DNA of 64,000 bases from contig NZ_CP109442.1 of the NCBI RefSeq assembly GCF_036227205.1, positions 6,572,001-6,636,000 of the forward strand, read 5' to 3'. The stretch comes from Amycolatopsis sp. NBC_01480 (GTDB taxonomy: Bacteria; Actinomycetota; Actinomycetes; Mycobacteriales; Pseudonocardiaceae). Positions within the stretch are counted from its first letter, which is position 1. Every line of letters begins with the position of its first letter. The notes below the pieces were generated by a model. That model was not told where the DNA came from, ran no database searches, and saw only the letters and a program-made list of their open reading frames with translations. Of the stretch, positions 1 through 64,000 are shown in pieces. Both the position numbers and the translations under genes were made by a program.

Positions 1-750
1 GGCGTGGTGCACCGCAAGCAGGCCTCGGTCTACGAGGTCGCCGCGGTGCTGCCGGCGTATGCGGGCGGGCTCGTGCTCGCCGAGCTGGAAGTGCTGAAGA
101 AGCTCACCGACGACGTCGCGCGGCCGTATGTGGTCGTGCTCGGCGGCGCCAAGGTATCGGACAAGCTGGGCGTGATCGCCAACCTGCTGACCAAGGTCGA
201 CCGCCTGCTCGTGGGCGGCGGCATGGCGTACACCTTCCTCAAGGCCCAGGGCCACGAGGTCGGCAACTCGCTGCTGCAGGCGGACCAGCTGGACCAGGTG
301 AAGGGCTTCCTCGCCGAGGCGGAGAAGCGGAACGTCGAGCTGGTGCTGCCGGTCGACGTGCTCGCGGCCACCGGCTTCGCGGCCGACGCCGAGCACGAGG
401 TCGTCCCGGCCACCGGGATCCCGGCCGACCGCGAGGGCCTGGACATCGGCCCGGCCACCCGCAAGCTGTTCGCGAGCAAGCTCGCCGACGCGGCCACGGT
501 GTTCTGGAACGGCCCGATGGGCGTGTTCGAGTTCGAGGCGTTCGCCGGCGGCACCCGTGCCGTCGCCGAGGCGCTCGTGGCCAGCGACGCGTTCACCGTG
601 GTCGGCGGCGGCGACTCGGCGGCCGCGGTGCGTCAGCTGGGCCTGCCCGAGGACGGCTTTTCGCACATCTCCACCGGCGGCGGCGCCTCCCTGGAGTACC
701 TGGAGGGCAAGGAGCTGCCCGGTGTGGTCGCGCTGGAGGTGAAGAACTGA
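1..750 (+). CDS. pgk: Phosphoglycerate kinase, C-terminal part (5' end outside window)
   Basis: Glycolytic enzyme that moves phosphate from 1,3-bisphosphoglycerate to ADP, in the cytoplasm. The frame is open from base 1, so only about the last 249 codons are present. The fragment keeps [13 protein letters not shown], the hinge/ATP region [10 protein letters not shown], and the C-terminal nucleotide-binding loop [15 protein letters not shown] followed by [11 protein letters not shown]. All are hallmark PGK motifs. The stop codon shares a base with the tpiA start (TGATG), so the two genes are translationally coupled, as in the common actinobacterial gap-pgk-tpi cluster; gap should lie upstream. 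The GTG at base 4 is an internal codon, not a start. Confidence 0.97.
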
Positions 751-1535
751 TGGCGCGCAAGCCGTTCATCGCCGGCAACTGGAAGATGAACCTGAACCAC
801 CTCGAGGCCATCGCGCTGGTGCAGAAGATCGCCTTCGCGCTGCCGGAGAAGTACTACGCGAAGGTGGACGTGACGGTGCTGCCGCCGTTCACCGACATCC
901 GCAGCGTCCAGACGCTCACCGACGGCGACAAGCTGCCGCTGACGTACGGCGCGCAGGACGTTTCGCCGCACGACTCCGGTGCGTACACCGGCGACGTGTC
1001 GGCGCCGATGCTGGCGAAGCTGGGCTGCAGCTACGTCACCGTCGGGCACTCGGAGCGGCGCGCGATCCACGGCGAGACCGACGAGCTGGTCAACAAGAAG
1101 GTCAAGGCCGCGCTCAAGCACGGCATCACGCCGATCCTGTGCGTGGGCGAGGAGCTCGAGGTCCGCGAGGCGGGCGAGCACCTGGCGCACACCACCTCGC
1201 AGCTGGTCGAGGGCCTCAAGGGGCTCAAGGCCGAGCAGGTCCAGTCGGTGGTGATCGCGTACGAGCCGGTGTGGGCCATCGGCACCGGCAAGGTCGCGAC
1301 CCCGGCCGACGCCGAGGAGTGCTGCAAGGCGCTGCGAGCCACGCTGAACGAGAAGTACGGCGACGAGGTGGCTTCGGCCGTTCGGGTGCTTTACGGCGGT
1401 TCGGTGAAGTCCGGCAACGTCAGCGAGCTGGTGGCCGCCGAGAACATCGATGGTGCTCTCGTGGGTGGCGCGAGCCTCGACGGCGACGAGTTCACCAAAC
1501 TCTGCGCACTCGCAGCCGGTGGGCCGCTGCCCTGA
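750..1535 (+). CDS. tpiA: Triosephosphate isomerase
   Basis: Interconverts dihydroxyacetone phosphate and glyceraldehyde 3-phosphate. The 261-residue protein is the usual single-domain TIM barrel. The sequence shows the N-terminal GNWKMN with Lys12, the electrophile His100 in VTVGHSERR, the catalytic Glu172 in [12 protein letters not shown], and the phosphate-binding YGGSVK and GALVGGASL loops, so it should be active. The start is the ATG in the TGATG overlap with pgk, which also removes any need for a separate ribosome site. A 133-base gap separates it from secG. Confidence 0.97.
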
Positions 1536-1668
1536 TCGGGGCCACTACCGGGTAGCCTGTGTATCCGGTCCGTCACACAGCAGTGGACGAGCCCAGGGGT
1601 ACGGTGAAGATCCGCGCGAGCGGGTCCTGGCCGTGCCCCTGCGTTCTCCGAGAACTACAGAGGATGAC

Positions 1669-1899
1669 ATGAAGCTGTTCCTCCAAATTCTGTTGATCGC
1701 CACCAGCGTGCTGCTGGTGGTGGCCGTGCTGCTGCACCGCGGCCGGGGCGGCGGCCTCTCGTCGCTGTTCGGCGGTGGCATGCAGTCCAGCCTGGCCGGG
1801 TCCAGCGTGGCCGAGAAGAACCTCGACCGGATCACCCTGCTGCTGGGCGCCATCTGGGTGATCAGCATCATCGGCCTCGGCCTGCTGCTCAAGGTCTGA
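1669..1899 (+). CDS. secG: Preprotein translocase subunit SecG
   Basis: Small accessory subunit of the SecYEG channel in the cytoplasmic membrane. The 76-residue product has two hydrophobic segments (about 3-22 and 56-75) separated by a Gly/Ser-rich loop (GRGGGLSSLFGGGMQSSLAG), the standard SecG layout. The ATG is preceded by CAGAGG at 1659-1664. The open frame continues upstream to 1450, but that stretch overlaps tpiA and has no SecG similarity, so this start is preferred. Its place between tpiA and rbpA is conserved in actinobacteria. Confidence 0.95.
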   Translation: MKLFLQILLIATSVLLVVAVLLHRGRGGGLSSLFGGGMQSSLAGSSVAEKNLDRITLLLGAIWVISIIGLGLLLKV

Positions 1900-1979
1900 C
1901 GGACCGGTAGCCCGCGCAGAGTGAGTGCATCGGCGTGCCTATTGGGGGGCGCGCCGCCGATTCGTAGGTGTGAGGATTC

Positions 1980-2324
1980 ATGGTTGGCGGTAACGCGATT
2001 CGCGGCACCCGGGTGGGTGCCGGTCCTTCGGGCGAATCGGAGCGAGGTGAGTCGGCCCCACGTCGTCGCGTGTCCTACTGGTGCGCGAACGGCCACGAGG
2101 CCCGTCCGTCCTTCGCGATGGAGGCCGATATCCCGGACGAGTGGGACTGCCCGCGCTGCGGCCTCCCCGGTGGGCAGAACGAGAAGAGCCCGCCGGCCGC
2201 GCCCCGCACCGAGCCGTACAAGACGCACCTGGCCTACGTGAAGGAGCGCCGCAGCGATGCTGACGGCGAAGCCATCCTCGCGGAAGCCCTCGAGCGTCTC
2301 CGCCAGCGCCGGGAACTGATCTAA
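1980..2324 (+). CDS. rbpA: RNA polymerase-binding protein RbpA
   Basis: Actinobacteria-specific RNA polymerase partner that contacts sigma factor and core enzyme and stabilises promoter opening. The 114-residue protein has a disordered basic N-terminus, a central zinc-fold with WCANGH and WDCPRCG (CxN...CxxC type), and a C-terminal helix ending in ERLRQRRELI that in the family contacts sigma region 2. The ATG follows GTGAGG at about 1969-1974. It is followed directly by a rho-independent terminator, so the gene ends this transcription unit. The family is clear from the sequence; the mechanism is from published work on the mycobacterial and Streptomyces proteins. Confidence 0.94.
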   Translation: MVGGNAIRGTRVGAGPSGESERGESAPRRRVSYWCANGHEARPSFAMEADIPDEWDCPRCGLPGGQNEKSPPAAPRTEPYKTHLAYVKERRSDADGEAILAEALERLRQRRELI

Positions 2325-2338
2325 GGCGCCAGGCTCCG

Positions 2339-2381
2339 GAAACCACCGACCGGGTTCTCCACCGCCCGGCCGGTGGTTTTC
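2339..2381 (+). terminator. Terminator after rbpA
   Basis: Inverted repeat: the left arm at 2339-2353 pairs with 2366-2381 (GAAACCACCGACCGG against CCGGCCGGTGGTTTTC, one mismatch), and the right arm ends in a TTTT run at 2377-2380. It begins 15 bases after the rbpA stop, which fits intrinsic termination. Confidence 0.85.
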
Positions 2382-2527
2382 TCATGCCCGGATGCGCTGG
2401 ACGCCAACGGCACAGTGGGGCGCATTCGGTGAGGCAGGCGGCCCCCGGTAAGCCCGGGCGCTGCGGTGGGGAGGCCGGATCGGTGGCGGAAAGCCAAGCC
2501 CAGTCCCGAAATCGAGTCCCCGAAATA

Positions 2528-2580
2528 CCGAAGGGGCACCGCTGGAGCCGGGTTGCGGTCTCCGTGCGGTGCCCCTTCGG
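2528..2580 (-). terminator. Hairpin after the histidine kinase gene
   Basis: Perfect 14-base inverted repeat (2528-2541 with 2567-2580, arm CCGAAGGGGCACCG) with a 25-base loop, 20 bases beyond the kinase stop. There is no clear U-tract, so it may be a weak terminator or an mRNA-stabilising hairpin. Confidence 0.55.
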
Positions 2581-2599
2581 ATGGGGGACCGGGGGTGCG

Positions 2600-3805
2600 T
2601 CAGCGTTCCAGGGGGTACCTGGCCCGGACGCGGAACCCGCCGTCTTCGGTGTCGGCCGTTTCGAAGCTGCCGCCGAGGAGGCGGGCGCGCTCGGCGAGGC
2701 CGGTGAGGCCGTGGCCTCCTGAGGGGAGGCGCTCGCCGGCGCGGCTGGCGCGCTCGTTGCGGACCTCGATGTTCAACGCGCCGCTCCCGCCTTGGATCCG
2801 GATGGTCGCGGTGGCTCCGGGGGCGTGTTTGTGCACGTTGGTCAGGCATTCCTGCACCGTGCGGTACGCCGCGGCCGAGACCTGGCTGGGCACTGTGTCC
2901 GGCAGGCGCTCGACGGTCAGGTGAACCGGGACGTCGGCGGTGCGGATCAGGTGGTCCAGCTCGCCGATGCCGGGGCGGGGGCCGTCGTCGCCGGCGCCCG
3001 AGCGAAGGACGCTGACCAGGGAGCGCAGCTCCTCCAACGTCCGGGTCGAGAGCTGGCGGATCACCTGCGCCGTCTCCATCGTGCGGGTCTCGTTGCTGGC
3101 TTGGGCCTGCAGAGCGCCGGCCTGCATGGCGATCAGGGTGATCTGGTGGGAGACGACGTCGTGCATCTCGCGGGCCAGCCGGGCGCGCTCCTCGGCACGG
3201 ACGGCGTCGGCGTGGAAGCGGCGTTCGCGGTCGCGGCTCTTGGCCAGCTCGGCGAGCTTGGCCGAGATCTCCGCGCGGGCCCCGATCAGCAGGCCGATCG
3301 CGATGGGCATGCCGGCCACCAGCACGCCGTAGATCCCGTCGAGGAAGTGCTCGCGCCAGCTCAGCTGCACGAAGTCGTCGAGCGGCCACTGCACGAACCG
3401 GCAGACGAACACCAGCCCGGCGCCCACCCAGGTCTGCCAGTGGATCTGCCGGCGCGTGGCCAGCATGCCGAGGTTGATCATCGACGCCAGCTGCGCCCAC
3501 CCGGCGAGGAAGCCCGGCACGGCGGCGAGCACGGCGAGGAACGGGAACCGGCGGCGGAACACCACGGCCAGGCAGGCGGCGGCCGAGAGGTAGACCGAAT
3601 ACGGCTGGGCCTTGGGCGGGATGACCAGCCAGACGTCGAGCACGGCCAGCAGCACGGCGGCCGCCTCGACGCCCACCACCGTGACCGTCGGGCGGCGAAG
3701 GGCGGCGAAGACTCCGGTCAGGCTCGCCCGCCTGACCCGGTCGGCAGCCCCCGCGCCGGGGCTGCCCATCGAGATGCCTGGAATCGAGAGTCCCTCTGTG
3801 CTCAT
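2600..3805 (-). CDS. Two-component sensor histidine kinase (HisKA_3 / NarL-type), orphan
   Basis: Membrane sensor kinase of 401 residues. The N-terminal half holds about five to six hydrophobic segments (about 41-63, 68-83, 87-103, 126-140, 157-175), followed by a charged coil (about 176-210) and the HisKA_3 dimerisation box LAREMHDVVSHQ with phospho-acceptor His215. The ATPase part has an N box (VQECLTNVHKHAPGA) and a G box (GGHGLTGLAERARLLGG). The start at 3805 is preferred because GGGG lies 8-11 bases upstream; the frame stays open to 3883. No response regulator gene is next to it on either side, so its partner must be elsewhere. The signal is unknown. Confidence 0.88.
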   Translation of the reverse strand: MSTEGLSIPGISMGSPGAGAADRVRRASLTGVFAALRRPTVTVVGVEAAAVLLAVLDVWLVIPPKAQPYSVYLSAAACLAVVFRRRFPFLAVLAAVPGFLAGWAQLASMINLGMLATRRQIHWQTWVGAGLVFVCRFVQWPLDDFVQLSWREHFLDGIYGVLVAGMPIAIGLLIGARAEISAKLAELAKSRDRERRFHADAVRAEERARLAREMHDVVSHQITLIAMQAGALQAQASNETRTMETAQVIRQLSTRTLEELRSLVSVLRSGAGDDGPRPGIGELDHLIRTADVPVHLTVERLPDTVPSQVSAAAYRTVQECLTNVHKHAPGATATIRIQGGSGALNIEVRNERASRAGERLPSGGHGLTGLAERARLLGGSFETADTEDGGFRVRARYPLER

Positions 3806-4156
3806 CGCGGCGACCCCATTCGTCTTGTGGACTTGGTGATGAGATGCGCGAGGCACCCGATCGGGACGCGTGGCTGCGAACAAATGTGCGGATGCTAACG
3901 AAGAGAGGTGTAACGACGGTAAGTTTCACCCCGTCGCCGGGTCGGGGGTGTCCTGGTCCCCGGCACTACGACGGACAGGGGCGCACGCGTCATTCATGTC
4001 ACCTTGTGTCGATCACACCACCCTATGTTCACCTTACGGGTGATCCCACATGCTGGTGAGCCGCTCTTCGGCGTAGCCGCCGCTACGCCATTCGGTGCCC
4101 CGGGACCGCACGGTTGGCGGTTCACTCGTACGGACGAAATCGACATTCTGGGTGGC
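3806..4156. other. Divergent intergenic region, kinase / GH25 gene
   Basis: About 350 bases between divergent starts. It should hold promoters for both genes. The only structure seen is a short imperfect dyad around 4005-4017 (TGTG-n5-CACA) and a GATCAC...GTGATC pair. No riboswitch core could be recognised. Reading frames here (for example from 4004) look like an upstream extension without family similarity. Confidence 0.4.
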
Positions 4157-5101
4157 ATGGCGCTGGGCATCGACATCTATCGGAGCTTCCAGACCGTGAC
4201 GGATTGGCAGGGGGTCAAGAACCACGGCGTCAGCTACGTCTACGTCAAGCTCTCCGACGGGGGCGGGCGGCCGGTGGGCGGGCCGGGGGACAACGAGGTC
4301 AACGGCGCCCGGTCGGTCGGCATCCCGGTCGGGGGCTACCACTTCGTGCAGGCTCATCCCGGGCCGGAGGCCCAGGCCGACGTCTTCCTCGGCGAGGTCC
4401 GGCGGCTCGGCGCGACCGGGTGCGTGCCGATGCTCGACCTGGAGGACAACCCGGCGAGCTCGAAGCTGCCGAACATCCCGGACGGGCAGAAGCGCGGTTT
4501 CGCCACGGCCTTCTGCAACCACGTCGCGAGCCAGGGCTTCCGGCCCGGCGTGTACCTGAACAACGCGCTGGCGAAGAAGCTGCGGCCCGACACCTGGGGT
4601 GTGTCCGGCCTGGTCATCTGGATCGCCCGCTACGGCGCGCGCCCCGACGCCGCGGCCGGGCGCTACGACCTGCATCAGTACTCCAGCACAGGACAGGTGC
4701 CCGGGATCAAGGCCCGCGGCGTCGATCTCGACGAGTCGTACACCGACGCCCATCTCACCGGGGGCGTTGATCGACGGAAAGTGACCGAACTGATGGAACG
4801 CGTGAAGATCCCGGTCAGCATGAACAGCAGTGCGGTGCGGCTGTACCTGTCCGGCAGCGAGACCTCGGCGATCATCATCCGCCCGCACCTGAACGGCGAC
4901 GGCTTCGCGGCCCACCCGGTGTGGCTCGGCAACATCTACGCCTGGGGCAGCGACAAGTCCGGCATCGGGCACAACCCGGTGACCGAGCCGGGCTTCGACC
5001 CGAAGGTCATGTCCCACCGCCGGTACGAGTTCCCGGGCGCGGTCTGGGCCGACCTCGAGTACAGCTCCGCCGAGGAGTTCGACATCGACATCGTCGGCTG
5101 A
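4157..5101 (+). CDS. GH25-family lysozyme-like protein (N,O-diacetylmuramidase fold)
   Basis: Predicted to cleave the peptidoglycan MurNAc-GlcNAc bond. The 314-residue product opens with MALGIDIYRSFQTVTDW, the GH25 pattern with Asp6, and continues with GVSYVYVKLSDG and the catalytic-acid region PMLDLED (Asp94, Glu96), then WIARYG and a DLHQYSS strand, about 220 residues of barrel. The last 90 residues (VRLYLSGSETSAIII onward) are an uncharacterised beta-rich tail. There is no signal peptide with this start, nor with the longer frame from 4004, so it may act inside, be released by lysis, or use another export route. A phage-derived origin is possible but nothing adjacent supports it. It is transcribed alone and converges on pgl. 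Confidence 0.78.
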   Translation: MALGIDIYRSFQTVTDWQGVKNHGVSYVYVKLSDGGGRPVGGPGDNEVNGARSVGIPVGGYHFVQAHPGPEAQADVFLGEVRRLGATGCVPMLDLEDNPASSKLPNIPDGQKRGFATAFCNHVASQGFRPGVYLNNALAKKLRPDTWGVSGLVIWIARYGARPDAAAGRYDLHQYSSTGQVPGIKARGVDLDESYTDAHLTGGVDRRKVTELMERVKIPVSMNSSAVRLYLSGSETSAIIIRPHLNGDGFAAHPVWLGNIYAWGSDKSGIGHNPVTEPGFDPKVMSHRRYEFPGAVWADLEYSSAEEFDIDIVG

Positions 5102-5247
5102 GCGCCCCTGGACACCCCGAAGCGCCCCAATGTGGCGTTCGGTGCGTGGAATCAGGGCTGGGCGCGCAGCGCCTCCGTTGAGGGTGGTGGTGGGGCAGGG
5201 CTGGAGCAACCAACGCCACATGGGGGCGCATCAAGGGCCGGACACGT

Positions 5248-5282
5248 CGAAGGCCACCTCGGCGAACCCGAGGTGGCCTTCG
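5248..5282. terminator. Bidirectional terminator between GH25 gene and pgl
   Basis: Perfect 15-base inverted repeat (arm CGAAGGCCACCTCGG at 5248-5262, partner at 5268-5282) with a 5-base loop, between two convergent genes (stops at 5101 and 5295). It is symmetric, so it can serve both strands. Confidence 0.75.
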
Positions 5283-5294
5283 ATGCTGGGGAAA

Positions 5295-6083
5295 CTACGC
5301 CGTCGGCGTCTGGTAGACCTTCGTCAGCTTCCCGGCCGCGGTGCGGTCCAGGAGCCAGAGCGTCCGCCGGTAGCCGCGGGCGCCGGAGACCGGCACCTGC
5401 GTCTCGTCGGCGCCCGAAAGCGCCAGCGAGACGGCCTCGGCCTTGGCTTCGCCCGCTGTCATCAGCCAGACCTCACGCGCGCGGCGGATCGCCGGCAGCG
5501 TGAGCGAGACGCGGGTGGGCGGCGGCTTGGGGCAGTCGCGCACCGCCACCACCGAGTGCCCGCGGTCGTGGACCGCCGGCGAGTCGGGGAACACCGAAGC
5601 GGTGTGCCCTTCGCCGCCGAGGCCCAGCATCATGATGTCGAACGCCGGGACGCCGCTGCCGTCGTCGGTCCCGTCGGCACTGGCGTTGGCGGCCAGCACC
5701 TGCGCGTACGCCGCGGCGGCCGCGTCCACGTCGTCGCCGAACTCGCCGTCCGATGGCGCCATCGCGTACACGCGCTTCGGGTCGAGCGGCACGTGGTCGA
5801 GCAGGGCCTCGCGGGCCTGCTTCTCGTTCCGCTCGTCCGAATCCGCGGGCACGAACCGCTCGTCGCCCCAGTAGAGGTCGAGGCGCGACCAGTCGATGGC
5901 GTCCCGGGCGCTGGACTCCCGCAGCTCCCGCAACACCGCGATGCCGGTGCCGCCGCCGGTCAGCCCGACCGACGCCGAGCCCTTGGCCGCCTGGATGTCC
6001 ACGATCCGCGTGACCAGCCGGGCCGCCGCGGCGGCGGCCAGCAGGTCGGCGTTCGCGTACACGACGACCTCGGTGCGGCTCAT
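5295..6083 (-). CDS. pgl: 6-phosphogluconolactonase
   Basis: Hydrolyses 6-phosphogluconolactone to 6-phosphogluconate, the second step of the oxidative pentose phosphate route. The 262-residue protein has the SugarP_isomerase fold signatures: GLTGGGTGIAVLREL near residue 40, WGDERFVP near 72, the phosphate loop MLGLGGEGHTASVFP in the second half, and a late RVSLTLPAI. The ATG overlaps the opcA stop by four bases (ATGA), so it is the last gene of the tkt-tal-pgi-zwf-opcA-pgl operon. Length and motifs are typical of the NagB-related (DevB) class. Confidence 0.95.
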   Translation of the reverse strand: MSRTEVVVYANADLLAAAAAARLVTRIVDIQAAKGSASVGLTGGGTGIAVLRELRESSARDAIDWSRLDLYWGDERFVPADSDERNEKQAREALLDHVPLDPKRVYAMAPSDGEFGDDVDAAAAAYAQVLAANASADGTDDGSGVPAFDIMMLGLGGEGHTASVFPDSPAVHDRGHSVVAVRDCPKPPPTRVSLTLPAIRRAREVWLMTAGEAKAEAVSLALSGADETQVPVSGARGYRRTLWLLDRTAAGKLTKVYQTPTA

Positions 6084-7123
6084 GAACCGCTCTTTTCCGC
6101 CGTCTTCGCCTTGGCGGGGGTCTTCTTGGCGGTCGCGGTCGCGGTCGCGGTCGCCTTGGCCGGGGCCTTCTTCTCGGCCGGGGCCGGCTTCGCCGTCGCC
6201 GTGGTGCCCGAGGCGATCTTGTGCAGGCCGTGCAGGGACGCCTCGTAGACCTCGTCCGGGTCGAGCCGCCGCAGCTCCTCGATCAGGCAGTCCTCGTTGG
6301 TGCGCCGCTGGAGCGCGATCCGCCGGGTGGGCTGGCCCGGCTGGGTCAGCGTGCCGACCCGCCCGTCCGGCCGCGTCAGCTCGACCGAGCCCGACCGCCG
6401 CTCCAGCGTCACCGAGATGATGCCCTGCGCACTGGAGCTCTTGATCCGCTTCACCGGCACCTTGAGGTACTCGGCGAGCCAGCCCGCGAGCAGCTCGGTG
6501 GACGGCGAGTCCGCCTCGCCGGTCACGGTCGCGCCGGTGACCTTCTCGTACGGCGGCAGGTCCAGCGCCGAGACGAGCTGGGCGCGCCAGCGCGTCAGCC
6601 GGGTCCACGCCAGGTCGGTGTCACCCTCCACATAGGACTTGGCCCGCGTGGTGAGCGCCCGGATCGGGTTCTTCTCCGCGGCCGAGTCGGTGATGCGCCG
6701 CTGCGCGAGGTCGCCCAGCGGGTCCTCCGCCGGCGACTTCGGGCCCGCGCCCGGCCACCAGGTGACGATCGGCGCGTCCGGCAGCAGCAACGGGACCACC
6801 GCGCTCTGGCCCTGCGTGGCCAGCGGCCCGTAGAGCCGCAGCACGATGACCTCGCTCGCGCCGGCGTCGCCGCCCACGCGGATCTGGCCGTCGATGCGCG
6901 GAGCCGCCGTGCGGGCGCCCTTGGCGACCACGATCACCCGCGACGGGTGCTCCCGGCTCGCGTCGTTGGCCGCCTCGATGGCCTCCTCGAGCTTGGCGTC
7001 GTCGTCGGCCACTATCACCAGGGTCAGCACCCGGCCGAGCGCGACCTGGCCGCCCTGCTCGCGGATCTCCACCAGCTTCTTGTTCAGTGCCGAAGTAGTG
7101 GTGGATGGCAGGTCGATGATCAC
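6080..7123 (-). CDS. opcA: Glucose-6-phosphate dehydrogenase assembly protein OpcA
   Basis: Actinobacterial and cyanobacterial partner needed for full activity or assembly of Zwf. The 347-residue protein starts MIIDLPSTTTSALNKKLVEI, the standard OpcA N-terminus, at a GTG preceded by an excellent CTGGAGG. The core contains LLLPDAPIVTWWPG and ends around residue 310. It is followed by about 38 residues of Ala/Lys/Thr/Pro only (repeats like AKATATATA, KKAPAKA, KKTPAKA) that look like a histone-H1-type tail and are not part of the usual fold. The DNA there holds four perfect GGTCGC units (6131-6154). It overlaps zwf (GTGA) and pgl (ATGA) by four bases each. Confidence 0.93.
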   Translation of the reverse strand: MIIDLPSTTTSALNKKLVEIREQGGQVALGRVLTLVIVADDDAKLEEAIEAANDASREHPSRVIVVAKGARTAAPRIDGQIRVGGDAGASEVIVLRLYGPLATQGQSAVVPLLLPDAPIVTWWPGAGPKSPAEDPLGDLAQRRITDSAAEKNPIRALTTRAKSYVEGDTDLAWTRLTRWRAQLVSALDLPPYEKVTGATVTGEADSPSTELLAGWLAEYLKVPVKRIKSSSAQGIISVTLERRSGSVELTRPDGRVGTLTQPGQPTRRIALQRRTNEDCLIEELRRLDPDEVYEASLHGLHKIASGTTATAKPAPAEKKAPAKATATATATAKKTPAKAKTAEKSGS

Positions 7124-8655
7124 GGACGCCTCCAGTTCCGGCCGGTACGCTCCAGCATTTCGTCCGCGCTCTTCGGTCCCCAGGTCCCCGGCGCGTACTG
7201 CTCCGGCGAACCCTTTTTGGCCCAGTGGTCCAGGATCGGGTCCAGGATCTCCCAGGACAGCTCGACCTCTTCGTTCACCGGGAACAGCGAAGGCTCGCCC
7301 AGCAGCACGTCGAGGATCAGCCGCTCGTACGCCTCGGGGGAGGACTCGGTGAAGGCGTGCCCGTAACCGAAGTCCATGGTGACGTCGCGGACCTCCATCG
7401 TGGTCCCCGGCACCTTCGAGCCGAACCGCAGCGTGATGCCCTCGTCCGGCTGCACGCGGATGACCAGCGCGTTCTGCCCCAGCTCCTCGGTCGAGGTCGA
7501 GTCGAACGGCAGGTGCGGGGCGCGCTTGTAGACCACCGCGATCTCGGTGACGCGGCGGCCGAGCCGCTTGCCGGTGCGCAGGTAGAACGGCACCCCCGCC
7601 CAGCGGCGGTTCTGCACCTCCAGCGTCACCGCGGCGTAGGTCTCGGTCTTGGAGTCCTTGGCGAACCCGGCCTCCTGCAGCAGGCCCGGCACCTTCGTGC
7701 CGCCCTGCCAGCCGCCGGCGTACTGCCCGCGCGCGGTGGTTTCCTCGAACGGCTCCAGCGGCTTGGTCGCCGCCAGCACTTTCGCCTTCTCCGCGCGCAG
7801 CGCCTTCGGCTCGAACGACAGCGGCTCGTCCATCGCGGTGAAGGCGAGCAGCTGCAGCAGGTGGTTCTGGATGACGTCGCGGGCGGCGCCGATCCCGTCG
7901 TAGTACCCCGCGCGGCCGCCGAGGCCGATGTCCTCGGCCATGGTGATCTGCACGTGGTCGATGTAGTTGGCGTTCCAGATCGGCTCGAACAGCTGGTTCG
8001 CGAAGCGCAGCGCCAGGATGTTCTGCACCGTCTCCTTGCCGAGGTAGTGGTCGATGCGGAACACCGACTCCTCGGGGAAGACGTCGTTGACGATCGCGTT
8101 CAGCTCTTCGGCGCTCTTGAGGTCGTGGCCGAAGGGCTTCTCGATGACGACGCGGCGCCAGGTGTTCTCGTCGGCGTTCGCCAGCCCGGAGCGGGCCAGC
8201 TGCTTGGTCACCACCGGGAACGCGCCGGGCGGGATCGACAGGTAGAACGCCGTGTTGCCGCCGGTGCCGCGCTCGATGTCCAGGTCCTTGACGGTCTGGG
8301 CGAGGCGGTCGAAGGCGTCGTCGTCGTCGAAGGTGCCCTGCACGAACCGGATGCCCTCGGCGAGCCGGTTCCAGACCGACTCCTTGAACGGCGTCCGCGC
8401 GTGCTCCTTCACCGAGTCGTGCACCAGCTCGCCGAAGTCCTGGTGCTCCCAGTCCCGGCGGGCGAACCCGACGAGCGAGAAGCCGGCGGGCAGCAGCCCG
8501 CGGTTGGCCAGGTCGTAGATGGCGGGCATCAGCTTCTTGCGGGCCAGGTCGCCGGTGACCCCGAAGATCACCAGGCTGGACGGCCCGGCGATGCGCGGCA
8601 GCCGCTTGTCCCGCGGATCGCGCAGCGGGTTCTGCCACTGCTGGGAAACGGTCAT
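7120..8655 (-). CDS. zwf: Glucose-6-phosphate 1-dehydrogenase
   Basis: Oxidises glucose 6-phosphate to 6-phosphogluconolactone with NADP+. The 511-residue length is normal. The coenzyme fingerprint GVTGDLARKK is at 32-41, EKPFG at 172-176, and the catalytic/substrate motif RIDHYLGKE at 200-208. The ATG overlaps the pgi stop by four bases, and the stop overlaps the opcA GTG by four bases, so zwf, its assembly factor and the lactonase are made together. No coding irregularity is visible. Confidence 0.97.
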   Translation of the reverse strand: MTVSQQWQNPLRDPRDKRLPRIAGPSSLVIFGVTGDLARKKLMPAIYDLANRGLLPAGFSLVGFARRDWEHQDFGELVHDSVKEHARTPFKESVWNRLAEGIRFVQGTFDDDDAFDRLAQTVKDLDIERGTGGNTAFYLSIPPGAFPVVTKQLARSGLANADENTWRRVVIEKPFGHDLKSAEELNAIVNDVFPEESVFRIDHYLGKETVQNILALRFANQLFEPIWNANYIDHVQITMAEDIGLGGRAGYYDGIGAARDVIQNHLLQLLAFTAMDEPLSFEPKALRAEKAKVLAATKPLEPFEETTARGQYAGGWQGGTKVPGLLQEAGFAKDSKTETYAAVTLEVQNRRWAGVPFYLRTGKRLGRRVTEIAVVYKRAPHLPFDSTSTEELGQNALVIRVQPDEGITLRFGSKVPGTTMEVRDVTMDFGYGHAFTESSPEAYERLILDVLLGEPSLFPVNEEVELSWEILDPILDHWAKKGSPEQYAPGTWGPKSADEMLERTGRNWRRP

Positions 8656-10271
8656 GCTCCGACCTCCTGTACGGCGCGGACCAGCTCGGCCAGCCCGGCG
8701 GCGCGGTCGGTCAGGTGCAGCCGCAGCACCGGGCGGCCGTGCTCGGCGAGCACCTGGCCGTCGCCCAGCGCCTGCGCGTGCTGCAGCTGGCCGAGGGTGT
8801 ACGGGCGGTCCGGCACCTCGAGGTCCTCGGCGACCGCGCCGGTGACCTGGAGGAAGTTGCCGTTCTGGTGGCCGCCCTTGTGGTACTGCCCGGTGGAGTG
8901 CAGGAACCGCGGGCCCCAGCCGAAGGTGGTCTGCAGGCCGGTGCGCTTGGCGACCTCACCGCGAAGCAGCGCCGTGGACGCGTCGTCGAGGCGGTCGAGG
9001 TAGGCCTGCACCGCGATGTAGCCCTTTTCCGGCGCCGAGGCGAAGAACGCCCGCAGCACGTCCGCCAGCTTTCCTTCGGTGACAACGCCTTCGCTGCCGA
9101 AGATCTCGACGGAACCGTCCACATTGGACGCGGTCTCGCCGCCCTTCAGCTTCTCCGGGTCGTCCAGCAGAGCGCGCGCGGCCTTCTTGGCGGCCTCGAC
9201 GTCGGGCTGGTCGAACGGGTTGATCCCGAGCAGCCGCCCGGCGAGCGCGGTCGCGAACTCCCACAGCAGGAACTGCGCGCCGAGCGGGCCGGTGACGGCG
9301 ATCTTCGCCGCGCCCTCCGCGTCGCCGATGGCGACCGGGGTGGCGTCGGACTTCACGTCGGCGAAGCCGGGCGCCTCCGGGCCCTCGACGGCGACCGGCA
9401 GCAGGCCGGTGCCGAGCTTGCCGGTGGACTCGGCGATCAGCTGCTCCGCCCAGTCGGGGAAGCCCTTGATGCCCGAGCCCGTGTCCGCGAGCACGACCTT
9501 CTCCGCACCGTCCTCGTGCGCGGCGGCCCAAGCGGCGGCCAGCTTGACCGCCGGGTTGTCCGCCGAGTCGGAGCCGAGGATCCCGGCCACCGCGGCGGCC
9601 TGGTCGAGCAGCCGCGCGATGTCCGCGCCGGCCAGGCCCGCGGGCACCAGCCCGAACGCGGTCAGCGCCGAGTAGCGGCCGCCGACGTGCGGGTCGGCCA
9701 GGAAGGTCTTGCGGTAGCCCTCCTTCTCGGACAGCTCGGCGAACGGCGAGCCCGGGTCGGTGACGACCACGATCCGCCGCGCCGCGTCGATGCCCGCGTC
9801 CGCGAACGCCTTGGCGAAGATCCGCCGGTGGCTGTCGGTCTCCAGCGTGCCGCCGGACTTGGACGACACCACCAGCACCGTGCGCTCGAGGTCGCCCGCG
9901 AGCGCGTCGGCCACCTGGCCCGGGTCGGTGGTGTCGAGCACGGTCAGCGCGACGTCGGACGTGCCGGCGATGACCTCCGGCGCGAGCGAGGAGCCGCCCA
10001 TGCCGGCGAGCACCACCCGGTCGACACCCTCGCTGCGCAGCTCCGTGCGCAGCGCCTCGATCTCGCCGATCAGCGGCCGGGACGACTTGTGCAGCGACGT
10101 CCAGGACAACCGGATCGACGCTTCGGACTCGGCATCCGTGCCCCACAGCGTGGCGTCGTTCGCGGCGAGCTTGGTGGCCGCCTGATCGGCGACCAGGCGC
10201 TCGACCAGGGGCGCCGCCTTGCCTGCCAGTTCGGCGTCGACGATCTCGACGCCGGTTTCATCCCCTGTCAT
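8652..10271 (-). CDS. pgi: Glucose-6-phosphate isomerase
   Basis: Interconverts glucose 6-phosphate and fructose 6-phosphate. The 539-residue protein has two SIS-type halves, with the sugar-phosphate loops GMGGSSLAPEV near residue 90 and VVSSKSGGTLET near 135, and the C-terminal GPRFLHSTGQYHKGG motif. It begins 9 bases after the tal stop and ends in a 4-base overlap with zwf. This places the branch-point isomerase inside the pentose phosphate operon, so carbon returning from the cycle (via tal/tkt) can re-enter zwf. No strong ribosome site precedes the ATG, consistent with coupling to tal. Mycobacterium tuberculosis, as I recall, lacks pgi at this position. Confidence 0.95.
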   Translation of the reverse strand: MTGDETGVEIVDAELAGKAAPLVERLVADQAATKLAANDATLWGTDAESEASIRLSWTSLHKSSRPLIGEIEALRTELRSEGVDRVVLAGMGGSSLAPEVIAGTSDVALTVLDTTDPGQVADALAGDLERTVLVVSSKSGGTLETDSHRRIFAKAFADAGIDAARRIVVVTDPGSPFAELSEKEGYRKTFLADPHVGGRYSALTAFGLVPAGLAGADIARLLDQAAAVAGILGSDSADNPAVKLAAAWAAAHEDGAEKVVLADTGSGIKGFPDWAEQLIAESTGKLGTGLLPVAVEGPEAPGFADVKSDATPVAIGDAEGAAKIAVTGPLGAQFLLWEFATALAGRLLGINPFDQPDVEAAKKAARALLDDPEKLKGGETASNVDGSVEIFGSEGVVTEGKLADVLRAFFASAPEKGYIAVQAYLDRLDDASTALLRGEVAKRTGLQTTFGWGPRFLHSTGQYHKGGHQNGNFLQVTGAVAEDLEVPDRPYTLGQLQHAQALGDGQVLAEHGRPVLRLHLTDRAAGLAELVRAVQEVGA

Positions 10272-10280
10272 GGTTATGGA

Positions 10281-11396
10281 TCAGCCCTTCGCCTTGGACA
10301 GCTGGCCGGTGACGGATTCGAGCAGCTCCTGCCAGGACTTCTCGAACTTCTCCACGCCCTCGTTCTCGAGGGTGAGGAACACGTCGGTGATGTCGATGCC
10401 CACGCCGCTCAGCTTGTCGAACACGGCCTGCGCCTCGGGACCCTTGCCGGTGACCTGGTCGCCGGTGATCTCGGCGTGGTCGGCGGCGGCATCAAGGGTC
10501 TTCTCGGGCATCGTGTTCACGGTGTCCTTGACGACCAGCTGGTCCACGTAGCGGGTGTCGGAGTACGCCGGGTCCTTGACGCCGGTGGAGGCCCACAGCG
10601 GACGCTGCGCGTGCGCGCCGTCGGCGGCCAGCGCCTTCCAGCGGTCGGTGTCCAGCAGCTTCTCGAAGGCCGCGTACGCGAGCCGGGCGTTGGCGATGGC
10701 CGCCTCGCCGAGCAGCGCCTTCGCCTCGTCGGTGCCGATCGCGTTCAGCCGCTTGTCGACCTCACTGTCCACACGGGACACGAAGAACGAGGCGACCGAG
10801 TGGATGCCCTTGAGGTCGTGGCCGTTGGCCTTCGCCTGCTCCAGGCCGGCGAAGAACGCCTTGATCACGTTCTCGTAGCGCTCCACCGAGAAGATGAGCG
10901 TGACGTTGACGCTGATGCCCTCGGCCAGCACCGCGGTGATGGCCGGCAGTCCCTCCTCGGTGGCCGGGATCTTGATCAGCACGTTCGGCCGGTCGACCGT
11001 CTTCCACAGGTCCTTGGCCTCGGCCACGGTCTTCGCGGTGTCCTTGGCCAGGCGCGGGTCCACCTCGATGGACACGCGGCCGTCGACCCCGCCGGTGGCG
11101 TTGTAGACGTCGCGGAACAGGTCCGCGGCGTTGCGCACGTCGGTGGTGGTCAGCTCGCGCACGGTCCCGTCGAGGTCCGCGCCGCGGTCGGCCAGCTCCT
11201 TCACCTGTGCGTCGTAGGCTTCGCCCTTCGCCAGCGCGTTCGCGAAGATCGTCGGGTTGGTGGTGACGCCGACGACGTGCTTGTCGCGGACGAGCCCGGC
11301 GAGGTTGCCCGTGTTCAGCCGCTCGCGCGAAAGGTCGTCCAGCCAGATCGAGACCCCGGCCTCGGACAGCTGCGCGAGCCGATCAGTGGTGCTCAT
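10281..11396 (-). CDS. tal: Transaldolase
   Basis: Transfers a dihydroxyacetone unit between sedoheptulose 7-phosphate and glyceraldehyde 3-phosphate. The 371-residue protein is of the long actinobacterial type: [15 protein letters not shown] at the N-terminus, [13 protein letters not shown] at 43-55, the Schiff-base Lys142 in [11 protein letters not shown], and [11 protein letters not shown] downstream. The ATG at 11396 has GAAGGGA at a good distance; the frame continues upstream but overlaps tkt. There is a 10-base gap from tkt and a 9-base gap to pgi. Confidence 0.96.
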
Positions 11397-11406
11397 GGTG
11401 ATCCCT

Positions 11407-13506
11407 TCAGTTCTTGGTGTTGGCGATCGAGCGGCGGGCGGCGTCGGTGACGGCGTCGGTGGTGAAGCCGAACTCACGGAACAGTGTGGCGGCATCGGCC
11501 GACGCACCGAAGTGCTCGATCGAAACGTTCACCCCGGCGTCACCGGTGAAGCGGTGCCAGGACTGGGCGATGCCCGCCTCGACGGACACGCGCGCCTTCA
11601 CCGACGGCGGGATGACGGAGTCCCGGTAGGACTGGTCCTGTGCGTCGAACCACTCGACGCACGGCATCGACACGACCCGCGCCTTGATGCCGTCGGCCGC
11701 GAGGGCCTTCTTCGCCTCGACCGCGAGCTGGACCTCGGAGCCGGTGCCGATCAGCACCACGTCCGGGGTGCCGTCGGAGTCGGCCAGTACGTAGCCGCCC
11801 TTTGCCACGCCCTCGGCGCTGGTGCCCTCGAGCACCGGCACGTTCTGGCGGGTGAGCGCGAGGCCCGACGGGTGGTGGACGTCCTCCAGGACGGCCTTCC
11901 ACGCGTACGCGGTCTCGTTCGCGTCCGCCGGGCGGACGACGTTGAGGCCCGGGATCGCGCGCAGCGCGGACAGCTGCTCGATCGGCTGGTGCGTGGGGCC
12001 GTCCTCGCCCAGGCCGATGGAGTCGTGCGTCCACACGTAGGTGACCGGCGCCTTCATCAGCGCGGCGAGCCGCACCGGCGGGCGCATGTAGTCGGAGAAG
12101 ATCAGGAACGTGGCGCCGTACGGGCGGGTCCCGCCGTGCAGCGCGATGCCGTTCAGGATCGAGCCCATGGCGTGCTCGCGGATGCCGAAGTGCAGCGTCC
12201 GGCCGTACGGGCTGGTCTTCCACATGTCCGTGGAAGCCTTCTCCGGGCCGAACGAGTCGGCGCCCTTCATCGTGGTGTTGTTGCTCTCCGCCAGGTCGGC
12301 GGAGCCGCCCCACAGCTCGGGCAGCGGCCCGGCCAGCGCGTTGAGCACCTCGCCGGAGGCCTTGCGGGTGGCGACGCCCTTGGCGTCCGGCTCCCACTTC
12401 GGCAGGTTGTCGGCGAAGCCCTCGGGCAGCGTGCGGGACGACATCCGGTCGGCCAGCTTCTTGCGCTCCGGGTTGGCGGCGCCCCAGGCCTCGAACTTCT
12501 CCTGCCACTCGGCGTGGGCGGCCTTGCCGCGCTCGAGCGCCTTGCGGGTGTGCGTGATGACCGCGTCGTCGACCTGGAAGCTCTGCGCCGGGTCGAAGCC
12601 GAGGACCTCCTTGACGGCGGCGACCTCTTCGGCGCCCAGCGCGGCGCCGTGCGCCTTGCCGGTGCCCATCTTCTTCGGGGCCGGGTAGCCGATCACGGTC
12701 CGCACCGCGATGAACGACGGGCGTCCGGTCTCGGCCTTCGCGTTCTTGATCGCCTCTTCGAGCGCCACGACGTTCTCGCCGCCCTCGACGAACTGGGTGT
12801 GCCAGCCGTACGCCTCGTAGCGGGCGACGGTGTCCTCCGAGAGGGCGATGTTCGTGTCGTCCTCGATGGAGATCTTGTTGTCGTCCCAGAAGACGATCAG
12901 GTTGCCCAGCTCCTGGCGGCCGGCGATCGAGGAGGCCTCGGCGGTGACGCCCTCTTCGATGTCGCCGTCGGAGGCGATCGCGTAGATGTAGTGGTCGAAG
13001 ATGCTCTCGCCGGGGGCGGCGTCCGGGTCCAGCAGGCCGCGCTCGCGGCGGGCGGCCATCGCCATGCCCACGGCGTTCGCCAGGCCCTGGCCGAGCGGGC
13101 CGGTGGTGGTCTCGACGCCGTCGGTGTGGCGGTACTCCGGGTGGCCCGGGGTCTTCGAGCCCCAGCGGCGCAGCTGCTTGAGGTCTTCGAGCTCGAGCCC
13201 GTAGCCGGCGAGGTACAGCTGGATGTAGAGGGTGAGGCTCGAGTGCCCGGCCGAGAGCACGAAGCGGTCGCGGCCCGGCCAGTTCTGGTCGGCCGGGTCG
13301 TGGCGCAGGGTCCGCTGGAAGAGCGTGTAGGCGAGCGGGGCCAGGCTCATCGCGGTGCCGGGGTGCCCGCTGCCGCAGTGCTCGACCGCGTCCGCGGCCA
13401 GCACCCGGACGGTGTCGACGGCGCGGGTGTCGGCCTCGGTCCAGTCGGCGGGCACGTTACGCCGGAGCAAAGGGTTGTTCTCGCTGGTAGAAGCGGTTTC
13501 GGACAC
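11407..13506 (-). CDS. tkt: Transketolase
   Basis: Thiamine diphosphate enzyme that moves two-carbon units among pentose-phosphate sugars. The 699-residue length fits. The sequence shows [14 protein letters not shown] near the N-terminus, the ThDP-binding stretch ASDGDIEEG...[12 protein letters not shown], the pyrimidine-domain region [17 protein letters not shown] and a C-terminal [14 protein letters not shown]. The GTG start at 13506 ([16 protein letters not shown]) has GGAG about 10 bases upstream; the longer frame to 13638 adds a non-conserved Ser-rich stretch. It is the first gene of the six-gene operon, so its promoter must lie in 13507-13996. Confidence 0.95.
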
Positions 13507-13996
13507 TGAACTCGAACTCCCCGTCGGTGAGGTTGTGGCTAGCTTTCCTTCGTGGTGTAGCCGATGCGCACTGCCAGTAATCTCAATCGATCCCGAAGGG
13601 ACGATATTCCTGCTGGCGGCTGCGCGCAGGCGCACCACTCGGCCCGTCGCGGCCAGCCTAGTGCTTGGGGTGTTCGCAGGCAGTCGCGACAGACGCGCGT
13701 GTGACCTGTGTCCGGGTGAGCGCGGCGTCGCTGGTCATCGGCCGTACGAAGTGGACACCCCGGGAAGCCCGCCTCGCCCGCGCCCGGTGCGGTCAAGGAG
13801 GCCTTCACCGCGTTGCCGCCGGGGCAAACCGGAGCAGGGGTGACGGAGCAGACAGGCGGCGGCGTGTCGAGGACCCGCGATCACGCACCGGTTTCCCCGC
13901 GTCTAACATCGAGCGCGGGCCTGGTCCGGGAGATTCACCAGTGTCACCGCGGTCTTCCTGGCCGCCGCCCGGCCCCGAACTGACACAGGGAGTGAA
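13507..13996. other. Divergent intergenic region, tkt / ctaB
   Basis: About 490 bases between divergent core genes, expected to contain the operon promoter for tkt-pgl and the ctaB promoter. The only dyad noticed is GGCTA (13538-13542) with TAGCC (13558-13562). No convincing -10/-35 pair, RNA gene or conserved protein could be picked out; the reading frames crossing it on both strands lack family features. Confidence 0.4.
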
Positions 13997-14977
13997 ATGT
14001 CGTTGGTGAACGCTGCGCACGGACGCAGTGAAGACACCAGCGCCGTACACCCGACCGGTGAACGACCGCACGGTGCCCGGCGAAGCGTCCGCCAGGTGGT
14101 CGGCGCCTACGTGGCCCTCGCCAAGCCGCGCGTGATCGAGCTGCTCCTCGTCACCACCATCCCGGCGATGTTCCTGGCCGGGCGCCAGATCCCGTCGCCG
14201 TGGCTGGTGGTCGCCACGCTCGTCGGCGGCACGATGGCCGCGGGCAGCGCGAACGCGCTCAACTGCGTGATCGACGCCGACATCGACAAGGTGATGAACC
14301 GGACCAAGCGGCGCCCGCTGGTCAAGGACTCGGTGCCGCGGCGCAGCGCGCTGATCTTCGGGCTGCTGCTCGGGGTGGCGTCGTTCGCCGTCCTGTACTT
14401 CACGGTGAACTTGCTTTCCGCGATCCTCGCGATCGCGACGATCCTGTTCTACATCTTCGTCTACACCCTCGGCCTCAAGCGCCGGACTTCGCAGAACGTG
14501 GTCTGGGGCGGGGCGGCCGGCTGCATGCCGGTGGTGATCGGCTGGGCCGCGGTCTCGGGCACGGTGCAGTGGCCGGCGTTCGTGATGTTCGGCGTGATCT
14601 TCTTCTGGACCCCGCCGCACACCTGGGCACTGGGCATGAAGTACCGCGACGACTACGAGCGCGCGGGCGTGCCGATGCTGCCGGTGGTCGCCAGCCCGCA
14701 GCACGTGGCCCGCCAGATCGTCATCTACTCCTGGGTGATGGTCGCCTGGACGCTGCTGCTGCTGCCGGTGACGAGCTGGCTGTACGCCACCTTCGCGGTG
14801 CTGGCCGGCGGCTGGTTCCTGTTCTACGCGCACAGCCTCCAGGCCGCGGTCCGCCGCGGCGAGGAGACCAAGCCGATGTCGCTGTTCCACCGCTCGAACA
14901 CCTACCTGATGATCGTGTTCGTCGCGCTGGCCGTCGACTCGGCGATCGGGCTGCCGACCCTGGGCCTGCCGTTCTAG
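13997..14977 (+). CDS. ctaB: Protoheme IX farnesyltransferase (heme O synthase)
   Basis: Attaches a farnesyl group to protoheme IX to make heme O, the precursor of the heme A used by the aa3-type cytochrome oxidase. The 326-residue integral membrane protein belongs to the UbiA superfamily, with the first Asp motif NCVIDADID (89-97) plus RTKRRPL, the second motif around YRDDYERAG, and about nine hydrophobic helices. The [17 protein letters not shown] segment is diagnostic of CtaB/CyoE. The ATG follows AGGGAGTG. Its partner ctaA lies 7-8 kb downstream on the other strand. A terminator follows. Confidence 0.96.
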
Positions 14978-14999
14978 ACTGTTCCCCGGTATCCGCGGT

Positions 15000-15033
15000 G
15001 CCGTCGAGGTCACTTGGCCTCGGCGGCCTTTTT
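15000..15033 (+). terminator. Terminator after ctaB
   Basis: GCCGTCGAGG (15000-15009) pairs with CCTCGGCGGC (15018-15027) with one mismatch and is followed by CTTTTT. It lies 23 bases after the ctaB stop, a standard intrinsic terminator separating ctaB from the helicase gene. Confidence 0.8.
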
Positions 15034-15135
15034 GTGAACAGGGCACAGTTTTGTGCGTTCCGGGAATCCCGGGGCGCACCGGGTGCGTTGGTCTTCGGAA
15101 GGCTCTTCCTTCCCCGACGTGAAAGCAGGCTGCTC

Positions 15136-17421
15136 TTGTCCGTGTCCCCGGACCGGGAAACAGACGGCACCCTCGTGGACGGCACGCCCGAGCACGCCGC
15201 CGAACTGGCGCGCGAGCAGGCGTACGTGACCACTTTGTACGTGAAGCTCGACTCCGAACGGGTCGAGGCGCAGCGCCGGCTCGACGTCACGCTGAAGCAG
15301 ACCGGCGGCACCCCGCAGGCGCGCACGGAGCGGGACGTCGCGACCACGCTCTACACCGACCGCCTCGCCCAGCTGGGCTCGGTCGAGCAGGGGCTGTGCT
15401 TCGGCCGCCTCGACTTCCTCCCCGAGCAGGACGAGGAGACGACCTACATCGGCCGGCTCGGGCTGTTCGACGAGGACGACGAGTACCGGCCGCTGCTGGT
15501 CGACTGGCGGGCGCCGGTCGCGCGGCCGTTCTACCTCGCCACCGCCGCTTCGCCGGACGGCGTGCGACGGCGTCGCCACCTGCGGTCGCTGACGCGCAAG
15601 GTCACCGGTTTCGACGACGAGGTGCTCGACCTCTCGGCCGCCGACCAGGGCCAGGACCTCGGGCTGGCCGGCGAGGCCGCGCTGCTGGCCGCGCTGGAGC
15701 GCCGCCGCACGGGCGAGATGAGCGACATCGTCGCGACCATCCAGGCCGAGCAGGACCGGATCATCCGCGCGCCGCTGGGCGGGGTGATGGTGGTGCAGGG
15801 CGGGCCCGGCACCGGCAAGACCGCCGTGGCGCTGCACCGGGCCGCGTACCTGCTCTACACGCACCGCCAGCAGCTGACCACCCGCGGCGTGCTGGTGGTC
15901 GGGCCGAACAGCACGTTCCTGCGCTACATCGGCCAGGTGCTGCCGTCGCTGGGTGAGACCGGCGTGCTGCTGGCCACCGTCGGGCAGCTCTACCCGGGCC
16001 TGGACGCTGACGGCGTGGAGTCGCGCGAAGCTGCCGAGGTGAAGGGCCGTGCGGTGATGGCGGACGTGCTCGCCAACGCCGTCCGCGACCGCCAGCAGGT
16101 GCCCGACCCGGTGCTGGAGATCGAATACGAGCGCGACCTGCTCAAGCTGGACCGCAAGACCTGTGCCGAGGCGCGGACCCGTGCCCGCCGTTCGCGCCGT
16201 CCGCACAACCTCGCGCGGCGCCTGTTCGTCTCCGACGTGCTCGACGCGCTGACCCGCCAGGCCGCCCGCAAGCTGGGGGAGGACCTGCTCGACGCGCAGG
16301 ACGTCCAGGACATCCGCGCCGAGCTGGCGGCGGACAAGTCCGTCGCGGCCGCGGTGGACTCGCTGTGGCCGAAACTCACCCCGGAAGGCCTGCTCGACGA
16401 CCTGTTCGCCGAGCGCGAACGCCTCCGCTCGGCCGCCGGCAAGCTGCTGTCCGAAGCGGACCGCGCGCACCTGGAGAGCGGCCGCGAGGCGCATTGGACC
16501 CCGGCCGACGTGCCGTTGCTGGACGAGCTGGCCGAGCTGCTCGGCGAGGACGACACCGACGAGCGCGCTGAGCGCCGCCGTCGAGACCGCGTGGAGCGCG
16601 CGTACGCCGAGGGCGTGCTGGACATCCTGGAGCAGGACGACGAGATCGTCGACGAGGAGCTGCTGCGGGTGTCCGACGTGCTGGACGCGGAGCTGTTCGC
16701 CGAACGGCAGCAGGCGCGCAGCGAGCTGACCGCCGCCCAGCGCGCGGCGCAGGACCGGACGTGGACCTTCGGGCACGTGATCGTGGACGAGGCGCAGGAG
16801 CTGTCCGCGATGGACTGGCGGCTGCTCATGCGCCGGTCGCCGAACCGGTCGATGACGCTGGTCGGCGACGTCGCGCAGACCGGGGCCGCGGGCGGCGCGC
16901 GGACCTGGGACGAGGTGCTCTCGCCCTACGTCGACGATCGCTGGAAGCTGGAGCAGCTGACGGTGAACTACCGCACCCCGGCGGAGATCATGGCCGTCGC
17001 CGCGCGGGTGCTGGCCGAGCTGGACGTGGACCTGAAGGCGCCGACCTCGGTGCGGGAGACCGGGTTCCGGCCGTGGTGCGCGCTGTCTGCCGACCTGGCG
17101 GCCGATCTGCCCGGTTTCGTCGCGGGTGAGCTGTCCGCTGTGGACGGTGGGACGGTGGCCGTGCTGACGCCGGTGTCCCGGGCCGAGGCGGTGCGCGAGC
17201 TGCTGGGTGTCTCGGTCGACGACGAGCGCGTGAGCGTGCTCACCGTGGAGCGGGCGAAGGGCCTGGAGTTCGATTCGGTGCTGCTCATCGCCCCGGACGA
17301 GATCACCGGCGGCTCGCCGCGCGGGCTGAACGACCTGTACGTGGCCCTGACGCGGGCGACCCGTCGGCTCGGCGTGGTCCAGACCGGTGACGCTGTTCCG
17401 GCGCTGGAGGGTCTTGGCTAG
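15136..17421 (+). CDS. HelD/HelR-like UvrD-type ATPase (RNA polymerase-associated family)
   Basis: Superfamily 1 ATPase of about 761 residues. An N-terminal Glu/Arg-rich helical region (about 20-60) resembles the coiled-coil arm of HelD proteins, followed by the RPLLVDWRAPVARPFY segment typical of the family, Walker A GGPGTGKT at 222-229, Walker B VDEAQELS near 551, VGDVAQTG, and the C-terminal TVERAKGLEFDSVLL and ALTRATRRL helicase motifs. HelD proteins strip RNA polymerase from DNA, and actinobacterial HelR members protect against rifamycins (established for the family). Which subtype this is cannot be settled by eye. The start is uncertain: TTG 15136 has AGCAGG six bases upstream, and GTG 15142 is the alternative. 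The stop is 10 bases before the FKBP gene. Confidence 0.85.
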   Translation: MSVSPDRETDGTLVDGTPEHAAELAREQAYVTTLYVKLDSERVEAQRRLDVTLKQTGGTPQARTERDVATTLYTDRLAQLGSVEQGLCFGRLDFLPEQDEETTYIGRLGLFDEDDEYRPLLVDWRAPVARPFYLATAASPDGVRRRRHLRSLTRKVTGFDDEVLDLSAADQGQDLGLAGEAALLAALERRRTGEMSDIVATIQAEQDRIIRAPLGGVMVVQGGPGTGKTAVALHRAAYLLYTHRQQLTTRGVLVVGPNSTFLRYIGQVLPSLGETGVLLATVGQLYPGLDADGVESREAAEVKGRAVMADVLANAVRDRQQVPDPVLEIEYERDLLKLDRKTCAEARTRARRSRRPHNLARRLFVSDVLDALTRQAARKLGEDLLDAQDVQDIRAELAADKSVAAAVDSLWPKLTPEGLLDDLFAERERLRSAAGKLLSEADRAHLESGREAHWTPADVPLLDELAELLGEDDTDERAERRRRDRVERAYAEGVLDILEQDDEIVDEELLRVSDVLDAELFAERQQARSELTAAQRAAQDRTWTFGHVIVDEAQELSAMDWRLLMRRSPNRSMTLVGDVAQTGAAGGARTWDEVLSPYVDDRWKLEQLTVNYRTPAEIMAVAARVLAELDVDLKAPTSVRETGFRPWCALSADLAADLPGFVAGELSAVDGGTVAVLTPVSRAEAVRELLGVSVDDERVSVLTVERAKGLEFDSVLLIAPDEITGGSPRGLNDLYVALTRATRRLGVVQTGDAVPALEGLG

Positions 17422-17431
17422 GGTGCCGGTC

Positions 17432-18016
17432 ATGCAGAAAATCGGCAAGATCGCCGCCGTGGCCGCCGTCGTCGCGGCCGGGGCCCTCAGCCTCACCGCC
17501 TGCGGCAGCAAGGACACCGCGGCCGGGGCGGGCACTCCCGCGGCCCCCGCGCCCTCCAGCTCCGCCGCGCCGGCCGCCCCCGCCGCCGCGCCGAGCAAGG
17601 GCCGCGAGTGCACCGCGGACGACATCAAGACCACCGGGAAGTTCGGCGAGGTGCCGACCATCACCATCCCGGACAGCTGCGACCCGCCGAAGAAGCTGAT
17701 CACCAAGGACCTGTCCGAGGGCACCGGCCCGGCGGCGGCCAAGGGCCAGAAGCTCCAGATGAACTACACAGTGGTTACCTGGTCGAACAAGCAGAAGCTG
17801 GACAGCTCGTTCGACCGCGGTCAGACCTTCCCGCTGACCCTCGGCGCGGGCGACGTCATCCCCGGCTGGGACCAGGGCCTGGAAGGCATCAAACAGGGCG
17901 GCCGCCGGCTGCTGATCATCCCGCCGGACCTCGCCTACGGTCAGGGTCGTCCTGGCATCAAGCCTCAGGAAACGCTGGTCTTCGTCACCGATGCGGTCTC
18001 GGTCGGCGCTGCCTGA
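17432..18016 (+). CDS. FKBP-type peptidyl-prolyl isomerase, lipoprotein
   Basis: Folding catalyst for secreted proteins, predicted to be anchored on the outer face of the membrane. The 194-residue product has a lipoprotein signal (MQKIGKIAAVAAVVAAGALS, then LTAC-G with lipid-acceptor Cys24), an Ala/Pro linker (about 30-65), and one FKBP domain (about 85-192) with YTVVTWSNKQKLDSSFDRG, VIPGWDQGLEGIKQGGRR and IIPPDLAYG. Key FKBP aromatic positions are present. The ATG lies 10 bases after the helicase stop, so the two may be co-transcribed. Confidence 0.9.
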   Translation: MQKIGKIAAVAAVVAAGALSLTACGSKDTAAGAGTPAAPAPSSSAAPAAPAAAPSKGRECTADDIKTTGKFGEVPTITIPDSCDPPKKLITKDLSEGTGPAAAKGQKLQMNYTVVTWSNKQKLDSSFDRGQTFPLTLGAGDVIPGWDQGLEGIKQGGRRLLIIPPDLAYGQGRPGIKPQETLVFVTDAVSVGAA

Positions 18017-18019
18017 GTT

Positions 18020-18707
18020 TCAAGCCAGGAAGTCCAGCCGTTCCGGCAGTACCGGGTAGGCGAAGCCGGTCCCAGCCACCCAGCGGGCCACCTCTGAGGC
18101 GGCGGAGTCGGTGAGGCGGGCCAGTTCGTTGCCCTGCGAGCCGGCGGCGTGCGGGGTGATCAGCACGTTGTCGCAGGTCCACAGTGGATGGTCGGCGGGC
18201 AGGACTTCGGGGTCGGTGACGTCGACGGGCGGTGTTGATCAGGACCGCGCCGGGGCGCATCGAGAAGAGCAGGGCGCGGTTGACGAGGCCGCGGGTGGCC
18301 GGGAGCAGCGGGGTGTGCACGCTGACCGCGTCGCTTTGGGTGAACAGCTCGGTCAGCTCCGCCGAAGAGGCGCCCAGTTCGCGCGCCTCCTCCGCGGAGA
18401 CGTACGGGTCGTGCAGCAGGATGCGCAGGTCGTACGGGCGCAGCAGCTCGATCACGCGGCGGCCGATCAACGACGCGGACAGCACACCCACGGTGCGGCG
18501 GTAGTTGCCCAGCCCGGGCAGCTCGGGGAACTCGCCGGACCGGGCCCGCGCCGCCCGGTAGGCGCGGGCCTGATCCAGCACCCGCTTGCCGCACAACAGG
18601 ATCATGGCGACGGTGTACTCGGCAGGACACCTCGATGCCGCGGTCCCAGCAGGCCTGCGTCACGACACCACGCACGGAGCCGGCGGTGTGCACGACCGCC
18701 CGCAGCC
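18020..18707 (-). pseudogene. D-2-hydroxyacid dehydrogenase remnant
   Basis: Three pieces of one NAD-dependent D-2-hydroxyacid dehydrogenase lie in different frames. They are an N-terminal piece ending VVTQACWDRGIEVS (about 18707-18630), a middle piece PAEYTVAMILLCGKRV to GAVLINTAR (about 18625-18237, including the Rossmann region GNYRRTVGVLSASLIGRRV), and a C-terminal piece [16 protein letters not shown]...[13 protein letters not shown] to ERLDFLA (about 18237-18020). Compared with the family, codons are missing at both joins: about ten between GIEVS and AEYTVA, and about twenty after INTAR. The first 60-70 residues are also absent. The catalytic His region ITPHAAGS survives but cannot be translated with the rest. 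Gene decay is certain; the exact substrate is not. Confidence 0.82.
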
Positions 18708-18711
18708 GGGG

Positions 18712-18990
18712 CCGACCGCCCGACCGCGATCGTGGCAGCGAACGACCTGGCCGCGGCCAGGGAAGCCGGACTCACCGTGCCTGCGGACGTCTCGGTGGCC
18801 GGCTTCGACGACCTCCCGATCAGCCGCGACGCGATGCCGACGCTGACCACGGTGCGGGTGCCGCTCGACGAGCTGGGCCGTCGGGCCGGTCGGATCGCTG
18901 TCGGCCAGGAGTCTGCGGAGCGGGGGGAACTCGTACCGGAACTGATTGCCCGGGACTCCGTGGGCGCACCGGCCCCTCCCCAGCTGCCTG
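18712..18990 (+). pseudogene. LacI-family regulator remnant (C-terminal part only)
   Basis: Encodes about 90 residues matching the end of a LacI/GalR effector domain: PTAIVAANDL, then AREAGLTVPADVSVAGFDD, LPISRDAMPTLTTVRVPLDE, LGRRAGRIA and VPELIARDS. The helix-turn-helix and most of the ligand domain are missing. Residues normally between AANDL and AREAGL are also reduced, so there is an internal loss too. It abuts the truncated 5' end of the divergent dehydrogenase remnant, which suggests one deletion removed the starts of both genes. Not functional. Confidence 0.78.
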
Positions 18991-19002
18991 GCGGAAAGCC
19001 GC

Positions 19003-19045
19003 CAAGGACTCCTTGCCCGCGCTCAAGGTAGGCAAGGAGTCCTTG
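19003..19045. repeat. Perfect 15-base inverted repeat hairpin
   Basis: CAAGGACTCCTTGCC (19003-19017) and its exact reverse complement (19031-19045), with a 13-base loop. Each arm itself contains the near-palindrome CAAGG-ACT-CCTTG, so several foldings are possible. It lies 16 bases beyond the stop of the quinone reductase gene and at the end of the decayed lacI fragment. It may act as that gene's terminator or be a dispersed palindromic element. Confidence 0.7.
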
Positions 19046-19060
19046 ACGGCCCAGCCCAAG

Positions 19061-20032
19061 TCACGGGACCAGAATCAGTTTCCCGGTCGTCTTCCGTCCC
19101 TGCAGGTCCTCGTGGGCCTGGCGCGCCTCGGCCAGCGGGTACCGGCCGCCGATGCGGATGTCGAGTGAGCCGTCGAGCACGGCCTGGAACAGTTCGCCCG
19201 CGCGCCAGTCCAGTTCCTCGCGCGTGCGCAGGTAATGCCCCGACGACGGGCGGGTCAGGAAGAGGGAGCCGCCCGAGTTGAGGCGTTGCGGGTCGATCGG
19301 GGGGACCGGGCCGCTGGCCGCGCCGAAGAGCGCGAGCAGGCCGCGGATCTTCAGGCTGGCCAGGCTGCCGTCGACGGTGTCCTTGCCGACGCCGTCGTAG
19401 ACCACGGCGACGCCCTCGCCGCCGGTCAGCTCACGGGTGACCGCGGCGAAGTCCTCGCGGTCGTAGCGGATCACGTGGTCCGCGCCGGCCCCGCGGGCGA
19501 GCTGGGCCTTCTCCTCGGTGGACACGGTGCCGATCACGCGGGCGCCGCGGGCCTTCGCCAGCTGCACCAGCAGCAGGCCGACGCCGCCGGCGGCCGCGTG
19601 CACCAGCACGTCGTCGCCTTCCTTGACCTCGTACGTCGAGCGCACCAGGTAGTGGGCGGTCATGCCCTGCAGCATGGCCGCCGCGGCGACCTCGTCGGAG
19701 ACGCCCTCGGGCACCTTCACCGCGCCGTCGGCGGGGACCCGCTTGCGCGCCGCGTAGCTGCCCAGCGAGCCCTGCCAGGCGACGCGGTCACCGGGCGCGA
19801 AGTCCGTGACGCCCTCGCCGACCTCGGCCACCGTGCCCGCGCCTTCGAGGCCGAGCACAAAGGGCAGGTCGATCGGGTAGATGCCCTGGCGCTGGTAGGT
19901 GTCGATGTAGTTGACCCCCGCCGCGGCCACGTCCACCAGCAGCTCGCCGGCCTCCGGCGCGCCGGTCTCGACGTCGGCGACCTCCAGTACTTCCGGCCCG
20001 CCGGTCCGGGTGACCTGCACTGCGGTGGACAT
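19061..20032 (-). CDS. qor: NADPH:quinone reductase (zeta-crystallin type)
   Basis: MDR-superfamily oxidoreductase of 323 residues without the structural zinc cysteines. An N-terminal GroES-like domain has GVNYIDTYQRQGIYP and LGLEGAGTVAEVG, and the NADP-binding Rossmann domain has VLVHAAAGGVGLLLVQLAK and GARVIGTVST. The YIDTYQRxGxYP pattern is typical of Qor. GGAGG sits a few bases before the ATG at 20032. Its location between ctaB and ctaA matches the mycobacterial neighbourhood as I recall it. It is divergent from the small gene at 20129, with a 96-base gap. Confidence 0.9.
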   Translation of the reverse strand: MSTAVQVTRTGGPEVLEVADVETGAPEAGELLVDVAAAGVNYIDTYQRQGIYPIDLPFVLGLEGAGTVAEVGEGVTDFAPGDRVAWQGSLGSYAARKRVPADGAVKVPEGVSDEVAAAAMLQGMTAHYLVRSTYEVKEGDDVLVHAAAGGVGLLLVQLAKARGARVIGTVSTEEKAQLARGAGADHVIRYDREDFAAVTRELTGGEGVAVVYDGVGKDTVDGSLASLKIRGLLALFGAASGPVPPIDPQRLNSGGSLFLTRPSSGHYLRTREELDWRAGELFQAVLDGSLDIRIGGRYPLAEARQAHEDLQGRKTTGKLILVP

Positions 20033-20128
20033 GGTGCCTCCTCGTCTCGGTGATCCGTTCCCGGCACAACTATGGCCGAGGCCACGCTTGTTCCGCGTCC
20101 CAGGGGGTGAGCGGTTAAGCTCGCCGAC

Positions 20129-20437
20129 GTGGCTGAGGAGACCGAAGAGACGCCGACCGCCCGCCAGCTGGCCGCCGCCCGCGACTTCGTGGCGCGGCAC
20201 GGGAAACCGTCGCGCGCCGTGGTGGAGAACATCGGCCGGGTCGGCGCCCGCGTGGTGCTGGTCGGCGCCGACGGCGCGCTGGGCGACGTGCTGGTGGCCG
20301 GCCCCGGGGCGGGCGCCGCGCTCGTCGAGAAGGTGGACGACCTCGAAGCCGCGGAATGGGACAGCGAGACTGTGAAGCTGGCCAAGATCGGCCCGGCGCA
20401 CCGGCGCAAGATGGCCGGCCCGAGGGCGCACCGGTGA
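20129..20437 (+). CDS. Conserved small protein of unknown function
   Basis: A 102-residue acidic-then-basic protein: ARQLAAARDFVARHGKPSRAV, a strand-rich middle (GARVVLVGADGALGDVLVAG, GAALVEKVDDLE) and a basic C-terminus. No catalytic motif is recognised. It starts at a GTG and shares GTGA with the next gene, so it is translationally coupled to the ATP-grasp protein and may work with it. Real coding is supported by the overlap and codon bias rather than by a known family. Confidence 0.7.
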   Translation: MAEETEETPTARQLAAARDFVARHGKPSRAVVENIGRVGARVVLVGADGALGDVLVAGPGAGAALVEKVDDLEAAEWDSETVKLAKIGPAHRRKMAGPRAHR

Positions 20438-21297
20438 GCACCGCGATCTTCGCCTCCTGCGCCAAGATGCCCGAGGGCGACGGCGACGACCAGGCCGTGG
20501 CCGCCGCGCTCGACGACCTGGGCTTCACCGTTCGCTGGGCGCCGTGGGACGACCGGAGTGTGGACTTCGCCGATGCCGAGGTGGTCGTGCTGCGCGCGAC
20601 CTGGGACTACCCGGAGCGCCGCACGGAGTTCCTCGACTGGTGCGAGTCCGTGCCGGCCCTGTGCAACCCCGCCGCGGTGGCGCGCTGGAACACCGACAAG
20701 TCCTACCTCGTCGAGCTGCTGGACGCGGGCCTGCCCGTGGTGCCGACCACGCTCGTCGAGCCGGGGGAGAAGCCGAGCTGGCCGCGCGCGCCGTTCGTGG
20801 TGAAGCCTTCGGTGGGCGCGGGCTCCCGCGGCGTCGCCCGCTTCGGCGCGGACGCCGCCGGCGCCGACGAGCACCTGCGAACCCTGCACGCCGACGGGCG
20901 GACCGCGCTGATCCAGCCGTACCAGTCCAGTGTGGACACCCAGGGCGAGATCGCGCTGGCGTACTTTGGCGGGATCTACTCGCACGCCTTCACCAAGGGC
21001 GCCATGCTCGGGTCCGCTGTGGACGCGAGCGGCCTGTACCTCGAGGAGCGGATGGCCCCGGCCGTCCCGGCGCCCGAGGTCCGCGCGCTGGCGGAGGACG
21101 CCATGGACACCGCGTGCTCACTGCTCGGCATCCTGCGCGCGGAACTGCTCTACGCCCGCGCCGACATCGTCCGCGGCGAGGACGGCCAGCCCCGGCTGCT
21201 GGAACTCGAACTGGTCGAGCCGACCCTGGGCTTCCGCCAGGCCGACGCTGGCGCACCGCTGAGGTTCGCTTCCGCGGTGCGGCAGCAATTGGCTTAA
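20434..21297 (+). CDS. ATP-grasp domain protein
   Basis: Probable carboxylate-amine ligase of 287 residues. It has a pre-ATP-grasp N-terminus (DDLGFTVRWAPWDD, VVVLRATWDY), the ATP-grasp region with NTDKSYLVELLDAGLPVVPT, the nucleotide Lys in FVVKPSVGAGSRG, and a metal-binding end with LLELELVEPTLGF (Glu residues). Substrate unknown; related actinobacterial proteins are annotated only as ATP-grasp or glutathione-synthetase-like. It starts at a GTG in a 4-base overlap with the small gene. Its TAA overlaps the convergent desaturase stop by three bases (21295-21297 against 21294-21296). Confidence 0.83.
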   Translation: MSTAIFASCAKMPEGDGDDQAVAAALDDLGFTVRWAPWDDRSVDFADAEVVVLRATWDYPERRTEFLDWCESVPALCNPAAVARWNTDKSYLVELLDAGLPVVPTTLVEPGEKPSWPRAPFVVKPSVGAGSRGVARFGADAAGADEHLRTLHADGRTALIQPYQSSVDTQGEIALAYFGGIYSHAFTKGAMLGSAVDASGLYLEERMAPAVPAPEVRALAEDAMDTACSLLGILRAELLYARADIVRGEDGQPRLLELELVEPTLGFRQADAGAPLRFASAVRQQLA

Positions 21298-22217
21298 CGG
21301 ACCCGTTTCGCCTCGAGGCGCTCGGCCCGGGGCCACCGGACGTCGGTGGCCCAGCCGAGGCGCTCGAACACCCAGATCACCCGGGCGGAGACGTCCACCT
21401 GGCCGCGCAGCACGCCGTGCCGCGCGCAGGTCGGGTCGGCGTGGTGGGAGTTGTGCCAGGACTCGCCCATGGACAGGATCGCCAGCGGCCAGAAGTTCGC
21501 GGCCTTGTCGCGGCTGGCGAAGGGCCGTTCGCCGATCAGGTGGCACACCGAGTTGACGGACCAGGACACGTGGTGCAGGAACGCGATCCGCACCAGCCCG
21601 GCCCAGAAGAACCCCGTCACCACGCCCCACCACGACCAGCTGAGCAGCCCGCCCAGCGCCGCGGGCAGCAGCAGGCTGAGCGTGATCCACAGCGCGAAGA
21701 AGCGGTTCACCAGGCGCAGGTCGCGGTCGCCGACGAGGTCGGGCGCGAAGCGGTCCGCGTTGGTCACCTCGCGCTGGAACATCCAGCCCATGTGCGCGTG
21801 CCAGAACCCGCGCAGCAGCGCCGAAGGCGAGGTGCCGAACAGCCACGGCGAGTGCGGGTCGCCCTCGCGGTCGGCGAACGCGTGGTGGCGGCGGTGGCTG
21901 GCGACCCAGAAGATCACCGAGCCCTGCACGGCCATGCTGCCCGAGATGGCCAGCGCGATCCGCAGCGCGCGCGGCGCCTTGAACGCGCCGTGCGTGAAGT
22001 ACCGGTGGTAGCCGACGGTCACGCCGAGCGTGCCGAAGGTGTAGAAGACCACGGCGAGCGCCACGTCGACCCAGCTGAGCCCCCAGCCCCACAACAGCGG
22101 GACGGCGGCGATCAGCGCCACGAACGGCACCAGCAGGAACGTCTTGAGCACGATCATCTCCGCGGGCCCCCGCCGTCCGGAGATGAGGGGCTTCACGGGG
22201 GAGGGGACGGACGTCAT
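21294..22217 (-). CDS. Acyl-CoA / fatty acid desaturase (membrane, delta-9 type)
   Basis: Introduces a double bond into acyl chains using a di-iron centre in a membrane four-helix scaffold. The 307-residue protein has all three histidine boxes, HRYFTH (71-76), HRRHH (108-112) and a late HNSHH, with hydrophobic pairs before the first and before the last box. The GDPHSPW motif after box 2 is typical of bacterial stearoyl-CoA desaturase-like enzymes. It is convergent with and overlaps the ATP-grasp gene end. A redox partner is not encoded nearby. Confidence 0.9.
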   Translation of the reverse strand: MTSVPSPVKPLISGRRGPAEMIVLKTFLLVPFVALIAAVPLLWGWGLSWVDVALAVVFYTFGTLGVTVGYHRYFTHGAFKAPRALRIALAISGSMAVQGSVIFWVASHRRHHAFADREGDPHSPWLFGTSPSALLRGFWHAHMGWMFQREVTNADRFAPDLVGDRDLRLVNRFFALWITLSLLLPAALGGLLSWSWWGVVTGFFWAGLVRIAFLHHVSWSVNSVCHLIGERPFASRDKAANFWPLAILSMGESWHNSHHADPTCARHGVLRGQVDVSARVIWVFERLGWATDVRWPRAERLEAKRVR

Positions 22218-22327
22218 GGCGCGGCACCTCGAGGGTCGGCAGGCGGCTGTCGGGCCGGAGCCTAGGCGACCCCGCTGTCCACCGGGCCAAAGGCGCGTTA
22301 CGCCCATATGGCCGTAACGCTGCGGGT

Positions 22328-23305
22328 TCAGCTCGTGGCGGCGAGTTCGCGCTCGGCGGGCGGCGCGGGCTGCAGCGAGCCGGCCGGGCCGCGGTCGCGG
22401 GTGCCGGTCCACAGCGTCGCCGTGACGACGATGACCAGCGCCGAGCCGAGCACGTGGAACGAGACCATGGCCTCGGGCACGCCAAGCGCGTACTGCACGA
22501 TGCCGAGCACGCCCTGCGCCAGCGCGACCGCCCACACCCAGGCGTAGCGCTGCCAGACGCCCTTCGGCGCGCCGACCCGCATGAGCTGGAGGCCGAACAC
22601 GGCCAGCACGATGAGGTAGGCGACCAGGAGGCCGCCGTGGGCCTGGGCGAGGTTCTCGATCGGCGCGTCGAGCCGGTGGGTGTTGGCGTCGCCGCCGTGC
22701 GGCCCCGCGCCGGTGACGGTGGTGCCGGCGATCAGCACGGCCCACATCAGCACCGTCAGCACCACGAGGATCTTGCGCCCGGACGACGGCACGAGCGGTC
22801 GCGCGGGCTCGTCGCCTTCGTTGAACGCCTTCAGCAGCAGCACCGCGAGCCAGATCAGCGGAGTGGACGCCAGGAAGTGGATGGCGACGGTCCACCATTC
22901 CAGCTTCGCCAGCACCGTCATGCCGCCGATCACGGCCTGCAGCACCACGCCGCCGGGCATCGTCCACGCGAGCCGCACCAGCCGGCGCCGCTCGGGGTGG
23001 TCGAGCAGGATCCGCCACGCGGTGATCACCGCGAGCGCGGCGATCACGATCACCGCGCCGGTGAGCATCCGGTTCGAGAACTCGATCCACTGGTTCACCG
23101 CGTGGATGCCGGGGTGGTTCATCGGGACCAGGCTGCCGGGCACGCACTGCGGCCACGTCGGGCAGCCCAGGCCCGAGCCCGTCACGCGCACCACGGACCC
23201 GGTCACGCCGATCCCGCCCATCGCCACCACGGAGGCGACGCCGACGGCCCGCTGGGCCGTCGCGGAGGGGTACGGCAGGCGGGCGATCAGGCTGGGGAAG
23301 AACAC
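22328..23305 (-). CDS. ctaA: Heme A synthase (COX15/CtaA family)
   Basis: Oxidises the heme O methyl group to formyl to give heme A for cytochrome oxidase. The product is a polytopic membrane protein (about eight helices) with VTGSGLGCPTWPQC, a paired-Cys periplasmic loop, then EFSNRMLTG, HFLASTPLIW and late AQAHGGLLVAYL and SFHVLGSA. The four conserved histidines for two hemes are accounted for in such segments. GTG 23305 (MFFPSLIARLPYP) gives 325 residues. An ATG at 23332 also fits but lies inside the palindromic repeat, so I prefer the shorter form; no ribosome site is clear for either. It is the functional partner of ctaB at 14 kb. Confidence 0.9.
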   Translation of the reverse strand: MFFPSLIARLPYPSATAQRAVGVASVVAMGGIGVTGSVVRVTGSGLGCPTWPQCVPGSLVPMNHPGIHAVNQWIEFSNRMLTGAVIVIAALAVITAWRILLDHPERRRLVRLAWTMPGGVVLQAVIGGMTVLAKLEWWTVAIHFLASTPLIWLAVLLLKAFNEGDEPARPLVPSSGRKILVVLTVLMWAVLIAGTTVTGAGPHGGDANTHRLDAPIENLAQAHGGLLVAYLIVLAVFGLQLMRVGAPKGVWQRYAWVWAVALAQGVLGIVQYALGVPEAMVSFHVLGSALVIVVTATLWTGTRDRGPAGSLQPAPPAERELAATS

Positions 23306-23317
23306 GGGGGAATCGTA

Positions 23318-23363
23318 CTCGTGAGTGTTCATGCCGGTTCTAACCGGCATGAACACTCACGAG
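23318..23363. repeat. Palindromic repeat, copy 1
   Basis: Perfect inverted repeat with 22-base arms (23318-23339 and 23342-23363) and a 2-base centre. The core reads GCCGGTTCTAACCGGC and the outer parts contain GTGAGTGTTCATG and its complement. It sits between the divergent ctaA and AbiEi-like genes. A second copy, differing by a few bases and split by an insertion sequence, lies at 24414-24444 plus 25772-25786. Two near-identical copies 1.1 kb apart indicate a REP-like dispersed element. Confidence 0.85.
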
Positions 23364-23443
23364 CTTTATCCACAACGCCGCCCCTCATCCACAGATTTCG
23401 CTTTTGCCGCCATGGGGCACTTTCGCGGTGCGACAGTCGGTTT

Positions 23444-24529
23444 GTGCCCCGTCATTCACGATGGTCGGAGTCCGACCGGATCCACGAAGAGCAGCTCGGC
23501 AGCTGGCGGTCACTCCTGCGGGACCAGGCAGGAGTCATCTCGTATGCGCAGCTGAAGGCGCACGGCCACGGCGCTCACGATATCTCGGCAAACCTCGCGG
23601 CGGGTCGGTGGCAGCGGCTGCTCCCGAGGGTCTACGCGATCTTCACCGGCAAGCCGGACCGTCTCGCCTTGATGAACGCGGCGATTCTGTATGGCGGAGC
23701 TCACGCCGTGCTGAGCCACCGGACGGCTGCCGAGGAATGGAAGATGCTGCCCGTCGAAGCCGGGCCGATCGAGATCACCGTGCCCTATCACAATTCCGCG
23801 GTCTCGCAGCTGCCGTTGGTCAAGGTGCACCGGTCCCGTGCTCTGGCCCATACCGCGCTCGCCGTTCCGCTGCCGAGAACCCGGAGAACGGCCACGATCG
23901 TCGATCTCGCGGTCGCGGCACCCTCCGCGCGGGCCGCGTTGTACCTGGTTGCGGACCTGGTCAGCCGGCAAGCGATCAGCGTGGCGGACATGCTCGACTG
24001 CGTGGGTGCACGGGCACCCAGGCGCTACCGAACGGTCATCTCGCAGGCTCTGGAGCTGGTCGGCGGCGGGCTGATGTCGGCTTTGGAAGTCGAATACGCG
24101 CAGCGGGTGGAGCTGGCGCACGGCCTGCCGGAGGGGAGCCGTCAGATGCCCTTCACCGTGGACGGCAAGACCTTGTGGGAGGACGTTGCCTACGACGGAG
24201 CTGGTGTCGCGTTGACGGTGCGGCTCGACGGCCGGGCCACGCACAGCATCGCGGGAGTGGCGTTCCGCGATCGCCGCCGGGACAACGTCGCGGAGCTCGC
24301 GGGCCGATCCCGGCTGGTCTACGGATGGCGGGACGTACACGAGGACCCCTGTGGCGTCGCGCGCGAGGTGGCGAGTGTGCTGACGCGGCTGGGGTGGCGG
24401 AGTGGCGAGAAGGCTCGTGAGTGTTTATGCCGGTTAGAACCGGCTGTCATGTTTCAGGACTTCGTGAACAGATGTGTTTCAGGACTTCGTGGACGGTTTG
24501 TGGCTGGTCAGTGGTTGGTAGCGTACTGA
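23444..24529 (+). CDS. AbiEi-like antitoxin-domain protein with C-terminal DUF559-like domain; 3' end altered by IS
   Basis: A 361-residue protein of a common actinobacterial architecture. An N-terminal winged helix (about 15-60: LLRDQAGVISYAQLKAHGHG, then WQRLLPRVYAIFTG) as in AbiEi-type proteins is followed by a middle helical region and a C-terminal nuclease-like fold (DVAYDGAGVALTVRLDGRAT, RRRDNVAELAG, YGWRDV). In relatives the strand before LDGR usually reads VxVELDGR; here the Glu position is Arg, so nuclease activity is doubtful. Without the insertion the frame would stop at a TAA in the repeat (after CLCRLEPA). The IS adds 28 codons, ending at 24529. No AbiEii toxin partner is adjacent, so a toxin-antitoxin role is unproven. 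Confidence 0.75.
   Translation: MPRHSRWSESDRIHEEQLGSWRSLLRDQAGVISYAQLKAHGHGAHDISANLAAGRWQRLLPRVYAIFTGKPDRLALMNAAILYGGAHAVLSHRTAAEEWKMLPVEAGPIEITVPYHNSAVSQLPLVKVHRSRALAHTALAVPLPRTRRTATIVDLAVAAPSARAALYLVADLVSRQAISVADMLDCVGARAPRRYRTVISQALELVGGGLMSALEVEYAQRVELAHGLPEGSRQMPFTVDGKTLWEDVAYDGAGVALTVRLDGRATHSIAGVAFRDRRRDNVAELAGRSRLVYGWRDVHEDPCGVAREVASVLTRLGWRSGEKARECLCRLEPAVMFQDFVNRCVSGLRGRFVAGQWLVAY
24414..24444. repeat. Palindromic repeat, copy 2, left part
   Basis: Left arm and centre of the same palindrome as at 23318-23363 (CTCGTGAGTGTTTATGCCGG, then TTAGAACCGGC). Joined to 25772-25786 it restores a full palindrome with 22-base arms and centre AG. It is interrupted by the IS at 24445-25755. Confidence 0.85.
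24429..24444. repeat. 16-bp target-site duplication, left copy
   Basis: GCCGGTTAGAACCGGC, identical to 25756-25771 and directly abutting the TGT end of the insertion sequence. It is the exact centre of the palindromic repeat. Confidence 0.88.
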
Positions 24530-25755
24530 TCGGTCGAGGGTGAGGTGGCGGGCGACGGTGTTGTTGATCATGACGGTGACGCGGTCGCCTTGCCAGTAAA
24601 CGGTCGCGGTGTGGCCGGCCCAGGCGCGGCCCAGGACGATGGAGCAGCCGGAGAAGGCGATCACGCCGGTGGTGGAGACGGGGCGGGTGGTGACGCCGCT
24701 GGGCCGGTGGGCGGCGGTGCTGGGGGCGGTTTTGGGGGTGGCGTCGTAGCGTTGCTGCGGGGTTTCGCCGTCCAGGCTTTGGTGGCGGCGGTGGTTGTAG
24801 ATCGTCCGGTACTCGTCGAGAAGTTGTTGCATCTCGGGCACCGTGGTGGGCGTGGGCCGGGCGCGGAGCCATTTTTGCAGGGTTTGGTGGGAGCGTTCGT
24901 TTTTCCCGCAGGTCTGCGGGTGATAGACCGAGGAGGCGATGGCGGCCACGCCTCGTTCGGCGAGGTGGCGTTCCAGCTCGGCCGTCCTCCCGCGGTGTTT
25001 GCCGGAGAAGGCCAGTCCGTTGTCGGACAGCACTTTCACGGGCAGGCCGTAGCCGGCGAAGGCGTGTTGCAGCGCGGTCCAGGTGTCGGCGCCGTTCTCG
25101 CTGGCCGCGGCGTAGGAGCCGACGTCGAGGCGGGAGTGGTCGTCGAGGATCTGGATGATGCAGACCTTGGTGCCATCGGCGAGGTAGTGCTCCATGCCGT
25201 CGATCTGCCAGCAGCCGTTGGGGTCGGCGTATTCGAACCGGCGCCGGGTCCGGGGCTTCTTGCGGGGTTCCGGGACGATCTGGCCGTGCTCGCACAGGAT
25301 TCGGTAGACCGCGGACTGCGACGGCAGCGGGGTGACCCCGGTGTCCTCGAGCCGCCAGCGGATGGAGATCGGCCCGTTGTCCAGGCCCTCACCGGCTAGT
25401 TCTTTGCGCGCTCGCAGCACCGCCTCGGCCACCCCGGCGCCCAGAGCCCTCGGATGGTGGTGCGGGGCGGTGCTGCGGCGGGTGAACCCGTCCACGCCCT
25501 CGGCCCGGAACCGGGCCAGGTACTTGTGGAACACACTCCGGGACACGCCGTGCTCGCGGCAGAACCGCGCAATGTTGACCTTCTCGCCCGCCGCGACCTG
25601 CGCGACCGCGGCAACGAACTCAGGATCCATCGAAAACCCTGCTCTGCCCATCGCCGCATGATCACCACACACGCCCTGGTCACCACGCCGACAGGCCGGT
25701 CAGTGTCCACGATGTCCTGAAACATCAACTGTCCACGAAGTCCTGAACTGCAACA
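24445..25755 (-). mobile_element. IS481-family insertion sequence, complete
   Basis: A 1,311-bp element beginning TGT and ending ACA, with about 50-nt imperfect terminal inverted repeats. Each end carries two tandem copies of a GTTTCAGGACTTCGTG-type motif (24451-24466 and 24476-24491 at one end, 25708-25723 and 25734-25748 at the other, about 25-26 bases apart), probably transposase binding sites. It has one intact transposase gene and is flanked by a perfect 16-bp direct repeat. TGT ends and long target duplications fit the IS481 group. Confidence 0.92.
24479..25630 (-). CDS. IS481-family transposase (DDE integrase fold)
   Basis: About 383 residues. The N-terminal helix-turn-helix (NIARFCREHGVSRSVFHKYL) is followed by an rve-type catalytic core with Asp in WQIDGMEHYLADG, Asp in VKVLSDNGLAFSG and Glu in TCGKNERSHQTLQKWL, and a C-terminal beta domain (VIAFSGCSIVLG, ATVYWQGDRVTVMIN). 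All three catalytic residues are present, so it looks active. I prefer the ATG at 25630 (MDPEFVAAV) because GAGCAGGG lies just upstream; in-frame alternatives are 25651 and a GTG at 25672. The stop codon lies in the inner terminal repeat. Confidence 0.93.
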   Translation of the reverse strand: MDPEFVAAVAQVAAGEKVNIARFCREHGVSRSVFHKYLARFRAEGVDGFTRRSTAPHHHPRALGAGVAEAVLRARKELAGEGLDNGPISIRWRLEDTGVTPLPSQSAVYRILCEHGQIVPEPRKKPRTRRRFEYADPNGCWQIDGMEHYLADGTKVCIIQILDDHSRLDVGSYAAASENGADTWTALQHAFAGYGLPVKVLSDNGLAFSGKHRGRTAELERHLAERGVAAIASSVYHPQTCGKNERSHQTLQKWLRARPTPTTVPEMQQLLDEYRTIYNHRRHQSLDGETPQQRYDATPKTAPSTAAHRPSGVTTRPVSTTGVIAFSGCSIVLGRAWAGHTATVYWQGDRVTVMINNTVARHLTLDRSVRYQPLTSHKPSTKS

Positions 25756-25771
25756 GCCGGTTAGAACCGGC
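25756..25771. repeat. 16-bp target-site duplication, right copy
   Basis: Same 16 bases as 24429-24444, directly after the ACA end of the insertion sequence. The palindrome's right arm continues to 25786. Confidence 0.88.
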
Positions 25772-25786
25772 ATAAACACTCACGAG
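25772..25786. repeat. Palindromic repeat, copy 2, right part
   Basis: ATAAACACTCACGAG, the displaced right arm of the palindrome. It ends 3 bases before the permease stop codon (25790-25792), so the intact repeat once lay between two convergent genes, a terminator-like position. Confidence 0.8.
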
Positions 25787-25789
25787 CAG

Positions 25790-26578
25790 TTAGGTGAGCT
25801 TCGTGGTCCGGGCCGCCAAGGCGCCAGCCGCGGCGGCCCACACGACGAGCACGGCCAGTGGCCCGATCGCGAAATGGCCGTCCACCAGTGCGGCGCGCAG
25901 GCCTTCCGCGAGGGCGCCCGAGGGCAGCAGCGAGACGACCACGCCCAGCCCGGACGGCAGCGCCGACGGGGCCAGCAGGATGCCGCCCGCGAGCAGCAGC
26001 ACGAACCAGACGATGTTGGCCAGCGCCAGCACCGCTTCCGCGCGCAGGGCGCCGCCGAGCAGCACGCCGAGCCCGCCGAACGCCAGGGTGCCGACGATCA
26101 GCAGCACGATCGCCGCCGCGAGGCCCGCCGCGGACGGAGACCAGCCCAGCAACGCCGCCACCACGCCGATCACCACGGACTGCAGCACCACGACCACCAG
26201 CGCGGCCACCACCCGGCCGGCCACGAGCAGCCAGCGGGGCAGCGCGGTGGCCGAAAGCCGCTTCAGCACGCCGTAACGCCGATCGAAGCCGAGCGCGATG
26301 GCCTGGCCGGTGAAAGCCGACGACATCACGGCCAGCGCGAAGATCCGCGGCGTGATCCAGTCCACTTTGGACGCCGAGCCGAGCTGGCTCGCGGGCAGCA
26401 CGTCCAGCAGGCTCAGGCCGATCAGCAGCGCCAGCGGGATGATCAGGGTCAGCAGCAGCTGTTCGCCGTGGCGCAGCGTCAATCCGGCTTCGACGCGCGC
26501 GTGCGTGCGCAGCATCTTGCCGAGCGAGCCGCGGCCGGGCGCCGGGGTGAAAGTCCCCGCGGGGAACGGAGTGCTCAT
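25790..26578 (-). CDS. ABC-2 type transporter permease
   Basis: Membrane subunit of 262 residues with about six hydrophobic segments (LLLTLIIPLALLIGLSLL, VMSSAFTGQAIALGF, LLVAGRVVAALVVVVLQ, AAAIVLLIVGTLAFGGLGVL, ANIVWFVLLLAGGILL, IGPLAVLVVWAAAAGALA), a DrrB-like exporter permease. It pairs with the ATPase at 26766 for export of an unknown substrate; association with an MptB-type mannosyltransferase suggests a cell-envelope or lipoglycan role (inference). Its ATG overlaps the stop of the 64-residue ORF (ATGA). GAGG is present upstream. Confidence 0.9.
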   Translation of the reverse strand: MSTPFPAGTFTPAPGRGSLGKMLRTHARVEAGLTLRHGEQLLLTLIIPLALLIGLSLLDVLPASQLGSASKVDWITPRIFALAVMSSAFTGQAIALGFDRRYGVLKRLSATALPRWLLVAGRVVAALVVVVLQSVVIGVVAALLGWSPSAAGLAAAIVLLIVGTLAFGGLGVLLGGALRAEAVLALANIVWFVLLLAGGILLAPSALPSGLGVVVSLLPSGALAEGLRAALVDGHFAIGPLAVLVVWAAAAGALAARTTKLT

Positions 26579-26769
26579 GCGGCTGCCTCGCCGGTGCGGG
26601 CCGGGGGAGCGGTGGTGGCGCCCGGCGCACGCCCGGCGCGGGCCGATGCCGCGGCGGTGGCGCCCGCCGCGCGGCCGGTGTGGGCTGGGGGAGTGGCGAT
26701 GGCACTCGCCTCGCGGCCGGTGCGGGCCGATGCCGCGGCGCCGGAGGATCCGTTGCTCAGCGTGGTCAT
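26575..26769 (-). CDS. 64-residue Ala/Gly/Arg/Thr repeat protein between ABC subunits
   Basis: Short ORF joined by ATGA to the ATPase gene upstream (ATG at 26769, ATPase stop 26766-26768) and by ATGA to the permease gene downstream (stop 26575-26577, permease ATG 26578). After MTTLSNGSSGAAA the product is 3.6 imperfect 14-residue units: SARTGREASAIATP, PAHTGRAAGATAAA, SARAGRAPGATTAP, PARTGEAAA. The DNA repeats with a 42-bp period. It has no hydrophobic segment and no known domain and is predicted disordered. It may be a small transporter partner or simply a translated spacer that keeps ribosomes coupled. Confidence 0.55.
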   Translation of the reverse strand: MTTLSNGSSGAAASARTGREASAIATPPAHTGRAAGATAAASARAGRAPGATTAPPARTGEAAA

Positions 26770-27692
26770 GCCCGCAGCTCCCGTCCGGTCAGCTCGAGGA
26801 AAACCTCTTCCAGCGTCCGCCGCCCGACCTGGAGCTGTTCGGGCAGCACGCCCTGTTGCGCGCACCACGCCGTGACGGTCGACACCACCTGCGGGTCGAC
26901 CGCGCCCTCGACGAGGTACGCGCCCGGCGCGGTCTCGTTGACGCGATAACCCTCCGGCAGCGCGGCGGCGAGCAGGGCGGTGTCCAGCCGGGTCCGGGCG
27001 CGGAACCGCAGCTGCGCGGCGTCGCCCGATTCCAGGGTGAGCGCGTGCGGAGAGCCTTCGACGACGATCTTGCCGTGGTCGACGATCACCACCTGGTCGG
27101 CCAGCGCCTCCGCCTCCTCCATCAGGTGCGTGGTGAGCAGCACGCTCACGCCGTCGGCGCGCAGCGCGGCCAGCAGCTCCCAGACCAGGCGGCGCGCCTG
27201 CGGGTCCATGCCGGCCGTCGGCTCGTCGAGGAAGACCAGCTCGGGGCGGCCGATCAGCGCGCAGGCCAGGGAAAGCCGCTGCTGCTGGCCGCCGGAGAGG
27301 CGCTTGAACGGGGTCCGCCGCGCGCCCGCCAAGCCGAGCACGTCGAGCAGCCACGCCGGATCCAGCGGGTTGGCCGCGCACGAGGCGACGAGCGCGAGCA
27401 TCTCGTCCGCGCGGACCCCGGGATATGCGCCGCCGCCCTGCGGCATGATGCCGACGCGCGGGCGCAAGGCCGCGCTGTCCTTCACCGGGTCGAGGCCGAG
27501 GACGCGCACTTTCCCCGCGTCAGGCCTGCGGAAACCCTCGCAGATCTCGACCGTGGTGGTCTTGCCGGCGCCGTTCGGGCCGAGCAGGGCCAGCAGGCAG
27601 CCGCGCTCCATGCGCAGGTCGAGACCGTCGACGGCGGTGGTGGAGCCGTAGGTTTTCACCAGGCCGGTGAGCTCGACGGCGGGGTTGTTCAC
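26766..27692 (-). CDS. ABC transporter ATP-binding protein (DrrA-like)
   Basis: Cytoplasmic ATPase of 308 residues powering the permease at 25790. Walker A LGPNGAGKTT near residue 38, Q-loop GIMPQGG, signature LSGGQQQRLS, Walker B LVFLDEPTAGMD, and H-loop TTHLMEEAE are all present. The C-terminal 80 residues form a DrrA-type extension (YLVEGAVDPQVVSTV, then RTLEEVFLELTGREL). The GTG start lies 6 bases after the mannosyltransferase stop, so they form one operon. Confidence 0.95.
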   Translation of the reverse strand: MNNPAVELTGLVKTYGSTTAVDGLDLRMERGCLLALLGPNGAGKTTTVEICEGFRRPDAGKVRVLGLDPVKDSAALRPRVGIMPQGGGAYPGVRADEMLALVASCAANPLDPAWLLDVLGLAGARRTPFKRLSGGQQQRLSLACALIGRPELVFLDEPTAGMDPQARRLVWELLAALRADGVSVLLTTHLMEEAEALADQVVIVDHGKIVVEGSPHALTLESGDAAQLRFRARTRLDTALLAAALPEGYRVNETAPGAYLVEGAVDPQVVSTVTAWCAQQGVLPEQLQVGRRTLEEVFLELTGRELRA

Positions 27693-27698
27693 AACGCC

Positions 27699-29369
27699 TC
27701 ACGATACGACGTCGGCCAGCGCCTTCGGTTCCGGGGACGTCCTGGACAGCAGGAGCGGGGAGAGCCGGTACACCACGGCGAGCCCGCCGAGGGTCACCAG
27801 CGCCGCGGCGCCGTAGGCCCACGGCAGGATGTAGGCGTGCCCGTCGAAGGCGCTTCCGGTGGGGGGCAACAGGAACGGCAGCCCGGCGCTGACCACCGTC
27901 GCGGCGGTCCGGAACCGGGAGGTGCCGGCGGCCGCGGCCAGCGGGATCACCGCCCACAGCACGTACCAGGGCTGGAGGCTGATCTGCAGGATCATCGCCG
28001 CGCCCAGGCCCACACCGAGGCCGATGATCGGCCGGTAGCGCCATTTGAAGCTGGCCCAGAGGAATTTGAAGGTGACCGCGGCGGTGACCACGTAGCCGAG
28101 CACGCCGATGATCGGCACCAGCGCGTTGGTGTGGTTGCCGAGGCCGAGTGCGATGCCGAGCACCCCGGCCAGGTTCGCGAGCTCGGCCGTGGGGGAGATC
28201 CAGGACCGCACGAGCCCCGGCGTGGCCAGCGTCGTGCCGACCCAGCCGAAGCCGAGCCCGGTGCCGTAGCAGACCGCGACCAGGACCACGCCGAACAGCA
28301 GCGCCATCGGCACGCCCGCCCACACCAGGTCCTTCAGCCGGCCGTGCCAGCGCCGCGCCACCATCACCGCGAAGAACGGCAACGCCAGCAGCGCGGGCAC
28401 CTTGATCGAGGCGCCGAGGGTGATGATCGTGACGCCGAGCGCGATGAACAGCAGCTCCCCGCACGCCAGCGGCGGCGGGCTGTCGCCCTTGACCCGCACC
28501 GGCAGCCGGCGGATGCCGACCTCCAGCCCGGCCACCATCAGGCCGATCGCCAGCGAGTCGTTGTGCGCGCCGGCCACGAAATGGAAGATCAGCAACGGGT
28601 TCGCCGCGCCGAGCCACAGCGCGGTGACCGGCTGCACGCCGAACCGGCGCGCCAGCCGCGGCACCGCCCAGACGATCAGCACCACGCCCACCAGCGCCAG
28701 CGCGCGCTGCAGCAGCACGCCGACCACGATGTCGTTGCCGCCGACCGGGGCCAGCCAGCCGCCCAGGCGCAGCAGCAGCGGGCCGTACGGCGCCGGGGTG
28801 TCGCGCCACATGTTCGACACCCCCGCGGTGAGCGGGTCGGCGATGCCGAGCGCCGGCGCCGGGCCCAGCTGGTACGGGTCCATGCCGCGGTGCACGATCT
28901 CGCTCTGCGCCAGGTAGCTGTAGACGTCGCGGGAGAACAGCGGCGGGATCGCCAGCAGCGGCGCGACCCACATGGCGATGGTGCGGGCGAGCTGGCCCCG
29001 CGTGGCCAGCCGCGCGCTGGCCGGGCGGGCGAACCGGCCGAGCATCAGCCAGCTGAGCACCAGGATGCCCATGCCGGAGAAGGCGATGGCCAGCGAGACC
29101 GACGGGATCCGGGTGAACAGCCGCAGCACCGGGATGTTCTGCACCGGGTTGATCACCGGGGCGGCGCCGGCGCCGAGCGAGCCCAGCGCGAGGAACAGCG
29201 AGCCGACCGTGCCGAACCGGCGCACCACGTCCAGCCCGCGGTGTTCGGCCTGGTCGAGCGGCTGCGGCTCGTGCGGGCGGACGGGCGAAGGCGGCGCCAC
29301 GGTCGTCGCCGTGTCGCCCGCTACGCCCACTTCCGGGTCCCGCTGCGCGGGTTGCTCGCCGACTGCCAC
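27699..29369 (-). CDS. Alpha-1,6-mannosyltransferase, MptB/GT87-like membrane protein
   Basis: Polytopic glycosyltransferase that in corynebacteria and mycobacteria uses polyprenyl-phosphate mannose to start the lipomannan alpha-1,6 backbone. About 556 residues with 12-13 hydrophobic segments and an early extracytoplasmic loop FSRDVYSYLAQSEIVHRG (the Asp-containing GT-C motif), followed by GMDPYQLGP and DTPAPYGPLL. Later motifs HNDSLAIGLM and QPWYVLWAV fit the MptA/MptB family. The start is uncertain (GTG 29369, or GTG 29330), and neither has a clear ribosome site. It is divergent from sufR and first in the transporter operon. Its genomic place next to sufR matches Rv1459c in M. tuberculosis (recalled). 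Confidence 0.85.
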   Translation of the reverse strand: MAVGEQPAQRDPEVGVAGDTATTVAPPSPVRPHEPQPLDQAEHRGLDVVRRFGTVGSLFLALGSLGAGAAPVINPVQNIPVLRLFTRIPSVSLAIAFSGMGILVLSWLMLGRFARPASARLATRGQLARTIAMWVAPLLAIPPLFSRDVYSYLAQSEIVHRGMDPYQLGPAPALGIADPLTAGVSNMWRDTPAPYGPLLLRLGGWLAPVGGNDIVVGVLLQRALALVGVVLIVWAVPRLARRFGVQPVTALWLGAANPLLIFHFVAGAHNDSLAIGLMVAGLEVGIRRLPVRVKGDSPPPLACGELLFIALGVTIITLGASIKVPALLALPFFAVMVARRWHGRLKDLVWAGVPMALLFGVVLVAVCYGTGLGFGWVGTTLATPGLVRSWISPTAELANLAGVLGIALGLGNHTNALVPIIGVLGYVVTAAVTFKFLWASFKWRYRPIIGLGVGLGAAMILQISLQPWYVLWAVIPLAAAAGTSRFRTAATVVSAGLPFLLPPTGSAFDGHAYILPWAYGAAALVTLGGLAVVYRLSPLLLSRTSPEPKALADVVS

Positions 29370-29454
29370 GCCAGGAAGGGTATCGAGTCGCCCTGGCGGG
29401 TGATGCGGGTCACTGGTGCACGCCCCGCCTTTGCCCGTGGCGGCGAAATAAGAC

Positions 29455-29469
29455 ACACTTGTGTTGTGA
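29455..29469 (+). promoter_or_regulatory. SufR operator overlapping the sufR start codon
   Basis: ACACTTGTGTTGTGA is ACACT-N5-TGTGA, which I recall as the published mycobacterial SufR binding motif. It spans the proposed GTG start (29466-29468). It also overlaps a smaller dyad ACACA-CT-TGTGT (29453-29464). Confidence 0.7.
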
Positions 29470-30305
29470 AAAAGAACGGGACCCCGGACGAGGTGGGCGG
29501 CGACGAGCCGCGTGCCGCGTCTGTCGGCGTTCCCGTGCAGGTCAACGCCGTGAACGCGGCCGAGGGCCGGACCCGCCACGAGGTGGCGCGGCTGCTGCTG
29601 GAGCAGGGGCCGATGACCGCGGCGGTCGTCGCGGAGCAACTCGGGATCAGCCCGACGGCGGTACGCCGGCACCTGGACGCGCTGGTGGCCGACGGCGAGG
29701 CGGAGACCCGGGACGCGTCCCGCCGGGAGCCGCGCGGCCGCGGCCGGCCCGCCAAGCTCTTCCTGCTCACCGAGCCCGGCCGGGCCCGGTTCGGGCACGC
29801 CTACGACGACCTCGCCGTGTCGGCCATCCGCTTCCTCGCCGAGCACGCGGGGCCGGACGCCGTGCGCGCCTTCGCCGAGAGCCGGGTCGAGGCCCTCGTC
29901 GGGCCGCACAAGCCGGCGATCACCGGATCGGGTGACCCGGTGATCCGCGCCGAGGCCCTGGCGACCGCCCTGACCAGGGAGGGCTACGCTGCGTCGACCC
30001 GTCAGGTCGGGGCCGGCGAACAGCTCTGCCAGCACCACTGCCCGGTCGCGCACGTGGCCGCGGAGTTCCCGCAGCTGTGCGAGGCCGAGACCGAGGCGTT
30101 CGCCCGGCTGCTCGGCACCCACGTGCAGCGGCTGGCGACGATCGCACGCGGCGACAACGCGTGCACCACACACGTACCCGTCACCGCGACGGGTATCCCG
30201 GCCCATCCCGAGCCGGACAGCACCAGGCCTCCGGAGACGGTTGCGGCGACGCCGCCGGCCCAGGGGCGCACAGCACGGATCCCGAATGGAGGGAAACCCG
30301 CATGA
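29466..30305 (+). CDS. sufR: SUF operon repressor SufR (Fe-S, winged helix)
   Basis: Fe-S-sensing repressor of the SUF operon. The 279-residue protein has an N-terminal winged helix (about 34-105: [52 protein letters not shown]) and cluster ligands Cys188, Cys192, Cys205 and Cys233. The spacing (4, 13, 28) is the same as I recall for M. tuberculosis Cys175/179/192/220. The last 40 residues are a Pro/Thr-rich tail. The GTG start has no ribosome site and lies in the operator, suggesting leaderless, autoregulated translation. It overlaps sufB by four bases (ATGA). Confidence 0.93.
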
Positions 30306-31750
30306 CTGCCGCTGCCGAGCAGCGCACTCCCACCACCGCGCCACTGAGCCAGGAAGAGACCATCGAGTCCCTTGGCAAGTACGCGTTCGGCTGGGCCGAC
30401 TCCGACGAGGCGGGCGCCAGCGCCCGTCGCGGGCTGAACGAGGACGTCGTCACCGACATCTCCTCGAAGAAGTCCGAGCCGGAGTGGATGCGCGACGCCC
30501 GCTTGAAGGCGCTCAAGCTCTTCGAGCTGAAGCCGATGCCCAACTGGGGCGCCGACCTCACCGGGATCGACTTCGACAACATCAAGTACTTCGTGCGCTC
30601 CAGCGAGAAGCAGGCCACCAGCTGGGAAGAGCTGCCCGAGGACATCAAGAACACCTACGACAAGCTCGGCATCCCCGAGGCGGAGAAGCAGCGCCTCGTG
30701 GCCGGCGTCGCCGCGCAGTACGAGTCCGAGGTCGTCTACCACTCCATCCGCGAGGACCTGGAGTCCCAGGGCGTGCTGTTCCTGGACACCGACACCGCGC
30801 TCAAGACGCACCCGGAGCTGTTCGAGGAGTACTTCGGCTCGGTGATCCCGGCCGGGGACAACAAGTTCTCCGCGCTGAACACGGCGGTGTGGTCCGGCGG
30901 CTCGTTCATCTACGTGCCCAAGGGCGTCAAGGTGGACATCCCGCTGCAGGCCTACTTCCGGATCAACACCGAGAACATGGGCCAGTTCGAGCGCACCCTG
31001 ATCATCGTCGACGAAGACGCCTACGTGCACTACGTCGAGGGCTGCACCGCGCCGATCTACCAGTCCGACTCGCTGCACTCCGCGGTCGTCGAGATCATCG
31101 TGAAGAAGGGCGGCCGCTGCCGCTACACGACGATCCAGAACTGGTCGAACAACGTCTACAACCTGGTCACCAAGCGCGCCAAGTGCGAAGAGGGCGCGAC
31201 CATGGAGTGGATCGACGGCAACATCGGCTCCAAGGTCACCATGAAGTACCCGTCGGTCTTCCTGATGGGCGAGCACGCCAAGGGCGAGGTCCTCTCGGTC
31301 GCTTTCGCGGGCGAGGGCCAGCACCAGGACGCGGGCGCCAAGATGGAGCACCTCGCGCCGCACACCTCCTCGACCATCGTGTCGAAGTCGGTGGCGCGCG
31401 GCGGCGGCCGGACGTCGTACCGCGGCCTGGTCCGCGTCGCCAAGCGGGCGCACCACTCGCGCTCCAGCGTGGTCTGCGACGCCCTGCTGGTGGACACGAT
31501 CTCGCGCTCGGACACCTACCCGTACGTGGACATCCGCAACGACGAGGTGTCCATGGGCCACGAGGCCACGGTGTCCAAGGTCAGCGAAGAGCAGCTGTTC
31601 TACCTGATGTCGCGCGGCCTCGACGAGGCCGAGGCGATGGCGATGATCGTGCGCGGGTTCGTCGAGCCCATCGCGCGTGAGCTGCCGATGGAGTACGCGC
31701 TCGAGCTGAACCGCCTGATCGAGCTCCAGATGGAAGGGTCCGTCGGCTAG
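30302..31750 (+). CDS. sufB: Fe-S cluster assembly scaffold protein SufB
   Basis: Core of the SufBCD scaffold that builds Fe-S clusters from SufS-derived sulfur. 482 residues: helical N-terminus, then the long right-handed beta-helix (for example [42 protein letters not shown]) and C-terminal helices ending [19 protein letters not shown]. The conserved C-terminal-side Cys392 in [12 protein letters not shown], equivalent to the catalytic Cys of E. coli SufB, is present. No intein interrupts it, unlike the M. tuberculosis gene as I recall. The ATG overlaps sufR (ATGA), and sufD starts 2 bases after the stop. Confidence 0.97.
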
Positions 31751-31752
31751 TC

Positions 31753-32925
31753 ATGTCGGTTACCGAGAACAACGTTTCCGAAGCGCTGCGCGAGGGAGCG
31801 GTCGTCCCGGCCGCTTCCCGCGCGGAGCGCTTCACCTCCTACGACGTCGAGGCCTTCGAGGTCCCGGGCGGCCGTGAGGAGAACTGGCGCTTCACGCCGA
31901 TGAAGCGGCTGCGCGGCCTGCACGACGGCAGCGCGCCCGCCACCGGCGAGATCACGCTGGAGACCGACACCGCCCCCGAGCTGAAGATCGAGACCGTCGG
32001 CCGTGAGGACGCGCGCCTGGGCGAGGCCGGCGTGCCGAGCGACCGGATCGCGGCGCAGGCCTACTCGTCGTTCACCAAGGCCACCGTGGTGACGGTGCCC
32101 AAGGAGACCAAGGCGTCGAAGCCGTCGGTGCTGCGCATCCACGGCCCGGGCGTCGACCAGGTCGCGTACGGGCACCTCCAGGTCCGCGCCGAGGCGTTCG
32201 CCGAAGCCGTGGTCGTGCTCGACCACGTCGGCTCCGGCACGTACGCCGACAACGTCGAGTTCGTCATCGGCGACGGCGCCAAGGTCACCGTGGTCAGCGT
32301 CCAGGACTGGGCCGACGACGCGGTGCACGTGTCCGAGCAGCACCTGAAGCTGGGCCGCGACGCCGCGCTGCGGCACACCGTGATCACCCTCGGCGGCGAC
32401 CTGGTCCGCATCTCGCCGACGGCGACGTTTGCCGACAAGGGCGGCGACGTCGACATGCTCGGCGTCTACTTCGCCGACGGCGGCCAGCACCAGGAGCACC
32501 GCCTCTTCGTCGACCACGCGGTGCCGAACTGCAAGTCGCGCGTGGGCTACAAGGGCGCGCTCCAGGGCGACGGCGCGCACTCGGTCTGGATCGGCGACGT
32601 GCTGATCCGCGCGGCCGCCGAGGCCACCGACACCTACGAGTTCAACCGCAACCTGGTGCTCACCCCGGGCGCGCGCGCGGACTCCGTGCCGAACCTGGAG
32701 ATCGAGACCGGCGAGATCGAAGGCGCCGGCCACGCGAGCGCGACGGGAAGGTTCGACGACGAGCAGTTGTTCTACCTCCAGTCGCGCGGGATCGCCGAAG
32801 AAGCCGCCCGGCGCTTGGTCGTGCGCGGGTTCTTCCACGAGATCCTGGTGAAGATCGACGTCCCCGAGGTGCGCGAGCGCCTCGAAGCCGCGATCGAGGC
32901 CGAGCTCGAAGCCGTTGGCGCCTGA
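31753..32925 (+). CDS. sufD: Fe-S cluster assembly protein SufD
   Basis: SufB paralogue that pairs with it in the SufBC2D complex and helps iron entry. 390 residues: N-terminal region with YDVEAFEVPGGREENWRFTP (family signature), a beta-helix core, and RFDDEQLFYLQSRGIAEEAARRLVVRGFF near the C-terminus, mirroring the SufB end. It starts two bases after sufB and is followed by a 33-base gap to sufC. The key His in DGGQHQEHRLFVDH is visible. Confidence 0.95.
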   Translation: MSVTENNVSEALREGAVVPAASRAERFTSYDVEAFEVPGGREENWRFTPMKRLRGLHDGSAPATGEITLETDTAPELKIETVGREDARLGEAGVPSDRIAAQAYSSFTKATVVTVPKETKASKPSVLRIHGPGVDQVAYGHLQVRAEAFAEAVVVLDHVGSGTYADNVEFVIGDGAKVTVVSVQDWADDAVHVSEQHLKLGRDAALRHTVITLGGDLVRISPTATFADKGGDVDMLGVYFADGGQHQEHRLFVDHAVPNCKSRVGYKGALQGDGAHSVWIGDVLIRAAAEATDTYEFNRNLVLTPGARADSVPNLEIETGEIEGAGHASATGRFDDEQLFYLQSRGIAEEAARRLVVRGFFHEILVKIDVPEVRERLEAAIEAELEAVGA

Positions 32926-32958
32926 CGCCGTCCACCGCAGACTTTTAGGAAACGAAGA

Positions 32959-35537
<2,579 letters not shown>

Positions 35538-35541
<4 letters not shown>

Positions 35542-35966
35542 GCGAAGACACCCAGACGGTCGCGGAAACGGCTTCGGCCCAGGCCCCCGAGCACCGTGAA
35601 GGCCGCACGGCCGCCGACCTGCCGGAGCAGACCGGCTCGGTCCCGGCCGACGTGGCGAAGATCGAGGACATCGAGGAGGCCATGCGCGACGTGGTCGACC
35701 CCGAGCTGGGCATCAACGTCGTCGACCTCGGCCTGGTCTACGACATCCACGTGGAGGGCGACAACTCCGTCACGCTGGACATGACGCTGACGTCCGCGGC
35801 CTGCCCGCTGACCGACGTGATCGAGGACCAGACCTCGGCGGCGCTCACCTCCGGCGGCCTGGTCAGCGACTTCCGGATCAACTGGGTCTGGATGCCGCCG
35901 TGGGGCCCGGAGAAGATCACCGACGACGGCCGCGAGCAGCTGCGCGCGCTCGGCTTCACCGTCTGA
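35538..35966 (+). CDS. sufT: SufT / MIP18-family (DUF59) Fe-S maturation factor
   Basis: Iron-sulfur assembly accessory protein, 142 residues. The first 40 residues are a variable Glu/Thr/Ala-rich leader. The DUF59 domain follows: IEEAMRDVVDPELGINVVDL, GLVYDIHVEGD, and LTSAACPLTDVIEDQ with the conserved Cys. It is the last gene of the SUF operon (ATGA overlap with sufU) and is followed by a strong terminator. Confidence 0.93.
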
Positions 35967-35982
35967 GCCACGCTTTTCCCAG

Positions 35983-36018
35983 GGCCACCCCGTGCTTCGG
36001 TGCGGGGTGGCCTTTTTT
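35983..36018 (+). terminator. Terminator of the suf operon
   Basis: GGCCACCCCG (35983-35992) pairs perfectly with CGGGGTGGCC (36003-36012), followed by six T (36013-36018). It lies 17 bases after the sufT stop. Confidence 0.92.
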
Positions 36019-36031
36019 GCGCGCGGTGGTT

Positions 36032-36047
36032 GTATAACGACCTATAC
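36032..36047. promoter_or_regulatory. Candidate operator GTATA-N6-TATAC
   Basis: AT-rich perfect dyad GTATAACGACCTATAC in otherwise GC-rich DNA, 205 bases upstream of the amidase start and 14 bases past the suf terminator. GntR-family operators often have this form, but no regulator gene is adjacent. Confidence 0.4.
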
Positions 36048-36251
36048 GGCGGCGCGTGACCCGGCTCGGCCGGGAAGTGAGACGTCGATCCTATTGCCCG
36101 ATGCGGCATTTCATGGCTTTCAGGGCTGGAGCCGGCTTATTTTGGCGCTCTGACCTGCGGCGGGCTGCCACGGTGAAGACGACTGTTCGACCTTCCCGTT
36201 GTGTACAAGGGAATTTCGTGCCTCCCGGGGCCGCTCGATAACTTCGCAGCC

Positions 36252-37703
36252 ATGGAACGGAGCTTTCACACAGCCGAAGAACTCATCACCGCCTTGCGGG
36301 CCGGTGCGGTGACCTCGGTGGAACTGACCGAAGAGGCGATCGACCGGATCGAGCGCGAGGACAAGGTGGTCAACGCGATCTGCCTGCCGGACTTCGACCG
36401 GGCGCGGGCCGCCGCGCGGGAGGCCGACCAGGCCCGCGCGCGAGGGGAGGACCGGCCGCTGCTCGGGGTTCCGGTGACGGTCAAGGAGTCGTACAACATC
36501 GCCGGGCTGCCCACGGCCTGGGGCATGCCGCCGCACCGGGATTTCATGCCGGACGAGGACGCGGTGCAGGTTTCGCGGCTCAAGGCCGCGGGCGCGGTGG
36601 TGCTCGGCAAGACCAACGTTCCGTTGGGACTGCAGGACATCCAGAGTTTCAACGAGCTCTACGGCACCACCACCAATCCGTGGGATCCCGCGCGCACGTC
36701 GGGCGGATCCTCCGGCGGGTCGACGGCGGCGCTGGCGTCCGGGTTCGGCGCGCTGTCCATCGGCTCCGACATCGCGGGCTCGCTGCGCACCCCCGCGCAT
36801 TTCTGCGGCATCTACGCACACAAGCCGACGCTCGGGCTGGCGGCCAGCCGCGGCATGGTTCCGCCGGGTGAGCAGGCTTTGCCGGTTGATCTCGACCTCG
36901 CCGTCGTCGGCCCGATGGCGCGCTCGGCCCGCGACCTCACGCTGCTGCTCGACGTCATGGCCGGACCGGACCCGCTGACGGGCGGCCTCGCGTACGACCT
37001 GAAGCTGCCGCCCGCGCGCCACGAGCGGCTGTCCGAATTCCGGGTCTTGGTCATCGAGGAGCATCCGCTCATGCCGACCGGAGCAGCCGTACGGGCGGGG
37101 GTGAACCGGGTGGCGGACGCGCTGGCCGACGGCGGCGCTCGCGTCGAGCGGCAAAGTTCGTTGCTGCCCGATCTGGCCGATGCCGCGAGGCTCTACATGC
37201 AGCTGCTGATTTCCGGCTCTGTTGCGCGCTTTCCCATCGAAACGCTCGAGCAGCTGCGGGCCCGCGTCGCCGGATTCAGCGCGGACGACCAGAGCCTGGA
37301 GACCACGCGGCTGCGCGCCATGGTGTCCAGCCACCGCGATTGGATGGAGGCGAACAACCGCCGCGAACTCCACCGTCACGGCTGGCGGCAGCTGTTCGCC
37401 GAGTTCGACGCCGTGGTGTGCCCGATCACGCCGACGCCCGCGTTCCCGCACGACCACAACCCCGATCCGCTGGCCCGGCACCTCGACATCGACGGCGTCG
37501 GGTACCCGTACTTCGACCAGCTCATCTGGGCCGGCCTGGCCACCATGCCCGGCCTGCCCGCCACCGCCGTCCCCACCGGCCGGTCCACCGACGGCCTGCC
37601 GGTCGGGGTGCAGCTCATCGGCCCGATGTTCGAGGACCGCACCCCGCTGCGGCTGGCCGAACTGCTGGAGGAGAAGATCGGCGGTTTCCAGGCGCCGAAG
37701 TAG
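36252..37703 (+). CDS. Amidase (amidase-signature family)
   Basis: Hydrolyses an unknown amide with the Ser-cis-Ser-Lys triad. 483 residues with Lys78 in VPVTVKESYN, the Gly/Ser-rich signature TSGGSSGGSTAALASGFGAL with Ser153/Ser154, and nucleophile Ser177 in GSDIAGSLRTP. This places it in the GatA/FAAH-like family. ATG 36252 (MERSFHTAEEL) is preferred; an in-frame ATG at 36201 adds 17 unconserved residues. No transporter or partner gene is adjacent. GatA itself is unlikely because gatC/gatB are not adjacent. Confidence 0.88.
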   Translation: MERSFHTAEELITALRAGAVTSVELTEEAIDRIEREDKVVNAICLPDFDRARAAAREADQARARGEDRPLLGVPVTVKESYNIAGLPTAWGMPPHRDFMPDEDAVQVSRLKAAGAVVLGKTNVPLGLQDIQSFNELYGTTTNPWDPARTSGGSSGGSTAALASGFGALSIGSDIAGSLRTPAHFCGIYAHKPTLGLAASRGMVPPGEQALPVDLDLAVVGPMARSARDLTLLLDVMAGPDPLTGGLAYDLKLPPARHERLSEFRVLVIEEHPLMPTGAAVRAGVNRVADALADGGARVERQSSLLPDLADAARLYMQLLISGSVARFPIETLEQLRARVAGFSADDQSLETTRLRAMVSSHRDWMEANNRRELHRHGWRQLFAEFDAVVCPITPTPAFPHDHNPDPLARHLDIDGVGYPYFDQLIWAGLATMPGLPATAVPTGRSTDGLPVGVQLIGPMFEDRTPLRLAELLEEKIGGFQAPK

Positions 37704-37775
37704 GTCTCAGTCCGATGTGGACCGGAGGGTGTCCGCGACCGGGCGCCGGGCGACGGCCATCCGCCGGTCAGCTCA

Positions 37776-38171
37776 TCAGCGCTGCCGGTCGTGGCGGTGC
37801 TGGGCGGCGACGACGTCGATCGTGTGCTGCCGGATCCAGCCCAGGAACTGTTCCAGCGACTTGGTGAGGCCCTGGCCGAGCGACGTGAGCTCGTAACTGA
37901 CCCGCGGCGGCGTGGTGTGCTCGACCGTGCGCTCGACCAGGCCGTCCCGCACCAGGGTGCGCAGCGTTTGCGACAGCATCTTCTCGCTGATCCCACCGAT
38001 GGTCGCGTGCAATTCGGAAAAGCGCTGTGGCTCCTCGCCCAGCGCCGCCAGGATCAACATGCCCCAGCGTCCGGTGATGTGGTCGAGGACCTCGCGCGCC
38101 GGGCACTCGCTGTTGAACGCGTCACTCAAGCCCTGCCAGGCATTACGCCCGGCCTGCGAACCTACCTCCAC
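37776..38171 (-). CDS. HxlR-family transcriptional regulator
   Basis: A 131-residue winged-helix regulator. It has the family start CPAREVLDHITGRWGMLIL with Cys23 (redox-sensing in some relatives), the recognition region FSELHATIGGISEKMLSQTLRTLV, wing ERTVEHTTPPRVSYELT and a C-terminal dimerisation helix. It is divergent from the NmrA-like gene at 38234 with only 62 bases between them, containing strong inverted repeats, so it likely controls that gene and itself. The GTG start at 38171 is the only convenient start. Confidence 0.9.
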   Translation of the reverse strand: MEVGSQAGRNAWQGLSDAFNSECPAREVLDHITGRWGMLILAALGEEPQRFSELHATIGGISEKMLSQTLRTLVRDGLVERTVEHTTPPRVSYELTSLGQGLTKSLEQFLGWIRQHTIDVVAAQHRHDRQR

Positions 38172-38175
38172 ATTC

Positions 38176-38216
38176 GGAGCTTACCCGAAGGTAGGTACTT
38201 ACGGCGAGTAAGCTCC
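38176..38216. promoter_or_regulatory. Candidate HxlR operator region
   Basis: Nested dyads between the divergent genes: outer GGAGCTTAC (38176-38184) with GTAAGCTCC (38208-38216), and inner CTTAC-N5-GTAAG (38198-38212). The repeated CTTAC/GTAAG half-sites fit dimer binding. Confidence 0.6.
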
Positions 38217-38233
38217 ACGAATACGCTCCAGCC

Positions 38234-39073
38234 ATGGTCACAGTGGTGTTCGGAGCCCGCGGCAATGTCGGTCGCCATGTCGCGGCGGGGTTGAGTTCGG
38301 CGGGGGAGAAGATGCGGCTGACGAGCCGGGAGCCGCTCCCCGCGGGCTTCCCGCCGGGAGCGGAAGTCGTCACGGCCGATCTGGAGAAACCCGAAACCCT
38401 GCCCGCCGCCCTCGACGGCGCGCAGCGCGTTTTCCTTTACGCCAAGCCGGAAGGCATCGACGGTTTCGTGACGGCGGCCGAATCCGCCGGCGTCCGGCAC
38501 GTGGTGCTGCTGTCGTCCGGCGCGGTCCTGCACCCGGACGCCGCGCGCAACCCGATCGCCCAGGCCCACCTCGCGGTCGAGTCCGCCCTGGAGAATTCGA
38601 GCCTGGCCTGGACCTTCATCCGGCCGGGCATGTTCGCCACCAACACCCTGTGGTGGTGGCGGAATCCGATCCGCGACGAGGGCGTCGTCCGGCTGCCCTA
38701 CCCGGACTCGCAGACCGCGCCCATTCACGAAAAGGACCTGGCGGCGCTCGCGGTGACCGCGTTGACCCAGCCAGGCCACGACGGCCAGGCCTATCCCGTG
38801 TGGGGGCCCGAGGCGCTGTCCCTCCGGGAGCAAGTACGGCACATCGCTGCGGCCGTCGGACGCGAGATCCCCCTCGAGACGATCTCGGTCGAGCAGGCCC
38901 GCGTTGAGCTCGGCAAGACCATGCCGCCCATCGGGGTCGACGCGATTTTGGCCGCCTGGCAGGCCGGAACCACCGCGCCGCCACGGGTGTCGACCGTCGT
39001 CGCGGACGTCACCGGCCGTCCGGCGCACACGTTCGCGCAGTGGGCCGAAGACCACGCGGACGACTTCCGCTGA
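38234..39073 (+). CDS. NmrA/SDR-a5-type NAD(P)-binding protein
   Basis: 279-residue atypical short-chain dehydrogenase. The N-terminal MVTVVFGARGNVGRHVAAGL (GxxGxxG variant) binds the dinucleotide. LSSGAV, FIRPGMFATN and HEKDLAALAV follow the pattern of NmrA or NAD(P)H-azoreductase-like proteins. The usual YxxxK is not obvious, so it may be a redox sensor or a quinone reductase-like enzyme. The divergent HxlR regulator supports a stress or electrophile-response role (inference). Confidence 0.85.
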   Translation: MVTVVFGARGNVGRHVAAGLSSAGEKMRLTSREPLPAGFPPGAEVVTADLEKPETLPAALDGAQRVFLYAKPEGIDGFVTAAESAGVRHVVLLSSGAVLHPDAARNPIAQAHLAVESALENSSLAWTFIRPGMFATNTLWWWRNPIRDEGVVRLPYPDSQTAPIHEKDLAALAVTALTQPGHDGQAYPVWGPEALSLREQVRHIAAAVGREIPLETISVEQARVELGKTMPPIGVDAILAAWQAGTTAPPRVSTVVADVTGRPAHTFAQWAEDHADDFR

Positions 39074-39077
39074 GGGT

Positions 39078-39971
39078 TCAGCCGAGTTCCTGGGGGTGCA
39101 GCACGATGCGCCCGTGGGCCTTGCGGTCGGCCAGAGCGTGGTAGGCGTCGCGCACGGCGGTGAGCGGATACGTTGCGGCGATAGGGATGTACAGGTCACC
39201 GGCGGCGGCGAGGGCGGCCAGTTCGGCCAGCGCCGGGAGACCGCCGGCGTCAGTCGTTCCGAGAGCTTTGACGCCTTTCTCTTTCGCAGCGCGGTAATCG
39301 ACGACGGTGTTGATGCGGTCGGCCGGAACGCCGAGCTTGATGGCGAGGTCGAGATAGCCGCCGCCGACGGTGTCGATGAAGGCGTCGACTCGATCGGCCG
39401 TGGCGCGGATCCGTTCCAGTTCGCCGTCGCCGTACCGGACCGGCTCGATGCCGTGGTGCCGGAGCAGGTCGGCATGCGCGTCGCTGGTCAGGCCGATCAC
39501 CGTTGCCCCGGCGCGAAGCGCGAGCTGCGCGGCGGTGAACCCGACACCGCCCGACGCGCCCGAGATCACGACGGTCTCGCCCGGCCGCGGTTCAACCGCC
39601 CGGATGGCGCCGAGGCCCGCCATCGGTGTGGTGTGGAGCGAACCCGCGACGTCCCAGGGGAGGGCCGGCGGCTTGCGCACCAGCTGGGCCGCGGGGATGG
39701 CGACGAACTGGGCGTGGGCGGCCCAGCTCTGCAGCCGCCCCAGCACAGCGTCGCCGACGGTGAAGCCAAGCGCGCCGACCGCCACGACTTCACCGGCGAG
39801 ATCGCGGCCCGGCGTGTACGAACTGCCGTGCAGCGCCGATAGCGCCCCGGGGTTGAGCGCCCCGGCTTCGACTCGGACGACCACCTCGCCCGGGCCGGCC
39901 ACGGGCTCGGGGACGTCCGCGAGGTAAATCCCGTCGATGCCCGAAAAACGGTCATAACGCACGGCTTTCAT
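39078..39971 (-). CDS. NADP-dependent MDR oxidoreductase (quinone reductase-like)
   Basis: 297 residues: GroES-like N-terminus (GEVVVRVEAGALNPGALSAL, then GRDLAGEVVAVG) and Rossmann domain (ETVVISGASGGVGFTAAQLA, GATVIGLTSD). It lacks zinc ligands. GGGAGAG precedes the ATG at 39971. It converges on the NmrA-like gene with a 4-base gap. The frame continues upstream to 40232 but without conserved sequence. Confidence 0.88.
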   Translation of the reverse strand: MKAVRYDRFSGIDGIYLADVPEPVAGPGEVVVRVEAGALNPGALSALHGSSYTPGRDLAGEVVAVGALGFTVGDAVLGRLQSWAAHAQFVAIPAAQLVRKPPALPWDVAGSLHTTPMAGLGAIRAVEPRPGETVVISGASGGVGFTAAQLALRAGATVIGLTSDAHADLLRHHGIEPVRYGDGELERIRATADRVDAFIDTVGGGYLDLAIKLGVPADRINTVVDYRAAKEKGVKALGTTDAGGLPALAELAALAAAGDLYIPIAATYPLTAVRDAYHALADRKAHGRIVLHPQELG

Positions 39972-40116
39972 CAGGGCTCTCCCGGTCTGTGAGCGGACGC
40001 ACTTACGAAACGCTACTGTGTCGTATCGAAAGTACCCCGGTTCGATCCGACCGGCAAGCCGGGGCTTTCCGCCGAAGCGGTCCGCCCGCACCTCCCGACG
40101 CCATAAGGTGTCCGGC

Positions 40117-40788
40117 ATGTACGTGACGCCGCCGACCCCGAACCAACCCCGCCCGGCTGCCGGACCGCCTTGGTGGCTCGTCATCGGGCCCGGGCTCGCC
40201 GCGCTGATCGGCCTGTTCCTGCTCACCGTCATCTACCGCTTCGACGGCCATTCGCTGCTGCAGCGCGAACTGCACCTGTCGACCCAATCGCTGTTGCTGA
40301 GCGGTTTCGTCGGCTACCTCGTCGCGGCCGTGCTGGCCCTCCCGGCCGGTCTGCTGCTCGGCGGGCGCTTCCCGACGTCGGTGACCGTGCCCGCGCTCGG
40401 CCTGATGCTCATCGGCGCGCTGCTGGTCGCGTTCACCCCCAACGTCGCCCTGCTCCTGATCGGGCGAGTGCTCGACGGATTCGGCACGGGTGCGGCCGTC
40501 GGCGCGACCGCCGCACTGACCCGGCGGCTCCGCAGCGGTCGCGGTGCCACGGCCGGGGTGACGGCGGGCCTCGGCGTCCTGGCCTTGGTGATCGCGCCGT
40601 TCCTCGGCGCGCTGATCTCGGACAGCACCAGCTTCCGCCTGATGTACCTGATCGGCGCGGTGTTCGTGTTCCTCGCGCTCATCGTCGCCGCGGTTCTCGG
40701 CATCGTCGCGATGGTGTCGGCGAAGCCAAAGGTCCAGCCGATGCCGTACGGCATGCCGTACCCGCCGCAGGGTCCGCCGTACGCCTGA
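40117..40788 (+). CDS. Half-size MFS-like membrane protein
   Basis: 223 residues with a Pro-rich cytoplasmic start (MYVTPPTPNQPRP), about six hydrophobic segments (WLVIGPGLAALIGLFLLTVI, LLLSGFVGYLVAAVLALPAG, VPALGLMLIGALLVAFTP, LLIGRVLDGFGTGAAVGATA, GLGVLALVIAPFLGALI, LMYLIGAVFVFLALIVAAVL) and a Pro/Gly/Tyr tail. The RVLDGFGTGAAVGATAAL stretch resembles MFS helix 4-5, but the protein is only half a transporter. It could dimerise or be a remnant that kept one bundle; no second half follows. Substrate unknown. Confidence 0.72.
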   Translation: MYVTPPTPNQPRPAAGPPWWLVIGPGLAALIGLFLLTVIYRFDGHSLLQRELHLSTQSLLLSGFVGYLVAAVLALPAGLLLGGRFPTSVTVPALGLMLIGALLVAFTPNVALLLIGRVLDGFGTGAAVGATAALTRRLRSGRGATAGVTAGLGVLALVIAPFLGALISDSTSFRLMYLIGAVFVFLALIVAAVLGIVAMVSAKPKVQPMPYGMPYPPQGPPYA

Positions 40789-40825
40789 CGCCTTCTCCGT
40801 GATGGCGTCCGGTAGGAAGGACCGC

Positions 40826-41584
40826 ATGGCTGGACGTCTGGCGGGCAAGGTCGTGGTGGTGACCGGGGGCTCTTCCGGGATCGGCAGGGCGATCGCGGAG
40901 CGGGTCGTGGCCGAGGGGGCCGCGGTGGTGATCGGGGCGCGCCGGGAGGGCACCGGCGAGGCCGTGGCGGCAGGGCTCCGCGCGGGCGGGGCGAAGGCGG
41001 TCTTCGTGCCGACGGATGTCACCGTCGAGGCTGACGTGGCGGCGCTGGTCGCCGCGGCCGTCACGGAGTTCGGCCGGCTGGACGGCGCGGTCAACAACGC
41101 GGGCACGGTCACCGCGTCCGGGCCCGTGGACGGGATCGGCGCGGCGGACTGGGCCGCCGACCTGGACAGCAACCTGACCTCGGTGTTCTACGGCCTGAAG
41201 CATCAGGTTCCGGCGATCCGGGCGGCCGGCGGCGGGGCGATCGTCAACAATGCCTCGATCGCCGCCAGCATCGGCATCCCGGGGATGTCGGCGTATGTGG
41301 CGGCGAAACACGGCGTCCTCGGGCTGACCCGGTCGGTCGCGCTGGAGTGCGCCGGCGACGGGGTGCGGGTCAACGCCTTGGTCACCGGAAACGTGGACAC
41401 CCCGCTGTACCGGGGCCTGCTCGGCGCCGGGCCCGACGACGACCTCGGCGCCGCGCCGAACCCGACCAAACGCGCCGCCGATCCCGGCGAGGTCGCCGCC
41501 TTCGCCGCGTTCCTGCTGAGCGACGAAGCGAGGTTCATCACCGGCGCGGCCCTGCCGATCGACGGCGGCGCCACCGCGCAGTGA
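40826..41584 (+). CDS. Short-chain dehydrogenase/reductase
   Basis: 252-residue classical SDR: TGGSSGIGRAIA cofactor loop, Asp-Val at PTDVT, NNAGTV, catalytic Ser in NNASIAAS, and YVAAKHGVLGLTRSVALE with the YxxxK pair. The C-terminus FITGAALPIDGGATAQ is standard. GGTAGGAAGG lies upstream of the ATG. The NAD versus NADP preference (ARREG after strand 2) leans to NADP. Substrate not predictable. Confidence 0.92.
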   Translation: MAGRLAGKVVVVTGGSSGIGRAIAERVVAEGAAVVIGARREGTGEAVAAGLRAGGAKAVFVPTDVTVEADVAALVAAAVTEFGRLDGAVNNAGTVTASGPVDGIGAADWAADLDSNLTSVFYGLKHQVPAIRAAGGGAIVNNASIAASIGIPGMSAYVAAKHGVLGLTRSVALECAGDGVRVNALVTGNVDTPLYRGLLGAGPDDDLGAAPNPTKRAADPGEVAAFAAFLLSDEARFITGAALPIDGGATAQ

Positions 41585-41728
41585 CGTCCGCCGGACTCGT
41601 TGTGCACCACCATCCGACGCCGAACTCCTGCACCGTCCACTCCGGACGCTTGTGCGTCGGGTGGCACTGGCAGTCCTAGGAAAACCGGTCGACTGGCTGT
41701 GGCCAGGCCGTTCTTCCAGGCTGGAGCC

Positions 41729-42646
41729 ATGACCGAATCTGGAACCGTCCTCATCACCGGCCCGACCCGCAATCTGGGCCGCCACGCCGTGCTGGCCATG
41801 GCCGGCCGTCCGGAGGGGCAGCGGCCGGACCTGCTGCTCGTCGGCCGGGCCGGGCGAGATCTGACCGCGGTCGCGGGCGAGGCCCATGCGCTCGGCGCCC
41901 GCGTCCGCGAGATCGGCTGCGACCTGTCCAGCCTGGCCGACGTCCGGGCGGCCGCGGCCACCGTGCGCGGTCTGCTCGCCGACGGCGCCGTCCGTCCGCT
42001 GCGCGCGCTGGTCGCGAACGCCGGCACCATGTCGGCCGATACCCAGCACGCCTCGGCCGACGGCTACGAGCTGACCTTCGCCGTCAACTACCTCGCCCAC
42101 GCCGAGCTGATCGCCGGTCTGCTCGGCTCGTTCACCGCCCCGGCGCGGGTCGTGCTGATCGGCTCGAACACCTACCACGCCAACTTCTGGCGCAAGCTGC
42201 TGCACGTGCCCGCGGCCGAGTGGGCCGACCCCGTCGAGCTGGCCCGCCCGGGGAGTGGCGGCCCCGGCGTCGCCTATTCCAACGCGAAGCTGGCGATCCT
42301 CTACTACGCCCACGAGTTGCAGCGCCGAGCCGGCGCGGGCGTCAACGTCTCGGTGTTCGAACCGGGCTGGATGCCCGGCACCGCGCTGGGCCGCGGCGCC
42401 CCCGCGGCGTTCCAGGCGGTGGGCCGCGCGCTGGGCCGCCTTCCCGGCGTCTCGACGCCCCAGCGTTCAGGGCCGCTGTTGGCCGCGATGGCTCTCGACG
42501 ACCAGTGGGCAGATCTGCGTGACGGTGCGTTCGTGCTCAAGACCAAGCTGACGGAGGTGCAGCCGATCGCCCACGACCGTGACCGCGAGCGCCGCCTGTG
42601 GGAGGCGACCGCTGAGCTGTTGGAACGTGCGGGCGCGTCACGTTAG
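41729..42646 (+). CDS. SDR-family protein (protochlorophyllide reductase-like)
   Basis: 305 residues: TGPTRNLGRHAV in place of the usual TGxxxGIG, CDLSSLADV, ANAG, then GSNTY and AYSNAKLAILYYAHEL with the YxxxK pair, and a long C-terminal region (FEPGWMPGTALGRGAPAAF). This is the retinol dehydrogenase / protochlorophyllide reductase-like subgroup. CTGGAG precedes the ATG. It is likely independent of the preceding SDR (145-base gap). Confidence 0.85.
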   Translation: MTESGTVLITGPTRNLGRHAVLAMAGRPEGQRPDLLLVGRAGRDLTAVAGEAHALGARVREIGCDLSSLADVRAAAATVRGLLADGAVRPLRALVANAGTMSADTQHASADGYELTFAVNYLAHAELIAGLLGSFTAPARVVLIGSNTYHANFWRKLLHVPAAEWADPVELARPGSGGPGVAYSNAKLAILYYAHELQRRAGAGVNVSVFEPGWMPGTALGRGAPAAFQAVGRALGRLPGVSTPQRSGPLLAAMALDDQWADLRDGAFVLKTKLTEVQPIAHDRDRERRLWEATAELLERAGASR

Positions 42647-42915
42647 CGCGCACCGGCCGTGGCGCTGTTCGCCTGCGGGCCGGCAAAGCACCGGAACACG
42701 TTCTCCCGGCGGGATACTTGGGCCGCCGTTGGTCAGGATCTGCCGCTGCGGGAGGCATCGCCAGGAGTCAGTGCCCCCGGCCGAGTGCTGCGCCGCCAGC
42801 CGGCGCGCGTGTGCGCGGATGCGGTCGCGGTCCTCGGGGAAGACGCTGTCCCATTCCTCGTTCAAGTCGAACCACCTCGGTCGCTGATGTGCGGGCGGCC
42901 TTTTAGACTCTGGCC

Positions 42916-43782
42916 ATGGACCCGACACCAGCGGCACGTCTCCATGTCGGCTGTGCGATGTGGACGCACAAGGCGTGGAACGGGCGGTTCCTGCCGCAGG
43001 TGTTGCCGGCCAAGGAACGGCTGCGGGCCTACGCCGGTTGGTGCAACGCGGTCGAGGGCAACACGACGTTCTACGCGACGCCGGCCCGGGACACCGTCGA
43101 GACTTGGGCGCAGCAGACGGATCCCGGTTTCCGGTTCGTGGTCAAGCTGCCCAAAGTTGTCACGCATGAGCGGCGGTTCGTCGGGGTCGAGGCCGAGATG
43201 CGGGCGTTCCTGGACGCGATCGAGCCGCTCGGTGAACGGGCGGTGCTGTGGTGCCAGCTGCCTGCCTCGTTCGGGCCGTCGGAAGTTGATGCGCTCGGCC
43301 GGTTTCTGCGCCGGCTTCCGGCCGGGCGGCGGCGCGCGGTGGAGGTGCGTCATCCCGGGTTCTTCACCGAAGCCGGGGCGACGTCGTTGCTGGAAGGGGC
43401 GCTCGTCTCCGCGGACGCCGAGTGGGTGCCGTTCGACACCGAGGTTTTCTTCCAGTGCCCGCCGGTCAGCGAGGCCGAACAGGAGGCCTGGGCCAAAAAA
43501 CCGCGGCTGCCACGGCGGACGCGGGCGCTGACCGACCGGCCGATCGTCCGCTACCTGGGCCGGGATTCGGTCGAGGAGACGGTCGAGGGGTGGCGGCCGT
43601 GGACCGCGGTGGTCGCCGGGTGGCTGCGCGAGGGGCGGTCGCCGACGGTTTTCCTGCACACCCCCGACAACAACGACGCGCCGGCGCTCGCCCGCCGCTT
43701 CCACGACGACGTGCGGGCGCTGGTGCCGGGCCTTGACGCGCTGCCTGAACCGGAGCCGGTCGAGCCTGCGACGCTGTTCTGA
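42916..43782 (+). CDS. DUF72 (YecE-like) family protein
   Basis: 288 residues of a TIM-barrel-like family with unknown biochemical role. Seen are VGCAMWTHKAWNGRFLP, NAVEGNTTFYATP, FRFVVKLPKVVTHERR, VLWCQLPASFGP, AVEVRHPGFF and VFLHTPDNNDAPALARRF, the last close to the family's conserved HTPDN end. It is transcribed alone. Assignment to the family is sure; function is not. Confidence 0.9.
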   Translation: MDPTPAARLHVGCAMWTHKAWNGRFLPQVLPAKERLRAYAGWCNAVEGNTTFYATPARDTVETWAQQTDPGFRFVVKLPKVVTHERRFVGVEAEMRAFLDAIEPLGERAVLWCQLPASFGPSEVDALGRFLRRLPAGRRRAVEVRHPGFFTEAGATSLLEGALVSADAEWVPFDTEVFFQCPPVSEAEQEAWAKKPRLPRRTRALTDRPIVRYLGRDSVEETVEGWRPWTAVVAGWLREGRSPTVFLHTPDNNDAPALARRFHDDVRALVPGLDALPEPEPVEPATLF

Positions 43783-43815
43783 GCGACGCGGTGAGGAAGA
43801 CCCGCGGCCCAACGG

Positions 43816-44280
43816 TCACTGAGTCGACTGGGCCAGCGCGACGATGATCCCGGCCGGCCCGCGCAGGTAAACGAGCCGGTAGCTGTTCTCGTACTGCACC
43901 AAATCGCCGACGAGTTCGGCGCCGTGCGGCCGCAGACGCTCCAGCACGTCGTCGATGTCTTCGACCGCGAACATGATCCGGTGCGCGCCCAGGGTGTTCG
44001 GCGGCGCGCTCGGGTCGACGTCCCGGCTGGACGGGGTGACGTACTTGGTCAGCTCGAGCCGTCCGTGGCCGTCCGGGGTGCGCATCATCGCGATGTCCGA
44101 GCGGACTCCTTCGAGCCCGACCAGGCGGTCCACGGTGCCGCCCTCGACGGTCGCCTCGCCTTCCAGCTCCAGGCCGAGCGCGGCGAAAAACGCCTTGGCG
44201 GCCTCGAGATCGTCGACGACGATGGCGATGTTGTCCAGCCGCTGGATCGCCCCGTGGGCTCGCTTGCCGGTGCCGGTCAT
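43816..44280 (-). CDS. VOC (glyoxalase/bleomycin resistance) family protein
   Basis: 154 residues with two beta-alpha-beta-beta-beta modules: RLDNIAIVVDDLEAAKAFFA, RIMFAVEDIDDVLERL and VYLRGPAGIIVALAQ. Metal-site positions are partly conserved (Glu in GRLELTKYV), His less clear. AAGGAA lies before the ATG. It follows the PPOX-family gene by 11 bases in an operon with cysteine dioxygenase. Confidence 0.86.
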   Translation of the reverse strand: MTGTGKRAHGAIQRLDNIAIVVDDLEAAKAFFAALGLELEGEATVEGGTVDRLVGLEGVRSDIAMMRTPDGHGRLELTKYVTPSSRDVDPSAPPNTLGAHRIMFAVEDIDDVLERLRPHGAELVGDLVQYENSYRLVYLRGPAGIIVALAQSTQ

Positions 44281-44291
44281 GATGATTCCTT

Positions 44292-44798
44292 TCAGGACAG
44301 ACGCGCGGTCTGACGGTCTTTCTGACGCTGCATGAGTTCCTCGATGGCGGTGGGCAGCGTGGTCTCGAAGTCGATCAGCTTGACCCAGGTCGGCTTCACC
44401 ACGACGCGGACCATGCCGTCGTACAACGATTTCACGCCTTCCTCCCACTCGGCCCGCTGCTCGGGCGTCATCTCGTACGTGCCGTTCCACTGGAGGTACT
44501 CGTCCGGGATGCCGTCGACGACGTCCAGCTCGGCCCGGCCGCGGATGAGCAGTACCTTCGGCGGGTGCGACTCGGTGTCGATCGTCAGCGCGACCGCGGG
44601 ATTCCGCCGCAGTGCCGGGATCTTCCGCGCGTTCGTCGCGGTGCACATGACGATTTCCGTGCCGTTCCAGACAATGCCGATCGGGATCGACCGCGGCGTG
44701 CCGTCCAGCGCGACGAAGGCCAGCCGGGCCAAGTCGCGGGCCAGCAGTTCCTGGCTGAGCGGGCGGTTCAGCACCTCGTCGATGGCGGGCTGGTCCAT
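44292..44798 (-). CDS. Pyridoxamine 5'-phosphate oxidase-family (flavin/F420-binding fold) protein
   Basis: 168 residues of the split beta-barrel fold: LARLAFVALDGTPRSIPIGI, EIVMCTATNARKIPALRRNP, ALTIDTE and LLIRGRAELDVV. In actinobacteria many such proteins bind F420 or FMN. GAGGAGAA gives a strong ribosome site. It is the middle gene of a three-gene set (cysteine dioxygenase, this gene, VOC protein) with gaps of 8 and 11 bases. Confidence 0.84.
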   Translation of the reverse strand: MDQPAIDEVLNRPLSQELLARDLARLAFVALDGTPRSIPIGIVWNGTEIVMCTATNARKIPALRRNPAVALTIDTESHPPKVLLIRGRAELDVVDGIPDEYLQWNGTYEMTPEQRAEWEEGVKSLYDGMVRVVVKPTWVKLIDFETTLPTAIEELMQRQKDRQTARLS

Positions 44799-44806
44799 GG
44801 TTCTCC

Positions 44807-45307
44807 TCAGTTGTAGTAACGACGGGCGCTGGACCCGACGCGGGAGATATCGGTGCCGTACACGTGCAAGCTGATGGCGGTCTCGGCGCCGACGTTGCGG
44901 ATGCGGTGGATGTCGCCGGGCGGCGCGAACCCGCTGACCGCGCCGGGCGGATTGCCCCGTGTGTCAACGGGATTCAGCGCGTCGTCGAACAGCTCCTCGT
45001 GCTCGTTTCCCGCCAGCACGCCGACGACGCACCAGGTGATGTGGTCGTGGATCCGGGTGGTCTGCCCGGGCCGCCAGACCAGGCCGAGGATGGAGAACGT
45101 CCCGTCGGGCTCGGTGTGCAGCAGGTGGCCGGCGACCCGGTCGGCCTGGCCGAGCCGCTGCTCGGGCGTCAGGATCTCCGGGCCGGGCAGGTGCGCGCGG
45201 AGCTGATCGGCGACCAGCTCCGCGGTGTCCGTCCAATCGGTACGCACGTCGATCGCCCGGCGCACCGCCGTGACGAGGTCGGTGAGCGTCGCCAGTGAAC
45301 GGGTCAT
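44807..45307 (-). CDS. Cysteine dioxygenase-family cupin
   Basis: Predicted to oxidise cysteine or a related thiol to the sulfinate with non-heme iron. 166 residues with the cupin iron ligands His87 and His89 (RIHDHITW) and His134 (GDIHRI). Cys93 lies four residues after His89, where mammalian enzymes carry their crosslinked Cys; many bacterial members have Gly. It is the first gene of its operon, divergent from a LysR regulator with 106 bases between. Confidence 0.86.
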   Translation of the reverse strand: MTRSLATLTDLVTAVRRAIDVRTDWTDTAELVADQLRAHLPGPEILTPEQRLGQADRVAGHLLHTEPDGTFSILGLVWRPGQTTRIHDHITWCVVGVLAGNEHEELFDDALNPVDTRGNPPGAVSGFAPPGDIHRIRNVGAETAISLHVYGTDISRVGSSARRYYN

Positions 45308-45413
45308 GGCCGCATCCTCCTTCGCCGGGCGGGCTGGTCGTGATCAGCCTCCCGCGCGTCGACCCATTCGTCCAATGACAATAGTTGGGCTGACTCATGC
45401 GTATCATCGATGC

Positions 45414-46304
45414 ATGCTGGATATCCTGCGGTTACGGGTGCTCGCGGCGATCGCCGCCCAGGGCTCGGTCACCAAGGCCGCCAAGCAGCTGAACTACTCC
45501 CAGCCCGCCGTCAGCCATCATCTGGCCCGGCTGGAGGCCGAGACCGGGGCGCGGCTCGTCCAGCGGGTCGGCCGGGGGATCCGGCTCACCCCGGAGGGGG
45601 AGCAGCTGGCCCGCCGCGCCACCGAGATCGTCGGCCGGGTCGACGCGGCCGCCGCGGAGCTGTCCGCGATGGTGGACCTGCGCACCGGCCGCGTCCGGTT
45701 GGCCGGCTTCCAGTCGGCGCTCGCCGCGCTGGTGCCGCACGCCACGGGCACCCTGCGCCGCGACCACCCCGGCATCGAACTGCACCTGATCGAGGCCCAC
45801 CCGCGCGTGGCGCTCGACCTGCTGCGCGCCGGGGATGTCGACGTCGCGGTCGTCTTCAGCTACGACGAGACGACCCCGGACGACGTCCGCGCCACGCACC
45901 TGTTCGACGACCCGATGTACCTGCTCAGCCTCGAACCCGGCCAGACACTGGCCGGAAACCGTGACGCCGCCTGGATCGCGGGCTGCGAGAACTGCCGTCG
46001 CGAATTCCTCGAGGCCTGCGAACAGGCCGGCTTCGTCCCGCCCATCGCGTACACCAGCGACGACATCATCGTCCAGCAGGCGCTGGTCGCCGCGGGCATG
46101 GGCGTGACCACCATGCCCGGCCTGGCCCTGCGCACCCACCGTGCGCCCGGCATCGAGGCCAGCGTCCTGCGCGACTTCCGGCGGCACGTCTACCTGGCCA
46201 CTTACGGCGATCCGCCGGACCCGCCCGCGACCGCGGCTTTCGTCAGCGCATTGCGTGACGCCGTCCGCCAAGTCCGGCCCGGTGAGCCGGCCCCACCGGG
46301 GTAG
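45414..46304 (+). CDS. LysR-family transcriptional regulator
   Basis: 296 residues. The N-terminal helix-turn-helix reads LRVLAAIAAQGSVTKAAKQL, NYSQPAVSHHLARLEAETGA, with the effector domain from about 90 onward (VRLAGFQSALAALVPHAT, DVDVAVVFSYDE, VAAGMGVTTMPGLAL). A small CENC pair near residue 185 is unusual and might sense redox or thiols (speculative). It is divergent from cysteine dioxygenase, so probably its regulator. The stop codon lies within the following hairpin. Confidence 0.9.
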   Translation: MLDILRLRVLAAIAAQGSVTKAAKQLNYSQPAVSHHLARLEAETGARLVQRVGRGIRLTPEGEQLARRATEIVGRVDAAAAELSAMVDLRTGRVRLAGFQSALAALVPHATGTLRRDHPGIELHLIEAHPRVALDLLRAGDVDVAVVFSYDETTPDDVRATHLFDDPMYLLSLEPGQTLAGNRDAAWIAGCENCRREFLEACEQAGFVPPIAYTSDDIIVQQALVAAGMGVTTMPGLALRTHRAPGIEASVLRDFRRHVYLATYGDPPDPPATAAFVSALRDAVRQVRPGEPAPPG

Positions 46305-46321
46305 GGGGCCGGCTCACCGGG
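46278..46321. terminator. Strong hairpin between convergent LysR and TROVE genes
   Basis: Perfect 17-base inverted repeat, 46278-46294 with 46305-46321, and a 10-base loop that holds most of the LysR stop codon (46302-46304). The TROVE stop is at 46322, so one symmetric hairpin serves both genes. No T-run. Confidence 0.75.
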
Positions 46322-47893
46322 TCAGAACGGCCAGTCCGCGGTCCGCCCGGCTTCCAGGAGCGGGATCATCCGAAACGTCGCGTCGGTCAGCCCGCCGAAC
46401 TCGTGCCGGTGCGCGGAGCCGGTCGCCATCGCCGCGGCCTGGTAGCCCTGCAGGTTGAACCCGTAGATCGGGACGTGCTTCGGCACCAGGTCACCCACCT
46501 GCGGCCCGCGCGGGCCGCCGACGGTCTGCATGTCCGAGATGATGAACACGCGGTCGTGCCCGGCGTAGCTGCGCCGCAGCGCACCCCCGATGTCGGTGCC
46601 GTGCCCGACCTCGCCGATCCGCTCCAGGAACCGCTCGACCTCGCGGATCACCGCGGCGCCCTTCCGGACGCGGTGCCGGAACGTGCCGTTCGCGAACCCG
46701 ACGACGTCGACCCGCTCGCCCTTCGCCCCGAGCGCGACGCCGAACACCGCGGCGGCCTTGGCCGGGGTGACCTTCGAGCGCGCCGAGTGCCCGAGACCGG
46801 TCATCGACGCCGAGGTGTCGATGAGGATCAGGGACCGGCCCGGCAGCGACGGCAGGTTCCGCAGCGAATGCCCGAGCGCGGTGTCGAGCGCGTGGCCCCA
46901 CCGCAACGAGGGCGCGGTCTCGTACGCGGACAGGAACCGGAACGGGAACTGCCGCGAGCTCGCGACCTGGTCCGGGTCCGCCAGCCGCCCGGCGACCCGC
47001 GCGGCCACCTCGTCCGAGACGCCGGCCTCGTCGAAGTTGCGGAGGTTCCGCAGCAGCGCCATGTATCCCATGGACGGGATCAAGGCCTCCCACAGCCGTT
47101 GCTTGTCTATTGTGGACCCGGCGAGGGACAGCGTGGCTTCCCACGTCATTCCCGCTTCGCGCAAGGCCTCGCTGTCGAGCAGGACCTCCGGCTCCGCGGC
47201 GACCGCAGCCCGCACGGCCGCGTTCGCCCGCAGAGTCCGGAGCGTGTCCGGGATCTGCTCGGCGTTGCCGTGACGGACGTCGAGCGCGTACCGGAACAGG
47301 TCGCCCTGCCGGCCGTCGGCGTCCGGGTGGGTGAGGTTGAGGACGTCACCGAACCGGTAGCCGCGCGCGTCGGAGTCGTACTTGAGGAACGACCGCTCGT
47401 GGTAGAGGCGCTTCGCCGCGTCGGCGACCCCGCGCTTGACCGGCTTCGGCACGTTCCGGCCGTGCACCGACGTCCAATACGCCAGCATCTCGCCCGGCTC
47501 GTCGGCGCGCTGGAGCGCGCTCGCGACGACCTGACGGGACTGGCCGTCGAGCCCGGCTTCGAGCCGCGCCTTGGTGAACTCGGCGGCGCCGACGAGCGAA
47601 GCGGAACGCATGTTGGCGTCGGTGCGGAGCCAGCGCAGGAACCGCGCCGTCCACTCGGGATCGGCGAGGGTGGCGGCGTGGACGAGTTCGGCGTACCGCT
47701 GGTCTCGCTTGCCCGCGGACTCGTAGAAGGTGTTCTCGCCGACCAGGTTCGACACAGCCAGCAGGAACAGCGCGGACTTGGCGTCGCGCTGATAACCCGG
47801 GCCGTCCTCATGGGTGCGGCCGGTCGCGGTGCGCTCGGTGGTGATCGGTGAGAAGAGCGCCGCCTTGATGGCGGTCACGTTGAACTTGCCCAT
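46322..47893 (-). CDS. rsr: TROVE-domain protein, Ro60/Rsr orthologue
   Basis: RNA-binding ring protein related to Ro60; bacterial Rsr works with Y RNAs and 3' exonucleases in RNA processing and decay. 523 residues: a TROVE HEAT-repeat ring (about 20-350) with GYQRDAKSALFLLAVSNLVG at the start, MLAYWTSVHGRNVPKPVKRG, and MGYMALLRNLRNF, followed by a vWA domain with the MIDAS motif DTSASM from residue 359, later VGFAN and ISDMQT. The MIDAS is complete. A tRNA-like RNA candidate lies 70 bases upstream on the same strand. The ATG follows GGGGGCGAGACCAG; the ribosome site is modest. Confidence 0.93.
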   Translation of the reverse strand: MGKFNVTAIKAALFSPITTERTATGRTHEDGPGYQRDAKSALFLLAVSNLVGENTFYESAGKRDQRYAELVHAATLADPEWTARFLRWLRTDANMRSASLVGAAEFTKARLEAGLDGQSRQVVASALQRADEPGEMLAYWTSVHGRNVPKPVKRGVADAAKRLYHERSFLKYDSDARGYRFGDVLNLTHPDADGRQGDLFRYALDVRHGNAEQIPDTLRTLRANAAVRAAVAAEPEVLLDSEALREAGMTWEATLSLAGSTIDKQRLWEALIPSMGYMALLRNLRNFDEAGVSDEVAARVAGRLADPDQVASSRQFPFRFLSAYETAPSLRWGHALDTALGHSLRNLPSLPGRSLILIDTSASMTGLGHSARSKVTPAKAAAVFGVALGAKGERVDVVGFANGTFRHRVRKGAAVIREVERFLERIGEVGHGTDIGGALRRSYAGHDRVFIISDMQTVGGPRGPQVGDLVPKHVPIYGFNLQGYQAAAMATGSAHRHEFGGLTDATFRMIPLLEAGRTADWPF

Positions 47894-47964
47894 CTGGTCT
47901 CGCCCCCTCGGTCGGACGTCGCTTGTGGACGGTCCGGGACACAGCCGGCCCCCGAGATCAAGAC

Positions 47965-48031
47965 GGCCACAGGGTTAGCGGACTTGAACCGCGGGCCGCC
48001 GAAACGACCTCAACCAGAAGTACCTGTGGCC
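47965..48031 (-). ncRNA. Candidate YrlA-type Y RNA (tRNA-like)
   Basis: Read on the minus strand, GGCCACAGG (48031-48023) pairs perfectly with CCTGTGGCC (47973-47965) to close a domain. Inside it are a T-arm GCGG-TTCAAGT-CCGC with a canonical seven-base T loop, a D-arm-like ACTT-CTGGTTG-AGGT whose loop has GG, and a middle stem made from bases around GGTCG-TTTCGG-CGGCC. There is no CCA or full acceptor/anticodon, so it is not a tRNA. The position directly upstream of rsr is where bacterial Y RNA genes occur. The transcript probably extends beyond these bounds. Prediction by eye only. Confidence 0.55.
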
Positions 48032-48059
48032 TGCGCACCGGGAGGTGTTCGAGGCTGTC

Positions 48060-48088
48060 GCTTCCGGTGACCGTGCCGCATCGGAAGC
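48060..48088 (-). terminator. Hairpin between the unknown gene and the RNA candidate
   Basis: GCTTCCG (48060-48066) pairs with CGGAAGC (48082-48088), just after the stop at 48093-48095. No T-run. It could end the upstream transcript or process it from the RNA. Confidence 0.4.
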
Positions 48089-48092
48089 TCAA

Positions 48093-48929
48093 TCAAGCTA
48101 ACAGGCCGGCATTCGTTGCCGCGATGGGTTTTTCCGGCAGGGGACCGGTTCGGGGCTGGTTCCAGAGCTGCAGCAGGCAGCCGGAATCGCGGGTGTGGAA
48201 CCGCATCCGGTAATCGCCGGGCCCGGCGGGCAGCGGCGGCAGGTCCAGTTCCCGTCCGGCCAGTTCGCGGAGCACGACGTAACCGGTGTGAAAGCGGCAG
48301 CTCAGCTCGACGACGCGGCGATAAGACCGGTCGGCGCCGGGGTCCGTGGGGGCGATGGCCACGGTCAAGGCGAGCGTGCCGTCGTGGATCGGCGCCCAGA
48401 ACAATGCCGCGCCGGGGACGGCGTCGATCAGGTCGGCGGACTCGGCGTGCGGAGGGACCGGCAGGATCGCGCCGAGCGGGCAGCCGCGGTCGAGCAGCGT
48501 GAACTGGCCGGCCCGGACGCGCAGGAGGAACTCGAGGCGTTCGGTGGTCGCGGTCGCGCGCCGGTCGGGGGCGAAGTCCGCGGGGACGCCGTCGGGGAAG
48601 CCGTGTTCGGCCAGCGCTGCGGTGTACTCGGCGTCGGTCAGCTGCCGGGCGCGCTCGGCGAGGCCCGGCACCTGTCCCGGCTCCGGCGGCTCGGTGGTGG
48701 ACAGGACGGCGAACGAAACCGGGCCGTCGCCCGTGGGTTGCTGCCAGCGGCTCACCTTGAGCGTTCCGCACTTCCGGCAGGCGACCCGGCAGATGTTGAC
48801 GGTCTGGCTGGACGCGTCGAGCTGCGTCTCGGTCACCTCCAGGATGTCGCCGGGGAAGTCGTGGGGCTGGCCGCAGGCGCGCAGGATCAGCTCCATGGCG
48901 ACGTCTTCGCGGCTCGGGACGGTCCTCAT
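48093..48929 (-). CDS. Protein of unknown function with CxxC motif
   Basis: 278 residues, no family recognised. Visible are an N-terminal MELILRACGQPHDFPGDILE, then VACRKCGTLKVSRW, a possible single-stranded zinc knuckle using CGQPH plus CxxC. A middle part has AEYTAALAEHGFPDG, and a C-terminal half is rich in strands (GAALFWAPIHDGTLALTVAI, YRMRFHTRDSGCLLQLWNQ). The ATG overlaps the stop of the SMI1/KNR4-like gene (ATGA), so the two are co-translated. Upstream of the RNA candidate and rsr on the same strand. Confidence 0.65.
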   Translation of the reverse strand: MRTVPSREDVAMELILRACGQPHDFPGDILEVTETQLDASSQTVNICRVACRKCGTLKVSRWQQPTGDGPVSFAVLSTTEPPEPGQVPGLAERARQLTDAEYTAALAEHGFPDGVPADFAPDRRATATTERLEFLLRVRAGQFTLLDRGCPLGAILPVPPHAESADLIDAVPGAALFWAPIHDGTLALTVAIAPTDPGADRSYRRVVELSCRFHTGYVVLRELAGRELDLPPLPAGPGDYRMRFHTRDSGCLLQLWNQPRTGPLPEKPIAATNAGLLA

Positions 48930-50095
48930 CGGTCACCTCGGGGCTGGGTCAGGAGTTCACGGCCGCGCTCCGGGGTCAGGACGGCGGCCAGGACCGGGTC
49001 GGCGAGCAGCGCGACCGGGGCGAGGTGGTCGACGGTTCGCGGCCGCCACTGCGCCAGCGCCGCCCGCACGGCTTGCCACAGGGCTTCCGGGTCGGCGTGC
49101 TCACTGAGAGCTTGCTTGATCAGCCGATCGAACTCCGGGTTCCCGAAGTCCGGGCGGCCGCCAGCTCGCCGCCGGGCCTGGCCTTCGCCGACGGCGAGCT
49201 GGATCTCCGGCCGCTCACCGATCATCGCCGACTGCAGCACCGAGTTGTGCGTCGGCGTCGCGTCGCGGGCATGTTGGTCCAGCAGCCACGGCAGTAATTC
49301 CTCGGTGAACAGCGGATCGGTCAGAAAGCCGTCGGGCAGGAACGACGGGCTCAGCAACCGGCCCAGCGACTGCGCGGCCTGGTAGCGCCGGCCGAGCAGC
49401 AGATCGAGCTGGACGCGCAGGACCGTGGCCCGGATCCGGCCGAATTCCTCGGCTTGCTCCAGCGCCGCGGCGGCGCCGTCGATCTCACCGGCGAGGGCGT
49501 CGAGCCGGGCCTGCTCGACCTTGGCGTCCCAGGAATCGCGGGTTTCGCCGGCCGGTTTGCGCATCTGGTGGAACTCGGCGTACAGGTCCTCCATCAACGC
49601 GGTGAACGACGCGAACCGCGTGGGCGGCTCGGCTCTCCAGGAGAACAGGCTGTACGCCGCCCACTCACCAGCGTCGTCGACATCGCCCGGGTCGAGGAAC
49701 AGCACCCCGGCGTCGGCCTCCAGCGAGATCAGCAGGCCCCGGCTGAACCTGTTGCCCTGGACCGGATCCGTGTTTTCGTCGCCGCAGAGTTCTTCCCAGT
49801 CCTCCCAGTACGGCTCGATGTCGCGCAGCCAGCCGAGAGTGGTGGTGTCGCGCAGGCGCCAGACGAAACACCCGGCGTCGCGCCAGCCGTCCGTCGTCAG
49901 CAGGAATTCCCGGTACGACGGCGGCAATGTGTGGCCAAGCCGCGCCTCCGCCTCGGCCACGGCTTCGGCGCTCGCCGGCGCGAAGCCGAGCCAGCGGTCG
50001 CGCAGCACCTGCGGATCCAGCTCGGCGGGTTCGGCACTGCCGACCCGCTCCTGGCTCCATCGAGTCAACCACGGTCCCCAGTCCATGACCGTCAT
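48926..50095 (-). CDS. SMI1/KNR4 (SUKH)-domain protein
   Basis: 389 residues. The N-terminal SUKH fold reads VAEAEARLGHTLPPSYREFL, LTTDGWRDAG and ENTDPVQGNRFSRGLLIS (about 40-190). The remainder is a helical region (LDALAGEIDGAAAALEQAEE) of unknown role. SUKH proteins often serve as immunity proteins to polymorphic toxins, but they also occur elsewhere, and no toxin gene is adjacent. The start may be 50095 or the in-frame ATG at 50086. It lies 50 bases after the LuxR gene on the same strand. Confidence 0.8.
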   Translation of the reverse strand: MTVMDWGPWLTRWSQERVGSAEPAELDPQVLRDRWLGFAPASAEAVAEAEARLGHTLPPSYREFLLTTDGWRDAGCFVWRLRDTTTLGWLRDIEPYWEDWEELCGDENTDPVQGNRFSRGLLISLEADAGVLFLDPGDVDDAGEWAAYSLFSWRAEPPTRFASFTALMEDLYAEFHQMRKPAGETRDSWDAKVEQARLDALAGEIDGAAAALEQAEEFGRIRATVLRVQLDLLLGRRYQAAQSLGRLLSPSFLPDGFLTDPLFTEELLPWLLDQHARDATPTHNSVLQSAMIGERPEIQLAVGEGQARRRAGGRPDFGNPEFDRLIKQALSEHADPEALWQAVRAALAQWRPRTVDHLAPVALLADPVLAAVLTPERGRELLTQPRGDR

Positions 50096-50145
50096 TATGG
50101 CGGCTCGGCGTTGACCGCCACCCACGACACCGCTGACCGTCTGTC

Positions 50146-51258
50146 CTATGTGGTCTGGAAAGAGCGGACATCCGGAATCGCCGGGGGAGCCGTGAGCTGC
50201 ATGGCGCGCTGATCGAAGAACAGCCGGGCGATGAGGTCGCCGCGGGAACCGGTACCGGTTTTGGCGAAGATCGACTTCAGGTGGTCCTGCACGGTGTAGG
50301 CCGACATCCGAAGCTCGTTGGCGATTTGTCGGGTCGGCAGGCCCTGGGCGACGCATTCGGTCACCCGTCGCTCCTGCGGGGTGAGGCCGTACACGTCGGC
50401 CAGCAGTGGGGCCATTTCCGCCGGGCGAGCCGCTTCGAGCAGGACCGCGACCGGCGCCGCTGCGCCTTCGCCCATCAGCGAGGCCCGGACGATCACCCAA
50501 CGCCCCGCATTGGTGCGCACGCGCGCTCGCGCCAGTCCGGTGCTCGCCTGGCTGCCGATGGCCCGGGCCTGCCGGGCGACCGCGCGGACCACCAGCGGGA
50601 GCGTGGTGCCGGCCCGGGTGCCGGTGCCGAGTTCGTCGATCCAGGCCGAGGCAACCTGATTGGCCAGGCCGACGCCGTCATCGGGATCCAGCACGAGCAT
50701 TCCGGCGTCGTGGCGGTCGGCGCTCGCGTCGTCCAAGAGCAGCGACCGGCGCAGGCCGTCGGAGAGCAAACCGCTCAGCGACGTGACGAGCCGGACCTCG
50801 GCGGGCGAGAAGTAGGGGCGGTCCTTCTCACGGAACACGGTGAGCGCGCCCCAAGTGCCGGTGCTGCTGGACAGGACGACTCGGAGTTCGTCGGAAAACC
50901 CTTCAGGGCGGCGGACTTCCCGGTGCCGCCGGCTGAGATCGAGATCGCCCGCGGTGACGTCGCTGAGGCTGGCGGCGGCCCGGCCCGCGCGCGCCAGGTC
51001 CGTCCATTTGGAGTAGTCCGGTTCGCGCAACTCGATCTCGACGAGCCGGCTGATCGCGTCCGCGGGCATGCCGTTCTCGACGAATTCCGCGGTCGGCAGC
51101 ATGGTGGCCGGGTCCATCGTCATCAGGCAGGTGCCCTCCGACGGCACCACGCCGCCCAGCGCCTCGCTCACCGCGCGCCAGTAGTCCTCCACCCCGAGCC
51201 CGCGGTGGACCAGCCGCGAGACGGTGTCCCGGAGGTGGTCGGGCTGGGCGGTGGCCAT
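50146..51258 (-). CDS. LuxR-family transcriptional regulator
   Basis: 370 residues. The N-terminal 260 are a GAF/PAS-like sensory region (VVLSSSTGTWGALTVFREKD, RPYFSPAEVRLVTSLSGLLS, GMLVLDPDDGVGLANQVASA). The C-terminal HTH is LTPQERRVTECVAQGLPTRQ followed by IANELRMSAYTVQDHLKSIF (about 294-340). It lacks the P-loop of the large LAL type. It is divergent from a VOC/dihydrofolate-reductase-like pair and precedes the SUKH gene; either could be a target. Confidence 0.88.
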   Translation of the reverse strand: MATAQPDHLRDTVSRLVHRGLGVEDYWRAVSEALGGVVPSEGTCLMTMDPATMLPTAEFVENGMPADAISRLVEIELREPDYSKWTDLARAGRAAASLSDVTAGDLDLSRRHREVRRPEGFSDELRVVLSSSTGTWGALTVFREKDRPYFSPAEVRLVTSLSGLLSDGLRRSLLLDDASADRHDAGMLVLDPDDGVGLANQVASAWIDELGTGTRAGTTLPLVVRAVARQARAIGSQASTGLARARVRTNAGRWVIVRASLMGEGAAAPVAVLLEAARPAEMAPLLADVYGLTPQERRVTECVAQGLPTRQIANELRMSAYTVQDHLKSIFAKTGTGSRGDLIARLFFDQRAMQLTAPPAIPDVRSFQTT

Positions 51259-51349
51259 GCCTCAACCTAGCCGAACCCCCAGAAATGTGGGGCTGGTCGC
51301 GAGAACCCCTTGAGCAGCATGATCGACGCACACAAGGGAGGTACTGGGG

Positions 51350-51766
51350 ATGAGAACCTTGCACGTCGGAGTGCGGGTGGCCGATCTCGGGCGGTCGCTG
51401 GCGTTTTACACGGCTCTCGGCTACGAGGTCGTCGGCCGCGTGCCCGAGACGCCGATCGGGCGGCTGACCATGCTCAAGCTCCCCGGCGACGAGTTCGCCA
51501 CCGTCGAGCTGGTCCACGACGGTCACCCGGTCGACCTCGGCACCGGCGTGAGCCACTTCGTCGTGCAGGTCGAGTCGATGGCCGACGCGCTCGAAGCGCT
51601 GGCCGGCCACGGGATCGAGCCGGCCGGCCCCGGGCAGGAACGCGAGGACGGCCTCAAAACGGCGTTCATCGCCGACGCGGACGGCCGCCGGATCGAACTC
51701 GTCCAGTGGCCCACCGGCCACCCCGAAGGCATGACCGCCGCCGACTTTTCCGTGGAAGGGAATTGA
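51350..51766 (+). CDS. VOC-family (glyoxalase-like) protein
   Basis: 138 residues: LHVGVRVADLGRSLAFYTAL, LKLPGDEFATVELVH, VSHFVVQVESMADALEAL and FIADADGRRIELVQW. Metal-type residues His5, Glu in ATVELVH, His in VSHFVV and Glu in RRIELVQ are present, matching a glyoxalase I-like metal site. AAGGGAGG is upstream. The next gene starts 2 bases after the stop. Confidence 0.87.
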   Translation: MRTLHVGVRVADLGRSLAFYTALGYEVVGRVPETPIGRLTMLKLPGDEFATVELVHDGHPVDLGTGVSHFVVQVESMADALEALAGHGIEPAGPGQEREDGLKTAFIADADGRRIELVQWPTGHPEGMTAADFSVEGN

Positions 51767-51768
51767 CC

Positions 51769-52347
51769 ATGACCAGAACGCCAGTGCGCCTCTACATGTC
51801 CATGTCGGTCGACGGCTACATCACCGGGCCGGACGACCGGCCGGGCCAGGAACTCGGCCGCGACGGCGGGCGGCTGTTCAACTGGCTCGACGACCGGATG
51901 GCCGAGGGGATCAACGGCCAGGTGTACGCCGAGGCCTGCGCGACCGGCGCGGTGATTTCCGGGCGCCGCACGTACGAGCTGGCCGGCCGCTGGCAGGGCG
52001 ACCACCACGACGGCGTGCCGATCCACGTGCTCACCCACCACATCGACCCGGACGACGAGCCCCCGGGCAGCGTGAAGTACTACACCGACGTCAACGCGTG
52101 TGCCGACGAGGCCCGCGCCGCCGCGGGGGATCAGGCCGTGCTGGTCCACGGCGCGGGCGCGGCGCAGGCGCTGCTGGCCGCGGGTCAGCTCGACGAACTC
52201 GAGCTCCACCTCGTCCCGGTCCTGCTGGGCGACGGACGACGGCTGTTCGAGCCGACCGGACTCGGCCACGTCGAGCTGGAGCTGGTCCGGCGGCTCGAAG
52301 GCCGCAACGCCACCCATCTGCGGTACCGCGTGACCACGGGGCAGTGA
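51769..52347 (+). CDS. Dihydrofolate reductase-family (RibD C-terminal domain) protein
   Basis: 192 residues: LYMSMSVDGYITGPDD at the start, GAVISGRRTYELAGRW, and QAVLVHGAGAAQALLAAGQL, LDELELHLVPVLLGDGRRLF. This is the RibD_C/YyaP-type reductase fold that binds NADPH; the substrate is unknown and it is not a folate-pathway FolA. Co-transcribed with the VOC gene. Confidence 0.88.
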   Translation: MTRTPVRLYMSMSVDGYITGPDDRPGQELGRDGGRLFNWLDDRMAEGINGQVYAEACATGAVISGRRTYELAGRWQGDHHDGVPIHVLTHHIDPDDEPPGSVKYYTDVNACADEARAAAGDQAVLVHGAGAAQALLAAGQLDELELHLVPVLLGDGRRLFEPTGLGHVELELVRRLEGRNATHLRYRVTTGQ

Positions 52348-52392
52348 TCCGTGACGGCCTGGTGACGCCGCCCCGTCACCCTCGCCTGGGTG

Positions 52393-54162
52393 ATGGAGCA
52401 TCAGCACCCGGCCGCGAGCCGCGCCGAACATCCGCCCGGCGTGCAGGATGTGCTGCGCACGGCGGGCCAGCCATTGGCGGACGAGGTCCGGTTGCCGATG
52501 GAGGCGCGGTTCGGGCAGGACTTCAGCCGGGTCCGGGTGCATTCGGACGGGTGGGCGGCGGCTTCGGCGCGGGAGGTCGGCGCGCACGCGTACACCGTCG
52601 GCCAGGACATCGTGTTCGGGTCCGGCCGCTTTCACCCCGGTTCGCCGGGCGGCCGCAGCCTGCTTGCCCATGAATTGACGCACGTGGTGCAGCAGCAGAA
52701 TGCCGTCGGCACAGATGCGCCGGTCAGTACCGCCGCGGATCATCCGCTGGAGCAGCAGGCGGCCGAGGTGGCTGCCGGTGGTCGTTTCACGGCGCGGCTG
52801 AGTGCGGGCCGGCAGGTGTTGTCCCGTCAGGCCGCGACGCCCGCTGGCAGCGCGCGGACAGTGCTGGCGGAGATTCAAGGGCTGCCGATGGCCAAGTTGT
52901 TGCCCGCGTTGGAAATGCTGCCCTTCGGCATCCGGTCCGACGAGCAGACCGGACAGGCGGTCGGCGGCCCGAGGCTGGTGACGGCGATGCGGGTGGTGGC
53001 GGCAGGCGGCAGCGCGTGGTCGCCGTTCAGAACGCAGCATGACAGCGAGCTGGCCGCCCTTCCGCCCGATCAGGTCAGCGAAATCGGCGCGTACCTCCAG
53101 GCCCATGACGTCGGCGGCCTCCGCACGACGATCCCGGCGATCGCGGCGGGGGACATCCGGGCGAACTGGGCGTCGCGGAAACAGGATTTCCTGGCCGCCG
53201 CCAGTGATCCCAGCAATACCCTCGGTTCGGGGCAGCTGTATCAGATCTGGCTGCGTTACTGGATGGACGAGCAGGCCGCCGCGCGCGCCGAATTCGAACC
53301 ACTCGACGCCGCGGAAAAATCCGACCTGAACCGGTATTCCGACAAGCTCCCGAAGTTCCGGGCCGGAGTTCGCGGAGTCTTCTCACCTGGTTACGAAGCG
53401 GCTTCAGACCGATTGACGGCGGCCAACTACTTCGGTTCCTATCTCATCGGGGTCCGCGACTGGCTCGAGACCTATGTGGACGACATGCACCGGCACGTCA
53501 CCCTGGAAGCGGTCAACCGGCAGGCGGTGGTGCTCATCAAGGCCCGCGAATTCCGCCTGGCGATCCTGAACTTCGTGCTCGCGCTGGCCGGTGGGCCAGT
53601 TCGGGAGGCCGCGCCCCAGCCGGGCAAGGGAGTGAATACCGGCAAGGATGTGCCGCCGGGGGACCGCGATCCCGGCGGCCACACCAAGGAACCGGGCCAG
53701 CGCGTCCCGGACGTTCCCGAGACAGTGCTGGTCAAGGACGACCCGGCCGTCCGGGCCAGGGCACTGGCCCAGAGCATCGGCGCCAAGGGTGAGGAAGTCG
53801 TGGCCAATCTCGGCGGCGCCGGCGCGAGCCATGAGCCGAAAAACGCGATCAATGTGAACAATCAGGCGGTGGCGCGAAAGGACATCCCCAATCTGGTGGA
53901 GGCCGACGGCTCCGATATCGGCACGCTGTTCGAGCCGGACACCATCGACCGGGTCGAAGGACACAACATGGCGCCGGGAGTGATCGACTGGGCCCGGGCC
54001 GCGCCCGGTTCCTTCCGGGTCCTGCGCAGCGGCGGTCGTTTCCGGTACTACTGGCGCGGAGCGAATGCCGACGCCCAGGCCTGCGCCACGGCGTTGAGGG
54101 CGGCCGGTTTCGCCGACGTCACCGTGCACGCGGACGTGCTGGTCACGGCACGAAAGCCGTAG
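52393..54162 (+). CDS. DUF4157 (eCIS-core) protein with methyltransferase-like C-terminal domain
   Basis: 589 residues in three parts. Residues 20-105 are a DUF4157 domain (LPMEARFGQDFSRVRVHSDG, VFGSGRFHPG, LLAHELTHVVQQ with the zincin-like HELTH at 93-97), which marks proteins linked to contractile injection systems. The middle is helical (about 140-390), then a Pro/Gly/Asp linker (about 395-450). The last 135 residues (KGEEVVANLGGAGASHEPKN, LVEADGSDIGTLFEPDTIDR, FRVLRSGGRFRYYWRG) follow the motif order of class I SAM methyltransferases. There are no phage-tail or eCIS genes in the window. A GTG at 52390 is an alternative start. Its 3' end overlaps the convergent MFS gene by 20 bases. Function unknown; effector or toxin is inference. 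Confidence 0.78.
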   Translation: MEHQHPAASRAEHPPGVQDVLRTAGQPLADEVRLPMEARFGQDFSRVRVHSDGWAAASAREVGAHAYTVGQDIVFGSGRFHPGSPGGRSLLAHELTHVVQQQNAVGTDAPVSTAADHPLEQQAAEVAAGGRFTARLSAGRQVLSRQAATPAGSARTVLAEIQGLPMAKLLPALEMLPFGIRSDEQTGQAVGGPRLVTAMRVVAAGGSAWSPFRTQHDSELAALPPDQVSEIGAYLQAHDVGGLRTTIPAIAAGDIRANWASRKQDFLAAASDPSNTLGSGQLYQIWLRYWMDEQAAARAEFEPLDAAEKSDLNRYSDKLPKFRAGVRGVFSPGYEAASDRLTAANYFGSYLIGVRDWLETYVDDMHRHVTLEAVNRQAVVLIKAREFRLAILNFVLALAGGPVREAAPQPGKGVNTGKDVPPGDRDPGGHTKEPGQRVPDVPETVLVKDDPAVRARALAQSIGAKGEEVVANLGGAGASHEPKNAINVNNQAVARKDIPNLVEADGSDIGTLFEPDTIDRVEGHNMAPGVIDWARAAPGSFRVLRSGGRFRYYWRGANADAQACATALRAAGFADVTVHADVLVTARKP

Positions 54163-55351
54163 CCGTGGCCCCGCGGCGATCTTCGGTGGCGACAGCGGCG
54201 GTGGCGCCGAGCGTCGCAGCGGCGAGGCTGCCCCAGAGCGCGGCCGGGCCATGCGGTGCGAGCGCGGTGATGACCGCGGGGGAGACGGCGAGGCCGAAGC
54301 CCGTGGAGAGCTGGAAACGGGCGAGCGCGCGGCCGAGTAAGTGGGTCGGGGCGAGCGCCGTGACGAGCGCGGTGGCGCTGCCCGCGTAGATGATCTCGCC
54401 GATGGTGCAGACCACGGACACCGCGGCGACGGCCGGCGCGCCCCAGCCGGCTCCCAGGGAAGTCGCCGCGAGGAAACCCAAGTACGACGCGGCCAGCACC
54501 ACGCCGCCGACGGCCAGCGCCGTCCGCCGGGAGAAGCGGGACATCAGGACGGTGACCGGAATCTGCAGGGTGACCACCAGCACCGTGTTGGCCACGAAGA
54601 CGGCCGAGGACCAGACCGGGGACGCGTGCAGCTGCGTCACCAGGACCAGCGGGAGCGCGATTTCGGGGAGGTTGAGGCAGAAAACGTAGATCACGTTGGC
54701 GGCCAGCAGCGCGCGCATCCGGGGTGCGTCGCCGGTCTTGGCCGGCGCGGCGGCCGGACGCGCGCGGAGGCGGACCGACCAGGCCAAGGCCGCCGCGGCG
54801 AGATAGGCGATTCCGGTGATGGCGGCCGGTGCCTGCAACGCGGTGGTGCCGCCCGTCAGACACGCGGTGGCGAGGAGCGCGCCCACGCCGAGGCCGGCGT
54901 TGCGCAGGGCGCGGGCTCCCGCGAGCGCGGCATCGCGTTCCCGCCCGTGGGCGACCGTGGCGACGAGCGCCGCGTGGGCGGCCGGCCACGCCTGGTTGCC
55001 GATGCCGAGGAAAAGCGCCGCCGCGGCGAACAGCCAGACGTCGTTCGCCGGGGTGGCGAGCAACAGCCCGACGCCCAGGACCCGCACCAGCATCGACGCC
55101 GCCACGACCGTGCTGCGCGCGCCCCGGTCCAGCCATCGGCCCACCGCGGGCATGCACACCAGGCCCCCGACGGCGCCGGCCGTCATGGCGAGGCCCGCGA
55201 CCGGTGGCGAGAGGCTGAGCACCGTCACGCCGTAGAGCAGCAGGAACGGCCGCAGCAGGCCGGTGCCGAGCGCGTCCACGGCGATGGCGACGGCGTAACG
55301 GGGGCCGCCGGAAGCCCGGACGAGCGCGCGGGGACGGATCTTGGTGACCAT
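54143..55351 (-). CDS. MFS transporter
   Basis: 402 residues with about twelve hydrophobic helices (AIAVDALGTGLLRPFLLLYG, PPVAGLAMTAGAVGGLVCMP and so on) and the inter-helix motif GRWLDRGARSTVV. The C-terminal half has QIPVTVLMSRFSRRTALAVG, a repeat of the same loop. A drug/metabolite efflux carrier is likely. ATG 55351 is chosen; GTG 55387 adds 12 residues. It is divergent from an ArsR-type regulator, and its end overlaps the DUF4157 gene by 20 bases. Confidence 0.88.
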   Translation of the reverse strand: MVTKIRPRALVRASGGPRYAVAIAVDALGTGLLRPFLLLYGVTVLSLSPPVAGLAMTAGAVGGLVCMPAVGRWLDRGARSTVVAASMLVRVLGVGLLLATPANDVWLFAAAALFLGIGNQAWPAAHAALVATVAHGRERDAALAGARALRNAGLGVGALLATACLTGGTTALQAPAAITGIAYLAAAALAWSVRLRARPAAAPAKTGDAPRMRALLAANVIYVFCLNLPEIALPLVLVTQLHASPVWSSAVFVANTVLVVTLQIPVTVLMSRFSRRTALAVGGVVLAASYLGFLAATSLGAGWGAPAVAAVSVVCTIGEIIYAGSATALVTALAPTHLLGRALARFQLSTGFGLAVSPAVITALAPHGPAALWGSLAAATLGATAAVATEDRRGATATAFVP

Positions 55352-55450
55352 GGCGTCCACGGTGGATCCGGCCGCCCGGCTGACCACGCCGATTGACGAA
55401 CACCGTCAACTGATGCGGTCCTCGGCGGTCCGACCAGCGAGAATGGCGGG

Positions 55451-56533
55451 ATGACGTTGAGGATCGACATCAGCGGGCTGCCGTCCGAGCGGCTGCGGTT
55501 CGCCGCGTCGCCGCTGGCCGAGCTGACCGCGATGCTGCACGTGCTGGCCGAGCCCGGGCATCACCCGCAGCTCGCCGGCTGGGCGGGGACCGTCTGGGCC
55601 GGGCTGCGGCCGGAGCTGGCCGAACGGCTCCGGGAAGCGGAATTCCTCTGGCGTTCCTCACGTGCCGATTTCCTGGTCCCCGCGCGTCCCCGGTCGACCC
55701 TCGCCGAGGAACTGGACGAGGTGGACCGGATCGACGACGAGACCTACGTGACCGCTGCGCTCGTCACCACCTGCGGCAACAACCGGGTCCACTTCGCCGC
55801 CCCGTCCCCCCTCTCCGACGCGACGGCGCGCGAGCGGGCCCTGGACCTGGCCCAAGCCCGTGGCGCGCTCCAAGAAGCCTTCGCGGAACGGTTGCTGGCG
55901 GACCCGGCGGCCGTGCGGGCGCAGGTGCGCGACACCCTCGAACAATGCGCCGAGGCGTTCTTCGACGCCGCTTGGACGAGCGTCGCCGGGCAACTCGCGA
56001 CGGACCTGCGTCTGAGGAACGATTTGCTGAAGCGCCAAGGCATCGGGGCCGCGCTCGCGTCGATCTCCAGCGTCACCCTGGCGCCGGACGGCAACTCCAT
56101 CGTCGTGGACAAGGCGCAGGACAACGCGGCCGCCGCCCAGGGAACAGGGATTCTCTTCTACCCCAGCGTTTTCGGCCGCCCGCACCTGGTGGCAGTCCAC
56201 GCGCCCGGCCGGCCGCCGGTGGTGCAGTACCCCGTCGCCGAGCCGAGCCCGTCGGAGCCGGTCTCGCTGGAAACCGTCACGCTCCGGCTGGAGGCACTCG
56301 CGCACCCGGTCCGGCTGCGGCTGCTGCGGACGTTGGCCCGCGGCCCGCACACCACCGGCGAACTGGCCAGCGCCTGGGGACTTTCTTCGCCGGAGGTTTC
56401 CCGCCACCTGGCTGTGCTGCGCCGCTCGGGGCTGCTCACCGCTCAGAGGGAGGGCCGTTACGTCCGGTACACCGTCAACCTGCCCGACCTGGCGGCGTTG
56501 GGCGGTGATCTGCTGGCGGCGGTACTGCGTTGA
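55451..56533 (+). CDS. ArsR-family regulator with DUF5937-like N-terminal domain
   Basis: 360 residues. The long N-terminal domain (MTLRIDISGLPSERLRFAAS, SPLAELTAMLHVL) is the type found in many actinobacterial ArsR-like regulators. The C-terminal winged helix (about 275-355) reads LRLEALAHPVRLRLLRTLAR, ELASAWGLSSPEVSRHLAVL, LRRSGLLTAQREGRYVRYTV. No metal-binding Cys pair. It is divergent from the MFS gene with 99 bases between, so it probably controls that transporter. Confidence 0.88.
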   Translation: MTLRIDISGLPSERLRFAASPLAELTAMLHVLAEPGHHPQLAGWAGTVWAGLRPELAERLREAEFLWRSSRADFLVPARPRSTLAEELDEVDRIDDETYVTAALVTTCGNNRVHFAAPSPLSDATARERALDLAQARGALQEAFAERLLADPAAVRAQVRDTLEQCAEAFFDAAWTSVAGQLATDLRLRNDLLKRQGIGAALASISSVTLAPDGNSIVVDKAQDNAAAAQGTGILFYPSVFGRPHLVAVHAPGRPPVVQYPVAEPSPSEPVSLETVTLRLEALAHPVRLRLLRTLARGPHTTGELASAWGLSSPEVSRHLAVLRRSGLLTAQREGRYVRYTVNLPDLAALGGDLLAAVLR

Positions 56534-56541
56534 ACGGCCAG

Positions 56542-57075
56542 TCAGTTCCGCTCAGGATGTTCGGTGACGCCGAGTTCGGCGCGAAAGGCTTCGCGGAGCG
56601 CCCGGATGGTGGCCGACAGCTGCCGTGATGCCTTTTCGAGATCGGTCGGCGTCTCCTTGGTTCTGGCGAACGTCGCCAAGAGGAGGTCGACTGCTTCGCC
56701 GGCGGCCGTCCGCATGACCTCGGAGCCGATGAGCTTGATCTCTGCCAGCTGGTCGCTCATGCGTGTCACGGAGTCGTGGAGCCGGCTCGACGTCCGTTTG
56801 GCCGGGCGCCCGTCGCGTTGGTTTTCATACCACGCGTCGACGGCCAGTTCCCGCCACGTGTTGAGGGTGATCAGGAATTCGACGGCGATCTTGAGTCGCT
56901 TCTCCCGCCAGGCAAGCCGGTCCTGGTGGGCATCCCGCTGTTTTTCGCGGGCCCATCGGATTTCCTCGTTGCGGCGCTCGCGCCAGGCGTTGATCACTTG
57001 ACCGGCCACGACACCGGCGACGCCGATCAACCCGACGGCGATCGGGACCCAGACCGAGACTTGACTGGTGAGCAT
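56542..57075 (-). CDS. Membrane-anchored coiled-coil protein, unknown
   Basis: 177 residues. One N-terminal membrane helix (VSVWVPIAVGLIGVAGVVAG) is followed by a charged helix (AWRERRNEEIRWAREKQRDA) and further helices, likely facing the cytoplasm. Similar proteins are common and uncharacterised in actinobacteria. It converges on the ArsR gene with an 8-base gap. Confidence 0.7.
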   Translation of the reverse strand: MLTSQVSVWVPIAVGLIGVAGVVAGQVINAWRERRNEEIRWAREKQRDAHQDRLAWREKRLKIAVEFLITLNTWRELAVDAWYENQRDGRPAKRTSSRLHDSVTRMSDQLAEIKLIGSEVMRTAAGEAVDLLLATFARTKETPTDLEKASRQLSATIRALREAFRAELGVTEHPERN

Positions 57076-57133
57076 GGGCGCGTCCTCGTCATCATCGTGG
57101 AAGGTCCGGTGCTGGACCAGCGGTCAGCACAGC

Positions 57134-58030
57134 TCACGGCCGGTCTGGTCCATGGTGGCCAGTCTGCTCGACGTCCGCATAAAACGAATGCAGCGCCGCC
57201 GCCAGCTGCTCGGGCGCTTCCATCGCGACGTAATGGCCGATCTTCTCGATCTGCACCGCAGCCACGGAGGTGGCGACCTGCCGCAACGTCGCCGGTGTGC
57301 GGCCCGAACGGCCCACGACGGCGAGGACCGGCAGGTCCAGCTTCCGAGCTGCGAGCTGACGGATCTCCTCGCCCTCCGAGAGCAGCGAGCGGTAGAGGCC
57401 GGCGGCGCCCGCGAACGCGTCAGGCCGGGCGTACGTGCGGACGAGTTCTTCGATGTCGTTGGCGGTGAACGCGGCGGGGTTCGCGGCGAGGGAGGGGATC
57501 GCGTAGTCGGCGAGGAAGGTGCGCTCGCGGCCGGCCAGGAGCATTTCCGGGATGCCGGGGGCGGCGAGGACGCCGATGTGCCAGGCGCCGCCGTGAGCGA
57601 CGTCGGCGAGTGTTTCGGCGCCGAAGCCCGGGAGTGCGGTTTCGATTCCGGTGTAGCTGCGCAGGAGTTCGGGGTGGGTCGCGGCGACGCGGAACGTCGT
57701 GGCGCCGCTGATGTCCTGGCCGGTGAGGTGGACGGGCCCGACGCCCAGGCCGGCGATCAGCTCGCTGAGGTCGTTCGCCGCGGTCTCGCTGGTGTGGTCC
57801 GGGGCGGCGGTCGCGGAGTCGCCGAATCCGCGCAGGTCGACCGCGAACACGCGATGGTGCTCGCTCAGCAGCGGGATCAGCTTGTGGAAAACCCACCAGG
57901 TCTCCGGGAACCCGTGCACCAGCAGCACGGGGGACCCGGCGGTGCCGGCGGCCACGTAATGCAGCTCGGTGCCGTTGGCGCTGATCCGGTGGTGGTCGAC
58001 TCCGGGGATGGTGGCGGCGAGACGGTTCAC
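57134..58030 (-). CDS. Alpha/beta hydrolase (epoxide hydrolase/dehalogenase-like)
   Basis: 298 residues: oxyanion region LVHGFPETWWVFH, nucleophile-elbow LTGQDISGATTF with Asp in place of Ser, and catalytic His in KIGHYVAMEAPEQLA. An Asp nucleophile is the mark of epoxide hydrolases and haloalkane dehalogenases. The GTG start at 58030 has GGAGGAA just upstream. It is divergent from a MarR regulator; two identical-type operators lie between. Confidence 0.9.
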   Translation of the reverse strand: MNRLAATIPGVDHHRISANGTELHYVAAGTAGSPVLLVHGFPETWWVFHKLIPLLSEHHRVFAVDLRGFGDSATAAPDHTSETAANDLSELIAGLGVGPVHLTGQDISGATTFRVAATHPELLRSYTGIETALPGFGAETLADVAHGGAWHIGVLAAPGIPEMLLAGRERTFLADYAIPSLAANPAAFTANDIEELVRTYARPDAFAGAAGLYRSLLSEGEEIRQLAARKLDLPVLAVVGRSGRTPATLRQVATSVAAVQIEKIGHYVAMEAPEQLAAALHSFYADVEQTGHHGPDRP

Positions 58031-58049
58031 GGGTTCCTCCGAGCCGGTA

Positions 58050-58064
58050 GACAAGTTACTTGTC
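58050..58064. promoter_or_regulatory. MarR operator O1, GACAAG-N3-CTTGTC
   Basis: GACAAGTTACTTGTC, perfect 6-base arms, 20 bases upstream of the hydrolase GTG. Same arms as O2 at 58080-58094. Confidence 0.8.
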
Positions 58065-58079
58065 GAACCATAGAAGATA

Positions 58080-58094
58080 GACAAGCGGCTTGTC
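58080..58094. promoter_or_regulatory. MarR operator O2, GACAAG-N3-CTTGTC
   Basis: GACAAGCGGCTTGTC, 30 bases (about three helical turns) from O1, so both dimers would lie on one DNA face. Confidence 0.8.
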
Positions 58095-58124
58095 CATACC
58101 GGCGGACCTCGTATGATCGGCCGC

Positions 58125-58580
58125 ATGGCGCAGTCCAGCGGCGCCGAGCTCGCGCGTCTGCTGCTCGGCGGCTACCACACGATGGTCGACGAGGTGCACG
58201 TCGAGCTCGCCAAGCGCGGCCACCACGGCGTCCGCCCCGCGCACGAGTTCGCCCTGCGCGCCGTGGACGCGGGCGCGGACACCGCCTCCGAACTCGGCCG
58301 CCGGTTGTCGGTCACCAAGCAGGCGGCCGCGCAGACCATTGCCGCGCTGGAGGAGTTCGGCTACGTCGACCGCGAGCCCGATCCTGCTGACGCGCGCCGC
58401 AAACGCTTGCGGGTCACGCCTCGGGGCCACGAGCTGATGACCGTCGGCAGCGCGCTGTTCGACGACGTGCGCAGCCGCTGGGCCGTCCGAATAGGACTCG
58501 AGCAGCTCGAGGCCCTCGAAGCCCATCTGGCTCAGCTCGCCGAGCGCCGCTCGTTCAGCGCCGAGGACGTGCGGGACTGA
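58125..58580 (+). CDS. MarR-family transcriptional regulator
   Basis: 151 residues: ELARLLLGGYHTMVDEVHVE, FALRAVDAGADTASELGRRL, SVTKQAAAQTIAALEEFGYV as recognition helix region, wing REPDPADARRKRLRVTPRG and a C-terminal dimer helix. ATG 58125 is used; an in-frame ATG at 58113 is possible. Two matched palindromes in the 95-base gap to the divergent hydrolase are its likely binding sites, controlling both genes. Confidence 0.92.
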   Translation: MAQSSGAELARLLLGGYHTMVDEVHVELAKRGHHGVRPAHEFALRAVDAGADTASELGRRLSVTKQAAAQTIAALEEFGYVDREPDPADARRKRLRVTPRGHELMTVGSALFDDVRSRWAVRIGLEQLEALEAHLAQLAERRSFSAEDVRD

Positions 58581-58612
58581 TCCCAGCTGAAAACCGGACC
58601 AGCGCGGGCGGC

Positions 58613-58637
58613 TTGACTGACTGACTCGTTCAGTCAA
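58613..58637. promoter_or_regulatory. Candidate TetR operator
   Basis: TTGACTGA (58613-58620) with TCAGTCAA (58630-58637), overlapping TGACTGA-N5-TCAGTCA (58618-58636). It ends 10 bases before the TetR ATG at 58648, fitting autoregulation. Confidence 0.7.
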
Positions 58638-58647
58638 TACTCGCCGT

Positions 58648-59391
58648 ATGCGCGGACGGGTGCCGCCGCGGCCGTTGGGCGAGATCGCGACGGCCGCGGC
58701 GCGGGTGTTCATCGACAAGGGTTACAAGGCGGCCGGGATCTCCGACGTGGCCGCCGCGCTCGGGCTGAGCCACGGCGCCCTCTACACCTACGCCGACGGC
58801 AAGGAAACCTTGCTGTACCTGGCTTTCCTGCACCTGGTCGAGCCGCAGACCCTGGACACGCTGACCATCCCGGTGTCGTCGCCGGGCCGGGCCGGGATCG
58901 CCGCGGTCGACGCGCGCTCGGCGGCGCCCGCGAGCTTCCCGGCGCTGGCCGCCGCGCTCGGCCGGCGGACCCGGCCGGTGGCCGAGGAACTCGGCGGGAT
59001 CATCGACCAGCTGTACGGCTACATCGAGGGCAACCAGGGGCTGCTCGCGCTGGTCGAGAGCTGCGCGCGGGACATTCCGGAGCTCGCCGAGCTGCATTTC
59101 GTGCAGGGCCGGCGCGGGCTGCTGGACCAGCTGAGCGAGTACCTGAGGCGGCGCATCAAATCCGGGCACCTGCGCCCGGTCCCGGACATCCCGACCTCGG
59201 CCCGGTTCATCGTGGAGACCATCGCCTGGTTCGCCTGGCACCGGCACGGCGACCCGGACTCCCTGATGCTCGTCGACGACGACTGCCGGCGCACCGTGCG
59301 CCATCTGCTGCTGGCCGCGTTCCTGCCGGCCGGTTCCACTGGGGGAAGGGAAAACCGTGGCACAGAAGGTAAGACCGACCGAGGAAGCTGA
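58648..59391 (+). CDS. TetR-family transcriptional regulator
   Basis: 247 residues, with N-terminal HTH ATAAARVFIDKGYKAAGISD and VAAALGLSHGALYTYADGKE, and a ligand domain to about residue 220 (VESCARDIPELAELHFVQGR, then ARFIVETIAWFAWHRHG). The last 35 residues overlap the next gene by 35 bases and are poorly conserved in type (GGRENRGTEGKTDRGS). A palindrome just upstream indicates autoregulation; the overlap implies co-expression with GT39. Confidence 0.9.
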   Translation: MRGRVPPRPLGEIATAAARVFIDKGYKAAGISDVAAALGLSHGALYTYADGKETLLYLAFLHLVEPQTLDTLTIPVSSPGRAGIAAVDARSAAPASFPALAAALGRRTRPVAEELGGIIDQLYGYIEGNQGLLALVESCARDIPELAELHFVQGRRGLLDQLSEYLRRRIKSGHLRPVPDIPTSARFIVETIAWFAWHRHGDPDSLMLVDDDCRRTVRHLLLAAFLPAGSTGGRENRGTEGKTDRGS

Positions 59392-60841
59392 AGCCGTCCC
59401 GCGCGTGGCGTGGCGGCCGGTCCTGCTGATCGCCGGGGCGGTCGCGGTGGTCCACCTGGCCGTGGCCGCCCGCTACGGCTGGCACCGCGACGAGTTCTAC
59501 TACGTGCTCACCGGCCGCCACCCGGCGTGGGGTTATGTCGACCAGCCGCCGCTGACCCCGGCGCTGGCCCGGCTGGCCGCCGCGCTGCCCGGCGGCGTGC
59601 TGCCGTTGCGGATCCTGGCCATCGCGGCGGCGTTCGGCTGCGTGGTGCTGGCCGCGAAGCTCGCCGCCGAACTCGGCGGGCGACGACGGGCCCAACTCAT
59701 CTCGGCCGCCGCGGTCGCGGCCTGCCCGGCGTACGTGGCGGCTTCGGCGTTGTTCGGGACCACCGGCGTCGACCAGCTGCTCTGGCTCGCGGTGCTGGCC
59801 GCGACCGCGCGGGCGCTGCGGCTGGGCACGATCCCGGCCTGGCTGCTCGCCGGCCTGTTCGCCGGACTGGGCCTGGAAAACAAGCACACCATCGCCGCGC
59901 TGCTCATCGGCATCGCACTCGGCTTGATCATCACGCGGCGCGGGGTGCTGCGTACACCCGGGCCGTGGCTGGCCGCGGTGCTGGCCTTGCTGATCGCGTT
60001 GCCGAACATCCTGTGGAACGCGTCCAACGGCTGGCCGGCCATCCGGATGGCCGCGGTGCTCTCCGGACGGCAGGGCAGCGCGCTGACCCAGGTGCCCGAG
60101 CTGCTGCTCCTGCTGACCGGCCCGCCGATGCTTGTGCTGCTGGTGCTCGGCGCGCGCCGGCTGTGCCTCAAGGCCGGACGGCCGCACCGATGGCTGCTGA
60201 TCGTCGCGATCACGGCGGTGACGCTCATGGCCGTCACCGCAGGCAAGAGTTATTACGCGGCCCCGGCGCTGCCCGGCCTGTTCGCGGCCGGCGCGGTGCG
60301 GGTGGAGGCCGCGAACACAGGGGGCAGCCGTCGGCGGTGGCCCCTCGCCCTCGGCCTCACGGGTGTGTGCGCGATCCTGATCGGACTGCCCGTGCTGCCG
60401 GTGAACGTCGCGAACAGCGTGACCACCGGGGTCGGCAGCCCGGTGCTGGAGACCTACGGCTGGACCGATTACGTGCACCAGATCGTCGCGGTCGCCGACC
60501 GGTATCCCGGTACGACGATCTTCACCAGCAACTACGGCGAGGCCGGCGCGCTGACCATCCTCGGCCCGTCCGAGGGCCTGCACAATCCGGTGGGCAGTGG
60601 CCACAACGCTTATGGATTCTGGGGGCCGCCCGCTGGTAGCGACGCCACCGTGTTGTGCGTTGGCGAGTTCACTCCTGCCTATCTGCACCAGTTTTGGTCA
60701 CAGGTAACGGAAATCGCCCCGTTGACCCTGCCTGACGGGTTGTCGAACGAGGAGGTTCAGCAGAGCGCGGCGATCTATCTTTGCCAGCAGCCGCACGGAA
60801 CTTGGACGCAACTGTGGCCCAGTCTGAAACGACTGAGCTGA
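59357..60841 (+). CDS. GT39/PMT-like membrane glycosyltransferase
   Basis: 494 residues with about eleven hydrophobic helices. The first loop YGWHRDEFYYVLTGRHPAWG carries the Asp-Glu motif of GT-C enzymes, followed by GYVDQPPLTPALARL, and later LGLENKHTIAAL and GKSYYAAPALPGLFA; all are typical of the dolichyl-phosphate-mannose mannosyltransferase-like family 39. It would use a polyprenyl-phosphate sugar outside the membrane. GAAGGG precedes the GTG start, inside the TetR gene end. Confidence 0.88.
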   Translation: MAQKVRPTEEAEAVPRVAWRPVLLIAGAVAVVHLAVAARYGWHRDEFYYVLTGRHPAWGYVDQPPLTPALARLAAALPGGVLPLRILAIAAAFGCVVLAAKLAAELGGRRRAQLISAAAVAACPAYVAASALFGTTGVDQLLWLAVLAATARALRLGTIPAWLLAGLFAGLGLENKHTIAALLIGIALGLIITRRGVLRTPGPWLAAVLALLIALPNILWNASNGWPAIRMAAVLSGRQGSALTQVPELLLLLTGPPMLVLLVLGARRLCLKAGRPHRWLLIVAITAVTLMAVTAGKSYYAAPALPGLFAAGAVRVEAANTGGSRRRWPLALGLTGVCAILIGLPVLPVNVANSVTTGVGSPVLETYGWTDYVHQIVAVADRYPGTTIFTSNYGEAGALTILGPSEGLHNPVGSGHNAYGFWGPPAGSDATVLCVGEFTPAYLHQFWSQVTEIAPLTLPDGLSNEEVQQSAAIYLCQQPHGTWTQLWPSLKRLS

Positions 60842-60846
60842 GCGAG

Positions 60847-61830
60847 TCAGTGCTGGCCGAGGTCGTTCAGATCGAGGACGACCTTTCCGCGGCGGGGTGG
60901 TTTCGCGGCGGTTTCGTGGGCTTCGGCGGCCCGTGCTGCCGGGTAGGTTTCCCGGACGGGAACGCGGAACCGGCCCTGCTCGGCGAGGGCGGCGGCGGTG
61001 GCGAGTCCGTGGACGCCGTCGGGCTGGCCGCCCAGGCGGCCGGTGGACAGGCGGACGCCGTGGTCGGCCGCGGTGAAGTCGGCCAGGGTGACGACGCGGT
61101 CCGCGGCGCCGGTCAGGTCGATCAGTTCGGCGAGGGAACCTGCGCCCGCGACGTCGAGCGCACGGTTGACCGGGCCGCGGGCCAGCGCGCGGGCGGGCAG
61201 GCCAGGGCTGTAGTCCGCGGCCAGCGCGCGGACGCGGGCGGGCAGGCCGGGGCCGTAATCCACGGGTTCAGCGCCCAAGTCCTCGAGAAACCCGTGGCTT
61301 TCGGGGCGCGCAGTACCGATCACGCGCGCGCCGCGGGCCACGGCGAGCTGGACCGTGATGCAGCCGACGCCGCCGGCCGCGCCGTCGATCAGGAGGGTGG
61401 TGCGGTCGTCGACGTCGAGCAGGTCCAGGGCACGGGTCGCGGTCTCGACGCTGGTGCCCGCCGCGCCGGCCTCGGCCCAGCTCAGGCTTTCCGGCTTGGC
61501 CGCCCAGAAATCCAGGACCACGAACTGCGCGCTCGCGCCGCCGAGGCGGGCCACGTCGACCGCGCCGAAGACCTCGTCGCCGACCGTGTAGCCCGTCACG
61601 TCGACACCGATCTCGTCGATCACCCCGGCCGCGTCGACGCCGGGAACGTGCGGCAGGGCGAGTTTCCGGCTCATCGCGGTCTCGCCCGCGCGCAGCCCCA
61701 GATCGACGGGGGAGACCGCGGCCGTCCTGGCCGCGATGCGGACCTGGTGGGGGCCGGGACGCGGCTCGGGCGCGCTGCCCACGGCCAGTACCCCGGGCGG
61801 GCCGAACCGCTCGAACTGCACAGCGAACAT
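60847..61830 (-). CDS. NADP-dependent MDR oxidoreductase with internal duplication
   Basis: 327 residues: GPHQVRIAARTAAVSPVDLG, GVDAAGVIDEIGVDVTGYTV, and Rossmann TTLLIDGAAGGVGCITVQLA, RGARVIGTARPES. After strand 3 a 15-residue unit occurs twice (DYGPGLPARVRALAA, DYSPGLPARALARGP), coded by an approximately 45-bp tandem duplication at about 61175-61260. GGAGAGG precedes the ATG at 61830. It converges on GT39 (5-base gap) and is divergent from a TetR gene. Confidence 0.88.
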   Translation of the reverse strand: MFAVQFERFGPPGVLAVGSAPEPRPGPHQVRIAARTAAVSPVDLGLRAGETAMSRKLALPHVPGVDAAGVIDEIGVDVTGYTVGDEVFGAVDVARLGGASAQFVVLDFWAAKPESLSWAEAGAAGTSVETATRALDLLDVDDRTTLLIDGAAGGVGCITVQLAVARGARVIGTARPESHGFLEDLGAEPVDYGPGLPARVRALAADYSPGLPARALARGPVNRALDVAGAGSLAELIDLTGAADRVVTLADFTAADHGVRLSTGRLGGQPDGVHGLATAAALAEQGRFRVPVRETYPAARAAEAHETAAKPPRRGKVVLDLNDLGQH

Positions 61831-61932
61831 GATCACCTCTCCCGCCCGGGCCGTCCGGGCGTTTGATGGGGTAAACCTGATTCCAGGGCAGACGTTCCGC
61901 CGGCCGGCGAAATGAGAAGGGAGCACGGGGAA

Positions 61933-62511
61933 GTGACTCGGAAAGCGCGGGCCGACGCGGTCGGCAACCGGGAGCGCCTCGTGGCCACGGCTCGTCAAGC
62001 TTTCGCGGCCGACGGCGTGGACCTGCCCATGCGTGAGGTCGCCGGGCGCGCGGGCCTGGCCGTCGCGACGCTGTACCGGCACTTTCCGACGCGCACCGAC
62101 CTGATCGGCGCGGCCCTCGCCGAGCACGTCGCGGCCTGCCGGGAAGGCATGCGGACCGCTGAGTCGGAGCCGGACGCATGGCTCGCGCTGAGCGGCGCCA
62201 TCCGCTGGTTCGCCGAGCACCAGATCCGTGCCCCTGGCCTCAATGCGGCGCTGTTCGGTCCACACGCGACTGGTTTCCGTGACGACCGCCTGGCCCAGTC
62301 GGCGGCACTGGAGCGGCTCGTCGCCCGTGCGCAACGGGACCAGGTTTTACGGCCGGGCGTCTCGGCCGTCGACGTCCGCGTCGCGCTCCTGGCCATCTCG
62401 TCGCTGCGCCCGGCCCAGGCCTCCGCCACCCGGCAGGTGCTCGACCTGCTGCTGGCGGGGCTGCGCGGGCCCGGCGTCGGCGGAATGCCCGGTCCGGCAC
62501 GCTATAACTGA
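61933..62511 (+). CDS. TetR-family transcriptional regulator
   Basis: 192 residues: RERLVATARQAFAADGVDLP, MREVAGRAGLAVATLYRHFP as the HTH, and a C-terminal ligand region (AIRWFAEHQIRAPGLNAALF). GTG 61933 has GAAGGGAG about 10 bases upstream; ATG 61912 is the other option. It is divergent from the oxidoreductase at 60847 with about 100 bases between, so that gene is the likely target. Confidence 0.9.
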   Translation: MTRKARADAVGNRERLVATARQAFAADGVDLPMREVAGRAGLAVATLYRHFPTRTDLIGAALAEHVAACREGMRTAESEPDAWLALSGAIRWFAEHQIRAPGLNAALFGPHATGFRDDRLAQSAALERLVARAQRDQVLRPGVSAVDVRVALLAISSLRPAQASATRQVLDLLLAGLRGPGVGGMPGPARYN

Positions 62512-62515
62512 ATCC

Positions 62516-62932
62516 ATGACAGAGAGCGAAGACCCGGCCGGCAGACCCGGACGCGGGCTGGCCGTGGCGGCGGTGTCGGTGGCGGTGGTCAGCCTGGTGC
62601 TGGCGGTGTCGACGTGGGCGGCCTGGCTGCTCGTGCGGCCGCGGGTGCTGTCCCAGCCCGGAAACGCGTTCCTCGGGCAGGCCCTGCTGTTCGTGCTCGG
62701 CGCGCTGTGGTTCGTGGCGCTGCTCGCGGGCGCGCTGGCGATCGTCTTCGGGATCACCGGCGGCGCGCGCCGGCCGGACGGTGACCTGGCGCGGGCCGGT
62801 GCGCTGACCGGGCTGCTGACCTGTCTCGTCGCGCTCGCCGGGGCGGTCACCTTCGCGCTCAGTCCAACGTGGACGCCCGTGGTGGAGGTCCAGAACACCC
62901 CCGGCGTCTACAACGACTACTTCGGGAAGTAA
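62516..62932 (+). CDS. Small membrane protein, unknown
   Basis: 138 residues with three hydrophobic segments (AVAAVSVAVVSLVLAVSTWA, ALLFVLGALWFVALLAGALA, LTGLLTCLVALAGAVTFAL) separated by Arg/Gly-rich loops, ending in an extracytoplasmic VEVQNTPGVYNDYFGK. It resembles the DUF4190-like membrane proteins but assignment is uncertain. The stop is directly followed by the ATG of the next gene. Confidence 0.72.
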   Translation: MTESEDPAGRPGRGLAVAAVSVAVVSLVLAVSTWAAWLLVRPRVLSQPGNAFLGQALLFVLGALWFVALLAGALAIVFGITGGARRPDGDLARAGALTGLLTCLVALAGAVTFALSPTWTPVVEVQNTPGVYNDYFGK

Positions 62933-63268
62933 ATGACCGTCCTTCGCTCCATCCTGCTCTTCCTCGCCGCCGCGGTGCTGGAGATCGGCGGCGCCTGGCT
63001 GATCTGGCAGGGCGTGCGCGAACATCGTGGCTGGGCCTGGATCGGCGGCGGCATCGTGGCGCTCGGGCTCTACGGATTCGTGGCCACCCTCCAGCCGGAC
63101 GCCCATTTCGGCCGCATCCTCGCCGCGTACGGCGGGATCTTCGTGGCCGGCTCCCTCGCCTGGGGCATGGTCGCCGACGGCTACCGTCCCGACCGCTTCG
63201 ACGTGATCGGCGCACTGCTCTGCCTCGCGGGCGTCGCGGTGATCATGTACGCCCCGCGAACCGGGTAA
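62933..63268 (+). CDS. YnfA/UPF0060-family membrane protein
   Basis: 111 residues, four membrane helices: [60 protein letters not shown] and [20 protein letters not shown]. The A(V)[11 protein letters not shown] and [15 protein letters not shown] motifs identify YnfA; distant SMR-type transporter fold. Starts one base after the previous stop. Confidence 0.92.
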
Positions 63269-63297
63269 CGTTCGCGGAACGGGCACGATAAAGGGGC

Positions 63298-64000
63298 GTG
63301 ATCGAACCGGATTTCCCCGCTCCGCCGCCCGCAGCTCCCGCGAAACGGCGGTTTTCGCCGCTGCTGGCCCTCTTCCTGGTGGTGCTCGTCGCCGGGGCGT
63401 TGCTCGCCGGGTTCGGCCTGGTGCAGGTGCTGAGCTATCGGACGATCGCCGTGCCGGGCGGCTCGATGGGGCCGACCGTGCCGGCCGGAACCTCGGTGGT
63501 CTACCGGCTGCGCGAGGGCGAGGAAATCCGCCGGGGCGACCTGGTCGTCTTCGAGGCTGATCAGTTCACCGGCCGCCCGGGCGTCCGGCTCGTCAAGCGG
63601 GTCATCGCGGTCGGTGGCGACACGGTGGAGTGCTGTGACGCGCAGCAGCGGATCGAAGAGAACGGCAAGCCGGTCGCCGAGCCGTATCTCGACCCGGCCG
63701 TGCCGCCGGAGCGCGGGGCCTTGCGGTTCAAGGCGACCGTCCCGGCCGGGTCGGTCTTCGTCGCGGGGGACACCCGGGACAACTCCAACGATTCCCGGAT
63801 GTACACGGATCAGTTCGGCGGCGGCGCCGTCCCGCTGTCCAAGGTGGACGGTGTGATCGTGGCCAAGGGCAGCCTGTTCTGGTCCGAGACCTTGAAACCC
63901 ACCACGGCGTTCACCGACGCCGGGCTGCCCGGTGCGGCCACTGAGGACAGTGGACCGGTGACCGCCCGGCTCACTTTCGCCGGGGGAGTGCTGCTGTTCC
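63298..64000 (+). CDS. lepB: Signal peptidase I (partial, runs past window end)
   Basis: S26 peptidase that removes signal peptides outside the membrane. The frame is open to base 64,000 (234 codons). It starts at a GTG with AAGGGG; the Pro-rich N-tail is followed by one membrane helix (about 21-43) and nucleophile Ser56 in VPGGSMGPTVP. General base Lys100 is in VKRVIAVGGD, and box E reads GDTRDNSNDSR (Thr where Asn is usual). Both catalytic residues are present. The C-terminus and stop lie outside. Confidence 0.9.
   Translation, partial: MIEPDFPAPPPAAPAKRRFSPLLALFLVVLVAGALLAGFGLVQVLSYRTIAVPGGSMGPTVPAGTSVVYRLREGEEIRRGDLVVFEADQFTGRPGVRLVKRVIAVGGDTVECCDAQQRIEENGKPVAEPYLDPAVPPERGALRFKATVPAGSVFVAGDTRDNSNDSRMYTDQFGGGAVPLSKVDGVIVAKGSLFWSETLKPTTAFTDAGLPGAATEDSGPVTARLTFAGGVLLF

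Follow-up and report, generated by a model that had tools for sequence, protein, structure and literature searches.

What is the structured RNA encoded just ahead of the Ro60 gene in this window (the whole 64,000-nucleotide stretch analyzed here), and to which class of RNA does it belong? An earlier note, made from the sequence alone, had read a 67-base segment of the minus strand (47965..48031) as a tRNA-like RNA, a probable YrlA Y RNA, directly upstream of a TROVE (Ro60) gene. That gene is confirmed: rsr, the Ro60 orthologue (46322..47893, minus strand, 523 aa), matches Pfam TROVE (PF05731, E 8.1e-20) and the PDB TROVE proteins 9l5y and 9kop (both E 1.8e-23), together with VWA_2 at E 1.1e-4, which is below that family's Pfam cut-off. 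The position agrees as well, as the element ends 71 bases ahead of the rsr ATG and is encoded beside the Ro60 gene. Elsewhere in the window, an ORF with a SUKH (SMI1/KNR4) domain lies two genes upstream of rsr (48926-50065, minus strand), and ARAGORN called a tRNA-Arg at 41723-41804 (minus strand), where the Rfam tRNA model was silent at threshold; the call is probably spurious.

We found that the element extends beyond the 67-mer. An outer, Ro-type stem, identified in the fold and covarying in alignments A2 and A3 (5′ strand CUCCCGG, 48038..48044; 3′ strand CUCGGGGG, 47949..47956), enlarges it to a 96-nt unit on the minus strand (47949..48044). This stem has 7 bp and one bulged U (47955), and is followed by an internal loop and a 9-bp inner closing stem, in which GGCCACAGG (48023..48031) pairs perfectly with CCUGUGGCC (47965..47973), as seen in the sequence, the fold and a seven-unit alignment (A3). 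Inside the inner stem, the order is a UACUUC box that the alignments show to be common to Y units of different classes (48017..48022), a D-loop-like UGGUU (48012..48016), a middle hairpin GGUCGU-UUCG-GCGGCC with 6 bp and a UUCG loop (47994..48009; fold and helix 3 of A3), a T-arm GCGG-UUCAAGU-CCGC (47992-47978; sequence and helix 4 of A3) whose loop fits TTCRANY, and then 4 bases. The closing stem, the canonical T-arm and the middle hairpin are thus all as the note had described them. Its D-arm-like hairpin holds in part: the GG-bearing loop is present, but its stem is weak, only 2 bp (UC/GA) in the predicted fold. This loop, 5′ of the T-arm, is the unit's only D-arm candidate, and its support comes from conserved letters and from enrichment of the GG motif, not from covariation.

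Folding energies give a weak signal. The 67-mer folds at -30.3 kcal/mol, compared to a shuffle mean of -22.4 kcal/mol, and 4 of 200 shuffles are equally stable. A 102-base version of the unit has a z-score of -1.33 (20/200 shuffles as good), and in the 199-base intergenic region the element's structure is not the minimum-energy one (z 0.12, 103/200 shuffles as good). Consequently, the case for the element is based on comparison rather than on folding energy.

We compared the locus with other rsr loci. A first draw contained rsr in 34 of 120 genomes and a class-wide draw in 54 of 393 genomes (E <= 1e-40), both counts including the window's own genome; a further collection kept 80 loci out of 96 confirmed, and additional stretches were added. 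Most of the upstream regions read hold units that have a box CCGGUGCG, the UACUUC box and a 3′ strand GAUCUCGG in common. When 20 units of the permuted, YrlA-like order were aligned (A2), 15 of the 23 predicted pairs had at least one double-sided change that kept the pair. The UACUUC box is invariant in alignments A1 and A3; in A2, this holds for five of its six bases, with the A present at >=90%. The two helices of the lower stem (helices 1 and 2) covary both in A2 and in the seven-unit alignment, the window's outer stem matches the Ro-binding stem of relatives, and the bulged U is flanked by two invariant pairs in all 20 A2 units too.

A covariance model built from these 20 units (R1), with the window's sequence outside the training set, was used to search the 10.1-Mb window genome. 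The element ranked first of 24 matches (36.6 bits, E 1.9e-4; runner-up 26.1 bits, E 0.05; these E-values are rough), and the match spans 47948-48045, the expected borders of the unit. Together with the covariation, it indicates a lower stem formed from the 5′ and 3′ ends that carries a Ro box. Because a model trained without it places the element first in its genome, it is very probably, by these sequence comparisons, a Y RNA. The note's broader reading, a Y RNA at an rsr locus, is therefore well supported by relatives. No second Y RNA was found in the window genome by searches with R1 or with R2, a second covariance model described below.

Promoter-like signals lie further upstream on the same strand. 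A GGAAA element of the array promoter (48131..48135), recognized by its spacing and its enrichment at other loci, is followed by a -10-like hexamer TAGCTT (48095..48100) that overlaps the final codons of the upstream ORF. Among 154 first units of other loci, GGAAAA occurs upstream of 31 (shuffle mean 0.9), and the distance from GGAAA to TANNNT is 33-35 bases in 29 of 33 cases; it is 35 in the window. The same 154 upstream regions contain 123 TANNNT matches, of which 74 precede the Ro box by 15-18 bases and 46 by exactly 16. In the window, 16 bases separate TAGCTT from CCGATGCG, the degenerate Ro box of a 29-nt mini hairpin (GCUUCCG...CGGAAGC, 48060..48088) that is visible in the sequence and in the 199-base fold, while the distance to the full unit's box is 59 bases, outside the usual spacing. 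Thus, the apparent promoter spacing fits that of other loci, but only up to this hairpin, which is probably what remains of an earlier, first Y unit. It resembles stem-only mini units of about 28 nt (CTCCCGGTGCG...GATCTCGGGAG) that lie between full Y units upstream of rsr in L004 and L009 and offer a Ro-type site without an effector domain.

Such an arrangement raises the possibility that the element is a cis-acting 5′ leader of rsr, bound by Rsr for autocontrol, with no separate small RNA. The 71-base distance to the start codon, the shared strand, the promoter-like signals and the absence of any hairpin-plus-U-run terminator seen by eye between element and gene would all suit a leader. We nevertheless consider this improbable, as five class genomes (E <= 1e-5) carry units with the same Ro-type stem at sites away from rsr, and bacterial Y RNAs are described as Rsr-bound small RNAs (PMC4726728). 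The two roles are, on their logic, not exclusive.

Y units also occur in other settings. In five genomes of family f31 they lie far from rsr: L202 (4096-4193, minus strand), L203 (3960-4061, minus), L204 (3981-4240, plus), L205 (3930-4029, minus) and L207 (3662-3825, minus). In L202-L205 an ORF that encodes a PriA_3primeBD domain follows the unit closely or is overlapped by it at its start; metK flanks the other side of the unit in L202 and L204 and lies beside it in L207, and the L204 region has a YrlA-type match of 76.8 bits. Two tandem units at the start of a major-facilitator transporter ORF, again away from rsr, were seen in L206 (3893-4159, minus strand). Five actinophages (GiJojo, Quantum, VanLee, Atuin and BRock; L208-L212) carry a Ro-like gene with YrlA-type matches nearby, with best R1 scores of 48.9-85.5 bits; in GiJojo, Atuin and BRock the Ro-like gene is inside a tRNA gene cluster.

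The more specific label, YrlA, did not survive the comparison. In a search of 241 bases, the Rfam YrlA model (RF02553, threshold 69 bits) did not report the window's unit at any E-value up to 10, whereas the permuted unit of L065, our yardstick, scored 57.6 bits (E 1.3e-12), itself under that threshold. The covariance-model check proposed in the note thus came out below the family threshold, which counts against YrlA and not against the wider Y RNA class. At the gathering threshold, Rfam reported nothing in the window and, across the loci of 16 relatives, one riboswitch and no Y RNA; two further matches at E 10 in the 2651 bases around rsr were set aside as chance. RF02553 is an incomplete yardstick for these loci, since in E-value mode it gave 7 matches in 6 of 10 loci (L002 among the 10), none at the position of the window's class of unit, and misses the L003 unit, which R1 scores at 92.8 bits.

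Searches with our own tools agree. A loose regular expression for the permuted order matched 100 of 110 rsr regions, and the window is among the 10 without a match. YrlA-type matches (R1 >=60 bits) were counted by script in 148 of 169 loci at 61.7-136.2 bits, a count in which the 20 R1 training units lie inside these loci, L032 is not scanned and some units in the counted loci have odd or reduced D-arms (for example, L127 and L003). The 21 negative loci include L180, for which the stretch came from the wrong gene side, and some may hold a YrlA elsewhere, as the upstream stretches covered were mostly 1.2 to 3 kb long. All 28 same-genus relatives with rsr in the first draw have a YrlA-type match, and the R1 search of the window genome found none at >=60 bits. 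Given its different helix order and the silence of RF02553 at E 10, the element is not, as judged from these data, a YrlA.

The order found in the window (box, GG loop, middle hairpin, T-arm, 2-5 bases, closing stem), which we call unpermuted, recurs in six more units. Four were spotted by eye (L020, L031, L088 and L098) and two by a descriptor requiring the inner helices (L131 and L179), giving a class of seven of which five, the window's included, were picked by eye. The descriptor search covered 170 rsr upstream regions, in which L032 repeats the L003 contig, and gave 11 matches, compared to 0 on the reverse strands and 0.2 per set in single-base shuffles. The matches in L124, L162, L168 and L178 were dropped, in our judgement, for a misplaced box or stem or as ordinary permuted units. 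The Ro box of the Nocardia unit (L088) bears a likeness to human Y RNA, which is not used as evidence.

In the seven-unit alignment, 86.1% of cells are paired, compared to 38-50% when the partner strand is slid. The note had asked for covarying pairs in relatives upstream of rsr, and double-sided changes are present in 17 of 25 pairs, each of the four helices having compensatory changes; the count of pair types is equalled by 24 of 500 shuffles. Requiring the inner helices favours them by selection (middle hairpin, 82.5% of cells paired and double-sided changes in 4 of 6 pairs; T-arm, 100% and 3 of 4 pairs), while the descriptor made no use of the outer stem, in which 92.9% of cells are paired. 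Among the individual members, the minimum-energy fold of L131 is a different one, and the z-score of L098 is -0.37.

A covariance model of this class (R2), with the window in its training set, scores the element at 91.8 bits and nothing else in the window genome above 20.5 bits. R2 has matches (E <= 1e-5) in 42 of the 393 class genomes, and all 42 are among the 54 rsr-positive genomes, an overlap compared by hand on what we presume to be the same genome draw, with R2 run under stricter filters. Of the five best matches, those of G106, the window genome and G131 have the unpermuted order, and those of G454 and G128 are T-arm-only units; the lower matches were judged by length or left unjudged, and those read are hairpin or permuted units. 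By these matches, the unpermuted class is rare. All six relatives with an unpermuted unit also have a YrlA-type match (71.8-105.8 bits in five, 48.5 in L088), so the case for a replacement of YrlA is based on one genome. We dropped the idea of genomes with the unpermuted class alone as a common state: G131, at first taken to be without a YrlA, has a 78.9-bit YrlA-type match 1.9 kb upstream of rsr. Among the genomes with T-arm-only matches, G454 has a 113.1-bit YrlA-type match on another contig and G128 has none above 45.1 bits. We found no description of an unpermuted T-arm Y RNA in the literature, of which our sources cover a part, and an earlier mention is possible.

If the window genome once had a YrlA, the element could instead be its decaying, functionless locus, with the T-arm as the remainder. 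R1 found no YrlA in this genome, the upstream mini hairpin appears degenerate, and the YrlA of the nearest relative (L003) has a shortened D-arm. This reading is also an unlikely one, about on a par with the leader: all four helices of the window's unit are intact, other families preserve the layout through compensatory changes, and the promoter-like signals are intact.

The history of the locus may be more complex than descent within the genus. The closest rsr is that of L003, a same-genus genome whose contig is shared by L032, an Amycolatopsis MAG, at about 72-73% identity (tblastn: 72%), followed by an Actinosynnema (71%) and four Lentzea (65-67%), while nine other same-genus copies that were compared have 51-60% (tblastn). 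Since an Actinosynnema and Lentzea are closer than most same-genus copies, the locus may have moved between lineages, a lead from one measure (tblastn).

A true YrlA that has merely diverged would explain the T-arm, the Ro-type stem and the rsr neighborhood, and R1 does align the element over its full length at 36.6 bits. We regard it as highly unlikely, because the acceptor hairpin is absent, no D-arm follows the T-arm on its 3′ side, RF02553 stays silent at E 10 while YrlA-type matches in 148 loci score 61.7-136.2 bits, and the alternative helix order is found again in six other units. A chance fold or stray tRNA fragment, which the unremarkable energy of the full unit would allow, has a negligible probability, as it is contradicted by the R1 genome rank and the seven-unit covariation together, by a model match at the expected borders, by the confinement to rsr genomes, and, for a fragment, by the lack of any tRNA call here from ARAGORN or Rfam.

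Other Y units suggest what the T-arm requires. The motif [UC]GG[UC] directly follows UACUUC in 26 of 49 T-arm units without a following D-arm, compared to 17 of 183 permuted and 9 of 112 hairpin-only units, in a refined count with rough automatic classes, L032 omitted and kinship ignored. A first count gave 31/60, 16/177 and 10/109, respectively. When the rows were read, many of the exceptions proved to be misfiled (Lentzea-type hairpins taken as D-arms, D-arms of Leu type overlooked). We also set aside a third D-arm detector as overly permissive, since it filed 224 of 232 units, the window's included, as having a D-arm; the resulting table, on which we do not rely, points in the same direction (GG in 7/8 without and 36/224 with a D-arm). 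In the permuted unit of L003, the D-arm is cut short and the linker contains CUGGU. From these patterns we infer that the T-loop needs a GG partner loop wherever that loop sits. In L104, L158, L171 and L173, the Y units seem, within the 520 bases read, to be hairpins without a T-arm; the rsr copies of L158, L171 and L173 are extra copies in their genomes.

We judge it likely that the element is an unpermuted Y RNA gene whose product tethers Rsr through a tRNA-elbow-like head and has replaced a lost YrlA; it would be a structural variant of the Y RNA and is probably the Rsr tether. The promoter that rsr arrays conserve would drive its transcription, either together with rsr or just ahead of it. 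The outer and inner stems, as their conservation suggests, would form the lower stem that binds Rsr. The junction of GG loop, middle hairpin and T-arm, in natural tRNA order, would be the effector end, where T-loop and GG loop probably form the elbow-like head. This head would do the job of YrlA's permuted domain, tethering Rsr to a partner or gating its access to one. The partner is most likely PNPase, whose gene is present in the window genome. As the only Y RNA detected in the genome, the element has probably replaced a lost YrlA.

According to published work, Rsr binds the Y RNA lower stem, and in D. radiodurans the Y RNA acts as a tether between Rsr and PNPase and as a gate for RNA entry (PMC4726728), while the tRNA-like domain of YrlA binds PNPase (PMC8394870). 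By analogy, the window's T-arm head would tether its Rsr likewise, and we read the tRNA-like head as the end of YrlA that meets the effector. A natural Y RNA that has a T-arm and GG loop but neither the acceptor arm nor the D-arm of the permuted form, from a genome in which no YrlA was found, suggests which parts are essential, and a 96-nt RNA together with Rsr and PNPase would allow a direct test of the elbow hypothesis. A further consequence is that the Rfam YrlA model, used by itself, misses the sole Y RNA detected in a genome. More tentatively, and with the odds somewhat against it, Ro60 partner RNAs might carry a single tRNA-like head in two circularly permuted forms, both giving the T-loop a GG partner loop, with the Ro stem replacing the anticodon stem in YrlA and the acceptor stem in this class; this genome would then have swapped one for the other and run its Ro60 on the unpermuted form alone.

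Several known systems are close to the element. The T-arm-only Y units (for example, L004, L008, L142 and L172) share with the element a GG right after UACUUC, then a T-arm with no D-arm after it, and differ by lacking the middle hairpin. Hairpin-only units of the same actinobacterial arrays have the Ro box, the UACUUC box and the inner and outer stems of the element, but lack its T-arm; our guess is that they resemble Salmonella YrlB. Compared to tRNA, the element has the T-arm and the sequence of D-like loop, middle arm and T-arm, but it lacks an anticodon, a real D-stem and a 7-bp acceptor stem stacking on the T-arm, and the 4-base linker between T-arm and closing stem means that tRNA-like stacking is not reproduced. 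With YrlA (RF02553; Salmonella YrlA, PDB 6CU1) it shares the Ro-type lower stem, the T-arm and the rsr neighbor. The bacterial Y RNA 6CU1 superposes on tRNA via circular permutation (PMC11472068). In YrlA, the order is T-arm, closed acceptor hairpin and D-arm, whereas the element has GG loop, middle hairpin and T-arm, without an acceptor hairpin, a canonical D-arm or any D-arm 3′ of the T-arm. Because the element's head is in natural tRNA order, its Ro stem would stand for the acceptor stem, where that of YrlA stands for the anticodon stem.
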